40,874 bases of DNA, taken from an uncultured Caryophanales bacterium (GTDB lineage Bacteria; Bacillota_I; Bacilli_A; RF39; UBA660). Where the stretch lies: positions 1 to 40,874 of the forward strand of contig CAMKGA010000014.1 of assembly GCA_946412015.1 (NCBI GenBank), read 5' to 3'. The notes under the pieces were generated by a model. That model ran no database searches. It saw nothing but the letters and a program-made list of their open reading frames with translations, and was not told where the DNA came from. The translations under genes were made by a program, and so were the position numbers. Each line of letters opens with the position of its first letter. The stretch's first letter is position 1. This document shows positions 1-40,874 of the stretch, piece after piece.

Positions 1-17
1 TGCTTAATAATAAGCAA
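1..17 (-). terminator. Possible terminator hairpin of the RNase R-like fragment
   Basis: TGCTTA and TAAGCA form a 6-bp stem around a 4-base loop, just downstream (on the minus strand) of the RNase R-like gene. The expected U-tract would lie outside the window, so this cannot be confirmed. Confidence 0.3.
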
Positions 18-45
18 TAGACTTTATAAAAAATTTCTCATGCGT

Positions 46-465
46 TTATCCTGATATTATTTGGTTTTTATTTCTCATTATTATTCTTTTTATTTTGCCT
101 TTACTGTTATTTTCTTTACAGTATTCGTTTTTCTTAACAAGGACAATATCTCCTTTAATCGCACCATTTAAATCAGATTCATCAATATATATACTTTCTT
201 TTTTAGTAGATACAAATATTTTGCCTTTTTTATTTACTTTTACAATACCAACATTAATATTTTGACATTTATCAAATAGCTGATATTCATTATATTTATT
301 TACATAAAGTAATTTATTTATTTCCATATTTTTTAATAATCTACTTAACTTTTCTAAATCATTTATTTTAAGTTCATTTTTTATTTGATTAAATGATATA
401 CTTTTTTTCTTTCTTTTAATTAATTCAATTATACTTATTTCTTCTTCCGACATATTTTCACTCAT
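46..465 (-). CDS. RNase R N-terminal-like protein (winged helix plus cold-shock OB), no catalytic domain
   Basis: This 139-aa protein resembles only the front end of RNase R/VacB. Residues 8-65 look like the winged-helix domain. Residues 70-130 look like the first cold-shock OB fold, with the pattern VGIVKVNKKGKIFV, then DLNGAIKGDIVLVKK, then GKIKRII. In RNase R these parts bind RNA and are followed by the RNB catalytic domain, which is absent: a stop follows within a few codons of the OB fold. It could be a truncated rnr gene or a free-standing RNA-binding protein. The next bases in other frames do not visibly resume the RNB domain within the 45 nt available. The start is preceded by an AGAGGTATTG ribosome site. 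It is divergent from cotE. Confidence 0.6.
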   Translation of the reverse strand: MSENMSEEEISIIELIKRKKKSISFNQIKNELKINDLEKLSRLLKNMEINKLLYVNKYNEYQLFDKCQNINVGIVKVNKKGKIFVSTKKESIYIDESDLNGAIKGDIVLVKKNEYCKENNSKGKIKRIIMRNKNQIISG

Positions 466-603
466 ACAATACCTCTTATATTTTTAATATATAATAAACA
501 AAAAGCAATGTAAAGTGGTTTTTAAAAATTTAAAAAATTTTTTCTTATAATTGCTTGGTACAAATTTAGTTTTTTATCATATATTAAATTGAGGAGTGAT
601 ATA

Positions 604-1137
604 ATGGCATTATATAAAGAGATAGTTACAAAAGCAATTATTGGTAAAGGGAAAAAGTATTTTAAAGATAATTATTACTTAGAAGTTGATAATAATCCAT
701 CTACTATTTTAGGATGTTGGGTAATTAATCATCAATTTAAAGGATATAAATCAAATGACAAAGTTGGTGTAAATGGGAGTTATGATGTTAATATATGGTA
801 TTCGTATGATAATGATTCTAAAACAATGGTCGCAAATAAAAAAATAGAATATAATAATCTATTTAATGTAAAAGTAAAAGAAAACTCTGATTTAAATAGT
901 GATACAGATATTATTATAAAACCATTAAAACAACCCACATGCTCATCAGTTAATATAAATTCTAATAAGATAAGTTTTGATATAGAAAAAGAGTTAGGAA
1001 TTGAGATAGTAGGAGATACAAAAGTTAAAATTGCAGTAGAGGAAGATGAAGATCCATGGGATGAAATTATAGATGAGGTGGATGATAAAACTATAAAGGA
1101 AATAGATGATAGTGTTAATGAACAGTATATAAAGTAA
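604..1137 (+). CDS. cotE: CotE-family outer spore coat morphogenetic protein
   Basis: In Bacillus, CotE coats the forespore and directs assembly of the outer coat. This 177-aa protein has the family landmarks: YKEIVTKAIIGKGKKY at the start, NPSTILGCWVINH at about residues 31-43, then VNGSYDVNIWYSYDNDSKT, KQPTCSSVNI and GDTKVKIAVE. Length matches B. subtilis CotE (about 180 aa), and the acidic C-terminal tail (DEDPWDEIIDEVDD) is also typical. I chose ATG at 604, seven bases after GAGGAG, rather than the upstream TTG at 589, which overlaps that ribosome site. CotE is found in spore-forming Bacilli and some Clostridia, so it suggests a sporulation programme or its remnant. Confidence 0.85.
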   Translation: MALYKEIVTKAIIGKGKKYFKDNYYLEVDNNPSTILGCWVINHQFKGYKSNDKVGVNGSYDVNIWYSYDNDSKTMVANKKIEYNNLFNVKVKENSDLNSDTDIIIKPLKQPTCSSVNINSNKISFDIEKELGIEIVGDTKVKIAVEEDEDPWDEIIDEVDDKTIKEIDDSVNEQYIK

Positions 1138-1210
1138 TATACTTTTTTTCTTGTAATTTAGTATTATCTATGATACTATTATATTAGTTATATGTAGAAT
1201 TGAGGTTTAT

Positions 1211-2080
1211 ATGAAGAATGTAGATTTATGTGATTTTAGTGAGATTACTTTGGTAGGGGATATTAAATATCTTCGTTTTGTAGATAAGAAATCTAATAAA
1301 TTATATTTAGTAGAAGATTATAATCCGATGATTTTAGAAGAAAAGATTGAAAAAATTAATAGCTTTGAAAGTATAAATGATTTAATTAATTTTTTTAATA
1401 ATAATAATGCAAATATATTTGAGTTTGTAAGTGCTAAAGATATTAAGTTTTACTTAAATACTATAAAACAAATGAATCCTATAGAAAAAAAGCAATTAAC
1501 AGAAATTATAAAAAAAGCAAAAGAGATGAAGATAACGTTTATTAATTTTACTTATTTCTTTTTTGAAACAGAAAATAATTATTTATATTATTCACATGTT
1601 AGTAAAAAAACGGGGGAGGTTTCACTTAAAAATTTAAAGATTTTAAATGTAATAAGGCCTGCTGATATTTCTGTTATTATGCGTGATATAAAAGCATATG
1701 GAGCATTTAAATATCATGGTAACACTATAAAATATGAAGATATAAAAAAATATATTGATGATATTCTTTTAACTCCTGATAAAAAATATGAATGGCTTAT
1801 AAAAAAGCTAAGAGAAAAAAAGTCAGAACAAAATGTTAAAAATATTATAAAAGATAGTTTTATTTTAAATGAAAATAATGATAAAGAAATAATAAAAGAT
1901 ACAGTAGAGTATAATAAAAAAGAATTAAATAATGTTCCTAAAAAAATTGAAACAAAAGAAAAGATAGAAAAAAGAAAAAAACATGGCTTTAAAAACTCTA
2001 TTTGGATGTATTGTTTAATAGGCTTCACTATTGGAGTATTGCTTGCTGCAATTACTATTATTATTGGAACTTTTGTATAA
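1211..2080 (+). CDS. Unrecognised tail-anchored membrane protein
   Basis: I do not recognise this 289-aa protein. Residues 1-200 are a mixed alpha/beta soluble region rich in Lys, Ile and Asn. A charged, Lys/Glu-rich linker covers about 200-260. One strong hydrophobic helix lies at about 264-288 and ends the chain (IGFTIGVLLAAITIIIGTFV). That layout suggests a C-terminal tail anchor with the bulk in the cytoplasm. There is no signal peptide. It lies 73 bases after cotE on the same strand and ahead of a terminator, so it may share transcription with cotE; a role in sporulation is only a guess from position. Confidence 0.7.
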   Translation: MKNVDLCDFSEITLVGDIKYLRFVDKKSNKLYLVEDYNPMILEEKIEKINSFESINDLINFFNNNNANIFEFVSAKDIKFYLNTIKQMNPIEKKQLTEIIKKAKEMKITFINFTYFFFETENNYLYYSHVSKKTGEVSLKNLKILNVIRPADISVIMRDIKAYGAFKYHGNTIKYEDIKKYIDDILLTPDKKYEWLIKKLREKKSEQNVKNIIKDSFILNENNDKEIIKDTVEYNKKELNNVPKKIETKEKIEKRKKHGFKNSIWMYCLIGFTIGVLLAAITIIIGTFV

Positions 2081-2179
2081 TTTCACAAAAAAAACACATT
2101 TGTATCAAATTAATCACACAAATGTTAGTTATAATTTTCTTGTTAGTTGGTTAGTACTAACATACACTCCTTACTCGAT

Positions 2180-2200
2180 AAGTCCTTATGGACTTTTTTC
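2180..2200 (+). terminator. Rho-independent terminator
   Basis: AAGTCC, loop TTAT, GGACTT, then a run of T. It closes the cotE-side transcription unit before the gene at 2242. Confidence 0.75.
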
Positions 2201-2241
2201 GTTTTGTATGTTATTATATTAGCTATATTTAAGGAGGGTTT

Positions 2242-2943
2242 ATGTTTAACTTTATTAAAGAAGAAGATGGCGGATTTTATGGCGAATATTTTGAAAATAA
2301 GCAACTATTTAAAAAAAAGGTATATATGTATTTTCTTAATAATACTATTAATAATATTGATTATAATAAATTTGATAGTATTATTATAAATTCATTAAAA
2401 GCAATTAAATATACTTATAAAATAAATGAGTTATTAGATAAAGAATTTAAATTATATGGTTATAGTACATCTAATTATAGATATATAAATAATAAGAATA
2501 TTACAGCATATAATTTATATGGAATATTTTTAGGGGCTTTAGAAGGTAATTTAAATTATTATAGTGCTTTACTAAATGAATATTCAAAATGTAAAAAATA
2601 TGATAAAAATATTGAGACTATTGAAAAAAAGTATGAAAAATGCTTAAAATTACGTTCTAGAATAATAGATGAAGGTTTTTATGTAAAAGTTACTTTAGAT
2701 GATGATATAAATAGTATAATTCATTCGATAAATTGTTTAGATAAATTAAATAATATTAAAAAAAGTGATGAGAATTACAAAGCTTTTATCAAAAGTTATA
2801 ATTTATCTTATCAATTATCATCTATATTAAATATTGATTATTTAGAAGAATACTATAATAATATATTAGATTGGATTGATAGATTTAAAATGAAGGGTGT
2901 AAATAAAATGCCTAAAGTAAAAAAAATAGCTAAAAAAATATAG
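2242..2943 (+). CDS. Unrecognised helical protein
   Basis: This 233-aa protein has no motif I recognise. It is predicted by eye to be largely helical, with a Lys/Tyr/Asn-rich composition, no signal peptide and no membrane segment. It ends in a basic tail (PKVKKIAKKI). The start is secure: ATG at 2242 follows a strong AAGGAGG site at about 2231. It sits between a terminator and the dockerin-repeat gene and appears to be its own transcription unit. Base composition matches its neighbours, so there is no sign of recent transfer. Confidence 0.65.
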   Translation: MFNFIKEEDGGFYGEYFENKQLFKKKVYMYFLNNTINNIDYNKFDSIIINSLKAIKYTYKINELLDKEFKLYGYSTSNYRYINNKNITAYNLYGIFLGALEGNLNYYSALLNEYSKCKKYDKNIETIEKKYEKCLKLRSRIIDEGFYVKVTLDDDINSIIHSINCLDKLNNIKKSDENYKAFIKSYNLSYQLSSILNIDYLEEYYNNILDWIDRFKMKGVNKMPKVKKIAKKI

Positions 2944-3014
2944 CTGTATAAATATTTTTCATTGAAAATCTTTTTTTATTAATATATAATTTAATTAAGA
3001 GTAGTGGTGCGTTT

Positions 3015-4031
3015 ATGAAAAATAATAATATTTTTAAAACTGTTTTTATACTAGTTATTTTTGTTTTAATATTTTTAGTGTTTTACAATATAATAAAAAA
3101 GGATGACATTAATTTTGTACAGTCAAATTCTACCTTGAACGATATTTATTATTGTGAAGATGATTCTTATATTTTAAGTAATAAACTATGCTTTAAAAAC
3201 AATGTATATAAGCCTTATTTACTTGGTGATTTGGATAATAATGATATTGTAAATATAAATGATATAGAAATAATAAAGGAATATACTGATAATAAGAAAG
3301 AATTAAGCAATATCCAAATGATTACTGCGGATGTTAATAATGATCATATTGTTGATATTAATGATATTATTATGATGCAAGATAATTTGAAAGATAATAT
3401 AACAGAAATTGGTAAAAAATATATTTGTAACGATTCTGATGCTTTATATTTTGATAAGTGTATTAGTAAGTATAGTAAAGAAGCTAAAGTAAGAAAATTA
3501 ATTAAAGGTGACGTTAATCAAAATAAAAAATTAGATAATAATGATCTTTATTTGGTATATAGTTATATTAATAATAAGAACTATTTGACAGAATTACAAA
3601 AGAAAATAGCCGATATTAATAATGACGGAAAGATTAATGATAAAGATTTTAAATGGTATAAGAATAGAAAGTTAAAAAATGTTGCTATTAATAATAATAA
3701 CTATAAAAAAATAGATAATATTTATAAAGATGATAATATAGAAATTAATGGATATAAAGAGAAGAAAAATATAGATGAATCTTTTTATAGGTATTATTTT
3801 GATTTTAAATTAGAAAGTAGTATTTATTATAAGTTAGAGCTTTATTCTGATAATAAACAAACGAAAGAGTCTGAATGCAAAAAAGTAGATAATAATTCTA
3901 GATTGAAATTTAATATTGAACTTACGAGTATGAATAATTATGGAATATTACGTATATATACTGATGAATGTATAAACCAAATATCAGAATATAAAACAGA
4001 TATGTATAATTCAGATAAATCTATTAAGTAG
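3015..4031 (+). CDS. Membrane-anchored protein with two dockerin-type calcium-binding repeats
   Basis: This 338-aa protein has one N-terminal hydrophobic helix (residues about 9-26), an uncleaved signal anchor or signal peptide, so the rest is extracytoplasmic. Two dockerin type I-like modules follow. Module 1 has GDLDNNDIVNINDIEII and ADVNNDHIVDINDI; module 2 has GDVNQNKKLDNNDL and ADINNDGKINDKDF. Each is a pair of EF-hand-like loops with Asp/Asn at the calcium positions. The C-terminal 100 residues are a beta-rich region I do not recognise, with several Cys. In cellulosomes dockerins bind cohesins, but free dockerin-like repeats also occur in unrelated surface proteins. No cohesin is visible here. 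It lies upstream of the first prepilin-like gene on the same strand, separated by a 426-base gap. Confidence 0.75.
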   Translation: MKNNNIFKTVFILVIFVLIFLVFYNIIKKDDINFVQSNSTLNDIYYCEDDSYILSNKLCFKNNVYKPYLLGDLDNNDIVNINDIEIIKEYTDNKKELSNIQMITADVNNDHIVDINDIIMMQDNLKDNITEIGKKYICNDSDALYFDKCISKYSKEAKVRKLIKGDVNQNKKLDNNDLYLVYSYINNKNYLTELQKKIADINNDGKINDKDFKWYKNRKLKNVAINNNNYKKIDNIYKDDNIEINGYKEKKNIDESFYRYYFDFKLESSIYYKLELYSDNKQTKESECKKVDNNSRLKFNIELTSMNNYGILRIYTDECINQISEYKTDMYNSDKSIK

Positions 4032-4097
4032 CTTTAACTAAACTAATAGTAAATATTGATTTGATTATAAATATATTCACAGGGCTAATACTGATAG

Positions 4098-4175
4098 TGG
4101 TTTTCGGCGTCTAATGTCTGGAATGTCAACAATGATGGAAAGACTAGGAAAACAAGTATTATTCCTTCTGTTGTT
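4098..4175 (+). pseudogene. Orphan DGR repeat-like remnant (variable- or template-repeat fragment)
   Basis: One frame here reads W-F-S-A-S-N-V-W-N-V-N-N-D-G and, 36 bases later, V-V, matching the end of the prepilin-like gene downstream (W...VWYVTDDG...VVRP). There is no start, and an in-frame TAG lies immediately upstream, so it is not expressed as a normal protein. Positions 4116-4138 align without gaps to 5565-5587 with 4 differences in 23. At three of the four the remnant has A (AAT against TAT, AAC against ACC, AAT against GAT), the direction expected for a template repeat or a less mutated copy. The stretch is short, so a decayed target gene is also possible. Confidence 0.5.
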
Positions 4176-4193
4176 AAAACAGAAAAAAATATA

Positions 4194-4268
4194 TTGCAGA
4201 TGATTACGTTTTGTAGGTAGTTTTAAACTATGTGAAGACGGGCGTAATCTAGAACTGCAATTTTTTTT
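4194..4268 (+). ncRNA. Nested stem-loop ending in a T-tract: structured 3' end or terminator
   Basis: TTGCAG (4194-4199) pairs with CTGCAA (4255-4260). Inside it GATTACG (4202-4208) pairs with CGTAATC (4243-4249), and inside that lies a small TAGTT/AACTA hairpin. Eight T follow. This is more elaborate than the simple terminators elsewhere in the window and could be the 3' end of a small RNA that starts in or before the DGR-like remnant. The rest of the 4032-4457 gap holds no gene that I can support. Confidence 0.5.
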
Positions 4269-4457
4269 GTGCATAGTAGTGAAAAAAATAAATTTTAATG
4301 AAAAACGGGTAGAATAATAAAAAAATATATGATAAAATTTATATGTAAATAGATAAAGGTAGTATTAATAAATTCCAAAACAATTATTAAAATGGCAACT
4401 ATTATCTTTTAATTATTTGCATTTAGGCTCAAAGATAGAAGGAGGATATAGATAATT

Positions 4458-5663
4458 ATGAATTCAAGAAAGAAAGGATTTACTTTAATAGAATTAATAG
4501 CAGTATTAGTAATATTAGCAATCTTAGCACTAATCGTAACACCACTAGTTATGAATATAATTAGAAAGGCTAAAGTAAGTGCAGATAAGAGAAGTGTAGA
4601 TGCATACGGAAGAAGTGTCGAGTTAGCAATAGCTACTCACCTGCTAGATACAGGAGCATTTCCAACAGATTTAAAAAACTTAAATGTAGAATATACAGGA
4701 AAAACTGTAAGCTGTAATGTAATGCAAATGAAAGAAAATGGAGGAATATATTTATCTGAATGTTCGGTAGGAACTAAAGCTGTAAAAGACTCATCTACTG
4801 AAGATGGATGGTATCATTATGGTACTAGAGATATAACTAATGAAGAATATGTAGATATGTACGGATTAGCATTAAAAAATGCATCAGTAGCATATTATAA
4901 TGAAAATGGTAATCCAGTAGAGGATTATACAACTTTAACTATAGATTACAAAGGAAAATCAGTAGCATGTGATGTTACAGTTAACTATGATGGAACTATT
5001 TATATGACTAAATGTAAAGTAAATAATGTAGATGTAACTGATGATACAGAAGATGGATATTATCATTATGGAGCAATAACATTTAGACCATATAACATAG
5101 GAGATCAAGTAAGCTATAATAATGTAGATTATTATGTAATCAAAGATACAGATTCAAATGTAACATTATTAAAAGCAGAACCATTAACAGTAGCAGAAGT
5201 AAATCAATATGGAGCAGGACATGTGAATAGATATACACAATTTTCAGTAGGAACAGCAGATAATTCAAATGGTTATGGAGGAATGGCATATTATTCAAGT
5301 GAAACTTGCGGATATCCATATGGTCATACTGGTAATTCTGTATCAACTGGTTGTACAACAGATTATGCACAATCCGATATTAAATATGTAGTAGATGCAT
5401 GGAAAACTGCACAAGCACCTCAAGCACTTGAAGCAAGATTAATAACATATGAAGAATTAACAACAGATTTGGGATGTTCATCTTATTCTTGTACAAGAAC
5501 ATCAAAAAGTTGGTTGTATAATTCTAACTATTATTATTGGACAATGAGTCCATATTATAATAAAGTCTGGTATGTAACCGATGATGGCAGTCTTGACTAC
5601 TACAACTTTCTCATCTACTATGTTGTTCGCCCAGTTATAACTATCTCTAAATCTTCAATCTAA
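4458..5663 (+). CDS. Prepilin-like protein 1 with a C-terminal DGR-type variable domain
   Basis: The 401-aa protein starts with a class III (type IV pilin) signal: a short basic leader, cleavage expected between G7 and F8, FTLIELIAVLVILAI next, and Glu at mature position 5. A pilin-type domain at about 45-120 is repeated at about 130-200; both copies end in DGWYHYGT or DGYYHYGA. Residues about 205-401 resemble the C-type-lectin-like domains of DGR targets, with YYYWTMSPYY, VWYV and a terminal VVRPVI. The product is expected on a pilus or pseudopilus. The start is preceded by AGGAGG at a rather long spacing of 12 bases, but no better start exists. A paralogue sharing the same N-terminal design lies at 28280. 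The binding function is inferred from family knowledge. Confidence 0.8.
   Translation: MNSRKKGFTLIELIAVLVILAILALIVTPLVMNIIRKAKVSADKRSVDAYGRSVELAIATHLLDTGAFPTDLKNLNVEYTGKTVSCNVMQMKENGGIYLSECSVGTKAVKDSSTEDGWYHYGTRDITNEEYVDMYGLALKNASVAYYNENGNPVEDYTTLTIDYKGKSVACDVTVNYDGTIYMTKCKVNNVDVTDDTEDGYYHYGAITFRPYNIGDQVSYNNVDYYVIKDTDSNVTLLKAEPLTVAEVNQYGAGHVNRYTQFSVGTADNSNGYGGMAYYSSETCGYPYGHTGNSVSTGCTTDYAQSDIKYVVDAWKTAQAPQALEARLITYEELTTDLGCSSYSCTRTSKSWLYNSNYYYWTMSPYYNKVWYVTDDGSLDYYNFLIYYVVRPVITISKSSI
5538..5633 (+). other. Candidate DGR variable region in prepilin-like gene 1
   Basis: From the TGG codon of YYWTMSP to CGC CCA of VVRP. Codons 380-388 read GAC TAC TAC AAC TTT CTC ATC TAC TAT. All fit NNY, as expected from AAC/AAT template codons with the first two positions randomised. 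Seven of nine end in C, against the A/T-ending preference in the rest of the gene. The codon after VV switches to CGC CCA, a conserved flank. No template repeat with an intact match and no reverse transcriptase lie in this window. Confidence 0.6.
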
Positions 5664-5694
5664 GAATGAGCCAAAGTAGATTGAAAAAAAGGAT

Positions 5695-5793
5695 TTGGGA
5701 GATAATGATGTACGAAGGTAGGACTTTGTGCGAAAGGCACTGTTTTGTGAAACAAATCAGTGGTGATTGTTGCACCCGTAGGGTGTCTACCGC
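5695..5793 (+). ncRNA. Structured repeat, left copy, cut by the IS
   Basis: The 99 bases align without gaps to 7155-7253 with 88 identities by hand count; the first 68 bases differ at only two positions. Hairpins GTGC-GAAAG-GCAC, a CTGTTTTG/CAAA-CAG stem and CACCC-GTA-GGGTG are visible. It begins about 30 bases after the stop of prepilin-like gene 1 and stops exactly at the IS left end. I do not recognise the RNA family. It could be a noncoding RNA or an element tied to the DGR-type target. Confidence 0.5.
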
Positions 5794-5856
5794 TTATCAC
5801 AGGACACTTTTTTCTAAGCTTTTGTAACATAAAGAAATATAAAGTCAAAATATACG

Positions 5857-5881
5857 TCCAGTATATACAAAATATACTGGA
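5857..5881 (-). terminator. Hairpin after the IS transposase
   Basis: TCCAGTATAT and ATATACTGGA form a perfect 10-bp stem with a 5-base loop, just beyond the transposase stop. A moderate T-rich stretch follows on the minus strand. Probably the transposase terminator. Confidence 0.55.
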
Positions 5882-5885
5882 TGTT

Positions 5886-7024
5886 TTATATGTCATAGAG
5901 GATAAAATTGAATTTTAAATTATAATTAATGAATGAATTATAAATATGCTTAAAAATAGTCATTCCGATATTGAATAATGACTTTACTCTTATTATCTTT
6001 CCTTTAGTTCTTCTAATATCATATAAGTTAAATTTGCAGTGACTTTTGTTTTTTACATAATCAGCTCCTAAAATTATCATCCAAGTAATTGCAACACATG
6101 TTGCACCAAACATATTTCTAAATGCTGTAATATTTGATACAGTAGTATCTTCTAAATTAAATCCATTAGATTTTTGTGATTTGAATAGAAACTCTATCGC
6201 ACCAAATCTTTTATGATAATATTTAATGGCAAAACTAGGGTCCAAGTTTGTGACAATATACCAAGGATCATCGGTGTTTTTAGATGGACTAATTGCAAGA
6301 TTAACATTCATTTTTTGTGATTGAGTAAAGAGAATGCTTTTAAGTAATTTTGATGAATTAGTCCTAGGTTTTATATCAGTTAGAGATCTAAATTCATTAC
6401 CATCAGTACTAACAGAAACATTAGTTTTGGTTCTAATACAAAACTTATCCCCTAAAGAATCAATATATTTAAAAATTGCAGGATCATTAAACCAACGGTC
6501 TGCAAGAAAAATTAAGTTATATTTTTTGTTAAATAGATTATGAACGAAAAGAACGCCATCTTTAATGGTATCAATAGAGAATGCTTCTTTATCATTTCCT
6601 TTAAAACATCTAAACCATAAAGGAATTCCTTGCTTTCCAACTCTTAGAGAAATCATAAAAACAGAATAATTATCATGAGAAAACATGTGATCAAAGATAA
6701 TATGAATTCTTTTGTCAGTGTGTTTAACTTTATATTTAGATATAACAAATTTTATGAGCTTGTCATAGAAATCATAAGGATTAAAAAGTTTATTAGTAAA
6801 GAATCTTTTTATTCTTCTGATAACAGAATCATGTTGAACTAAAGAAAAATTACCTTTTAAGTTTTTTGCAATATCAGAAGCAACAACGGATTCGGCTAAA
6901 ATCATACCAATAACAATATAAGGAATAATTTTAAGTTGAGTTTTTTTTATATTACCAAAAATTCTAATAAAAAATTCTTTAATTTAGTTGCAATTTCTTC
7001 TTGAGTATTATATACTTTATTCAT
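5886..7024 (-). pseudogene. IS4-family DDE transposase, frameshifted near its N-terminus
   Basis: The long open part (6905-5886, 339 aa) is an IS4-type transposase: an RNase H-like fold with IIFDHMFSHD (first Asp), NLIFLADRWF (second Asp) and the YREK-type signature YHKRFGAIEFLFKSQK carrying the catalytic Glu. Upstream, another frame starts at ATG 7024 after an AGGTAG site and reads MNKVYNTQEEIATKLKNF, then runs to a stop. Reading across the two frames gives a continuous protein (about 379 aa) if the run of six T after AAGAA (minus strand, near 6970) were seven. So the copy is disrupted by one base in a homopolymer, uses frameshifting, or contains a sequencing error. Confidence 0.75.
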
Positions 7025-7093
7025 ACGGCTACCTGCTTTCTATTATTTTTTTAGTTAACCATATTTTAGCAGAAAAATGCCGTATAAGCAACG

Positions 7094-7127
7094 AAAGGAC
7101 CCGGGGATGTAAATCCTCGAGTCCTTT
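7094..7127. other. Long hairpin upstream of the transposase inside the IS
   Basis: AAAGGAC-C-CGGGGAT and ATCCTCG-A-GTCCTTT form 14 pairs with one C/A mismatch around GTAA. It lies between the right IS end and the transposase start. In other IS elements such structures block transcription entering from outside; that role is inferred here. Confidence 0.45.
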
Positions 7128-7154
7128 CTAAATGAAAAACTGTCCGGTTATAAG

Positions 7155-7290
7155 TTGGGAGATAATGGTGTACGAAGGTAGGACTTTGTGCGAAAGGCAC
7201 TGTTTTGTGAAACAAAGCAGTGGAATAGGTAGCACCCGTATGGTGTCTATCGTAAGCTTTAACGATTGCACTATAGGTGCGAGAGTGAAG
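7155..7290 (+). ncRNA. Structured repeat, right copy (fuller version)
   Basis: It starts three bases after the IS right end and repeats the 99-base unit seen at 5695, then extends. Successive hairpins are GTGC/GCAC (7188-7200), TGTTTTG/CAAAGCA (7201-7219), GGTAGCACC with GGTG-CTATC (7228-7251, one bulged T) and TTGCAC/GTGCGA (7266-7282). Several loops contain GAAA-like or purine-rich sequence. There is no open reading frame. The order of hairpins suggests a folded RNA. I cannot match it to a known family. Confidence 0.55.
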
Positions 7291-7334
7291 ATAATATAAC
7301 TAAATAGTAACGAAAAAAATTAATGAAAAAAAAT

Positions 7335-7380
7335 ATCAGACCAAAGGATTGAATATCATTTGGTCTGATTGATTTTTTTT
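7335..7380 (+). terminator. Rho-independent terminator after the structured repeat
   Basis: ATCAGACCAAA and TTTGGTCTGAT form an 11-bp stem with a 13-base loop. After a short TGA spacer come eight T. It could end a transcript from the structured repeat at 7155. Confidence 0.7.
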
Positions 7381-7499
7381 AAAAGATTACATGTCTATAT
7401 ACTAGGTATTTTTTCATGATATAATAAATTATAGTTAGAGAGTAATATTTATATGGAGTATAAATTGTAAAATATAAAGTCATAAATATTTTAAAGTTA

Positions 7500-7535
7500 A
7501 AAAGTCATAACTTTAGATGTTTATGACTCTTTTTG
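7500..7535 (+). terminator. Second terminator-like hairpin
   Basis: AAAGTCATAA and TTTATGACTCTTTTT form a stem and T-run. A TGATATAAT extended -10 sits upstream at 7417-7425, so a short transcript between the two is possible, but no gene is visible there. Confidence 0.45.
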
Positions 7536-7574
7536 ATATACTTATATTATCTCATACTAGGAGTTGATATAAGT

Positions 7575-7805
7575 ATGAGAAAAGATATAATGATAGAAAA
7601 AATAATTATTGGAGGTGAAAAATTGAATAAAAGTGAATTAGCTAGACAATATGATTGCTGCTAGAGAACTATTGATAGAAGATTAAATCCATAAAATATC
7701 AAAGAAAAAAAAATGAAAAGGATTTATACTTCAAAACTTGATGAATTTAAAAATATTATTGATGAAAAAAAGGATTTAGATATATTAGAAAAAATAATAA
7801 ATTAG
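7575..7805 (+). pseudogene. IS21-type IstA transposase, N-terminal remnant with stops
   Basis: Starting at ATG 7575, about 25 bases before an internal GGAGGTG, one frame reads MRKDIMIEKIIIGGEKL, NKSELARQYDCC, stop, RTIDRRLNP, stop, and RIYTSKLDEFKNIIDEKKDL. This is the helix-turn-helix start of IS21-type IstA proteins, interrupted by TAG and TAA and followed by nothing like the catalytic core. The DNA from 7806 to 7987 is A/T-rich and shows no gene I can support. Confidence 0.6.
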
Positions 7806-7987
7806 TAGTTAAAGTAAAAAATCAAACAAAGAAAAGATTTAAAAGAAGAATAAAAACTATTTATAAATTATATATCAATTGATAAATATTATGATTTAGG
7901 AAGTAAAGTTATAATAAGTGATAATAATGATTTATTATATGTAATGAAATTTTAATAGATTTATTATTTTACAATTTATAATATAAA

Positions 7988-7996
7988 TGATATAAT
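7988..7996 (+). promoter_or_regulatory. Extended -10 element before lepA
   Basis: TGATATAAT, an extended -10 of the housekeeping sigma factor, 25 bases before the lepA start and upstream of its AGGAG site. No good -35 is visible, as expected for extended -10 promoters. Confidence 0.5.
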
Positions 7997-8020
7997 TATT
8001 TAGGCAAAAAAGGAGTTATT

Positions 8021-9811
8021 ATGAAACAAGAAAATATACGTAATTTTTCTATTATAGCTCATATAGATCATGGAAAAAGTACAATTGCAGATAGAATATT
8101 AGAGTTAACTGGCGCAGTTAGTAAGCGTGAAATTAAAGAACAAATGTTAGATAGTATGGATATAGAGCGTGAGCGTGGTATAACTATAAAGCTAAATGCT
8201 GTACAATTAAAATATCACTATAAAAACGAAGACTATATTTTAAATTTAATTGATACACCAGGGCATGTGGATTTTTCGTATGAAGTATCTCGTAGTCTTG
8301 CTGCATGTGAGGGGGCTATACTTGTTGTAGATGCTGCACAAGGAGTTGAAGCGCAAACATTAGCTAATTTATATTTAGCTATGGAAAACGATTTAAAAAT
8401 AATTCCTGTTATTAATAAAATCGATCTTCCAAATGCAGATGTTGATAGAGTAAAAAAAGAACTTATTGATAATTTAGGATTTGAAGATGATGAAATTATA
8501 CTATGTAGTGGCAAGGCAGGAATTGGAATTCAAGAATTAGTTGAAGCTGTTATTGATAGAATACCTAATCCAAAGGTAGAATCTAATGATTTACAAGCTT
8601 TGATATTTGATTCATATTTTGATGCATATCGTGGTATAGTTATAATTCTTAGAGTATTCAATGGTTCTATTAAAGTAGGAGATAAAATAAAGATGCATGC
8701 AACGGGCGCAGTATATGATGTTGTAAGTGTTGGAGTGCATAATCCTAAAGAATGTATTAAAGATAAACTGGTAAGTGGTGAGGTTGGTTTTATAACTGCT
8801 AGTATAAAAAGTATTAGTGATGTTAAAGTTGGAGATACTATTGTTAAAGAAAATTCATTAATGGCACCACTACCTGGATATCAACCAATGAAACCTATGG
8901 TTTTTTGTGGACTTTATCCAATAGAATCTAGCAAGTTTCCAGCACTTAGAGAAGCATTAGATAAATTAAAATTGAATGATGCGTCTTTAGAATTTGAACC
9001 TGAAACTAGTGAAGCATTAGGATTTGGATTTAGATGTGGATTCTTAGGATTACTTCATATGGAAATAATTCAAGAGAGAATAGAAAGAGAATTTGATATA
9101 GATTTGATAGCTACTAGTCCAAGTGTTATATATAAAATAGAATTAACTGATGGAAGCAGTATTTATATTGATTCACCATCTAAGATGCCAGAAAGACAAA
9201 GAATCAGTAAAATATATGAGCCATACATTAAAACAAATATATTTGTACCAAGTGATTATATAGGTGCGATTATGAAATTATGTCAAGATAAAAGAGGTAA
9301 TTATAAATCATTAGAATATATAGATTTAAAAAGAGTAAACATTCATTATGAAATACCATTATCAGAAATAGTATATGACTTTTTTGATAGATTAAAATCT
9401 ACTACTAAGGGATATGCATCTTTTGATTATGATTTAATTGGATATAAAGAATCTAAATTAGTAAAAATGGATATTTTATTAAATGGCAAAGTAGTTGATG
9501 CATTAAGTTTAATTGTACATAAAGATTTTGCATACAATAGAGGTAAAAGTATTGTAGAGGCATTAAGAAAGTTAATTCCACGTCAACAATTTGAAATACC
9601 AATACAAGCAGTAATAGGTTCTAAAGCTATTGCAAGAACTGATATAAAGGCTGTTAGAAAAAATGTTTTAGCCAAGTGCTATGGTGGAGATGTATCTAGA
9701 AAAAGAAAATTACTAGAAGCTCAAAAAGAAGGAAAAAAACGTATGAAAATGGTTGGAAATGTCGAAGTTCCACAGGAAGCATTTTTAGCGGTTTTATCTA
9801 TGGAAGAATAA
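8021..9811 (+). CDS. lepA: Elongation factor 4 (LepA), ribosomal back-translocase GTPase
   Basis: EF4 is a translational GTPase that acts on stalled or misassembled ribosomes. The 596-aa protein is full length. GTPase motifs are in order: AHIDHGKST (G1), RGITI (G2), DTPGHVDF (G3), NKIDLP (G4) and SGKAGIG (G5). Domain II follows, then the EF-G-like domains, with [20 protein letters not shown] and the LepA-specific C-terminal region ([20 protein letters not shown], then PQEAF) that reaches toward the peptidyl-transferase centre. Start ATG 8021 follows AAAGGAG. The hemW-like gene begins two bases after the stop, so the two are co-transcribed; this order is conserved in many Bacillota. Confidence 0.97.
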
Positions 9812-9812
9812 T

Positions 9813-10937
9813 ATGAATAGTATTAAAAGTGCATATATACATATACCTTTTTGTAATTCTATATGTAGTTACTGTGATTTTTGCAAAATATATTATAATA
9901 GTGATATAGTATCTAATTATTTAAATGCTTTAGAAAAAGAGATAAAATTAAAATATAATTATGAGAAATTAAATACTATATATATTGGTGGTGGAACTCC
10001 TAGTTCACTTAATATAAAAGAATTAGAAAAGTTATTTAAAATAATAGATATATTAAATAAAGAAGATAACTGTGAGATAACTTTTGAGTGTAATATTGAT
10101 TCTATAGATTTAGAAAAATTAGAATTTTTATATAAAAGAGGAGTTAATAGACTAAGTATTGGAATAGAATCATTTAATAGTGAGATTATTAAATATTTAA
10201 ATAGAAAGCATACAAAAGAAGAGGCTATAAAAAAGATAAAGTTAGCTAAAAAAGTTGGATTTAAAAATATAAATGTTGATTTAATGTACGCTATACCAAT
10301 AGAAGATAAATACATTTTAAAAGATGATTTAAATTATATTATAAGTATGGATGTAGAACACATTTCAACATATTCACTAATAATTGAGCCACATACAGTT
10401 TTATATAATAAAAAAGTAAATTATATTGATGAAGAAATTGATTTTGAAATGTATAAATTAATATGTGATACATTAAAAGAAAATAATTATATTCATTATG
10501 AAATAAGTAATTTTGCCAAAGATGGTTATGAAGCTAAACATAATTTAGTTTACTGGAATAATATGAATTATTATGGCTTTGGAGTAGGGGCTAGTGGATA
10601 TATTAATAATGTTCGTTATGATAATACTAGAAGTATTAATAAATATATAAATGGTAATTATGTATTAAATGAAGATATTCTAGATTTTAATACTATAGTT
10701 GAAAATGAATTTATTTTAGGTTTAAGAAAATTAAATGGAATAAATTTGTTTGAATTTGAGAAAAAATATAATTTTAAAGCTACTGATATTCCTATAGTTC
10801 AAACACTTATAAAAGAGAAAAAAATAAATATTAAAAATGGTTATTTATATATATGTAGTAATTTTATCTATCAAGAAAACAGTATTTTACTTGAGTTTTT
10901 AGATATAAATTATGAAATTGTAAAAAATAGTAATTGA
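9813..10937 (+). CDS. hemW: HemW-like radical SAM protein (coproporphyrinogen oxidase family)
   Basis: HemW proteins are radical SAM haem chaperones often misnamed oxygen-independent coproporphyrinogen III oxidase. The 374-aa protein has the cluster motif C14-x3-C18-x2-C21 inside PFCNSICSYCDFC. It also has the SAM-binding GGGTPS stretch at about 59-64, FECNID, RLSIGIESF and INVDLMYAIP, all typical of HemW/HemN, and YEISNFAK and NLVYW of HemW. Its length fits HemW (about 380 aa) rather than HemN (about 455). It starts two bases after lepA, with its ribosome site inside the lepA end, implying coupling. Haem use in this organism is unproven; no other haem gene lies nearby. Confidence 0.88.
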   Translation: MNSIKSAYIHIPFCNSICSYCDFCKIYYNSDIVSNYLNALEKEIKLKYNYEKLNTIYIGGGTPSSLNIKELEKLFKIIDILNKEDNCEITFECNIDSIDLEKLEFLYKRGVNRLSIGIESFNSEIIKYLNRKHTKEEAIKKIKLAKKVGFKNINVDLMYAIPIEDKYILKDDLNYIISMDVEHISTYSLIIEPHTVLYNKKVNYIDEEIDFEMYKLICDTLKENNYIHYEISNFAKDGYEAKHNLVYWNNMNYYGFGVGASGYINNVRYDNTRSINKYINGNYVLNEDILDFNTIVENEFILGLRKLNGINLFEFEKKYNFKATDIPIVQTLIKEKKINIKNGYLYICSNFIYQENSILLEFLDINYEIVKNSN

Positions 10938-10963
10938 TGTTATAATTTAGAAAGTGGTGAAAT

Positions 10964-13009
10964 ATGAATAATTTAATGAATAAAATTTCTAAGTTTACTT
11001 TAAAATTTAGTAGTCATTTAAAAAAAAGACTTATTAATTTGTTTAAAAATATATTAGTTTATATAAAGACAAATCTACTTGTTGAGGTATTTATTATAGT
11101 AAATATTATTAATGGTATTATTTTAAGATTTTTAACAGTAAAAAACCAGTTTGCAATAAAACCTGCTTTAGGGGATTTAACTTTACTTATTGCAATATCT
11201 GCTTTTTGTTATTTTATAAAACCTAAAAAGCAAGTTAGATATTTATTTGTCTTTTCTATAATATTTAGTTTAGTTTGTTTTATCAACTGTGTATATTATA
11301 GTAATTATATTTCTTTTGCATCATTTTCTATGTTATCTACTGCAACTGAATTAACTGGATATACTGATGCTGTAGTTCAAAATATATTAGAGTTTAAAGA
11401 TTTTATATTTTTTATTCCTCCATTTATACTTCTATTTTTTCACATTCAATTTAAGAAAAAAGATTATTATAATCGAGTAGAAAAAATAGAAAAAGGAAGA
11501 AAAAGATTTTTAAATACAATTGGGATTACATTGATATCGTTAGGTATTTTTGTAACACAATTAACATCTACTGATTTAAGTAGATTAAATAAACAATGGA
11601 ATAGATCATCTATTGTAATGGAGTTTGGTATATATATTTATCAGACTAATGATTTAGTAAGTTGTATAAAAACAAAAATGAATACAATGTTTGGTTATGA
11701 TGAGGCTGCTAAGAAGTTTAGAGAATATTATTCTACTAAAGAAAAGTCTGAGGCAAATAAATATACTGATATTTTTAAAGGCAAAAATGTTTTAGTTATT
11801 CATGCGGAATCATTTCAAGGATTTACAATGAATTTAAAATTTAATGATCAAGAGTTAACTCCTAATATGAATCGTTTATCTAAAGAAGGAATATATTTTG
11901 ATAATTTTTATGCAGAAGAGTCTACAGGTACTAGTAGTGATACAGAATTTACTTTTTCATCAAGTTTAATGCCTGCCTCTAATGGGACAGTGTTTATGAA
12001 TTATTTTAATAGAAAATATGTAACAACACAAAAATTATTAAAAGAACAAGGATATTATACATTTAGTATGCATGGAAATAATGGTAGTGCATGGAATAGA
12101 GATGTTATGTATAAATATATAGGATATGATAAATTCTATAGTAAAAAAGATTTTGAAATAGATGAGGAAATTGGATTAGGACTATCTGATAAGTCATTCT
12201 TTAGACAGTCAGTTGAGAAAATTAAAGATATCAATAATGAACATGATAAATGGTATGGATTACTTGTTATGCTTACTAATCACACACCATTTAGTGATAT
12301 AAAAAATTATTCTGATTATTCAGTTGATTTAAATAATGAAGATGGTACTGTTACAAGTTATCTTGAAGGTAGCAAGATGGGAAATTATTTAAAATCAGTT
12401 CATTATGCTGATGAAGCTATAGGCCAACTTATGAACTCATTAGAAGAAGAAGGACTTCTTGATGATACAATTGTTGTTATATATGGGGATCATGATGCTA
12501 AATTAAAAACTGGTGAATTTGAAAGATTATATTATAATGAAAATATTGACTCTATTTTAATAGATCCAAATAAAAAAATTGAAACCATAGATGATTATAC
12601 ATATGAATTAAATAGAAAAGTTCCATTTATAATTTGGTCAAAGGATAAATTAAATACTGATTATACTGGAACATTTAATAAAGTTATGGGAATGATTGAT
12701 GTATCTCCAACTTTAGGTAATATGTTAGGATTTTACAATCAATATGCTCTTGGAGTAGATATCTTTAGTGTTGATGAGAATGTTATAGTATTTCCAGATG
12801 GAAATTGGATGACAAATAAACTTTATTATAATAGTTCAAAAAAGGAATATAGGCAGCTTGAACAAGATACATCTATAAGTATTGATTATATAGACAAATA
12901 TAGTCGTCATGCAGAACTTTTAATAGATCTATCTAATGGTATTATTGATTATGATCTTATTAAAAAAGTCGATGAAGGAGATGTTCAACTAAATATAGGC
13001 GAAAATTAA
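10964..13009 (+). CDS. ltaS: LTA synthase-family membrane phosphoglycerol transferase
   Basis: LtaS-type enzymes polymerise glycerol-phosphate from phosphatidylglycerol into lipoteichoic acid on the outer face of the membrane. The 681-aa protein has five N-terminal membrane helices (about 37-57, 69-85, 92-112, 145-162, 183-201), then an extracellular sulfatase-fold domain. Landmarks are VIHAESFQ (metal Glu282), TGTSSDTEF (nucleophile region), MHGNNGSAWNR, NHTPF and YGDHDA. In S. aureus LtaS the nucleophile is Thr in GKTSD; here the aligned residue appears to be Ser324, with Thr323 beside it. A TGTTATAAT extended -10 lies at 10938-10946, so it can be transcribed apart from hemW. It could be one of several paralogues with a different glycerophosphate role. 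Confidence 0.88.
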   Translation: MNNLMNKISKFTLKFSSHLKKRLINLFKNILVYIKTNLLVEVFIIVNIINGIILRFLTVKNQFAIKPALGDLTLLIAISAFCYFIKPKKQVRYLFVFSIIFSLVCFINCVYYSNYISFASFSMLSTATELTGYTDAVVQNILEFKDFIFFIPPFILLFFHIQFKKKDYYNRVEKIEKGRKRFLNTIGITLISLGIFVTQLTSTDLSRLNKQWNRSSIVMEFGIYIYQTNDLVSCIKTKMNTMFGYDEAAKKFREYYSTKEKSEANKYTDIFKGKNVLVIHAESFQGFTMNLKFNDQELTPNMNRLSKEGIYFDNFYAEESTGTSSDTEFTFSSSLMPASNGTVFMNYFNRKYVTTQKLLKEQGYYTFSMHGNNGSAWNRDVMYKYIGYDKFYSKKDFEIDEEIGLGLSDKSFFRQSVEKIKDINNEHDKWYGLLVMLTNHTPFSDIKNYSDYSVDLNNEDGTVTSYLEGSKMGNYLKSVHYADEAIGQLMNSLEEEGLLDDTIVVIYGDHDAKLKTGEFERLYYNENIDSILIDPNKKIETIDDYTYELNRKVPFIIWSKDKLNTDYTGTFNKVMGMIDVSPTLGNMLGFYNQYALGVDIFSVDENVIVFPDGNWMTNKLYYNSSKKEYRQLEQDTSISIDYIDKYSRHAELLIDLSNGIIDYDLIKKVDEGDVQLNIGEN

Positions 13010-13037
13010 TCTTATTTTTATTAAGGTTAATTTTTTT
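13004..13037 (+). terminator. Terminator of the LTA synthase gene
   Basis: AATTAATCTT and AAGGTTAATT form a 10-bp stem with one G-T pair and run into seven T, overlapping the stop codon of the gene. Confidence 0.75.
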
Positions 13038-13038
13038 A

Positions 13039-13067
13039 TTGACTTGAAATTTCGTATGTGTTAAGAT
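13039..13067 (+). promoter_or_regulatory. Sigma-A promoter of the tRNA cluster
   Basis: TTGACT, a 17-base spacer and TAAGAT, 20 bases before tRNA-Gln. This is the best -35/-10 pair in the window and suits constitutive tRNA transcription. Confidence 0.7.
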
Positions 13068-13086
13068 ATATTTGGTTAGTAAATAT

Positions 13087-13161
13087 TGCCCCATAGCCAA
13101 GCGGTAAGGCGGTGGACTCTGACTCCATTATGCATTGGTTCGAATCCAATTGGGGCAGCCA
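13087..13161 (+). tRNA. tRNA-Gln, anticodon CTG
   Basis: Acceptor TGCCCCA pairs with TGGGGCA; the discriminator is G and CCA is encoded. The anticodon arm GTGGA-CTCTGAC-TCCAT gives CTG, decoding CAG. T arm ATTGG-TTCGAAT-CCAAT. First gene of a three-tRNA operon. Confidence 0.92.
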
Positions 13162-13172
13162 TTTTTTTATAT

Positions 13173-13248
13173 GCTGAAATAGCTCAGTTGGTAGAGCAGC
13201 TCACTCGTAATGAGCAGGTCGTAGGTTCAAGTCCTATTTTCAGCACCA
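13173..13248 (+). tRNA. tRNA-Thr, anticodon CGT
   Basis: Acceptor GCTGAAA pairs with TTTCAGC, followed by A and encoded CCA. The anticodon arm GCTCA-CTCGTAA-TGAGC gives CGT, decoding ACG. T arm GTAGG-TTCAAGT-CCTAT. Confidence 0.93.
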
Positions 13249-13280
13249 TTTTAAATATTAAGTTTAATTAAACTTTAATT

Positions 13281-13364
13281 GCAAGAATGGCGGAATGGTA
13301 GACGCGCTACTTTGAGGGGGTAGTGATTAATATCGTGGGAGTTCAACTCTCCTTTCTTGCACCA
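13281..13364 (+). tRNA. tRNA-Leu, anticodon GAG
   Basis: Acceptor GCAAGAA pairs with TTCTTGC, then A and encoded CCA. The anticodon arm CTACT-TTGAGGG-GGTAG gives GAG, decoding CTC and CTT. The long variable arm (TGATTAATATCGTG) is class II, as expected for leucine. Confidence 0.92.
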
Positions 13365-13405
13365 GTGACGAATCTGTTCGAACTATTCGAACTTTAAATA
13401 TAAAT

Positions 13406-13431
13406 ATCAACTCAATTTGGGTTGATTTTTT
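13406..13431 (+). terminator. Terminator of the tRNA operon
   Basis: ATCAACTC and GGGTTGAT form an 8-bp stem with a 5-base loop, followed by T-rich DNA. Confidence 0.75.
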
Positions 13432-13472
13432 GTTTTATAAAAAAATCATCCTACTAAGAAAGGATGGTGCTT

Positions 13473-13748
13473 ATGATAAATATTATCAAGCAAGAAATTA
13501 CAATGGAAGAATCTTTAAAGCAAAGATTAGAGTTTATTTGTGAGTTTTCACATACTACTCCTACTTTTATCAATGGCTTTATTCATAAGGTAGATAAAAC
13601 TAATATTTCTTATGTAGAACCTCATAAGATAATCATTAAAGGTATAACATTTCTTGCTTTTAATTATTCTAATGAGATTTATATCAAGAATTTATCTCAA
13701 AAGATTAAACTATCAGAATTAGAAGATTATTTAAAAGGTATTTACTGA
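13473..13748 (+). CDS. Small unrecognised protein
   Basis: The 91-aa product matches no family I know. It has an amphipathic helical start and a beta-rich middle, with no signal or membrane segment. I start it at ATG 13473, eight bases after AAAGGATGG; the upstream ATG at 13464 overlaps that ribosome site. It is the first gene after the tRNA cluster and may mark the start of the accessory stretch, since everything from here to 28 kb is hypothetical, mobile or sporadic in character. It ends with TGA. Confidence 0.55.
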   Translation: MINIIKQEITMEESLKQRLEFICEFSHTTPTFINGFIHKVDKTNISYVEPHKIIIKGITFLAFNYSNEIYIKNLSQKIKLSELEDYLKGIY

Positions 13749-13807
13749 ATCAATTACATGTTAGAACCGCTAAGTTTTGTGGTATAATTAATCATAGAGG
13801 TGATATA

Positions 13808-14143
13808 GTGATCGGTGTTAAATGCATAATTTATGAAAAAAATAATAGAAGTTTAGTTATTGATATTAACAATGAAAAAAGTAAAATTCAAAATAATGAT
13901 ATTTCAAAATCAATAGATAATAAATTTGTTTTTAAATATTTAGATTCTCTTTACAGGATTATAGACGGTTGGCAAAAAGAATATATTGATACAAGAATAA
14001 TTGATGGAGATAGTTGGAATTTATCTATTACTTATATCAATGGAAGTAAACGAGAATATTATGGCAAATCGAGTTATCCTACTAATTTTGAAGCACTTGA
14101 AAGACTTAATCAAAAATTAATTGATGAGGTGCAAAATGGATAA
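13808..14143 (+). CDS. Unrecognised small protein, partner of the metallopeptidase gene
   Basis: A 111-aa protein starting with GTG at 13808, eight bases after AGAGGTG. It has its own extended -10, TGGTATAAT, at 13780-13788. The C-terminal half has the pattern DGDSWNLSITYINGSKREYYG, a two-strand segment seen in many small Bacillota proteins of unknown function, then a helix. It overlaps the next gene by eight bases (ATGGATAA), so translation of the two is coupled. A two-gene unit with a peptidase could be effector and partner, or chaperone and enzyme; the sequence does not decide this. Confidence 0.65.
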   Translation: MIGVKCIIYEKNNRSLVIDINNEKSKIQNNDISKSIDNKFVFKYLDSLYRIIDGWQKEYIDTRIIDGDSWNLSITYINGSKREYYGKSSYPTNFEALERLNQKLIDEVQNG

Positions 14144-15962
14144 ATTAAATATTGATTTTAAAAGCCTATTACCATATGTTATTGATGCTTTTTCTTCAGT
14201 ATACGGTGAAGAGTATCGCTCTATTATTTCTAAAAAAATAAATAATACTCTTATAATTTCATATCATGATTTTGAGGGATTAAGGGATTATGTATCATAT
14301 TTAAAAAGATGTAAAAGTCGTGAATTTTCTATTCGTTTTTTAGATGAAATAGGAATAGATGTTCAAGCACATAAAAAAGATAATTATACAGAACCTTTAG
14401 ATAGTAAAATTAGAGATATTTTAGAATGTATTATTGATTCAAGTTTTGGCTTTTCTGAAGATGCAGATTATTGGGCACCACTTCTTGCTTTTGATAGTAA
14501 CAATAAAAATAATCAAAAAAGATTACTAGCAAATAAAATAAAAATAATCAATTATCTTCTTGGTAATGTTCAGGATATAATAACTGAAGAAAATTTTGAA
14601 TCCTTTACTGAAACAAAAGAATTTTTAGAATTATTAGAAAAAATAAATGAATTTAAAATGATATACAAAAAATTATTATCAGAATATAATGATTGGGCAA
14701 AGCAATTAGCACCATATGAAAAATACATCGAAGATGAGAAAAAAAGAAAAGAAGATATTATACAAAAAAAGAAAAATGAATTGTTTAGAGAAATTTTTGA
14801 TCAATTACCATTGACTGTAAAAGATTCTATTTCTAGTAAAACTTTTGAAGAGCAACAAAAAATCATTTTAGGTTATACTGATATTTCATCTAAATCCAAT
14901 ATAGAAGCTTTTCGTTATGAACAAATGGAAAAACTTAAATCTCCTAACATTGAACACTGGGACAAATTTTGGATAGTATATTGGCAATCAAATTATTTTA
15001 AAAAATTAGGAATTACTATTCCAAACGAAAAAATGCTAGAGTGTAATTCTGAAGAAGATATTACCAATTATCTAACCTTTTTAAATCAAGATGATATTAA
15101 GAAATATATACCTACAGAAGAATTAATTAGTTATATTTCGGCTACGAGGGAAAAAAAGTATGAAGAAGCTCTTAGGGAATACTATACAACTAGAAAAGAT
15201 TTTACAGATGCTATGAAAACATTTGCTAATAATCAAAATAATTTGAATTATATTTATGATCAAATAAAAAATAAAAGGGTTTGTATTGCAGGACAAGGTG
15301 GTCACAATGACAAAAATGAGTTTTTCTCAATAATGTTTTATACAGTTCGCATAAATGATGGAGGTTATTTACTTCAAAGTTTTATGCATGAATGTGGACA
15401 TATTATAGATCAAATTGAAATAGGTTCTGGTTTTGAGCATTTTGATAGTTTTGACGAAAATATTAAAAAAAATCCATATGACAATGCATTTAGAAAATAT
15501 GAAAAATTTAATGAGACACTTAATGATATGTTTACAATAGAAGCAATTAAATTTTTACAAAGCCAAGGAATATATTTAATTGAGCCAAAAGAATTTACTC
15601 AATTGGATACTAGCAATTGTAATACAGCTTCAATCACTAAGGGCCTATTACAACCACTACTTGAAAAATTTAGAAAGCAAGTTATTAGAGCTAAAATTAA
15701 TTCAGAACCACAAGAACTCATAAAGTACATTGGTGAAGATAATTTTGAAGAATTAGTTGATGCTGTTAATAAGGTTGATTACCTTTCGAGAAATGGTGTT
15801 ATGCCTAAAATAGATAAATCTCCAGAAGATGCCATGGTCATAGAATATTTTGAGCAAATTGAGAGGGTTAAACAAATTTATAATAATATTGATAATTATT
15901 ATGCTAATAAATTTGGAGATTTCCCAACAAGTGAACTTGAAGGAACCACTAAAAAAAAATAA
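14136..15962 (+). CDS. Putative HExxH zinc metallopeptidase, cytoplasmic
   Basis: In this 608-aa protein the zinc-binding motif is H418-E419-C-G-H422 within SFMHECGHIID. A likely third ligand is Glu460 in NETLNDMF, 38 residues after His422, which fits a gluzincin-type arrangement. Upstream is a helical, charged region (about 130-380) with coiled-coil character. There is no signal peptide or membrane helix, so it probably acts inside the cell or is exported by an unusual route. I could not assign it to a named peptidase family; M3-like enzymes are the nearest thought but differ in spacing. Start ATG 14136 follows GATGAGGTG and overlaps the preceding gene. Confidence 0.65.
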   Translation: MDKLNIDFKSLLPYVIDAFSSVYGEEYRSIISKKINNTLIISYHDFEGLRDYVSYLKRCKSREFSIRFLDEIGIDVQAHKKDNYTEPLDSKIRDILECIIDSSFGFSEDADYWAPLLAFDSNNKNNQKRLLANKIKIINYLLGNVQDIITEENFESFTETKEFLELLEKINEFKMIYKKLLSEYNDWAKQLAPYEKYIEDEKKRKEDIIQKKKNELFREIFDQLPLTVKDSISSKTFEEQQKIILGYTDISSKSNIEAFRYEQMEKLKSPNIEHWDKFWIVYWQSNYFKKLGITIPNEKMLECNSEEDITNYLTFLNQDDIKKYIPTEELISYISATREKKYEEALREYYTTRKDFTDAMKTFANNQNNLNYIYDQIKNKRVCIAGQGGHNDKNEFFSIMFYTVRINDGGYLLQSFMHECGHIIDQIEIGSGFEHFDSFDENIKKNPYDNAFRKYEKFNETLNDMFTIEAIKFLQSQGIYLIEPKEFTQLDTSNCNTASITKGLLQPLLEKFRKQVIRAKINSEPQELIKYIGEDNFEELVDAVNKVDYLSRNGVMPKIDKSPEDAMVIEYFEQIERVKQIYNNIDNYYANKFGDFPTSELEGTTKKK

Positions 15963-15967
15963 AATAT

Positions 15968-16010
15968 AAGACGATTAGATTAGTTGAAAAAATCATAAAT
16001 CGTCTTTTTT
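15968..16010 (+). terminator. Terminator after the metallopeptidase gene
   Basis: AGACGATT and AATCGTCT form an 8-bp stem with a long loop, followed by six T. Confidence 0.7.
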
Positions 16011-16016
16011 ATTTTT

Positions 16017-16049
16017 ACTCTAACGATTAAAAAAATCGAGAGTATTTTT
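16017..16049. terminator. Second hairpin at the accessory junction
   Basis: ACTCT-AA-CGATT pairs with AATCG-AGAGT across an A-rich loop, followed by a T-rich stretch. It lies between the metallopeptidase operon and the minus-strand mob fragment, so it can serve either side. Confidence 0.5.
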
Positions 16050-16056
16050 ATTATTT

Positions 16057-16177
16057 TTATCTATTCATTTCCAATCCATCAGATTTATCATAATCATCGT
16101 AATCTTTAACTCTTGTTTTTAAATAATCTGGTGCATCAACATAATCAAATAGTTCATCTTGTTTAGTTGTTCCTTTT
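16057..16177 (-). pseudogene. MobV/Pre-type relaxase, extreme C-terminal fragment
   Basis: The minus strand reads KGTTKQDELFDYVDAPDYLK, then TRVKDYDDYDK and a stop. This matches the last residues of the mob remnant at 23327-24137 (KGTTKEDELFDYADIPDYYK). Nothing upstream in this frame continues the protein; the sequence changes abruptly near 16178 into the plus-strand mob remnant. It is a broken end left by recombination, with about 40 codons surviving. Confidence 0.65.
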
Positions 16178-16178
16178 G

Positions 16179-16887
16179 TTAAAAAGTTTGATAAAAGAAC
16201 TAACACTGAAAGATATACTATATCTAAAAAACAATATATTAGAGATAAAATACATTTATCGGAATTACAAGATAAATATCATGCAAGATTAGTTAGCGAA
16301 GGTTATGATTTAGAAAGAGGTATTAAGGGTATTGATAGAAAGCATATTAAAATAAAAGATTATAAGAAAATAAATAGAAAGTTAGAAGAAAACTTAAATG
16401 TTAGAAATGATAGATTAGATAAATCACTCAATGAGTTTGAAGAAAAAAATGAAAACTACTAAAAATATACCGTTTAATAAAACACAAGTAATTGTAAATA
16501 AAGATACTTTTGATACTATGGAACGTATTGTTAAAGAATCTAAAAAATAAACATTTAGAAAAAGAAAATGAACGATTACAAGATAAAATTAGTAAAATAT
16601 TAAAAACAATAAAAGAATTCTTTAGAAAGTTATTACAACGAGGTAGTGAATATATTAAAGATTATGTCGAAGAAGAAGTTAAGCAATATTATGATAATAA
16701 ATATTTTAAAATGTTAGATGTTAAAGATATAGCTAAAGGTACACCAAGAGAAGATGAACTATTTGAATATGCAAATGTACCAGATCAATATAGAACTATT
16801 AGAACACCTTTATATGAAGAAGGTTATGATGATTATGAATATGGTGAATTTGATGAAGAAGAAGATGATTGTGATATGAGTTTATAG
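16179..16887 (+). pseudogene. MobV/Pre-type relaxase C-terminal remnant A (frameshifted)
   Basis: MobV/Pre proteins nick plasmid DNA for mobilisation. Only the region after the catalytic His motif survives: VKKFDKRTNTERYTISKKQY, then HLSELQDKYHARLVSEGYDL, ERGIKG and a long coiled coil. Frameshifts fall near 16450 and 16545, both in A-runs. The last open part (16510-16887) ends EDELFEYANVPDQY plus an acidic tail. The first 165 bases closely match the minus-strand copy at 24137-23970. Both copies begin at the same point, GTTAAAAAGTTTGATAA. The stop overlaps the end of the LysR gene by six bases, tail to tail. Confidence 0.7.
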
Positions 16888-17748
16888 AAGTTTTATAAAT
16901 TCTTGAATTAAATTGTTTTTAGACATTTTGTTATAACCTATGTGAAATGTTCTGGCTGGTAAACTAAAGCTAGTATTAAGAATAATAAAATCTTTGCTGT
17001 CATAGTGAATTGGATTACCTATACCAATTCCAAAACCACACTTTATTAATTCTCTACACAAACTATAGCTATTAAACTCATATGTTGGTATAACCTTTTT
17101 ATTGTTTTGTTTTAAAAAAGCATCAAAATTTCTTCTTCCGTGTGTTATGTTACTTAATAAAACAAGAGGTTGATTGAGAACATCATCAATAGATAATTTT
17201 TTATCAATTAAGTGATTAAAATATTTTTTTGACGCAACAAATTTATCACTAATCATAAAAGACTTTATATATGAAAAATTATTAAAATTTTCGTAATCAT
17301 TTTTAATTAATATATCAAGTTTTCCTACCTTAGCTCTTTCTTCTAATACATCAATGGTTTCAAGAGTAATATCGATATGAACATTAGGATATTTTGATTT
17401 AAATGTATTTAACGCTTCTTTGATAAACTCTAAAAAGTTTGTGGTTGTTGCTCCTATATATAAATGACCTCCACTATTTTTATTACTTTCTATTGTATTA
17501 AAAGTTTTGTTTAGATTGTTAAACATATCTTTAATATGCTCATATAATATTTCTCCTTCTATAGTTGGTGACACTCCCTTCTTACTTCTTATAAGTAATT
17601 TTACATTAAGTTCACTTTCTAAATCTTTTATTGCTTTAGTGATTGCAGGCTGTGATATACATAAATTTTCACTTGCTTTTGTTATATTTTTTGTATTTAC
17701 AACTTCATAAAAGTATTTTAATAAATTCAAATTTATATTGTTTAACAT
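16882..17748 (-). CDS. LysR-type transcriptional regulator
   Basis: LysR regulators bind an upstream dyad and respond to a small molecule, often controlling the divergent neighbour. The 288-aa protein has an N-terminal winged helix-turn-helix (about 4-62: LNLLKYFYEVV, KASENLCISQPAITKAIKDL, GVSPTIEG) and a periplasmic-binding-like effector domain (about 88-288). Length is typical. I start it at ATG 17748, after GGATGGTGA; upstream Met codons lie in the leader. It faces away from the amino-acid dehydrogenase gene across a 115-base gap with a dyad at 17774, so control of the 17.9-21.5 kb operon is likely. Confidence 0.9.
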   Translation of the reverse strand: MLNNINLNLLKYFYEVVNTKNITKASENLCISQPAITKAIKDLESELNVKLLIRSKKGVSPTIEGEILYEHIKDMFNNLNKTFNTIESNKNSGGHLYIGATTTNFLEFIKEALNTFKSKYPNVHIDITLETIDVLEERAKVGKLDILIKNDYENFNNFSYIKSFMISDKFVASKKYFNHLIDKKLSIDDVLNQPLVLLSNITHGRRNFDAFLKQNNKKVIPTYEFNSYSLCRELIKCGFGIGIGNPIHYDSKDFIILNTSFSLPARTFHIGYNKMSKNNLIQEFIKLL

Positions 17749-17773
17749 TAAAATCACCATCCACATTTATTAT

Positions 17774-17795
17774 ATCATAAATAAAAGTTATGGAT
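17774..17795. promoter_or_regulatory. Candidate LysR-type operator
   Basis: ATCATAA and TTATGGAT form an imperfect inverted repeat with a 7-base centre, in the gap between the divergent LysR and dehydrogenase genes. A TGCTATACA extended -10 for the dehydrogenase operon follows at 17832-17840. The position and dyad fit a LysR box; binding is inferred. Confidence 0.4.
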
Positions 17796-17863
17796 ATAAT
17801 AAAAATAATATATTTTATTTATTTTTAAATGTGCTATACAATTATATTGAAGGAAGTGCTATT

Positions 17864-18916
17864 ATGTTCGAAAAAAAATATGTTAAATGTTACGAGAATT
17901 ATAAATACAAAAAGAATAATAGTATAAGATATCTTTACGAATATGATTCACCAAGTTTAAAAATTCTTATAGCTGTTGATAATACAAAATATAAAACTTC
18001 TATAGGGGGGTGTAGATTTATTAATAATACTCCAAGAAATAAAGCAATTGATGATGTCTGTTCTTTGGCAAAAGCAATGACAAGAAAAAATATAATTGCA
18101 AATTTAAAGTATGGTGGAGGAAAATCATTTATATATTACTCACAATTAGAAAGAAAGGAAATGCTTAAAGCTTTCAGTGAATTATTGAATTATCTTGATG
18201 GTATTTATCAAACTGCAGATGATGTAAATACTACTGTTGAAGATATGGAATATATGCGACAATTTACTAAATATGCTAGAGGTTATATGATAGATGGATA
18301 CCAAATTCCTGCAACTTCTTATGGTATCTATCTTGCAATAAAAGCCACAGTAAAAGAAATACTTCATAAAGAGTCTTTGACAGGCTTAAAGATAGCGATT
18401 CAAGGTATAGGAAAGGTTGGGTATAATTTAGCACATTTATTAAATAGTGAAAATTGTGTTCTTTATATATCTGAAATTGATAAAAATAAAATTGATAAAT
18501 TGAGTAAGGAAATTGAGTTTATAAAGGTTAAAGATGCCATAGTTTCAGATGTAGATATTATTTGCCCATGTGCATTTGGAAGTGTGATTAATTATAATAA
18601 TGTTGATAAAATCAAAGCAAAATTCATTGTTGGAGGAGCAAATAATCAATTAAGTGACGACAAAATAGATAAAATACTTTATAATAATAAACTAATTTAC
18701 ATCCCCGATATACTTGCAAATTGTGGTGGTGTAATTGATCTCGATTGTGAAGGAAAGAATTATTCTGAACAATATGTTTATAAAAGATTAAATTTAATAT
18801 ACGATAAAACATCATATTTTATAAAAGAATCAATAAAGTCAAATACGAGTGTACTTAATGTAGTAAATAATTATATTGAAAATGAGGTGAAACAAGGATG
18901 CAAATGTGTGTCTTAA
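17864..18916 (+). CDS. Leucine/phenylalanine/valine-type amino-acid dehydrogenase
   Basis: These enzymes interconvert an amino acid and its 2-oxo acid with NAD(P). The 350-aa protein has the substrate-binding GGCR (48-51), the two catalytic lysines K75 (MTRK) and K87 (GGGK), DDVNTTVEDM, and the Rossmann motif G181-I-G-K-V-G. CPCAFGSVI, VGGANNQL and ANCGGVID follow as in leucine dehydrogenase. Length fits the leucine dehydrogenase branch. I start at ATG 17864 behind AAGGAAG; the longer open frame upstream would run over the LysR start. It heads a four-gene operon with overlaps or tight spacing. The true substrate is unknown and may be an unusual amino acid made by its neighbours. Confidence 0.85.
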   Translation: MFEKKYVKCYENYKYKKNNSIRYLYEYDSPSLKILIAVDNTKYKTSIGGCRFINNTPRNKAIDDVCSLAKAMTRKNIIANLKYGGGKSFIYYSQLERKEMLKAFSELLNYLDGIYQTADDVNTTVEDMEYMRQFTKYARGYMIDGYQIPATSYGIYLAIKATVKEILHKESLTGLKIAIQGIGKVGYNLAHLLNSENCVLYISEIDKNKIDKLSKEIEFIKVKDAIVSDVDIICPCAFGSVINYNNVDKIKAKFIVGGANNQLSDDKIDKILYNNKLIYIPDILANCGGVIDLDCEGKNYSEQYVYKRLNLIYDKTSYFIKESIKSNTSVLNVVNNYIENEVKQGCKCVS

Positions 18917-19560
18917 CTATGTCATCAAAAGGAGATGGAATATGTTTATCTGGATATAACTTAGATAATGGTAAATGGGTAAGAATAGTATCTAATAAAA
19001 AGGGAGATGCAGTTTCTAGAGATTTAATGAAAGATGTTAATATCTTAGATGTTATTGAATTTGATATTGATAAATATGTACCAATTAGATGGAGTAAAGA
19101 AAATGTTATTGCAAAAAATATTAAAGTTATTGGTAAAAAAAGTGAATACGAGATATTTTGCAAATATGGAATAGATAACGATGATTTATTGTTTGATGAT
19201 GGTAAATGCTATGTAGAAGAAAAAAATTTACCAAATCTAAATAAGACTTTAATGATGATAAATGTGAAAAATGCGATTATTAAAACTAAATTAGATTCTA
19301 ATGAAGAATGTATACAATATATGGAATTTAAATATAATGAAAGAGATTATCATTTAAAAATTACTGATTTAAGTTTTCCATATACTTCAAGAGATGATCT
19401 TACAGGAACAATATTAGAAAATGTTATTGTTGTTTGTAGTGTTCAGGGTAAACTTAAACCTAATTCACATTGCTATAAATTTGCTTGCCAAATATTTGAT
19501 ATCAAGGATAAACAAAATATAATAAATAACCTTAAATATAAATGTGATGCTTATGAATAG
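18898..19560 (+). CDS. Dual-OB-domain-like protein, function unknown
   Basis: This 220-aa protein starts inside the end of the dehydrogenase gene (19-base overlap), after GAGGTGAAACAAGG. The N-terminal pattern, a short strand followed by GDGICLSGYNLDNGKWVRIV, resembles the start of proteins with a dual OB-like domain, which typically read 'C-x-A-G-x-x-L-x-x-G-x-W-I-R-P-V'. The remainder is beta-rich with no catalytic motif that I can name. Such proteins are found in scattered accessory clusters. I assign the fold tentatively and no function. Its tight coupling to the dehydrogenase and GHMP genes implies a shared pathway. Confidence 0.55.
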   Translation: MQMCVLTMSSKGDGICLSGYNLDNGKWVRIVSNKKGDAVSRDLMKDVNILDVIEFDIDKYVPIRWSKENVIAKNIKVIGKKSEYEIFCKYGIDNDDLLFDDGKCYVEEKNLPNLNKTLMMINVKNAIIKTKLDSNEECIQYMEFKYNERDYHLKITDLSFPYTSRDDLTGTILENVIVVCSVQGKLKPNSHCYKFACQIFDIKDKQNIINNLKYKCDAYE

Positions 19561-20470
19561 AATAAAAGTTAAATTTCCAGCTCGTATAAGTATGAATTTG
19601 TTTACATACCCAAATAAACTTGTTAAAGGTGGCTATGGTGTAGCAATAAAAATGAACAATTATTTATCAATTAGCAAATCAATTAAAGATAGTATAAAAG
19701 TAAAAACTGTTGAAGATAATGTGGATTTATTAATTAAGTACTATTTGGAAGAATTTAGAAAGATATCAAATTTTAAATTTAAAGTAAATATAGTTTTAGA
19801 ATTAGACGATAGATTTAAAAATCATGTAGGCTATGCTTTTAACTCTAATATTGCATGTGCAATATATTATGCACTTAATAAATTAATAGATGATAGATTT
19901 ACAAAAGATGAGATACTTAAATATTTATTTGAAACATATGCTGAATTAAATAATAGTAGCATAACAAGAAATGATTCAACTTGTATGATATCTCAACATT
20001 GTGCTTTAAATGGTGGTTTGAATATAATTGATGACTTGAAATTGATTTACAATTATAAATTTCCAATTGATTATAAAATAGCACTTATTTACTTTGATGA
20101 TAAAATTATAAATAACAATATTGAAGAAATAAAACAAAAGAAAAAACAATTTATTCCTATGAGTATAAACTTTATAAGACAAATTTTTAATAATAAGATA
20201 ATTCCAGAATTAGATAATGATAATATAAAAAATTTGAAGGTTAATAATTTAAAAATTTTAAAAGGTTCTACTAGAATATTGAGGTGCGAAAATTACTTGT
20301 GTGGTGATGAAATGATTAAAGTTATGGAAAAATTATCAACAAATGGGATAGTTGGACTAACTTCAAGTTCTCCAACAATATATTTTATAAGCAAAGATAT
20401 GAAGAAATTTAATTTAAAAAATAAGGTTGATTACTTTGAAATAGATAATCAAGGAATTACAATAATATAG
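19553..20470 (+). CDS. GHMP kinase-like protein
   Basis: GHMP enzymes phosphorylate small alcohols or, in the beta-RFAP synthase branch, join phosphorylated sugars to other groups. The 305-aa protein has KVKFPARISMNLF at the start, then GGYGVAI. The motif region FKNHVGYAFNSNIACAIYYA takes the place of the ATP-binding PxGxGLGSS loop, and LTSSSPTIYFI near the C-terminus corresponds to the GHMP motif 3 (GxTGSGPT). The ATP loop is atypical: Asn and Phe replace the usual Gly/Ser. Start ATG 19553 overlaps the previous stop by eight bases. Substrate unknown; the operon context suggests a product handled by the dehydrogenase and the radical SAM enzyme. Confidence 0.7.
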   Translation: MNRIKVKFPARISMNLFTYPNKLVKGGYGVAIKMNNYLSISKSIKDSIKVKTVEDNVDLLIKYYLEEFRKISNFKFKVNIVLELDDRFKNHVGYAFNSNIACAIYYALNKLIDDRFTKDEILKYLFETYAELNNSSITRNDSTCMISQHCALNGGLNIIDDLKLIYNYKFPIDYKIALIYFDDKIINNNIEEIKQKKKQFIPMSINFIRQIFNNKIIPELDNDNIKNLKVNNLKILKGSTRILRCENYLCGDEMIKVMEKLSTNGIVGLTSSSPTIYFISKDMKKFNLKNKVDYFEIDNQGITII

Positions 20471-20486
20471 ATTTTAGAGGTGAGTT

Positions 20487-21461
20487 ATGAAAAAAAATAT
20501 ATTAATAAATAATAAATTAAGAATCGCTATTACAAACCAATGTAATTTAAGTTGTTTTTATTGCCATAATGAAGGGCAACCGATATGTAATAAGAAACAA
20601 TTTATTTCATTGGATTATATCAGAGATATGATAAAATGGTTTAAAGACAATGATGTGTATATTGAAGTTATTAACATTACTGGTGGGGAACCTTTATTAC
20701 ATCCAAATTTATTGGAGATAATAGATGAATGTAGAACAGTATGTGATCAAATACATTTAAACACCAATGCGACATTATTAACAAAAGAATTAGTTGATAT
20801 ATTATGTGAAAAGAATGTTCAAATAAAAGTAGGTATTGATTCATTTTATGCCGAACAAACAAAGCCTAATATTTATACAACAAAGAATAATGTTGAGAAA
20901 GTAATTGAATTAATGAAATATGCTGCTACAAAGACTGTTTTAGAGTTAAATACAGTATTAACAAGATATAATTATAAAGACATTGATAATATGATAAATT
21001 TTGCAATAGATATGGGTGCAGAGTGTCTAAAAGTCATTAAATTAAATGATTTAAATCCAAGAGGTTTAAATGAAAAAGAGGATATTTCTGAAGATTTTAA
21101 AACTAATCAAAAGGAACCAGAAATATTTTGGAAAATTCAAGATAGATGGATTAAAAAGGCATGGCATTATGATGTTTGGCCTTATAGAGGAAAAATTGAA
21201 GCATATATAAAAAAAGAAGATGAGTCTGAATTCGTTTTACTTCTTTGTGATGAAGTATGTGCTTGTGGTGGTTGCGCAAACTTATTCACACCAATAGATT
21301 CTAATGGAGATTTAATGATATGTCCAAAAAGACATATAACAGAAAAAATAGATTTTAAACAAGATTTTGAAACAGTTAGCAATATTTTAAAACAAGGAAG
21401 GCTAAAAATGTGTGATTCATCTGTAAATAGATATGATTTAAGAGATAATTATAATGAATAA
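20487..21461 (+). CDS. Radical SAM enzyme, MoaA-like, with extra C-terminal cysteines
   Basis: The 324-aa protein has C19-x3-C23-x2-C26 (QCNLSCFYCHNEG) for the SAM-binding cluster and ITGGEPLLHP for SAM contact, followed by a TIM-barrel pattern (HLNTNATLL, KVGIDSF). Near the C-terminus, LLCDEVCACGGCANLF and MICPKRH supply additional Cys that could hold a second iron-sulfur cluster, as in MoaA and SPASM-type enzymes. It is not MoaA itself by context, since no other molybdopterin gene is nearby. The gene follows the GHMP-kinase-like gene by 16 bases with a GAGGTGAG site and is last in the operon, ending at a terminator. Confidence 0.85.
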   Translation: MKKNILINNKLRIAITNQCNLSCFYCHNEGQPICNKKQFISLDYIRDMIKWFKDNDVYIEVINITGGEPLLHPNLLEIIDECRTVCDQIHLNTNATLLTKELVDILCEKNVQIKVGIDSFYAEQTKPNIYTTKNNVEKVIELMKYAATKTVLELNTVLTRYNYKDIDNMINFAIDMGAECLKVIKLNDLNPRGLNEKEDISEDFKTNQKEPEIFWKIQDRWIKKAWHYDVWPYRGKIEAYIKKEDESEFVLLLCDEVCACGGCANLFTPIDSNGDLMICPKRHITEKIDFKQDFETVSNILKQGRLKMCDSSVNRYDLRDNYNE

Positions 21462-21467
21462 CTAAAA

Positions 21468-21508
21468 GCGAAAATCCATTAGTTATAAAATTTCTTTCGG
21501 ATTTTTGC
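21468..21508. terminator. Bidirectional terminator between convergent operons
   Basis: GCGAAAATCC and GGATTTTTGC form a 10-bp stem with one wobble pair between the radical SAM gene (+) and the Ppx-like gene (-). T-rich on both sides. Confidence 0.7.
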
Positions 21509-21515
21509 AAATATA

Positions 21516-22391
21516 TTATTTATTTTGTTCTAATATTCCATATACCATAGATATATTTGTGGGTATGATATATTTTGCTCCTATTTTTTTTGCTACAACT
21601 AAAACAAACGCACACATTGCTCTTGTAGCAAACCACCAATCAGGATTTGATACTTTTTTCTTTATATCATTTAAAGAAATTGCTTCATAATATCTTTTTG
21701 TTTCACTTTTTCTGGTTTCTATGTCCATCATTATCGTAGCAGAATTATCTTCATATAATGTATTATTTTCATATTTTATTCCAGAACCTCTAGCAAAAAC
21801 CTCATGTCCTCCTCCAGCAAGAATTAAAATATCTGCTTTATTATTTGGAACATTCAATCTCTTTTCAATATAGTCCATTACTTTTTCAAGTGGTGTTGTT
21901 GCAAGGTCATCAGCTAGATCTGGAAATTCATTCATAACATCCATAACCCCTATAGATGTATTTTCACTTTCAATAATAGCTTTATCAAAAATAGAAATCT
22001 CAGTTGATCCGCCACCTCCGACAAATACGCAAACTTTTTCATTAACGAATCTTGTAGCACCTAAAACAGTAAGTTCATTTTCTTGTTCTTGAGAAATAAT
22101 ATTAAAATGCAAACCTGTTTTATCAAAAAAGTTATTTAAAAATATTTCTTTTTCACTTTCTTGCAAATCTCTAAAGATACTTGTACCGCATACATATATA
22201 TCATCATAATCTTTCTTTAATTCTAAAATTTTATTAAATAAAATATTAATATCATTTTGACTAATGGAATTATTTTCTTTGTAATTTTGCTTGAAAAGAA
22301 TAGTTAATTCATCTAATCTTTTTACATCTTTACCATCATAAATATCGATTTTTGTATTAGTTGACCCAACTTCAATTATAATTTTATTCAT
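21516..22391 (-). CDS. Ppx/GppA-like ASKHA-fold protein
   Basis: Ppx/GppA enzymes hydrolyse polyphosphate or pppGpp. The 291-aa protein has an actin-like fold start, IIIEVGSTNTKIDIYDG (phosphate 1 loop, with Asn/Thr variations), CGTSIFRDL, then ISQEQENELTVLGA and VFVGGGGSTEIS (phosphate 2 loop), and LILAGGGHEVFA. These order as in the Ppx family, where SGxEEA, GGGSTE and GG are conserved. It is a little shorter than Ppx (about 310 aa), lacks the C-terminal domain of long members and may act on a different phosphate. Start ATG 22391 follows GGAGG. It is transcribed with the deoxyribosyltransferase-like gene, 24 bases apart. Confidence 0.75.
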   Translation of the reverse strand: MNKIIIEVGSTNTKIDIYDGKDVKRLDELTILFKQNYKENNSISQNDINILFNKILELKKDYDDIYVCGTSIFRDLQESEKEIFLNNFFDKTGLHFNIISQEQENELTVLGATRFVNEKVCVFVGGGGSTEISIFDKAIIESENTSIGVMDVMNEFPDLADDLATTPLEKVMDYIEKRLNVPNNKADILILAGGGHEVFARGSGIKYENNTLYEDNSATIMMDIETRKSETKRYYEAISLNDIKKKVSNPDWWFATRAMCAFVLVVAKKIGAKYIIPTNISMVYGILEQNK

Positions 22392-22415
22392 TTTCTTACC
22401 TCCACAATTTTTAAA

Positions 22416-22718
22416 TTATTTTAAGTCAGTATAATAAATAATCTCTTTACCTAAAGATTTAGCAAAGTCGATTTCACTTTTTGTACTATTTCCAATATAA
22501 TTATCAACGTTTACAACTAAAATCGCATCAGATATTTTTATTTTTTCCTTGTGCATTTTATCAAGCATTAATGCTTCATTTTCTGTGTAAGCATCTTTAT
22601 CAGGTTTTGTTGGATATATAGGACTTAGCATACAATTTCCTTGCAATTCCATTTTTTCTGTTATTTCCATCATTTCTTTCATAAATCTTAAACTGCCACA
22701 TACTGTTATAATCTTCAT
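22416..22718 (-). CDS. Nucleoside 2-deoxyribosyltransferase-like small protein
   Basis: The 100-aa protein resembles the compact Rossmann-like fold of nucleoside 2-deoxyribosyltransferases and related proteins: ITVCGSLRFMKEM at the start, then SDAILVVNVDNYIGNST, KSEIDFAKSLGKEIIYY. In this fold the Asp/Glu in the last segment are near the active site. The family also contains nucleoside hydrolases and small domains of unknown role. The AAGGAGGAAAC ribosome site is strong. It is the upstream gene of a two-gene operon with the Ppx-like protein, opposite in strand to the dehydrogenase operon. Confidence 0.65.
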   Translation of the reverse strand: MKIITVCGSLRFMKEMMEITEKMELQGNCMLSPIYPTKPDKDAYTENEALMLDKMHKEKIKISDAILVVNVDNYIGNSTKSEIDFAKSLGKEIIYYTDLK

Positions 22719-22830
22719 TAAAGTTTCCTCCTTACATATAAAATTATACCAAAACTTTAAATATATTGATATGGATTTCTATAAACTTCTAATCTTTTAT
22801 GCAATATGTATATGATTCAGATTTAAAAAA

Positions 22831-22839
22831 TGATATAAT
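22831..22839 (+). promoter_or_regulatory. Extended -10 inside the longer open frame
   Basis: TGATATAAT lies 23 bases before the TTG start at 22862, within the longer reading frame that begins at 22799. Its place supports the shorter start, since transcription from here would begin after the ATG at 22799. Confidence 0.5.
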
Positions 22840-22861
22840 TTTTATTGAGGAGGAAATACAT

Positions 22862-23284
22862 TTGAAAACTAATAATGAATGTGCTAGAAAAATCTTATTT
22901 GAAGTTGAAAATATTCCTTATGGAGAAACTTTAACAGTTGCTAAATTACAAGAAAGAATATCAGAATTTTCTATTGAAGATGTATTAGATATTGTTACTT
23001 TATTTAATAAAGAACACTATTTAACAGTTCTTGATAAGGTTAGTTATGATGACAATGATGTTCTAAGAGATCATAAAATCAAATGTCTGACTGAAAAAGG
23101 TTATAAAACTTTAGATTTAATTAGAAGTGATGAAGTTTGGAATTTAATTAAATCTAAAATTGATAATTTTGACGAATTATCTATCTATACTATTTTTGAT
23201 ATAGCTAATAAGATTATGAATGTTAAACATAATGAATTATTTGACTTGCCAAAAGATTTATTAATTCAAAATACAAGATGGTAG
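22862..23284 (+). CDS. DUF2513-like small protein
   Basis: This 140-aa protein begins with TTG at 22862, eight bases after GAGGAGG; a TGATATAAT promoter at 22831 argues against the ATG at 22799. The sequence starts LKTNNECARKILFEVE and contains VAKLQERISEF, then HYLTVLDKVSY and CLTEKGYKTLDLIR, a winged-helix-like pattern shared with DUF2513 proteins common on phages and plasmids. The IRSDEVWNLIK segment is also typical. Its role is unknown; a DNA-binding protein is plausible. It lies next to the mob remnant at 23327 and may be mobile-element cargo. Confidence 0.65.
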   Translation: MKTNNECARKILFEVENIPYGETLTVAKLQERISEFSIEDVLDIVTLFNKEHYLTVLDKVSYDDNDVLRDHKIKCLTEKGYKTLDLIRSDEVWNLIKSKIDNFDELSIYTIFDIANKIMNVKHNELFDLPKDLLIQNTRW

Positions 23285-23307
23285 TCAAATAATTATATGT
23301 TAAAATT

Positions 23308-23328
23308 AAAAGGGCTGAGCCCTTTTTT
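23308..23328. terminator. Bidirectional terminator
   Basis: AAAAGGGC-TGA... reads AAAAGGGCTGAGCCCTTTT: an 8-bp stem with a 3-base loop and T-runs on both strands. It separates the DUF2513-like gene (+) from the mob remnant (-). Confidence 0.8.
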
Positions 23329-24137
23329 ACATTGAAATTTCATAGTCATCTTTATCTTTTTCATAATCGTGGGATTTTTTTCTAGTTTTATAATAATCAG
23401 GTATATCAGCATAATCAAATAATTCATCTTCTTTGGTAGTTCCTTTTGAAATATCATAAATATCATTAGAATTAAATTCATTCTTATCATAATAAGTCTT
23501 TATTTCGCTTGTAGTGGCTTCTTTTGTAGGTTCATTACCAATTTGTAGTAATTTTCTAAAAAACTCTTTAATAACCTTTAAAATAGTATCTAGTCGGCCT
23601 TTTAATTTATTATTTTCTTTAGTTAGGTTTTGATTTCTAGTTGTAAGAGATTTAACTTCTCTTTGAAAATTTTGGTTTTCTTTTTCTAAAGTTTGATGAC
23701 TTTTAGTATAATTATCTACTTCATTAAATAATTGTTGTATTTTAGGTTGAAAATTCATATCACTTTTTGTTTCTTTAATTACATTATTCATACTCTCAAA
23801 AGTATCTTTTTTAACCTTAACAAATTCTTTATCAATTAAGATAGTATTTTTAGTAGTTTTCATCTTTTTTTCAAAATCATTTATAGCATTATCAAGTTTT
23901 TTATTGAAATTATTAACTTTATTTTCATAATATCTAGTAGTTTTCTTTAATTCTTTAGTCTTTTTCCGAGTGGCATTACTACCTTTAATACCACGTTCTA
24001 AATCATAACCTTTACTAACTAATCTAGCATGATATTTATCTTGTAATTCTGATAAATGTATTTTATCTCTAATGTATTGCTTTTTAGAGATAGTATATCT
24101 TTCAGCATTAGTTCTCTTATCAAACTTTTTAACTAAT
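23327..24137 (-). pseudogene. MobV/Pre-type relaxase C-terminal remnant B
   Basis: From about 24137 to 23327 the minus strand is open: LVKKFDKRTNAERYTISKKQ, HLSELQDKYHARLVSKGYDL, ERGIKGS, a coiled coil (LEKENQNFQREVKSLTTRNQ), FFRKLLQIG and the C-terminal EDELFDYADIPDYYKT. It lacks everything before this, including the catalytic HxDxxxPHxH part; an in-frame stop lies shortly upstream. There is no good start except the internal ATG at 23863. It begins at the same sequence as remnant A (GTTAAAAAGTTTGATAA) and points toward it across the metabolic island. The middle and C-terminal parts differ clearly from A, so these are separate old relatives rather than a fresh duplication. Confidence 0.7.
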
Positions 24138-24283
24138 GTAACTGACGATATTTTGTTTACAAAAGTAAAAATTCATGCTATATTATACATAAAACTGATA
24201 TTTATTAGTTTGTTCTTTATAGATATAAGTGTTCAAAATAGGCTCTTGTATCGCACCATTATATAAAAATCAGGGGAGGAAAA

Positions 24284-24880
24284 ATGACACTAGAAGAAAA
24301 AATTAATTTTATAAATGAGAATAAAAATAAAAATTATTTATTTGTTTCACCTAGATGTATCCAAGGTGGAGCAGTACTTGTAAATAGTTATGCAACATTT
24401 AATATGTATGATAAAATGGATGATAATACAGAAAAATTTGCTGAAGAAGGAATGATTAATTTAATATCAAGTGCAGTTAGTAATGATAGTGCTAGTGTTG
24501 AATTAGCATTTAATTTAATATTTTGTGGAACATTTGAAGATGTAGATAAAAGTAATTGCAAAGGCTTTGATGACTTTTTTAAAAAAAATAAAGATAGAAT
24601 AGTTGCAATATATAAGTATGTAAAAAATAGTTATCAAAGAAATTATTTTGTAGGATTTAGTCAAAGTGAAACAGTTTATAATTATGGGTATATTTATATA
24701 AATTTAAAAAAATTATTAGATTTATTTGAACAAAATAATATTAGTTATGAGATAAATAATTCATATAATCCATATAATCCATATATACAGAAAGATGAAC
24801 ATGCTACTAATTTTATTTTTACATATAGTAAGAATAAAAAATTACAAAAAACAAAGGGAGATGGTATTAAAAATGACTAA
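24284..24880 (+). CDS. Unrecognised protein, first of a coupled pair
   Basis: I do not recognise this 198-aa protein. It starts behind a strong GGGGAGG site. It has a mixed alpha/beta soluble profile, with YLFVSPRCIQGGAVL early, a helical centre and an Asn/Tyr-rich C-terminal third (NNSYNPYNPYIQ). There is no membrane segment or signal. It overlaps the following gene by eight bases (ATGACTAA), so the two are translated together. The pair lies just outside the region bracketed by the mob remnants. Confidence 0.65.
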   Translation: MTLEEKINFINENKNKNYLFVSPRCIQGGAVLVNSYATFNMYDKMDDNTEKFAEEGMINLISSAVSNDSASVELAFNLIFCGTFEDVDKSNCKGFDDFFKKNKDRIVAIYKYVKNSYQRNYFVGFSQSETVYNYGYIYINLKKLLDLFEQNNISYEINNSYNPYNPYIQKDEHATNFIFTYSKNKKLQKTKGDGIKND

Positions 24881-25463
24881 TAATTATACACAAGATGAGA
24901 TAAATAGAATTCTTATTCAAAAAAACATAAATGATTTTTATATTGCTATTATTGAAAATAGGGGAGAAATGCTAACAGATGAAGAGTATAATGAAATAGC
25001 AAACAAAGATAAAACTTTCTTTGGTGATAATAAAGAAGAAGTTGAAAATTTAATAAACGAAATAAAAACAAACGAACAGTTAAAAAATTATGTTCCAGAT
25101 ATGATGAAACTATTATTTAGTGTTGCTCAAGTAAGACATTTAGCCATTCTAACAATGATTGGTGATGATGTATACAATATTGCAAATGCTAAGTTTGAAG
25201 ATTTAAAAAGAAATAAAATTATTCGTTTCGATAATTTAACATCACTATATAATGAAAAAAATGCAAGAGTAAAATATTTTACACCTAAAGAAGAACCTCA
25301 ATTAACTCAAAATACAGTTTTAATAGATGTAGATGATGAGTCAATAATTCATAATTATGAAAATAAATATATCAATCAAGAAGAAAGTGAAGATTTAACT
25401 TTTGATTTCTTTAAAAAATTTAAAGATGAACCTAAAACTTTAAAAAAGAATAAAACCTTTTAG
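24873..25463 (+). CDS. Unrecognised protein, second of a coupled pair
   Basis: A 196-aa protein of unknown function, read from ATG 24873 behind GGGAGATGG; longer upstream reading is contradicted by the overlap with the previous gene. The first 100 residues are helical and acidic. The C-terminal half contains TQNTVLIDVDDESIIHNYEN and ends in a Lys-rich segment (FKDEPKTLKKNKTF). No catalytic motif is visible. It ends inside a strong terminator shared with the convergent ATPase gene. Confidence 0.65.
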   Translation: MTNNYTQDEINRILIQKNINDFYIAIIENRGEMLTDEEYNEIANKDKTFFGDNKEEVENLINEIKTNEQLKNYVPDMMKLLFSVAQVRHLAILTMIGDDVYNIANAKFEDLKRNKIIRFDNLTSLYNEKNARVKYFTPKEEPQLTQNTVLIDVDDESIIHNYENKYINQEESEDLTFDFFKKFKDEPKTLKKNKTF

Positions 25464-25480
25464 ATTTTCTAAAAGGTTTT
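25452..25480. terminator. Strong bidirectional terminator
   Basis: AAAACCTTTTAGA and TCTAAAAGGTTTT form a 13-bp stem around TTT, serving the hypothetical pair (+) and the ATPase gene (-). It overlaps the stop of the plus-strand gene. Confidence 0.8.
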
Positions 25481-26448
25481 TATATATATAATTTTGGTTT
25501 TAATGTTTTTGCTTTTATTTTTTTATAATCATTTATTTTTTTATTTGTTGAACTTTTAAATATAGCCTCTACTTTATCTAAGTCTTGTTTCCAGTAAATC
25601 ATATCGAAAGCCTCATCAATAACACTAAGCATAAGCGTAATATTTCCATTGCATTTTTTTATTAAATAATTATATATTTCCTTTGTAATTACTTTTTCAT
25701 CAATATATTTACCATTTTCATTTAACATATTATTAGAATATTTAATTCTCCTAGATAAAATTTCACTAGAAATATTAATGTAATTACTATAATTACATTT
25801 TATCTCTTTAAATATGTTATTATTATTTTTATTTTCAACTCCTAAAATAACTTTATCAAAAAGCGTAAAAAAGTCACTTAGAACGTACTGCGTATATTTA
25901 CTTGCACCATTAGTATAATCAAAACCATCAATTTCCAATATTAAATTACTGCAATCTAATTGTTCTTTTATATCTTTTATAATTTCTTTAGAGATATCTG
26001 CTATATTTAAAAAGCTAGAAATTTTTACATCATTAAACATTATATTTTTTCTATAATAATCCATTTCATCAGCATATTTGTAAATTTCATTTTCATAATT
26101 TTTAAAATTACTATCATAAATAGATTCAAAGTTTTCTTTTATATACCTTAAAAGCTTAATACAAAAATTAATCTCATAGTAATGATTAAAAAATTCTTTA
26201 CTATATAATTCATTTGGTCTTTTCGCAAAATTTACAATAGATTCAAAACTTGTATAAATAACTTTATATTTTTTATTTATACTTATCTTTTCCATATATT
26301 TTAATGTAACAGTTTTACCACTACCGTTATTCCCAGTTAACAAAATATTTTTATTATCACTATTAATAATTTTATTATTTAGTTTAATAATAGGTGTTTT
26401 AATTAAATATTTACTATTAATTAAATCATTTGCATTAATATATTTCAT
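25480..26448 (-). CDS. P-loop ATPase of the AAA/STAND-like type, function unknown
   Basis: The 322-aa protein has a clear Walker A, GNNGSGKT (39-46), and a Walker B-like LILEID (169-174) with an unusual Gly after the Asp. Otherwise it is helical and Asn/Lys-rich. SRRIKYSNNML and NITLMLSVIDEAFD near the end resemble the sensor/winged-helix parts of archaeal-type ATPases (the KAP/ATPase groups), but I cannot place it firmly. Start ATG 26448 follows GCGAGGTG. It stands alone on the minus strand between hypothetical plus-strand genes. Such lone ATPases in accessory DNA can belong to defence or mobile functions; that is only a possibility. Confidence 0.65.
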   Translation of the reverse strand: MKYINANDLINSKYLIKTPIIKLNNKIINSDNKNILLTGNNGSGKTVTLKYMEKISINKKYKVIYTSFESIVNFAKRPNELYSKEFFNHYYEINFCIKLLRYIKENFESIYDSNFKNYENEIYKYADEMDYYRKNIMFNDVKISSFLNIADISKEIIKDIKEQLDCSNLILEIDGFDYTNGASKYTQYVLSDFFTLFDKVILGVENKNNNNIFKEIKCNYSNYINISSEILSRRIKYSNNMLNENGKYIDEKVITKEIYNYLIKKCNGNITLMLSVIDEAFDMIYWKQDLDKVEAIFKSSTNKKINDYKKIKAKTLKPKLYI

Positions 26449-26545
26449 AAAATTCACCTCGCTTTTTATTTTACCATATAATTAGTATTTTTGTTTGAAA
26501 ATATCAGTTATATGTGCTAAAATATTAAATTACGTGGAGGAATTT

Positions 26546-27127
26546 ATGAAATATTATGAAAATAGCACTAGCTCTAAATCATATTTTATTACAAGCTATG
26601 AGATTGATAATGATTCAATTATAGTCTATTATGCAGATAAAAAAACAGAAATTTTAAAATATGATAAAGAGACTGAAAAACAATTATTAAAAAATATGAA
26701 AAGACATGTATTACAATCTTACAATGATAAAAAAGAATATAGAAATAAGATGTTATTATATCTATTTTGGAATGTCAATACACTTTACTGGACTTTCTAC
26801 AGTATAAATAGTCTTATGAGTAAAAAGGAGTTTGAAGCATTATTATTAATATGTGCTATTATGCAATTTATTTGTTTTGGTTATTTTAATAATAGATTAA
26901 TTTCTAGTATTACTAGTTATAAAGATTTAGAAAAGAACAAACTATTTATAGATAATGAAGAATTACTAAATAAAGAATATAATAATTATATTAATTCAAT
27001 AAGCAATGCAAAAATCAAAAATGAAATACCTGATAATATTGTTAAATATGATATTAATAATATTGATAAAGTTAAATATAAAAATTTGAAAAAAATGATA
27101 AAGAGAGCTAAAAATAAAAATTTTTAG
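26546..27127 (+). CDS. Unrecognised protein with two membrane helices
   Basis: The 193-aa protein starts at ATG 26546, behind GTGGAGG; the longer frame to 26495 has no ribosome site. Residues about 70-90 (LLYLFWNVNTLYWTFYSI) and 97-114 (ALLLICAIMQFICFGYF) are hydrophobic and likely form a helical hairpin in the membrane, with both ends cytoplasmic. The C-terminal third is basic (KNLKKMIKRAKNKNF). No family is recognised. It lies 54 bases ahead of the ferritin-like small gene on the same strand. Confidence 0.65.
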   Translation: MKYYENSTSSKSYFITSYEIDNDSIIVYYADKKTEILKYDKETEKQLLKNMKRHVLQSYNDKKEYRNKMLLYLFWNVNTLYWTFYSINSLMSKKEFEALLLICAIMQFICFGYFNNRLISSITSYKDLEKNKLFIDNEELLNKEYNNYINSISNAKIKNEIPDNIVKYDINNIDKVKYKNLKKMIKRAKNKNF

Positions 27128-27181
27128 CCTTTTTTGTATAAAATAATTATTTGTGCAAATAATTATATAGGAGGATTAAAT

Positions 27182-27613
27182 ATGAAAGATAATATTAATG
27201 CACTAGATGAAATCAATAAAGGTGCAACTATGGGAATGGATGCAATAGGAGATATCTTAGATAAGATAGATAGTAAAGAATTTAAAGATATGATAAAAAA
27301 ACAGTATGATGATTATAAGAGAATATCAGAACATATAAATGAGATATACGATAATTATAATGATGATAAAGAACCACATGAAACAACTTTTATGAATAAG
27401 ATTATGACTAATATGAGTATTGAGATGAAAACACTAACCGATAAAAGTGATTCAAAAATAGCTGAGTTACTACTTCAAGGAACTAACATGGGAATTATAG
27501 AAGGAAGAAGAATATTAAATAATAAAAGTTTAGATGAAGAAGTAACTAATATTTTAAGAGATTATGTTACTATGCAGGAAAAATGTGTAGAAAAATTAAA
27601 GAATTATTTATAA
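27182..27613 (+). CDS. Small helical protein, possibly ferritin-like four-helix bundle
   Basis: The 143-aa protein is entirely helical: four helices of about 25-30 residues (INALDEINKGATMGMDAIGD, FKDMIKKQYDDYKRISEHIN, TTFMNKIMTNMSIEMKTLTD, ELLLQGTNMGIIEGRRIL). The layout recalls DUF2383-like and other ferritin-fold proteins of Bacillota. I see no complete EXXH metal site, so metal binding is doubtful. Start ATG 27182 follows TAGGAGG. It ends at a terminator shared with the double-HTH regulator. Confidence 0.6.
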   Translation: MKDNINALDEINKGATMGMDAIGDILDKIDSKEFKDMIKKQYDDYKRISEHINEIYDNYNDDKEPHETTFMNKIMTNMSIEMKTLTDKSDSKIAELLLQGTNMGIIEGRRILNNKSLDEEVTNILRDYVTMQEKCVEKLKNYL

Positions 27614-27639
27614 AACCTGATAGAAAGTCTATCAGGTTT
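27613..27639. terminator. Bidirectional terminator
   Basis: AAACCTGATAGA and TCTATCAGGTTT form a 12-bp stem around AAG, between the convergent small helical gene and the regulator gene. Confidence 0.8.
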
Positions 27640-28114
27640 ATTTAATTTTTATACAATTTTTATTGCTTATATTTATTTTTTTAATATTACTTCTACCAAG
27701 TACCCAATCAATAGAATAATTAGTTTTTTTACATAGATCAACTAAGAATGTGCTTAAAATCAAAGTTTTATTATTTTCAAAATTACTAACTACAGACGAT
27801 GTTGTATTAAGTATTTTTGCTTCTTCTCGCATCGATATATTAATGTCTTTTCTAATTTTTTTTAAATTATTCGCAACAATTTCTCTATTTATAGCAACAT
27901 TTTTCTTTATTCTTTTTTTCTCATTATCTAATCTAAGCATATAATCAATATTAATTTCAAAATATTCAGCAAGCTCATAAAGCCTTTTAGTAGGAATGGT
28001 TAAACGATCATTTTCCCATTCACAATATATAGATGGTACAACTCCAATAATTTTTGCAATCTCAATTTTCTTTAAATCTCTACTAGTTCTTAAATCTTCC
28101 AATCTGTTTTCCAT
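27638..28114 (-). CDS. Transcriptional regulator with two XRE-type HTH domains
   Basis: This 158-aa protein has two Cro/C1-type domains in tandem. Domain 1 (about 5-60): LRTSRDLKKIEIAKIIGV, then SIYCEWENDRLTIPTKRLYE, LAEYFEINIDYML. Domain 2 (about 82-140): LKKIRKDINISMREEAKIL, then SSVVSNFENNKTLI, LVDLCKKTNYSIDWVLG. The linker is short and basic. Such proteins bind paired sites and often regulate themselves or a neighbour. The gene is divergent from prepilin-like gene 2, with an inverted TTACCAAT/ATTGGTAA pair in the shared upstream region, so control of the pilin gene is plausible. Confidence 0.85.
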   Translation of the reverse strand: MENRLEDLRTSRDLKKIEIAKIIGVVPSIYCEWENDRLTIPTKRLYELAEYFEINIDYMLRLDNEKKRIKKNVAINREIVANNLKKIRKDINISMREEAKILNTTSSVVSNFENNKTLILSTFLVDLCKKTNYSIDWVLGRSNIKKINISNKNCIKIK

Positions 28115-28117
28115 ATA

Positions 28118-28157
28118 TTACCAATTCCTTTATATTGATTATTTCATTTATTGGTAA
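28118..28157. promoter_or_regulatory. Inverted-repeat operator pair before the XRE gene
   Basis: TTACCAAT (28118-28125) and ATTGGTAA (28150-28157) are perfect inverted copies with centres 32 bases apart, about three helical turns. The first copy lies four bases from the regulator's start codon. The arrangement suits a two-domain XRE protein; binding is inferred. Confidence 0.45.
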
Positions 28158-28171
28158 CTAATTTTTTAAAG

Positions 28172-28241
28172 TTCGAAGAATAAGAGCAAAAATATAAAAC
28201 AGAAAAATAATTCGACAAATAAGAGCAAAACATGATATAAT
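28172..28241 (+). promoter_or_regulatory. Promoter of prepilin-like gene 2 with a 20-base direct repeat and a Spo0A-box-like site
   Basis: TTCGAAGAATAAGAGCAAAA (28172-28191) and TTCGACAAATAAGAGCAAAA (28211-28230) match at 18 of 20 positions, 39 bases apart. The second begins with TTCGACA, identical to the Spo0A box, and overlaps the -35 position (TCGACA). Eighteen bases later is TATAAT, within TGATATAAT (28233-28241). So the repeat lies where a regulator would block or recruit polymerase. Confidence 0.55.
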
Positions 28242-28279
28242 TAATCTAGGATAATAGAAAATATAAAAGGAGAGTACAT

Positions 28280-29734
28280 ATGAAAAAGAAAGGTTTTACT
28301 TTAATAGAGTTAATAGGAGTGTTAGTAATACTTGCGATAATTGCTTTAATAGCAACCTCATTAGTAATGTCAATTATAAGAAAAGCAAAAATTTCTGCAA
28401 GAAAAAGAAGTATAGACGCATATGGTAGAAGTGTAGAGTTAGCTATTGCATCATACTTACTTGATACAGGAGTATTTCCAACTAATGAACAACTACCTAA
28501 TTTACAAATAGAGTATAGTGGGAATAAAGTTGAATGTAGTGTTATGAATATGAAGAAGAATGGTGGACTATATTTATCACAATGTAAGGTTAATAATATT
28601 GAAGTTAAAGACTCTAATGAGGAAGATGGATGGTATCACTATGGTACAAGAGATTTAACTAATAGTGAGACTATTGAAATGTATGGAAAAGCAATAGAGC
28701 AAGCATTAAAAGAATATCATGATATAAATAATACATATCCAGCTGATATTTCATCTTTAGCGCTTAATTATACAGGTGAAAAGGTTGATGCAGATGTATT
28801 AATAAATAAAGATGGGACAGTATATTTAACTAATTGTAGGGTAAGTGGTATTTCTGTTGATATAGTTTATGGAGAAGATAAAACTACAGCTGTAGACAAG
28901 TTGTTGTCAAAAACAAATGATATATCTATAACAACATATACTGATGGAAATACCCATGAAATGTATACATTTGATCATCCTGCTACCGAACAGACAGGAG
29001 AACTTACTGATTATAGATATATAGGAGCAAACCCAAATAATTATGTAACATTTAATGATGAATTATGGAGAATAATTGGAGTATTTACAGTAGAAGATGA
29101 AAATGGTAATCAAGAACAAAGAATCAAACTAATTAGAAATGAGAAACTTTCTAGCGATATGGCCTGGAATTCAAATAATGTAAATGAATGGGGTGTCGCA
29201 GCGCTTAAAAACTATCTTAATGGTGATTATTATAATAGTATAACTAGTGAGTCAAAAAGTATGGTTGTAGATACAAAATATTATTTAGGTGGTAGAGCAT
29301 ATGATTCAACAACACACTATGGAACGACATCAGAAATGTATGCTTGGGAGCGAGGAACAACAGTACATTCTGGAAGAAGTGTGTCTTGGGTAGGAAAAAT
29401 AGGCTTGATGTACCCAAGTGATAATTATTATACCTATTCATTGGAAGTGGATAACATTTGTTATAATGATGGATATAATTGTAAAACCAATGCAGGTGGA
29501 ATACCTATAAATGGATGGATATATAATACTAATATTAATTCTTTGCAATGGCTTATTTCCCCACGTTCAGATGATTCGAGTCGTGTGTTCCATATGGAGG
29601 TTTCGGGTTGTATCAACGGTAACACTTCGGGAGGGACACGTGGCGTTCGACCTAGTTTGTATCTTGCATCTGATGTTAAAATATCCTCTGGTGATGGATC
29701 AGAACAAAATCCGTATGTATTATCGATGAATTAA
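28280..29734 (+). CDS. Prepilin-like protein 2 with a C-terminal DGR-type variable domain
   Basis: The 484-aa protein begins with the class III signal MKKKG/FTLIELIGVLVILAI; the cut is expected after G5, with Glu at mature position 5. As in prepilin-like protein 1, a pilin-type domain (about 40-118, ending DGWYHYGT) is followed by a second, more divergent copy (about 125-195). Residues about 240-484 form a lectin-like domain with NNYVTFNDELWRIIGVF, WISP-like WLISPRS at W424 and GVRPSLYLASDV near the end, the usual finish of DGR targets. The gene has its own promoter with a 20-base direct repeat and a good AAGGAGAG site. It is divergent from the double-HTH regulator. It is longer than protein 1, mainly in the lectin-like part. 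Confidence 0.8.
   Translation: MKKKGFTLIELIGVLVILAIIALIATSLVMSIIRKAKISARKRSIDAYGRSVELAIASYLLDTGVFPTNEQLPNLQIEYSGNKVECSVMNMKKNGGLYLSQCKVNNIEVKDSNEEDGWYHYGTRDLTNSETIEMYGKAIEQALKEYHDINNTYPADISSLALNYTGEKVDADVLINKDGTVYLTNCRVSGISVDIVYGEDKTTAVDKLLSKTNDISITTYTDGNTHEMYTFDHPATEQTGELTDYRYIGANPNNYVTFNDELWRIIGVFTVEDENGNQEQRIKLIRNEKLSSDMAWNSNNVNEWGVAALKNYLNGDYYNSITSESKSMVVDTKYYLGGRAYDSTTHYGTTSEMYAWERGTTVHSGRSVSWVGKIGLMYPSDNYYTYSLEVDNICYNDGYNCKTNAGGIPINGWIYNTNINSLQWLISPRSDDSSRVFHMEVSGCINGNTSGGTRGVRPSLYLASDVKISSGDGSEQNPYVLSMN
29549..29653 (+). other. Candidate DGR variable region in prepilin-like gene 2
   Basis: From TGG (W424) to CGA CCT (R-P of GVRP). The stretch is clearly richer in G and C than the gene around it and uses codons rare elsewhere in the window: TCG three times, CGT, GGG, CGA, GGC. 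Many codons have NNY form (GAT GAT, AGT CGT, TTC CAT, GGT TGT ATC AAC GGT AAC). This fits a template of foreign composition copied into the gene, but without the template repeat it cannot be proved. Confidence 0.5.
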
Positions 29735-29772
29735 TATTATCATGGTTTTTTGAGAATATCAATTAAGTTTAT

Positions 29773-29798
29773 AAGCAACAAATTAGTTGCTTTTTTGC
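29773..29798 (+). terminator. Terminator of prepilin-like gene 2
   Basis: AAGCAAC and GTTGCTT form a 7-bp stem with a 6-base loop, followed by T. The structured repeat found after prepilin-like gene 1 is absent here. Confidence 0.75.
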
Positions 29799-29831
29799 TT
29801 TATTATTTAGTATAATCATATTGGTGGTAAC

Positions 29832-32102
29832 ATGATTATAGTATGTGATAATTATAGAAAAGATGAATTATTAAGTAAGAGTAATAAAATTAGTAATGTG
29901 AAATATATGAATAAAATAGAGTTTATTCATAAGTTTTATTTTGATTATGATAAACGTACTATATATGAGTTATGTGAATATTATGGTTTTAATTATGAAA
30001 ATAGTAAAATGTATTTAGATAATATTTACTATATAGAAGATAAATATTATGGAGTAGAGAAATTAGATAAATTAGTTAGTATAAAGAAGTATTTAGATAG
30101 TAATAATTTACTTATATATGATAAGTTATTTAAAGAGTTTTTAAAAAATAATGAAGTAGTGTTTGATTCTATAGAGTTAGATAAGTTTGATAATATAATG
30201 ATTGAAGAGTTAGAAAGTATTACTAATGTAAGAGTTATTAATAAAGAGTATAATCATTATAACCATGATGTAATAGAATTTAAAACTATGGATGAAGAAG
30301 TAGAATATGTAGCTATTAAGATATGTGAGCTTATTGATAATGGTGTTAGTATTAATAAGATTAAGATTAGTGGTATTAATGAAGATTATAATAATTCTAT
30401 TAAGAGAATATTTGATATGTATAATCTTAAAATTAGTGAGAGTATTAATTTATATTCTACTAATACTGTTAGAATGTTTATAGATAATTTTAATAGTAAT
30501 ATTAATAAGACTATAGAAATACTAAAAAATAGTAAGTGTGATAATGATACTATTGATTCCATAATAGATATAGTTAATAGCTATAACTTTATAAGTGATT
30601 ATAATAAGGTTAAAGATATGATTATTAGTGAATTAAAGAATTTAACTAAAGAGATACATTATGATAATGAGATAGAAGTTATTGATATTATGAATAATAA
30701 TATTACTGATGAATATGTATTTTATCTAAATTATAATCAAGAAAGTATTCCTAAAGTGCATATAGATGATTCTTATATTACTGACAATATTAGAGACTTA
30801 ACTAAGTTAGATAGATTAGAAGTAATTAATAAGAGAGAAAGAATTAATATTAAAAATAGTTTAGAAAGTATAAAGAATTTAACTATTACATATAAGTTAA
30901 AGAGCCCTTTTGCATCTTTTAATATGGCTAATGTGCTTGATTGTAATGTAATTAAAGGTATAATACCAAATGATAAGAATTATTCATCTATTAGTAATAA
31001 AGTTAATTTAACTATTTATTATGATGATTTTATTAAATATAATAATATATCTCCTAATATGTCATTATTTAGTAAGCATTATAAAATAGATTATAAATCT
31101 TTTAATAATGATTATAATGGTATAAAAAAAGATGATTTAAATAAGTATTTAAATAATAAATTAACACTATCTTATACAAGTATGAATGATTATTATAAGT
31201 GTTCTTTTAAATATTATTTAAAATATATATTAAAGATAGATAAAATGCGTGATATTACAACACGACATATTGGTTCTATATTTCATTATGTACTTGAAGA
31301 GTGTATTGATGAAACTAACCCTGATATTAATAGTATTATTAATAAGTATATAACTGATAATAAAATAGAAATGAGTTATAAAGAGAAATTCTTTTTAAAT
31401 AAGTTAAGTGAAGAGTTACCATTTTTATTAGAGACATTACAAAAACAAAATGATTATATAATATTAAAGAAAAGACTATATGAGGAAAAAATAAAATTAG
31501 AATATAATGATAAAATTAATATAACTTTTGTTGGTGTTATAGATAAAATATTATATGATGATGATATTTATGCCTTAGTAGATTATAAAACAGGAAATGA
31601 TTCAATCGATTTATCATTAAACTATTATGGAATAAATATGCAACTTGCAATATACTTGTTCTTAGCTTCCAAAAGATTTAAAGAGGCGAAATTTGCAGGA
31701 TTTTATCTGCAATACATTTTAAATAAATCATCTAAAGGTGAAGATATTACTAAAAAAGAATCTAAATTAAAATTATGTGGGTATAGTAATAGTAAGTATA
31801 TATCTAACTTTGATAAAACATATGAAAATAGTAGCTTGATAAAATCATTAAAGGTAAAAAATGATGGAACATTTTATTCAACTAGTAAAATATTAAGTAA
31901 TGATGAGGTAAATAATTTAATTATTCTTGCAGAAAATAAAATAAAAGAGAGTATCAAAAAAATACAAAACTGTGAATTTGATATTAATCCTAAAAATATT
32001 GATGGTAAGAATGTAAGCTGTGAATTTTGCCCTTATAATGATATCTGTTTTAAAAATAATAAAAATATATTATATTTAAATAAAGTAGATAATTTTTTAT
32101 GA
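29832..32102 (+). CDS. addB: AddB-like PD-(D/E)XK nuclease with iron-sulfur cysteines, short form
   Basis: AddB pairs with AddA to process double-strand breaks. The C-terminal nuclease domain is clear: HIGSIFH (H479, H485), GVID571K and VD584YK586TG form the PD-(D/E)XK site. C457 with C730-x2-C733-x5-C739 gives the four-Cys iron-sulfur staple of AddB. The N-terminal 400 residues resemble a decayed helicase domain with no Walker A. At 756 aa the protein is shorter than classic AddB (about 1,150). No addA gene follows: the downstream gene is convergent and unrelated. So it may partner an AddA encoded elsewhere or be a diverged PD-(D/E)XK protein. Confidence 0.7.
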   Translation: MIIVCDNYRKDELLSKSNKISNVKYMNKIEFIHKFYFDYDKRTIYELCEYYGFNYENSKMYLDNIYYIEDKYYGVEKLDKLVSIKKYLDSNNLLIYDKLFKEFLKNNEVVFDSIELDKFDNIMIEELESITNVRVINKEYNHYNHDVIEFKTMDEEVEYVAIKICELIDNGVSINKIKISGINEDYNNSIKRIFDMYNLKISESINLYSTNTVRMFIDNFNSNINKTIEILKNSKCDNDTIDSIIDIVNSYNFISDYNKVKDMIISELKNLTKEIHYDNEIEVIDIMNNNITDEYVFYLNYNQESIPKVHIDDSYITDNIRDLTKLDRLEVINKRERINIKNSLESIKNLTITYKLKSPFASFNMANVLDCNVIKGIIPNDKNYSSISNKVNLTIYYDDFIKYNNISPNMSLFSKHYKIDYKSFNNDYNGIKKDDLNKYLNNKLTLSYTSMNDYYKCSFKYYLKYILKIDKMRDITTRHIGSIFHYVLEECIDETNPDINSIINKYITDNKIEMSYKEKFFLNKLSEELPFLLETLQKQNDYIILKKRLYEEKIKLEYNDKINITFVGVIDKILYDDDIYALVDYKTGNDSIDLSLNYYGINMQLAIYLFLASKRFKEAKFAGFYLQYILNKSSKGEDITKKESKLKLCGYSNSKYISNFDKTYENSSLIKSLKVKNDGTFYSTSKILSNDEVNNLIILAENKIKESIKKIQNCEFDINPKNIDGKNVSCEFCPYNDICFKNNKNILYLNKVDNFL

Positions 32103-32118
32103 TTATCTACTTTATTTT
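32082..32118. terminator. Bidirectional terminator
   Basis: AAAGTAGATAAT and ATTATCTACTTT form a 12-bp stem spanning the end of the AddB-like gene and the start of the convergent gene's tail, with T-runs on both strands. Confidence 0.8.
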
Positions 32119-32610
32119 TCTTTCTAACTTACTAAATAGACCTAATACTTTTTCTGATTTATTATAGTTTTCGTATCCTAAATTATAACTATTTATAAAA
32201 TTCATTTTAATAATTAAATCTAGTTGAGTAGGATTATCTTTATATAATAAATACATATTATTGTAAATTTTATCTGCATTAAAAACATTATTTATTTTAC
32301 AGTATATATTATTATTTAATATATTTATTAAATATAATTTATAATTACTTAAAGTATTTATTTCTGATTGAATTCTTTCTGTTTCATAGCTAAATTTTAA
32401 TTCTTTATGTAATTTTTCTATTTGACCATCAATTAAACCAATAATAGGAACATAAAAATTATAATAAGCTTTTTCCATTTGACCATATTTAAAACATTTT
32501 GATTTAAATCTTTTTGCCTTTAATAATTTTTCTTTAAGTATCATTGAATCTTTTCTTAATTTTTTTAAATTAATATATGATATAACTATATGCATATATA
32601 TATTATTCAT
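32107..32610 (-). CDS. Unrecognised helical protein
   Basis: This 167-aa protein is basic and helical with no motif I know: KLRKDSMILKEKLLKAKRFK near the start, IDGQIEKLHKELKFSYETER in the middle and LGLFSKLERKIK at the end. The ribosome site before ATG 32610 is weak (GAAAGTAG), so the internal Met codons at residues 6 or 22 are alternatives. No membrane helix is present. It is divergent from the 32719 gene and convergent with the AddB-like gene. Confidence 0.5.
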   Translation of the reverse strand: MNNIYMHIVISYINLKKLRKDSMILKEKLLKAKRFKSKCFKYGQMEKAYYNFYVPIIGLIDGQIEKLHKELKFSYETERIQSEINTLSNYKLYLINILNNNIYCKINNVFNADKIYNNMYLLYKDNPTQLDLIIKMNFINSYNLGYENYNKSEKVLGLFSKLERKIK

Positions 32611-32700
32611 CTAATCACTACTTTCCAATTATATTATATCATTAAAAAATATATTAAACTAGTTAATTTGACAAATGAAATAATAATTGATAAAATACAT

Positions 32701-32714
32701 CCCCGTTGGGGGGA
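32701..32714 (+). promoter_or_regulatory. Hairpin covering a ribosome site
   Basis: CCCC-GTT-GGGG immediately precedes GGAT, so the G-run that should pair with 16S rRNA can instead pair with CCCC. In a window this poor in G and C the run stands out. It may control translation of the gene at 32719. Confidence 0.4.
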
Positions 32715-32718
32715 TTTT

Positions 32719-33219
32719 ATGAAAAAACAGTTAATTAAAGATAAGGCTTTTAATATATATAATAGAGAGTATTTTATATTTAGAAAATTAACAAATATTG
32801 CTTATTTAAAAAATTTAGGTAATCATCCAGGACAACCATTAATTGTAACTGTTATTAAACAAACAGGTGGTGCAAATATTTGTATTTCTACAAATGATAT
32901 GAGTGAAGAAAATTTAGATAATTTCTTTAAATCAATTGAAATTCAAACTAAATGTATATATTCATTTGATAATATTTTAATTAAATATAATATTCCTTGG
33001 TTTGATAAAAATAATAATTATATTGAAAATACACCTGAATTATTTTCAGCTAGTATAACTGATGGTAGTTCGCTTAATGAAGATTTAAATGATATTAAGA
33101 ATATTATAAAAGTATATCTTGATATTAAGAATAGTAAAAAAGTATCAGATATAACTAGATTACCAAAACCTTATCAAAAAGTAAAACAACAAATTCAATC
33201 ATATAAAATGACATACTAA
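32719..33219 (+). CDS. Unrecognised protein
   Basis: The 166-aa protein starts at ATG 32719 after a GGGGGGAT site; the longer upstream frame lies across the divergent gene's promoter region and has no ribosome site. It is alpha/beta, with LGNHPGQPLIVTVIKQTGG and ANICISTNDMSEENL in the first half and LPKPYQKVKQQIQSYKM at the end. There is no signal or membrane helix. I see no catalytic motif. A terminator follows directly, so it is a single-gene unit. Confidence 0.65.
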   Translation: MKKQLIKDKAFNIYNREYFIFRKLTNIAYLKNLGNHPGQPLIVTVIKQTGGANICISTNDMSEENLDNFFKSIEIQTKCIYSFDNILIKYNIPWFDKNNNYIENTPELFSASITDGSSLNEDLNDIKNIIKVYLDIKNSKKVSDITRLPKPYQKVKQQIQSYKMTY

Positions 33220-33240
33220 GATAGTATGTTATTTTTTTTT
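33211..33240 (+). terminator. Rho-independent terminator
   Basis: ACATACTA and TAGTATGT form an 8-bp stem with a 3-base loop, then TATTTTTTTTT. Confidence 0.85.
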
Positions 33241-33250
33241 GTTAGTTTTA

Positions 33251-33259
33251 TGATATAAT
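33251..33259 (+). promoter_or_regulatory. Extended -10 before the acyltransferase operon
   Basis: TGATATAAT, 24 bases before the first acyltransferase gene, the same form as before lepA, the DUF2513-like gene and prepilin-like gene 2. Confidence 0.5.
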
Positions 33260-33282
33260 TAATAAAGATAAGTGGTGATTAT

Positions 33283-33840
33283 ATGGATTCTAAATTATAT
33301 AGGTTATTAAGACCAATTATTAAATTTTTGACAAATGTATTTATAAGGCCTAAGTATATAGGACTTGATAATATTCCTAAAGAAGGAAGAATAATATTAG
33401 CTGGAAGACATACTAATATTTTAGATTGTTTCTTGCTTATTAGTGCCACTAAGAGGAGTGTGCATTTTTTAGCTAAAAAAGAATTGTGGAGAGGGTTTAA
33501 AAAAGTATTATTTGCTAATATGGGCTTAATTCCAGTAGATAGATCTAAAAAAGATCATAATTCATTAGTTATGGCAGAAGAGTATTTAAATAAAGAGTGT
33601 GTAATTGGGATATTTCCAGAAGGTACTACTGAAAAGGGAAGAGGATTGTTGCCATTTAAAATAGGGGCTGTAAAAATGGCTAAAGATACAAATACTAAGA
33701 TAGTTCCATTTTGTATTACTGGTAAGTATAGATTGTTTTCTAGAAGCTTAAAAATTGAATTTCAAAAAGCAATAACTATAAAAGGCGAATTAGATAAGGA
33801 AAATGATAAGCTTAGAAATATAATAAAGGGGATGATATAG
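33283..33840 (+). CDS. plsC: PlsC-family lysophospholipid acyltransferase 1
   Basis: PlsC transfers an acyl chain to the 2-position of lysophosphatidic acid at the membrane. The 185-aa protein has the catalytic H-x4-D motif (GRHTNILDCF), VDRSKKD, FPEGTTEKGRG and VPFCITG, in the family order. It is short (usual length 200-250 aa) and begins with a single amphipathic stretch rather than membrane helices. The start at 33283 follows AAGTGGTGA. The next gene starts at the base after the stop. With a second PlsC and an acyl-CoA ligase in one operon, it probably acts on lysolipids during fatty-acid incorporation rather than as the only PlsC. Confidence 0.9.
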   Translation: MDSKLYRLLRPIIKFLTNVFIRPKYIGLDNIPKEGRIILAGRHTNILDCFLLISATKRSVHFLAKKELWRGFKKVLFANMGLIPVDRSKKDHNSLVMAEEYLNKECVIGIFPEGTTEKGRGLLPFKIGAVKMAKDTNTKIVPFCITGKYRLFSRSLKIEFQKAITIKGELDKENDKLRNIIKGMI

Positions 33841-35568
33841 ATGTGGATTTTTGATTTGTTTAGAAAGAAAAAGAAATTAGATAGGCCATGGAAGAAGTTT
33901 TATACAAATGATGATTTAAACTATAAAATACCTGATATATCTATGTATGATCAAGTATATGATTCATTTATAAAGTACCCAAGAGGTGTAGCTATAAAAT
34001 ATATGGGCAAGAATTTTAATTATAAAAATATTATTACTAAAATTGATAATATGGCTAAATATTTTAATTCTATTGGTATAAAAAAAGGTGATATAGTTAC
34101 TATTATGCTTCCTAATATACCTGAGGTATTAATATCTTTATATGCTCTTAATAAGATAGGAGCAATTGCTAATATGACTCATCCTTTATCAGCTCAAGAA
34201 GAGATAAAAGAAACGTTAACTTCTACATTAAGTAAATTTTTAATAATATATGATGCAAGATATAGCAAGATAGAGAAATTTATTGATAATATGAATATGG
34301 AAAAAGTAATATTTGTATCTCCTTCTAATTCATTAAATATAATAAAAAAAGTTTTATTTAATATAAGTAATATAGGTAAATTTAAGCATTATCCTAAAAA
34401 AGATAATTTTATATCATATAAAAAAGCATATAATATTGGTAAAAATTTGCCTAATATAGAAAAAGTTCATTATGGAAAGAATACTCCTGCCGTTATTCTT
34501 CATTCGGGTGGAACTTCTGGTAAGGCTAAGAATGTTGTTATTCAAAATAGAGCTTTTATATTTGCAGCAAAAGGAGAAGAAATTGATTTAATACGACTAG
34601 AGCAAGGAGATTCAGCACTTGCAATTATGCCAAATTTTCATGGCTTTGGGCTTTCTGTATTGATGCATACACCTCTTGCACTTGGATGTTCTACTATATT
34701 AGTACCAAGATTTAATGCTAAAAAATTTGATATTTTATTTAAGAAAACTAAACCTACTTGTGTTCTTGGAGTACCAACTTTATTTGAAGCATTAATTAAT
34801 AGTAAAAATGTAAGAAAGTTAGATTTATCATTTTTAAAATATGTAGTTAGTGGAGGAGATTTACTTTCTAAAAGTTTAGAAGATAGAGTTAATAAATATT
34901 TAAAGAATCATAATTCTAGTGCGAAAATAACACAAGGATATGGACTTTCTGAAGCTCTTGCTTGTGTTACTCTTGCTCATGATGATGTAAATAAATCTGG
35001 TTCAGTTGGAATACCACTTGCAGGAAATCACGTAAAAATAATTGATCCTGCAACAAGAAAAACTGTAAGATATGGTGCAGTAGGTGAGATTGTTATTAAT
35101 AGTAAGGCATTAATGATGGGATATCTAAATGATGAAGCTGAGACTAATGAGGCCCTTCAAATACATAATGATGGTCATATTTGGCTTCATACTGGTGATT
35201 TAGGATGTATGGATAATGAAGGATTTTTATACTATAAGGGAAGAATTAAAAGGATGATTATTACAAGTGGGTATAACGTATATCCATCTCATATAGAAGA
35301 AGTAATTGAGTCACATCCTGCGGTATTACAATGTACTGTAGTTGGAGTACCACATCCATATAAACAGGAAGTACCTAAAGCATTTATAGTTCTAAAAAGT
35401 GGTTATATTGGTATATTTGAAAAATCAGAAATAAAAAAATATTGTGAAGAACATTTAGCTAAATATATGGTTCCAAAAGAATTTGTAATAAGAAGAAAAT
35501 TACCAAAGACTAAACTAGGAAAAGTAGATTTTAATAAATTAAAAAGTGATGTGGGGGAAGATGATTAA
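33841..35568 (+). CDS. Long-chain acyl-CoA (or acyl-ACP) ligase
   Basis: These ligases activate fatty acids with ATP, forming acyl-adenylate then the thioester. The 575-aa protein has the AMP-binding signature VILHSGGTSGKAKNV, the gate motif MPNFHGFGLS, QGYGLSEALA (A5), HTGDLG (A7), KRMIITSGYNVYPSHIEE and the C-terminal catalytic Lys region PKTKLGKVDF. Length and motifs match the FadD group. It lies between two PlsC genes with no gap on either side. In E. coli, Aas is one polypeptide joining a PlsC domain to an acyl-ACP synthetase; here the same pair is separate. Thioester partner (CoA or ACP) cannot be told from the sequence. Confidence 0.9.
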   Translation: MWIFDLFRKKKKLDRPWKKFYTNDDLNYKIPDISMYDQVYDSFIKYPRGVAIKYMGKNFNYKNIITKIDNMAKYFNSIGIKKGDIVTIMLPNIPEVLISLYALNKIGAIANMTHPLSAQEEIKETLTSTLSKFLIIYDARYSKIEKFIDNMNMEKVIFVSPSNSLNIIKKVLFNISNIGKFKHYPKKDNFISYKKAYNIGKNLPNIEKVHYGKNTPAVILHSGGTSGKAKNVVIQNRAFIFAAKGEEIDLIRLEQGDSALAIMPNFHGFGLSVLMHTPLALGCSTILVPRFNAKKFDILFKKTKPTCVLGVPTLFEALINSKNVRKLDLSFLKYVVSGGDLLSKSLEDRVNKYLKNHNSSAKITQGYGLSEALACVTLAHDDVNKSGSVGIPLAGNHVKIIDPATRKTVRYGAVGEIVINSKALMMGYLNDEAETNEALQIHNDGHIWLHTGDLGCMDNEGFLYYKGRIKRMIITSGYNVYPSHIEEVIESHPAVLQCTVVGVPHPYKQEVPKAFIVLKSGYIGIFEKSEIKKYCEEHLAKYMVPKEFVIRRKLPKTKLGKVDFNKLKSDVGEDD

Positions 35569-36179
35569 TGAAAAAAAATAAAAAGAAAAAATATATAATG
35601 TACCATATATATAGAGTAGTACTTGGTATTTTATTTAAATTATATTATAATCCTAAAATAATTAATAAAGAAGTAATACCAAAAGAAGGACCAATATTAA
35701 TAGTTGGAAATCATAAACATGTGTATGACCAGTGTTTAACTATTATTGCAACTAAAAGAACTATAAGATATATGGCTAAAAAAGAATATTTTGATAATAA
35801 AAAATTAGCTTGGTTTTTTAAAAGTGCAGGTTGTATTCCAGTTGATAGATCAAAAAAAGATAATAAATCAGTATCTGCTGCTTTAGAGTTTTTAAATGAA
35901 GATGGTGCGATAGGATTATTTCCAGAAGGTACTAGAAATAAAACAAAAGATTTTTTACTGCCATTTAAATTTGGAACAGTATCAATGGCAGCAAAAACTA
36001 ATGCAACAATTATTCCTTTTGGTCTTACTGGAGATTATAAGTTTAGGAGCAAGAATTTAAAAGTTAGATACGGAAAACCATTTAAAGTAGGAAATATGAC
36101 ATTAGAGGAAGCTAATAATAAATTATATAAAGAAGTAGAAAGATTAATGAAAGAAAATTTAAAAGAAGAAAATAATTGA
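35568..36179 (+). CDS. plsC: PlsC-family lysophospholipid acyltransferase 2
   Basis: Second acyltransferase of the operon, 203 aa. It has GNHKHVYDQC (H-x4-D), IPVDRSKKD, LFPEGTRNKTKD and FGTVSMAAKTNATIIPFGLTG. A basic N-terminal leader (KKNKKKKY) precedes a hydrophobic segment, as in many peripheral or monotopic PlsC proteins. The start ATG shares one base with the ligase stop (TAATG), so the two are translationally coupled. It differs enough from the first PlsC (33283) to suggest different acyl or lysolipid preference. Confidence 0.9.
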   Translation: MKKNKKKKYIMYHIYRVVLGILFKLYYNPKIINKEVIPKEGPILIVGNHKHVYDQCLTIIATKRTIRYMAKKEYFDNKKLAWFFKSAGCIPVDRSKKDNKSVSAALEFLNEDGAIGLFPEGTRNKTKDFLLPFKFGTVSMAAKTNATIIPFGLTGDYKFRSKNLKVRYGKPFKVGNMTLEEANNKLYKEVERLMKENLKEENN

Positions 36180-36231
36180 AATAGATATTTAAAAGTGTTA
36201 AAATGATATTGTATTTAAGAAAGGTGATATT

Positions 36232-37461
36232 ATGAGTAAAATAAAAGATGTAATAGGAAGAGAAATTCTTGATTCTAGAGGAAACCCTACAGTTGAGGTG
36301 GATGTTATTCTAGAGAGTGGTATTATGGGTCGTGCAGAGGTGCCTAGTGGTGCATCAACAGGAGAGCGTGAAGCATTAGAAATGCGTGATGGTGGAACAC
36401 GTTATATGGGAAAAGGTGTATTAAATGCTGTATCGCATGTAAATAACGAACTTAGAGATTTAGTTGTTGGAATGGACGTGTTAGATCAAAAAAAATTAGA
36501 TTATGCAATGATTGAACTTGATGGAACAGATACTAAATCAAAACTTGGTGCGAATGCTATTTTAGGAGTTTCAATGGCTGCATTAAAAGCAGCAGCACAA
36601 TATAAAAATTTACCATTATATAAATATATTGGTAATGGTAAAACATTACCTAAACCTATGATGAATATCATCAATGGTGGTGCTCATGCGGATAATAAAC
36701 TTGATTTCCAGGAATTTATGATAATACCAGAAAGAGATACAATAAAAGAAAGAGTAAGAGTAGGATCAGAAGTGTTCCATAATTTAAAGAAAGTATTAAA
36801 CGAAAGAGGATTATCAACAGGAGTTGGTGATGAAGGTGGATTTGCACCAGACTTGAATAGTAATAGTGAAGGATTTGACCTTATTATTGAAGCTATTAAA
36901 AAAGCTGGATATGAACCAGGTGTTGATGTAAATCTTGCAATTGATGTTGCTGCATCAGAATTTTATAAAGATGGTAAATATAATCTAGTTGGAGAAAATA
37001 GAAGCTTAACTACAGAAGAACTTGTTGACTTCTACGTTGAACTAGTAAATAAATATCCAATTATTTCTATAGAAGATCCAGTTGATGAAAATGACTGGGA
37101 AGGATTTAGATTAATCACAGAACGTATTGGAGATAGAGTTCAACTTGTTGGAGATGATTTATTTGTAACAAATAAAAAATGTTTACAAATGGGTATAGAT
37201 AACCATGCAGGAAATGCTATTTTACTTAAAGTAAATCAAATAGGAACAATTACAGAAACACTAGAAACAATAGAACTTGCACGTAATAATAATTATAAAA
37301 CAATTATTTCACATAGAAGTGGAGAGACTGAAGATACAACAATAGCTGATCTTGCAGTAGGTCTTGATTTAGGACAAATAAAAACAGGTTCTATGTCAAG
37401 GACAGATAGAATCTGTAAATATAATCAATTAATTAGAATAGAAGAAGAATTAGAAAAATAA
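36232..37461 (+). CDS. eno: Enolase
   Basis: Enolase converts 2-phosphoglycerate to phosphoenolpyruvate in glycolysis and also sits in RNA degradosomes of some bacteria. The 409-aa protein has [26 protein letters not shown], the metal and catalytic residues in [46 protein letters not shown] and [10 protein letters not shown]. It is slightly shorter than the usual 425-430, mainly at the C-terminus (ends RIEEELEK). Start ATG 36232 follows AAAGGTGA. It is not linked to other glycolytic genes here. A terminator overlaps its stop. Confidence 0.97.
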
Positions 37462-37471
37462 TTCTTTTTTT
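37446..37471 (+). terminator. Terminator overlapping the enolase stop
   Basis: AGAATTA and TAATTCT form a 7-bp stem with a 6-base loop, then seven T. It also lies at the 3' end of the convergent gene. Confidence 0.65.
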
Positions 37472-38105
37472 ATTTAGTTTTTACTTTGCTATTTATAAAT
37501 ATATCCCATTTAGTTTTTTCTTTTAGAAAGTATTTAATAAAATTTAAATCAAGTATTTCTTCTATTTTATTAATATTATTTAAACTGTCAAGTAAATCTT
37601 TAACTGCATCTTTAGCAGTAATTTCATCTAAATTAAAATAATCTATATGATTAGGATACCATTTACAAAAATTAGTACTTTTAAATTTGTTGTGAATATA
37701 TTTTCCTATACTATAGTCATTGTTTAATTTATTAATATATAAAGTTGTTTCATAAAATTCATCTTTAATGGCTACACTTTTTGATATTTTTATTTCATTT
37801 TTAGAATTAGCAATCACATATTTTATATTATTATATCTTAATACATAAATATCTTGTTTAATAATATCTCCTAACATAAAGTCCTGTTTTTTATCTATTA
37901 TAATATTTCTATAATTAAAATCTTTAAATTCATCAAGTATATCTAAATATTCAAAATGTTTAATTATATTATGATTTATAAATATTTTCATATAAATAGA
38001 ATTCTTTGTATGTTTTATTTCAAATAACTTTTCAATATCAGGTTTTACATATTTTTTCTTATTAATAATTATATTATTACTTTTTTTCCTAAATAATTTA
38101 AACAT
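37470..38105 (-). CDS. Unrecognised protein
   Basis: I do not recognise this 211-aa protein. It starts MFKLFRKKSNN, a short basic leader with no membrane helix, and is otherwise alpha/beta, with DIEKLFEIKHTKNSIYMKIF, ILDEFKDFNYRNIIID and VAIKDEFYETTLYINKLNND. The start follows AAAGGAG. It is convergent with enolase and divergent from tRNA-Glu. No homology to transport, regulation or enzyme families is visible. Confidence 0.65.
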   Translation of the reverse strand: MFKLFRKKSNNIIINKKKYVKPDIEKLFEIKHTKNSIYMKIFINHNIIKHFEYLDILDEFKDFNYRNIIIDKKQDFMLGDIIKQDIYVLRYNNIKYVIANSKNEIKISKSVAIKDEFYETTLYINKLNNDYSIGKYIHNKFKSTNFCKWYPNHIDYFNLDEITAKDAVKDLLDSLNNINKIEEILDLNFIKYFLKEKTKWDIFINSKVKTK

Positions 38106-38224
38106 AAGATCTCCTTTTTTTTGTAGAACTTATTTTATCATACTATTATAAATTTACAAATTTAATTAAAAAGTAATTGTTAAAATAAATAAATTGTGAT
38201 AAAATTATAATGTCTTTTTAAAAA

Positions 38225-38301
38225 GGCCCGTTGGTGAAGTGGTTTAACACATAGCCCTCTCAAGGCTACATTCATGGGTCCGAATCCCATACGGGTCACC
38301 A
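38225..38301 (+). tRNA. tRNA-Glu, anticodon CTC
   Basis: Acceptor GGCCCGT pairs with ACGGGTC, then A and encoded CCA. The anticodon arm TAGCC-CTCTCAA-GGCTA gives CTC, decoding GAG. T arm ATGGG-TCCGAAT-CCCAT. TATAAT lies at 38206-38211, close to the gene. Confidence 0.92.
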
Positions 38302-38312
38302 AATATGATGTA

Positions 38313-38339
38313 AAAATCTTGCAAATCAAGATTTTTTTT
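38313..38339 (+). terminator. Terminator of tRNA-Glu
   Basis: AAAATCTTG and CAAGATTTT form a 9-bp stem with a 5-base loop and further T. Confidence 0.8.
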
Positions 38340-38413
38340 ATTAATTAAATTTCAGTAATAAAATTGGCTTTTTTTAATAAATAATGTATAATACAGAAAA
38401 GAGAGGTGATATT

Positions 38414-38728
38414 ATGTTGATTGTAACGACTGAATATGTTGCAGGAAAAGAAATTGTTGAATCGTTAGGTGTTGTTAAAGGTGAAATGGTTCAATCAAAA
38501 CATGTTGGTAAAGATTTTCTAGCTGGCATGAAGAATATTGTTGGTGGTGAGTTAAAAAGCTATACTAAGATGATTTCTGAATCTAGAAAAATTGCTACAG
38601 ATAGAATGATTGAAGAAGCAAAAAAATTAGGCGCCGATGCTATAGTTGGTGTTAGATATGGATCATCAGGTGTTATGCAAGGGGCTGCTGAGGTTATCGC
38701 TTACGGTACAGCTGTAAAATTAAAGTAG
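38414..38728 (+). CDS. YbjQ/UPF0145-family protein
   Basis: Members of this family are small pentamer-forming proteins of unknown role, sometimes annotated as heavy-metal-binding. The 104-aa protein has the family features: VTTEYVAGKEIVESLGVVKG at the start, GGELKSYTKMISESRK in the middle and EEAKKLGADAIVGVRYGSS near the end, with a final ViaYGTAV strand. ATG 38414 follows AGAGAGGTGA and is preferred over the Met at 38384. It precedes the ABC transporter genes by eight bases and may be co-transcribed with them. Confidence 0.85.
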   Translation: MLIVTTEYVAGKEIVESLGVVKGEMVQSKHVGKDFLAGMKNIVGGELKSYTKMISESRKIATDRMIEEAKKLGADAIVGVRYGSSGVMQGAAEVIAYGTAVKLK

Positions 38729-38736
38729 GAGGTAGT

Positions 38737-39639
38737 ATGGAAACAATTTTAAAAACAAATAATCTTACTAAAATATATGGAACAAGAAAAGTAGTTGATG
38801 GCGTTTCAATGACTATTAATAAAGGAGACATATATGGTTTTATTGGTAAGAATGGAGCAGGAAAAACTACATTTATGCGTATGATTTTATCTTTAGCTAG
38901 TATAACTAATGGCGAGGTAGAATTGTTTGATGGAAAAAATATTTTAGAGGTAGGAAATAAAATTGGCTCTTTAATAGAAGCACCGGGTCTTTATAAGAAT
39001 GCAACTGCATATGAAAATTTAAAAAGATTTTCAATATTATATGGAGCAGATGAATCTAAAATTAATGAAATATTAAAGTTTGTTAATCTAGATAATACGG
39101 GTAAAAAAAAGGCTAAGGATTTTTCTTTAGGTATGCGTCAGAGACTTGGTATTGCAATTGCACTATTAGGAGAACCTGAGTTTTTAGTTTTAGACGAACC
39201 TATTAATGGATTAGATCCTGCTGGTATCAAAGAAATTAGAGACGTTATTTTAAAACTAAATAAAGAGCTAGGTATTACATTTTTAATATCTAGTCATTTG
39301 CTTGACGAACTAGCTAAAGTAGTAACTAAATATGGTATTATAAATAACGGAGTATTGCTTGAAGAAGTATCTGCTAAAGAGTTGATTAATAATTGTAAGA
39401 GTAAATTAATTATTAAAACAGATAATAATAAAAAAGCTAAAGAAATAATTAAAGAAGAATTTGAAATTAAAAAAATAGATGAAAAAAATAATAGTTTAGT
39501 ATTATATTCTGATCTGGATAAAAGTGCTTTAATTAACAAATTTTTAGTAAAAAAAGGTATACTTGTTAATGAAATTTATACTGATATAGATAGTATAGAA
39601 GATTACTTTATTAGAAAGATAGGTGATACTAATGAATAG
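38737..39639 (+). CDS. ABC transporter ATP-binding protein (BcrA/CcmA-like)
   Basis: ATPase subunit of an ABC exporter, 300 aa. Walker A GKNGAGKT (about 37-44), the ABC signature FSLGMRQR, Walker B FLVLDEPINGLDP and the H-loop SSHLL are all intact. The C-terminal 80 residues (LIIKTDNNKKAKEIIKEEF and beyond) match the extra domain of bacitracin/lantibiotic-export ATPases such as BcrA. Start ATG 38737 follows AGGAGG. The next gene overlaps it by eight bases (ATGAATAG), so ATPase and permease are coupled. Substrate unknown; drug or peptide export is the usual role. Confidence 0.9.
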   Translation: METILKTNNLTKIYGTRKVVDGVSMTINKGDIYGFIGKNGAGKTTFMRMILSLASITNGEVELFDGKNILEVGNKIGSLIEAPGLYKNATAYENLKRFSILYGADESKINEILKFVNLDNTGKKKAKDFSLGMRQRLGIAIALLGEPEFLVLDEPINGLDPAGIKEIRDVILKLNKELGITFLISSHLLDELAKVVTKYGIINNGVLLEEVSAKELINNCKSKLIIKTDNNKKAKEIIKEEFEIKKIDEKNNSLVLYSDLDKSALINKFLVKKGILVNEIYTDIDSIEDYFIRKIGDTNE

Positions 39640-40360
39640 ATTAAATAAGTTTAATATTCATAATTTATTTAAGCAAAAATCGTTTTATGTTTGCACAATA
39701 GTACTTATTATGTTTTCAATATTAACAATTGTTGCTGAAGTACTAACTACTAAATTTCTATTACATAAGCCAATTGTTCTTAATTCTAATGATACGGTTA
39801 TAAATTTTGTTTCTTCCGGACAATTCGAACTTTATATTGCAATTTTTATAGCACTATTTTATACATTAGATGTATCAAATGGTACTATGAAAAACATAAT
39901 AGCACGCGGTTTTTCACGCAAAAATGTATTTATATCTAAATTTATAACTATTATGATAGGTGTTACAGTAATGTTTGTATTATCGTTTATATTAGCTTAT
40001 ATTGTTACATTTTTTATAGGTGGCAAAATAGTTATGTTAAATGGTGATATACTTAGCAAAATAGGAATCAATTATCTTAATTTAATTGGAATTGCATCAG
40101 TATATACATTAATTTCATCTATTGTATCTAAAGCAAGTGGTGCACTTGTTGCATGTATTCTTACAAACTTTCTTGCACCAACAGTATTATTTGCACTAGA
40201 TGCATTATTAAAATTAAAAATTAATTTTAGCATTTCAAAATATTGGATATCAAATGCTACAAACAATAAAGGTGTAACAGTAATTATAATTTGTGTAGCA
40301 TATATTGTAATATCATATATATTAGGTATTATAATAAGCAAAAGAAAAGAAATAAAGTAG
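39632..40360 (+). CDS. ABC transporter permease (ABC-2 type)
   Basis: Membrane subunit of the exporter, 242 aa, with six likely helices: about 19-38, 71-85, 103-125, 141-157, 165-184 and 215-235. The segment NGTMKNIIARGFSRKNVFIS between helices 2 and 3 is the coupling region seen in BcrB/EcsB-like permeases. I start at ATG 39632, which overlaps the ATPase stop; the upstream Met at 39623 is less well placed. It pairs with the ATPase encoded just before. Function is assigned from partner and topology rather than close sequence identity. Confidence 0.85.
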   Translation: MNRLNKFNIHNLFKQKSFYVCTIVLIMFSILTIVAEVLTTKFLLHKPIVLNSNDTVINFVSSGQFELYIAIFIALFYTLDVSNGTMKNIIARGFSRKNVFISKFITIMIGVTVMFVLSFILAYIVTFFIGGKIVMLNGDILSKIGINYLNLIGIASVYTLISSIVSKASGALVACILTNFLAPTVLFALDALLKLKINFSISKYWISNATNNKGVTVIIICVAYIVISYILGIIISKRKEIK

Positions 40361-40372
40361 GAGGATAAAGAA

Positions 40373-40792
40373 TTGAGTAAGAAGTTTAGTCCATTTGCAA
40401 TTATTGCAATAATTGCACTAGTTGCAAATATAGTATTAGCATTTATAATTAAAGATGTTAAATTATTTATAACTATTAGCTTATGTTTACTTGCAACAAC
40501 ATTTATATTTTCAATTATTACCTTAATAACTGCTAAAAGAATGAATCATAGTGGTAAAGGTATCGCAATTTTATTACTTATTTTAAGTATTTTTGGTTTA
40601 TTACTTGCAGTTTTAATTAATACAGCATTCAAAATATTAGTTGATCCTAAGATAACAGAGCAAGAAAACCTTTGTGATAAAGCTAAAGAATGCGTTGATA
40701 AAAAAGGAATTAGTACATGTAATTTTGATGGTATAAAAGATATAAAAATGAAATGTAAAACATCTTTATTAAATGATAGTCAAATGAAATAA
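40373..40792 (+). CDS. Small membrane protein after the ABC exporter
   Basis: The 139-aa protein starts with TTG at 40373 behind GGAGG. It has about three hydrophobic helices (7-25, 31-52, 63-87), then a soluble tail with four Cys (LCDKAKECVDKKGISTC and MKCK). The tail probably faces outside, and the Cys could form disulfides. The membrane part resembles small DUF4190-type proteins, but I do not make that a firm call. It is 12 bases after the permease and ends in a terminator, so it is the last gene of the exporter operon and may be an accessory or immunity factor. Confidence 0.7.
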   Translation: MSKKFSPFAIIAIIALVANIVLAFIIKDVKLFITISLCLLATTFIFSIITLITAKRMNHSGKGIAILLLILSIFGLLLAVLINTAFKILVDPKITEQENLCDKAKECVDKKGISTCNFDGIKDIKMKCKTSLLNDSQMK

Positions 40793-40807
40793 AAAATTAA
40801 GAAAATT

Positions 40808-40837
40808 CGCAATAAATAGTTGCGTTTTTTTTTTTTT
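40808..40837 (+). terminator. Terminator of the exporter operon
   Basis: CGCAA and TTGCG form a 5-bp stem with a 7-base loop, followed by an unbroken run of 13 T. Confidence 0.8.
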
Positions 40838-40850
40838 GTACTAAATAACT

Positions 40851-40874
40851 ACGTTATGGCCTGAGTTCTAACGT
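40851..40874. repeat. Inverted repeat at the window edge
   Basis: ACGTTA and TAACGT are inverted 6-base arms with 12 bases between them, ending exactly at the window's last base. More sequence would be needed to know what they belong to. Confidence 0.2.

Follow-up and report, generated by a model that had tools for sequence, protein, structure and literature searches.

The window analysed here, a 40,874-nucleotide stretch of DNA from an uncultured Caryophanales bacterium, carries a short orphan repeat at 4116-4138 close to a prepilin-like gene (gene 1), and the question it raises is whether this repeat descends from the template repeat (TR) of a diversity-generating retroelement (DGR) or from an older copy of a target. 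A DGR uses its TR as the stock sequence from which genes for surface proteins are hypermutated. Both alternatives had been put forward in an earlier note. The alignment on which they were based is exact: 4116-4138 matches 5565-5587 without gaps at 19 of 23 bases, and the orphan has A at three of the four differences (4122, A/T; 4129, A/C; 4131, A/G), the fourth being C/A (orphan/gene 1) at 4127. No other site in the window, with both strands searched, matches the 23-mer at 17 or more bases. Taken alone, the match has a significance of about 1 in 200, a 19-base match to the 23-mer having been reached in 1 of 200 order-1 Markov windows. Homology is settled by longer matches rather than by the 23-mer itself: the segment 4060-4290 matches two loci of the same genome, C13 (E 3e-18) and C25 (E 6e-37), and it matches contig C74 of a genome of the same genus (G003:C74) at 59 of 59 bases and at 84% over about 154. 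Among 193 sampled family genomes, a sample without G003, the 59-mer (4080-4138) occurs only in its own genome, and viral contigs yielded no exact copy of the TR core. The gap that holds the orphan, 4032-4457, contains no listed open reading frame of at least 80 aa.

The G003:C74 cassette provides an intact counterpart. It consists, in order, of an RT 3' end, the sequence beginning CAGGGCTAATACTG, the TR, a spacer, two hairpins, a T-tract and a prepilin-like target with its VR. Its TR and leader (265-323) are the sequence that is identical, 59/59, to window 4080-4138, and from 4139 onward the window sequence resumes at G003 position 414. Of the 90 nt absent from the window, 47 nt form the 3' end of the TR (to ...CGCCCAG) and 43 nt belong to the spacer, the latter being 34 nt plus one copy of CAATGATGG. 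This 9-bp sequence stands as a direct repeat in the G003:C74 stretch (L098) at 315-323 and 405-413, with a spacing of 90. The orphan is thus a TR internally deleted between two 9-bp direct repeats, and replication slippage or recombination between short repeats was presumably the cause. The corresponding features of the window are as follows.

4080-4101, plus strand: template RNA leader, identical in G003:C74 and conserved upstream of the TR in 8 DGR cassettes; 4081-4092 (AGGGCTAATACT) is the 5' arm of helix P1 and pairs with 4155-4166, with compensatory changes.
4102-4138, plus strand: surviving 5' part of the TR, 37 nt, identical to the intact TR of G003:C74, with adenine-only mismatches to the G003 and C25 VRs.
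4130-4138, plus strand: deletion junction, the remaining CAATGATGG copy of the 9-bp direct repeat whose two copies bound the 90 nt present in G003:C74.
4139-4268, plus strand: 3' part of the template RNA, with the orphaned P2 3' arm (4144-4151), the P1 3' arm (4155-4166), hairpins P3 (about 4166-4184) and P4 (about 4190-4261) and a T-tract.

The structure of this RNA was examined in an alignment of TR RNAs from related genomes. The leader arm of P1 pairs with AGTATTATTCCT beyond the TR; P2, the spacer helix, is formed across relatives by the arms TTTCCTAG/CTAGGAAA, TTCCTTAA/TTAAGGAA and TTCTTTAA/TTAAAGAA; hairpin P3, the long hairpin P4 and the T-tract follow. Compensatory changes were seen in P1, P2 and P4. 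Helix pairing amounts to 96-100% within sequences, compared with 84-90% when partners are swapped between sequences; the pairs were counted in Python and the arms were chosen by eye, which makes this comparison supportive rather than blind. In the window itself, P1, P3, P4 and the T-tract are kept as in the RT-linked relatives, and the P2 5' arm is lost together with the TR 3' end, so that no intact (IMH*-like) TR 3' end adjoins the structured spacer. The structure in the gap folds better than its shuffles (z = -2.75), and its T-tract (4260-4268) lies directly 3' of the last hairpin. R1, a covariance model built from six sequences of the template RNA's 3' part, gave 4139-4268 a score of 122.6 bits, the window sequence itself being in the seed. 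R1 also found four unlisted loci, each beside a DGR RT: G002:C21, G004:C3 and G012:C44 lie directly downstream of RT and TR, and the weak match G014:C1 (E 0.007) lies upstream of Avd and RT. These four loci bear out the proposal that the fold ending in a T-tract represents the 3' end of a template RNA. An Rfam scan of 2900-8100 returned no curated family, only a chance-level snoRNA match elsewhere in that range; the TR-RNA fold is not recognised by Rfam.

Mismatches between the orphan and the better-preserved VRs then separate template from target. Over 36 nt, the orphan differs from the G003 VR at seven positions and from the C25 VR at five, all of them orphan adenines (hypergeometric p=4e-6 and p=3e-4, uncorrected for the several VR-TR pairs scanned), and at none of these 12 mismatches is the VR letter A. 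The restriction of TR/VR mismatches to TR adenines that characterizes DGRs is therefore present for both pairs. Against the C7 VR, six of eight mismatches are at A (p=2e-3, likewise uncorrected), and against the gene 1 VR three of five over 27 nt. The earlier note had held that a better alignment to another target with A and non-A differences equally common would count against a template; a better match to another target does exist, in C25, yet it differs at A only. The orphan is accordingly read as a template because its intact sister homologue sits as a TR and its mismatches to the better-preserved VRs fall only at orphan A. Of the two original alternatives, the decayed template repeat stood and the older target copy did not. 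The internal 90-nt deletion and an RT fossil further downstream had been missed in the note.

The remainder of the decayed cassette lies downstream of the template remnant.

4458-5663, plus strand: gene 1, a prepilin-like target of 401 aa with an N_methyl N-terminus (Pfam PF07963) and a VR-like C-terminus, in the same relative position as the G003:C74 target.
5560-5634, plus strand: aged VR of gene 1, whose best TR is of the G003 type (12 A and 9 non-A mismatches over 74 nt, p=0.014, uncorrected as above).
5695-5792, plus strand: conserved target-downstream element (repeat family D2) with a hairpin at 5738-5762; a homologous stretch lies downstream of the G003:C74 target.
5886-6905, minus strand: IS transposase (DDE; Pfam PF01609) inside the decayed cassette.
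7155-7252, plus strand: second copy of the target-downstream element, beyond the IS, 90% identical to 5695-5792.
7772-7955, plus strand: fossil of a DGR RT C-terminus with an internal deletion and a frameshift (tblastn to the C13 RT, 79% over 34 aa, E=4e-11, for 7772-7879).

With 12 A against 9 non-A mismatches, gene 1 is by itself weakly tied to the orphan template. Gene 1 and C25 are recent duplicates: between 4277 and about 5276 their identity is about 90-100%, and they have diverged at the VR end. An AlphaFold model of gene 1 (pLDDT 71, pTM 0.48), made to look for a C-type-lectin-like fold holding the VR, is too weak for a fold call; Foldseek against the PDB gave no match below 1e-3, and a weak DUF6273 similarity was seen. 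The target-downstream element, whose hairpin is built around GTGAAAC/GCGAAGC, occurs also at about 1634-1719 of L098 and about 11000-11110 of L022, about 100 nt downstream of the VR. It could be a target-recognition hairpin, though it lies further from the VR than in BPP-1. Within the RT fossil, 7881-7925 weakly matches the tail of the G003 RT (E=0.05), and about 7881-7952, in another frame, is probably the fossil's tail. The fossil at 7772-7955 is all that the locus retains of a DGR-type RT, and the (I/V/L)GxxxSQ motif is not part of it. A search of the window with the C13 Avd found no counterpart, and no RT remnant was detected upstream of the TR remnant, on the side of the dockerin gene. 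That gene (3015-4031), directly upstream of the TR remnant, encodes a protein of dockerin type I repeats that has a membrane segment at its N-terminus.

Elsewhere in the same genome, locus C13 (L022 8570-12137) comprises, in order, a prepilin-like target, the downstream element, a MutS_I-like protein, Avd, RT, TR and the structured 3' RNA. Its accessory and RT genes were called as MutS_I-like, bAvd and RT proteins, Avd and RT also by PHROG. The best PDB sequence match of the C13 RT is 8ub7, a 328-aa reverse transcriptase that we take to be the BPP-1 RT. Motif 4 of the C13 RT reads IGSMSSQ, in line with the DGR motif (I/V/L)GxxxSQ (defined in PMC3521204). The C13 VR and TR differ by 16 A and 1 non-A mismatches (p=7e-10, with the same qualification), and C13 is a complete and probably working DGR in the window's own genome. 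C26 and C8 (L064 1-4000, L065 4000-7898) represent a second DGR class, in which the TR precedes Avd and RT and the targets are DUF6273-like prepilins. Avd is present at C13 and C26, and the C8 RT appears broken into two separate RVT_1 matches. The C26/C8 RTs were rejected as the source of the orphan, their TRs being of another class and upstream of the RT. The C2 RT (L063 9503-10435) was rejected likewise, being of retron type (Retron Ec107-like, PADLOC E 1e-117).

In the proposed mechanism, the intact RNA of the relatives consists of the leader arm of P1, the TR, the self-folding spacer P2, the second P1 arm closing the TR in a loop, P3, P4 and the T-tract. RT with Avd copies the TR, making errors at adenines, and the resulting cDNA replaces the VR at the 3' end of the prepilin-like gene. 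Deletion between the two CAATGATGG repeats removed 90 nt from the window template, of which 47 nt were TR, including the IMH* equivalent, and 43 nt were spacer that contained the P2 5' arm; the local RT was reduced to a fossil. Gene 1 and C25 keep VRs of this TR lineage, and their rewriting from it is no longer possible, as far as the assembly shows. The segment 4080-4268 may well be transcribed. We infer that the template is dead because its TR 3' end and one P2 arm are lost. In BPP-1 experiments, the TR interior (positions 23-96) could be replaced, but the 3'-terminal IMH region was required (PMC3240598), and the spacer recruits bRT-Avd and primes the cDNA (PMC12875486). The truncated template is probably inactive, because the deletion hits the side needed in BPP-1 and no other sequence of its own genome carries the fused TR-spacer junction. 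We conclude that 4080-4268 is very probably the remnant of a DGR template-repeat RNA gene, dead after TR truncation and RT loss.

The truncated RNA could conceivably still function, either as a template, if the C13 RT bound its spacer in trans and copied the short TR, or by serving as decoy or gene 1 regulator. It keeps P1, P3 and P4; a related spacer RNA, 75% identical, serves the C13 RT in this genome; the 59/59 match to G003 points to a recent loss or to constraint; and trans activity between DGR loci has been reported in Thiohalocapsa (PMC10907252). However, both the TR 3' end and the 5' arm of P2 are gone, and the fused junction is not repeated in the genome, where a match would be expected had such cDNA been pasted. 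We consider continued function of this kind very unlikely, and it is highly improbable that the retired template turned into a regulatory RNA that competes for the Avd-RT of the other DGR or controls gene 1.

An assembly artefact, with an intact TR in the cell and the two CAATGATGG copies collapsed by the assembler, is most unlikely as well: a 9-bp repeat is shorter than the k-mers that assemblers use, and the local RT is missing too, which is consistent with real decay. The genome assembly is nevertheless fragmented (57 contigs, 93% complete), and DGR structural variants do coexist in populations (PMC10907252); an intact TR copy could be missing from the assembly, and the deletion could be polymorphic. 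Almost certainly wrong is the reading of the orphan as a decayed target-gene 3' end, an old VR: although one frame reads VWNVNNDG, similar to target C-termini, in the RT-linked relatives G003 and C13 the orphan occupies the place of a TR with respect to RT and spacer, the adenine changes run from orphan A to VR letters that are never A, no target-coding sequence lies upstream, and the leader and 3' RNA around it are those of TR RNAs.

The decayed template thus belongs to a system resembling the BPP-1 DGR (avd-TR-brt, target mtd) in its adenine-specific transfer from TR to VR, its Avd and RT and its structured spacer 3' of the TR. Unlike BPP-1, the class-1 cassettes here have the TR downstream of the RT and a spacer RNA ending in a T-tract, the targets are prepilin-like cell proteins, and the window copy is truncated, without RT and TR 3' end. 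Compared with C13, the window template has the same TR-RNA architecture (3' part 75% identical) and the same target family, whereas C13 is complete with MutS_I-like protein, Avd and RT, has a VR that departs from its TR almost only at adenines, and has a TR sequence of another lineage. The multi-locus DGRs of Thiohalocapsa PB-PSB1 (PMC10907252) are likewise several in a single cellular genome, with targets that have been duplicated, RT or TR lost in connection with transposons, and possible use in trans. Decay there proceeded by transposon/MITE insertion, whereas the window TR was cut by a 9-bp-repeat deletion, though an IS lies in this locus too; the targets there are NTPase sensors and here prepilin-like. 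The window locus is a decayed DGR locus; decay with loss of RT or TR has been described before, in Thiohalocapsa (PMC10907252), and the mechanism is known.

The locus offers a snapshot of DGR death: the template is intact in one species and carries a 90-nt, repeat-bounded deletion in its sister, with VR-bearing genes left behind. The covarying TR-RNA architecture, a helix closing across the TR plus spacer helices, is described here for cellular DGRs of uncultured rumen-type Bacilli; it can serve to find templates where the RT is not known beforehand, and it leads to predictions, open to testing, on the RNA features that Avd-RT requires outside phage BPP-1. The analysis also brought to light a genome with about 30 prepilin-like genes carrying VR-type ends, a list that rests on search matches and fetched stretches of the genome. 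A prepilin N-terminus was found in 31 ORFs over many contigs of this small (1.7 Mb) genome, most of them ending in VR-like ...VRPVI or VRPSLYL, and only a minority of such genes show adenine-specific mismatches to a known TR. A rumen-type bacterium with about 30 prepilin-like genes and two DGR classes is an unusual context, and our literature search found no paper joining diversity-generating retroelements with prepilins. The relatives among named records are uncultured 'Erysipelotrichaceae' MAGs (RUG series) and a 'Bacillales' MAG, and the rumen origin is our reading of isolate names. A second prepilin-like gene in the window, at 28280-29734, has as its best TR one of the C8 type, with as many non-A as A mismatches (18/17); it is a target, either old or remote, of the second DGR class.
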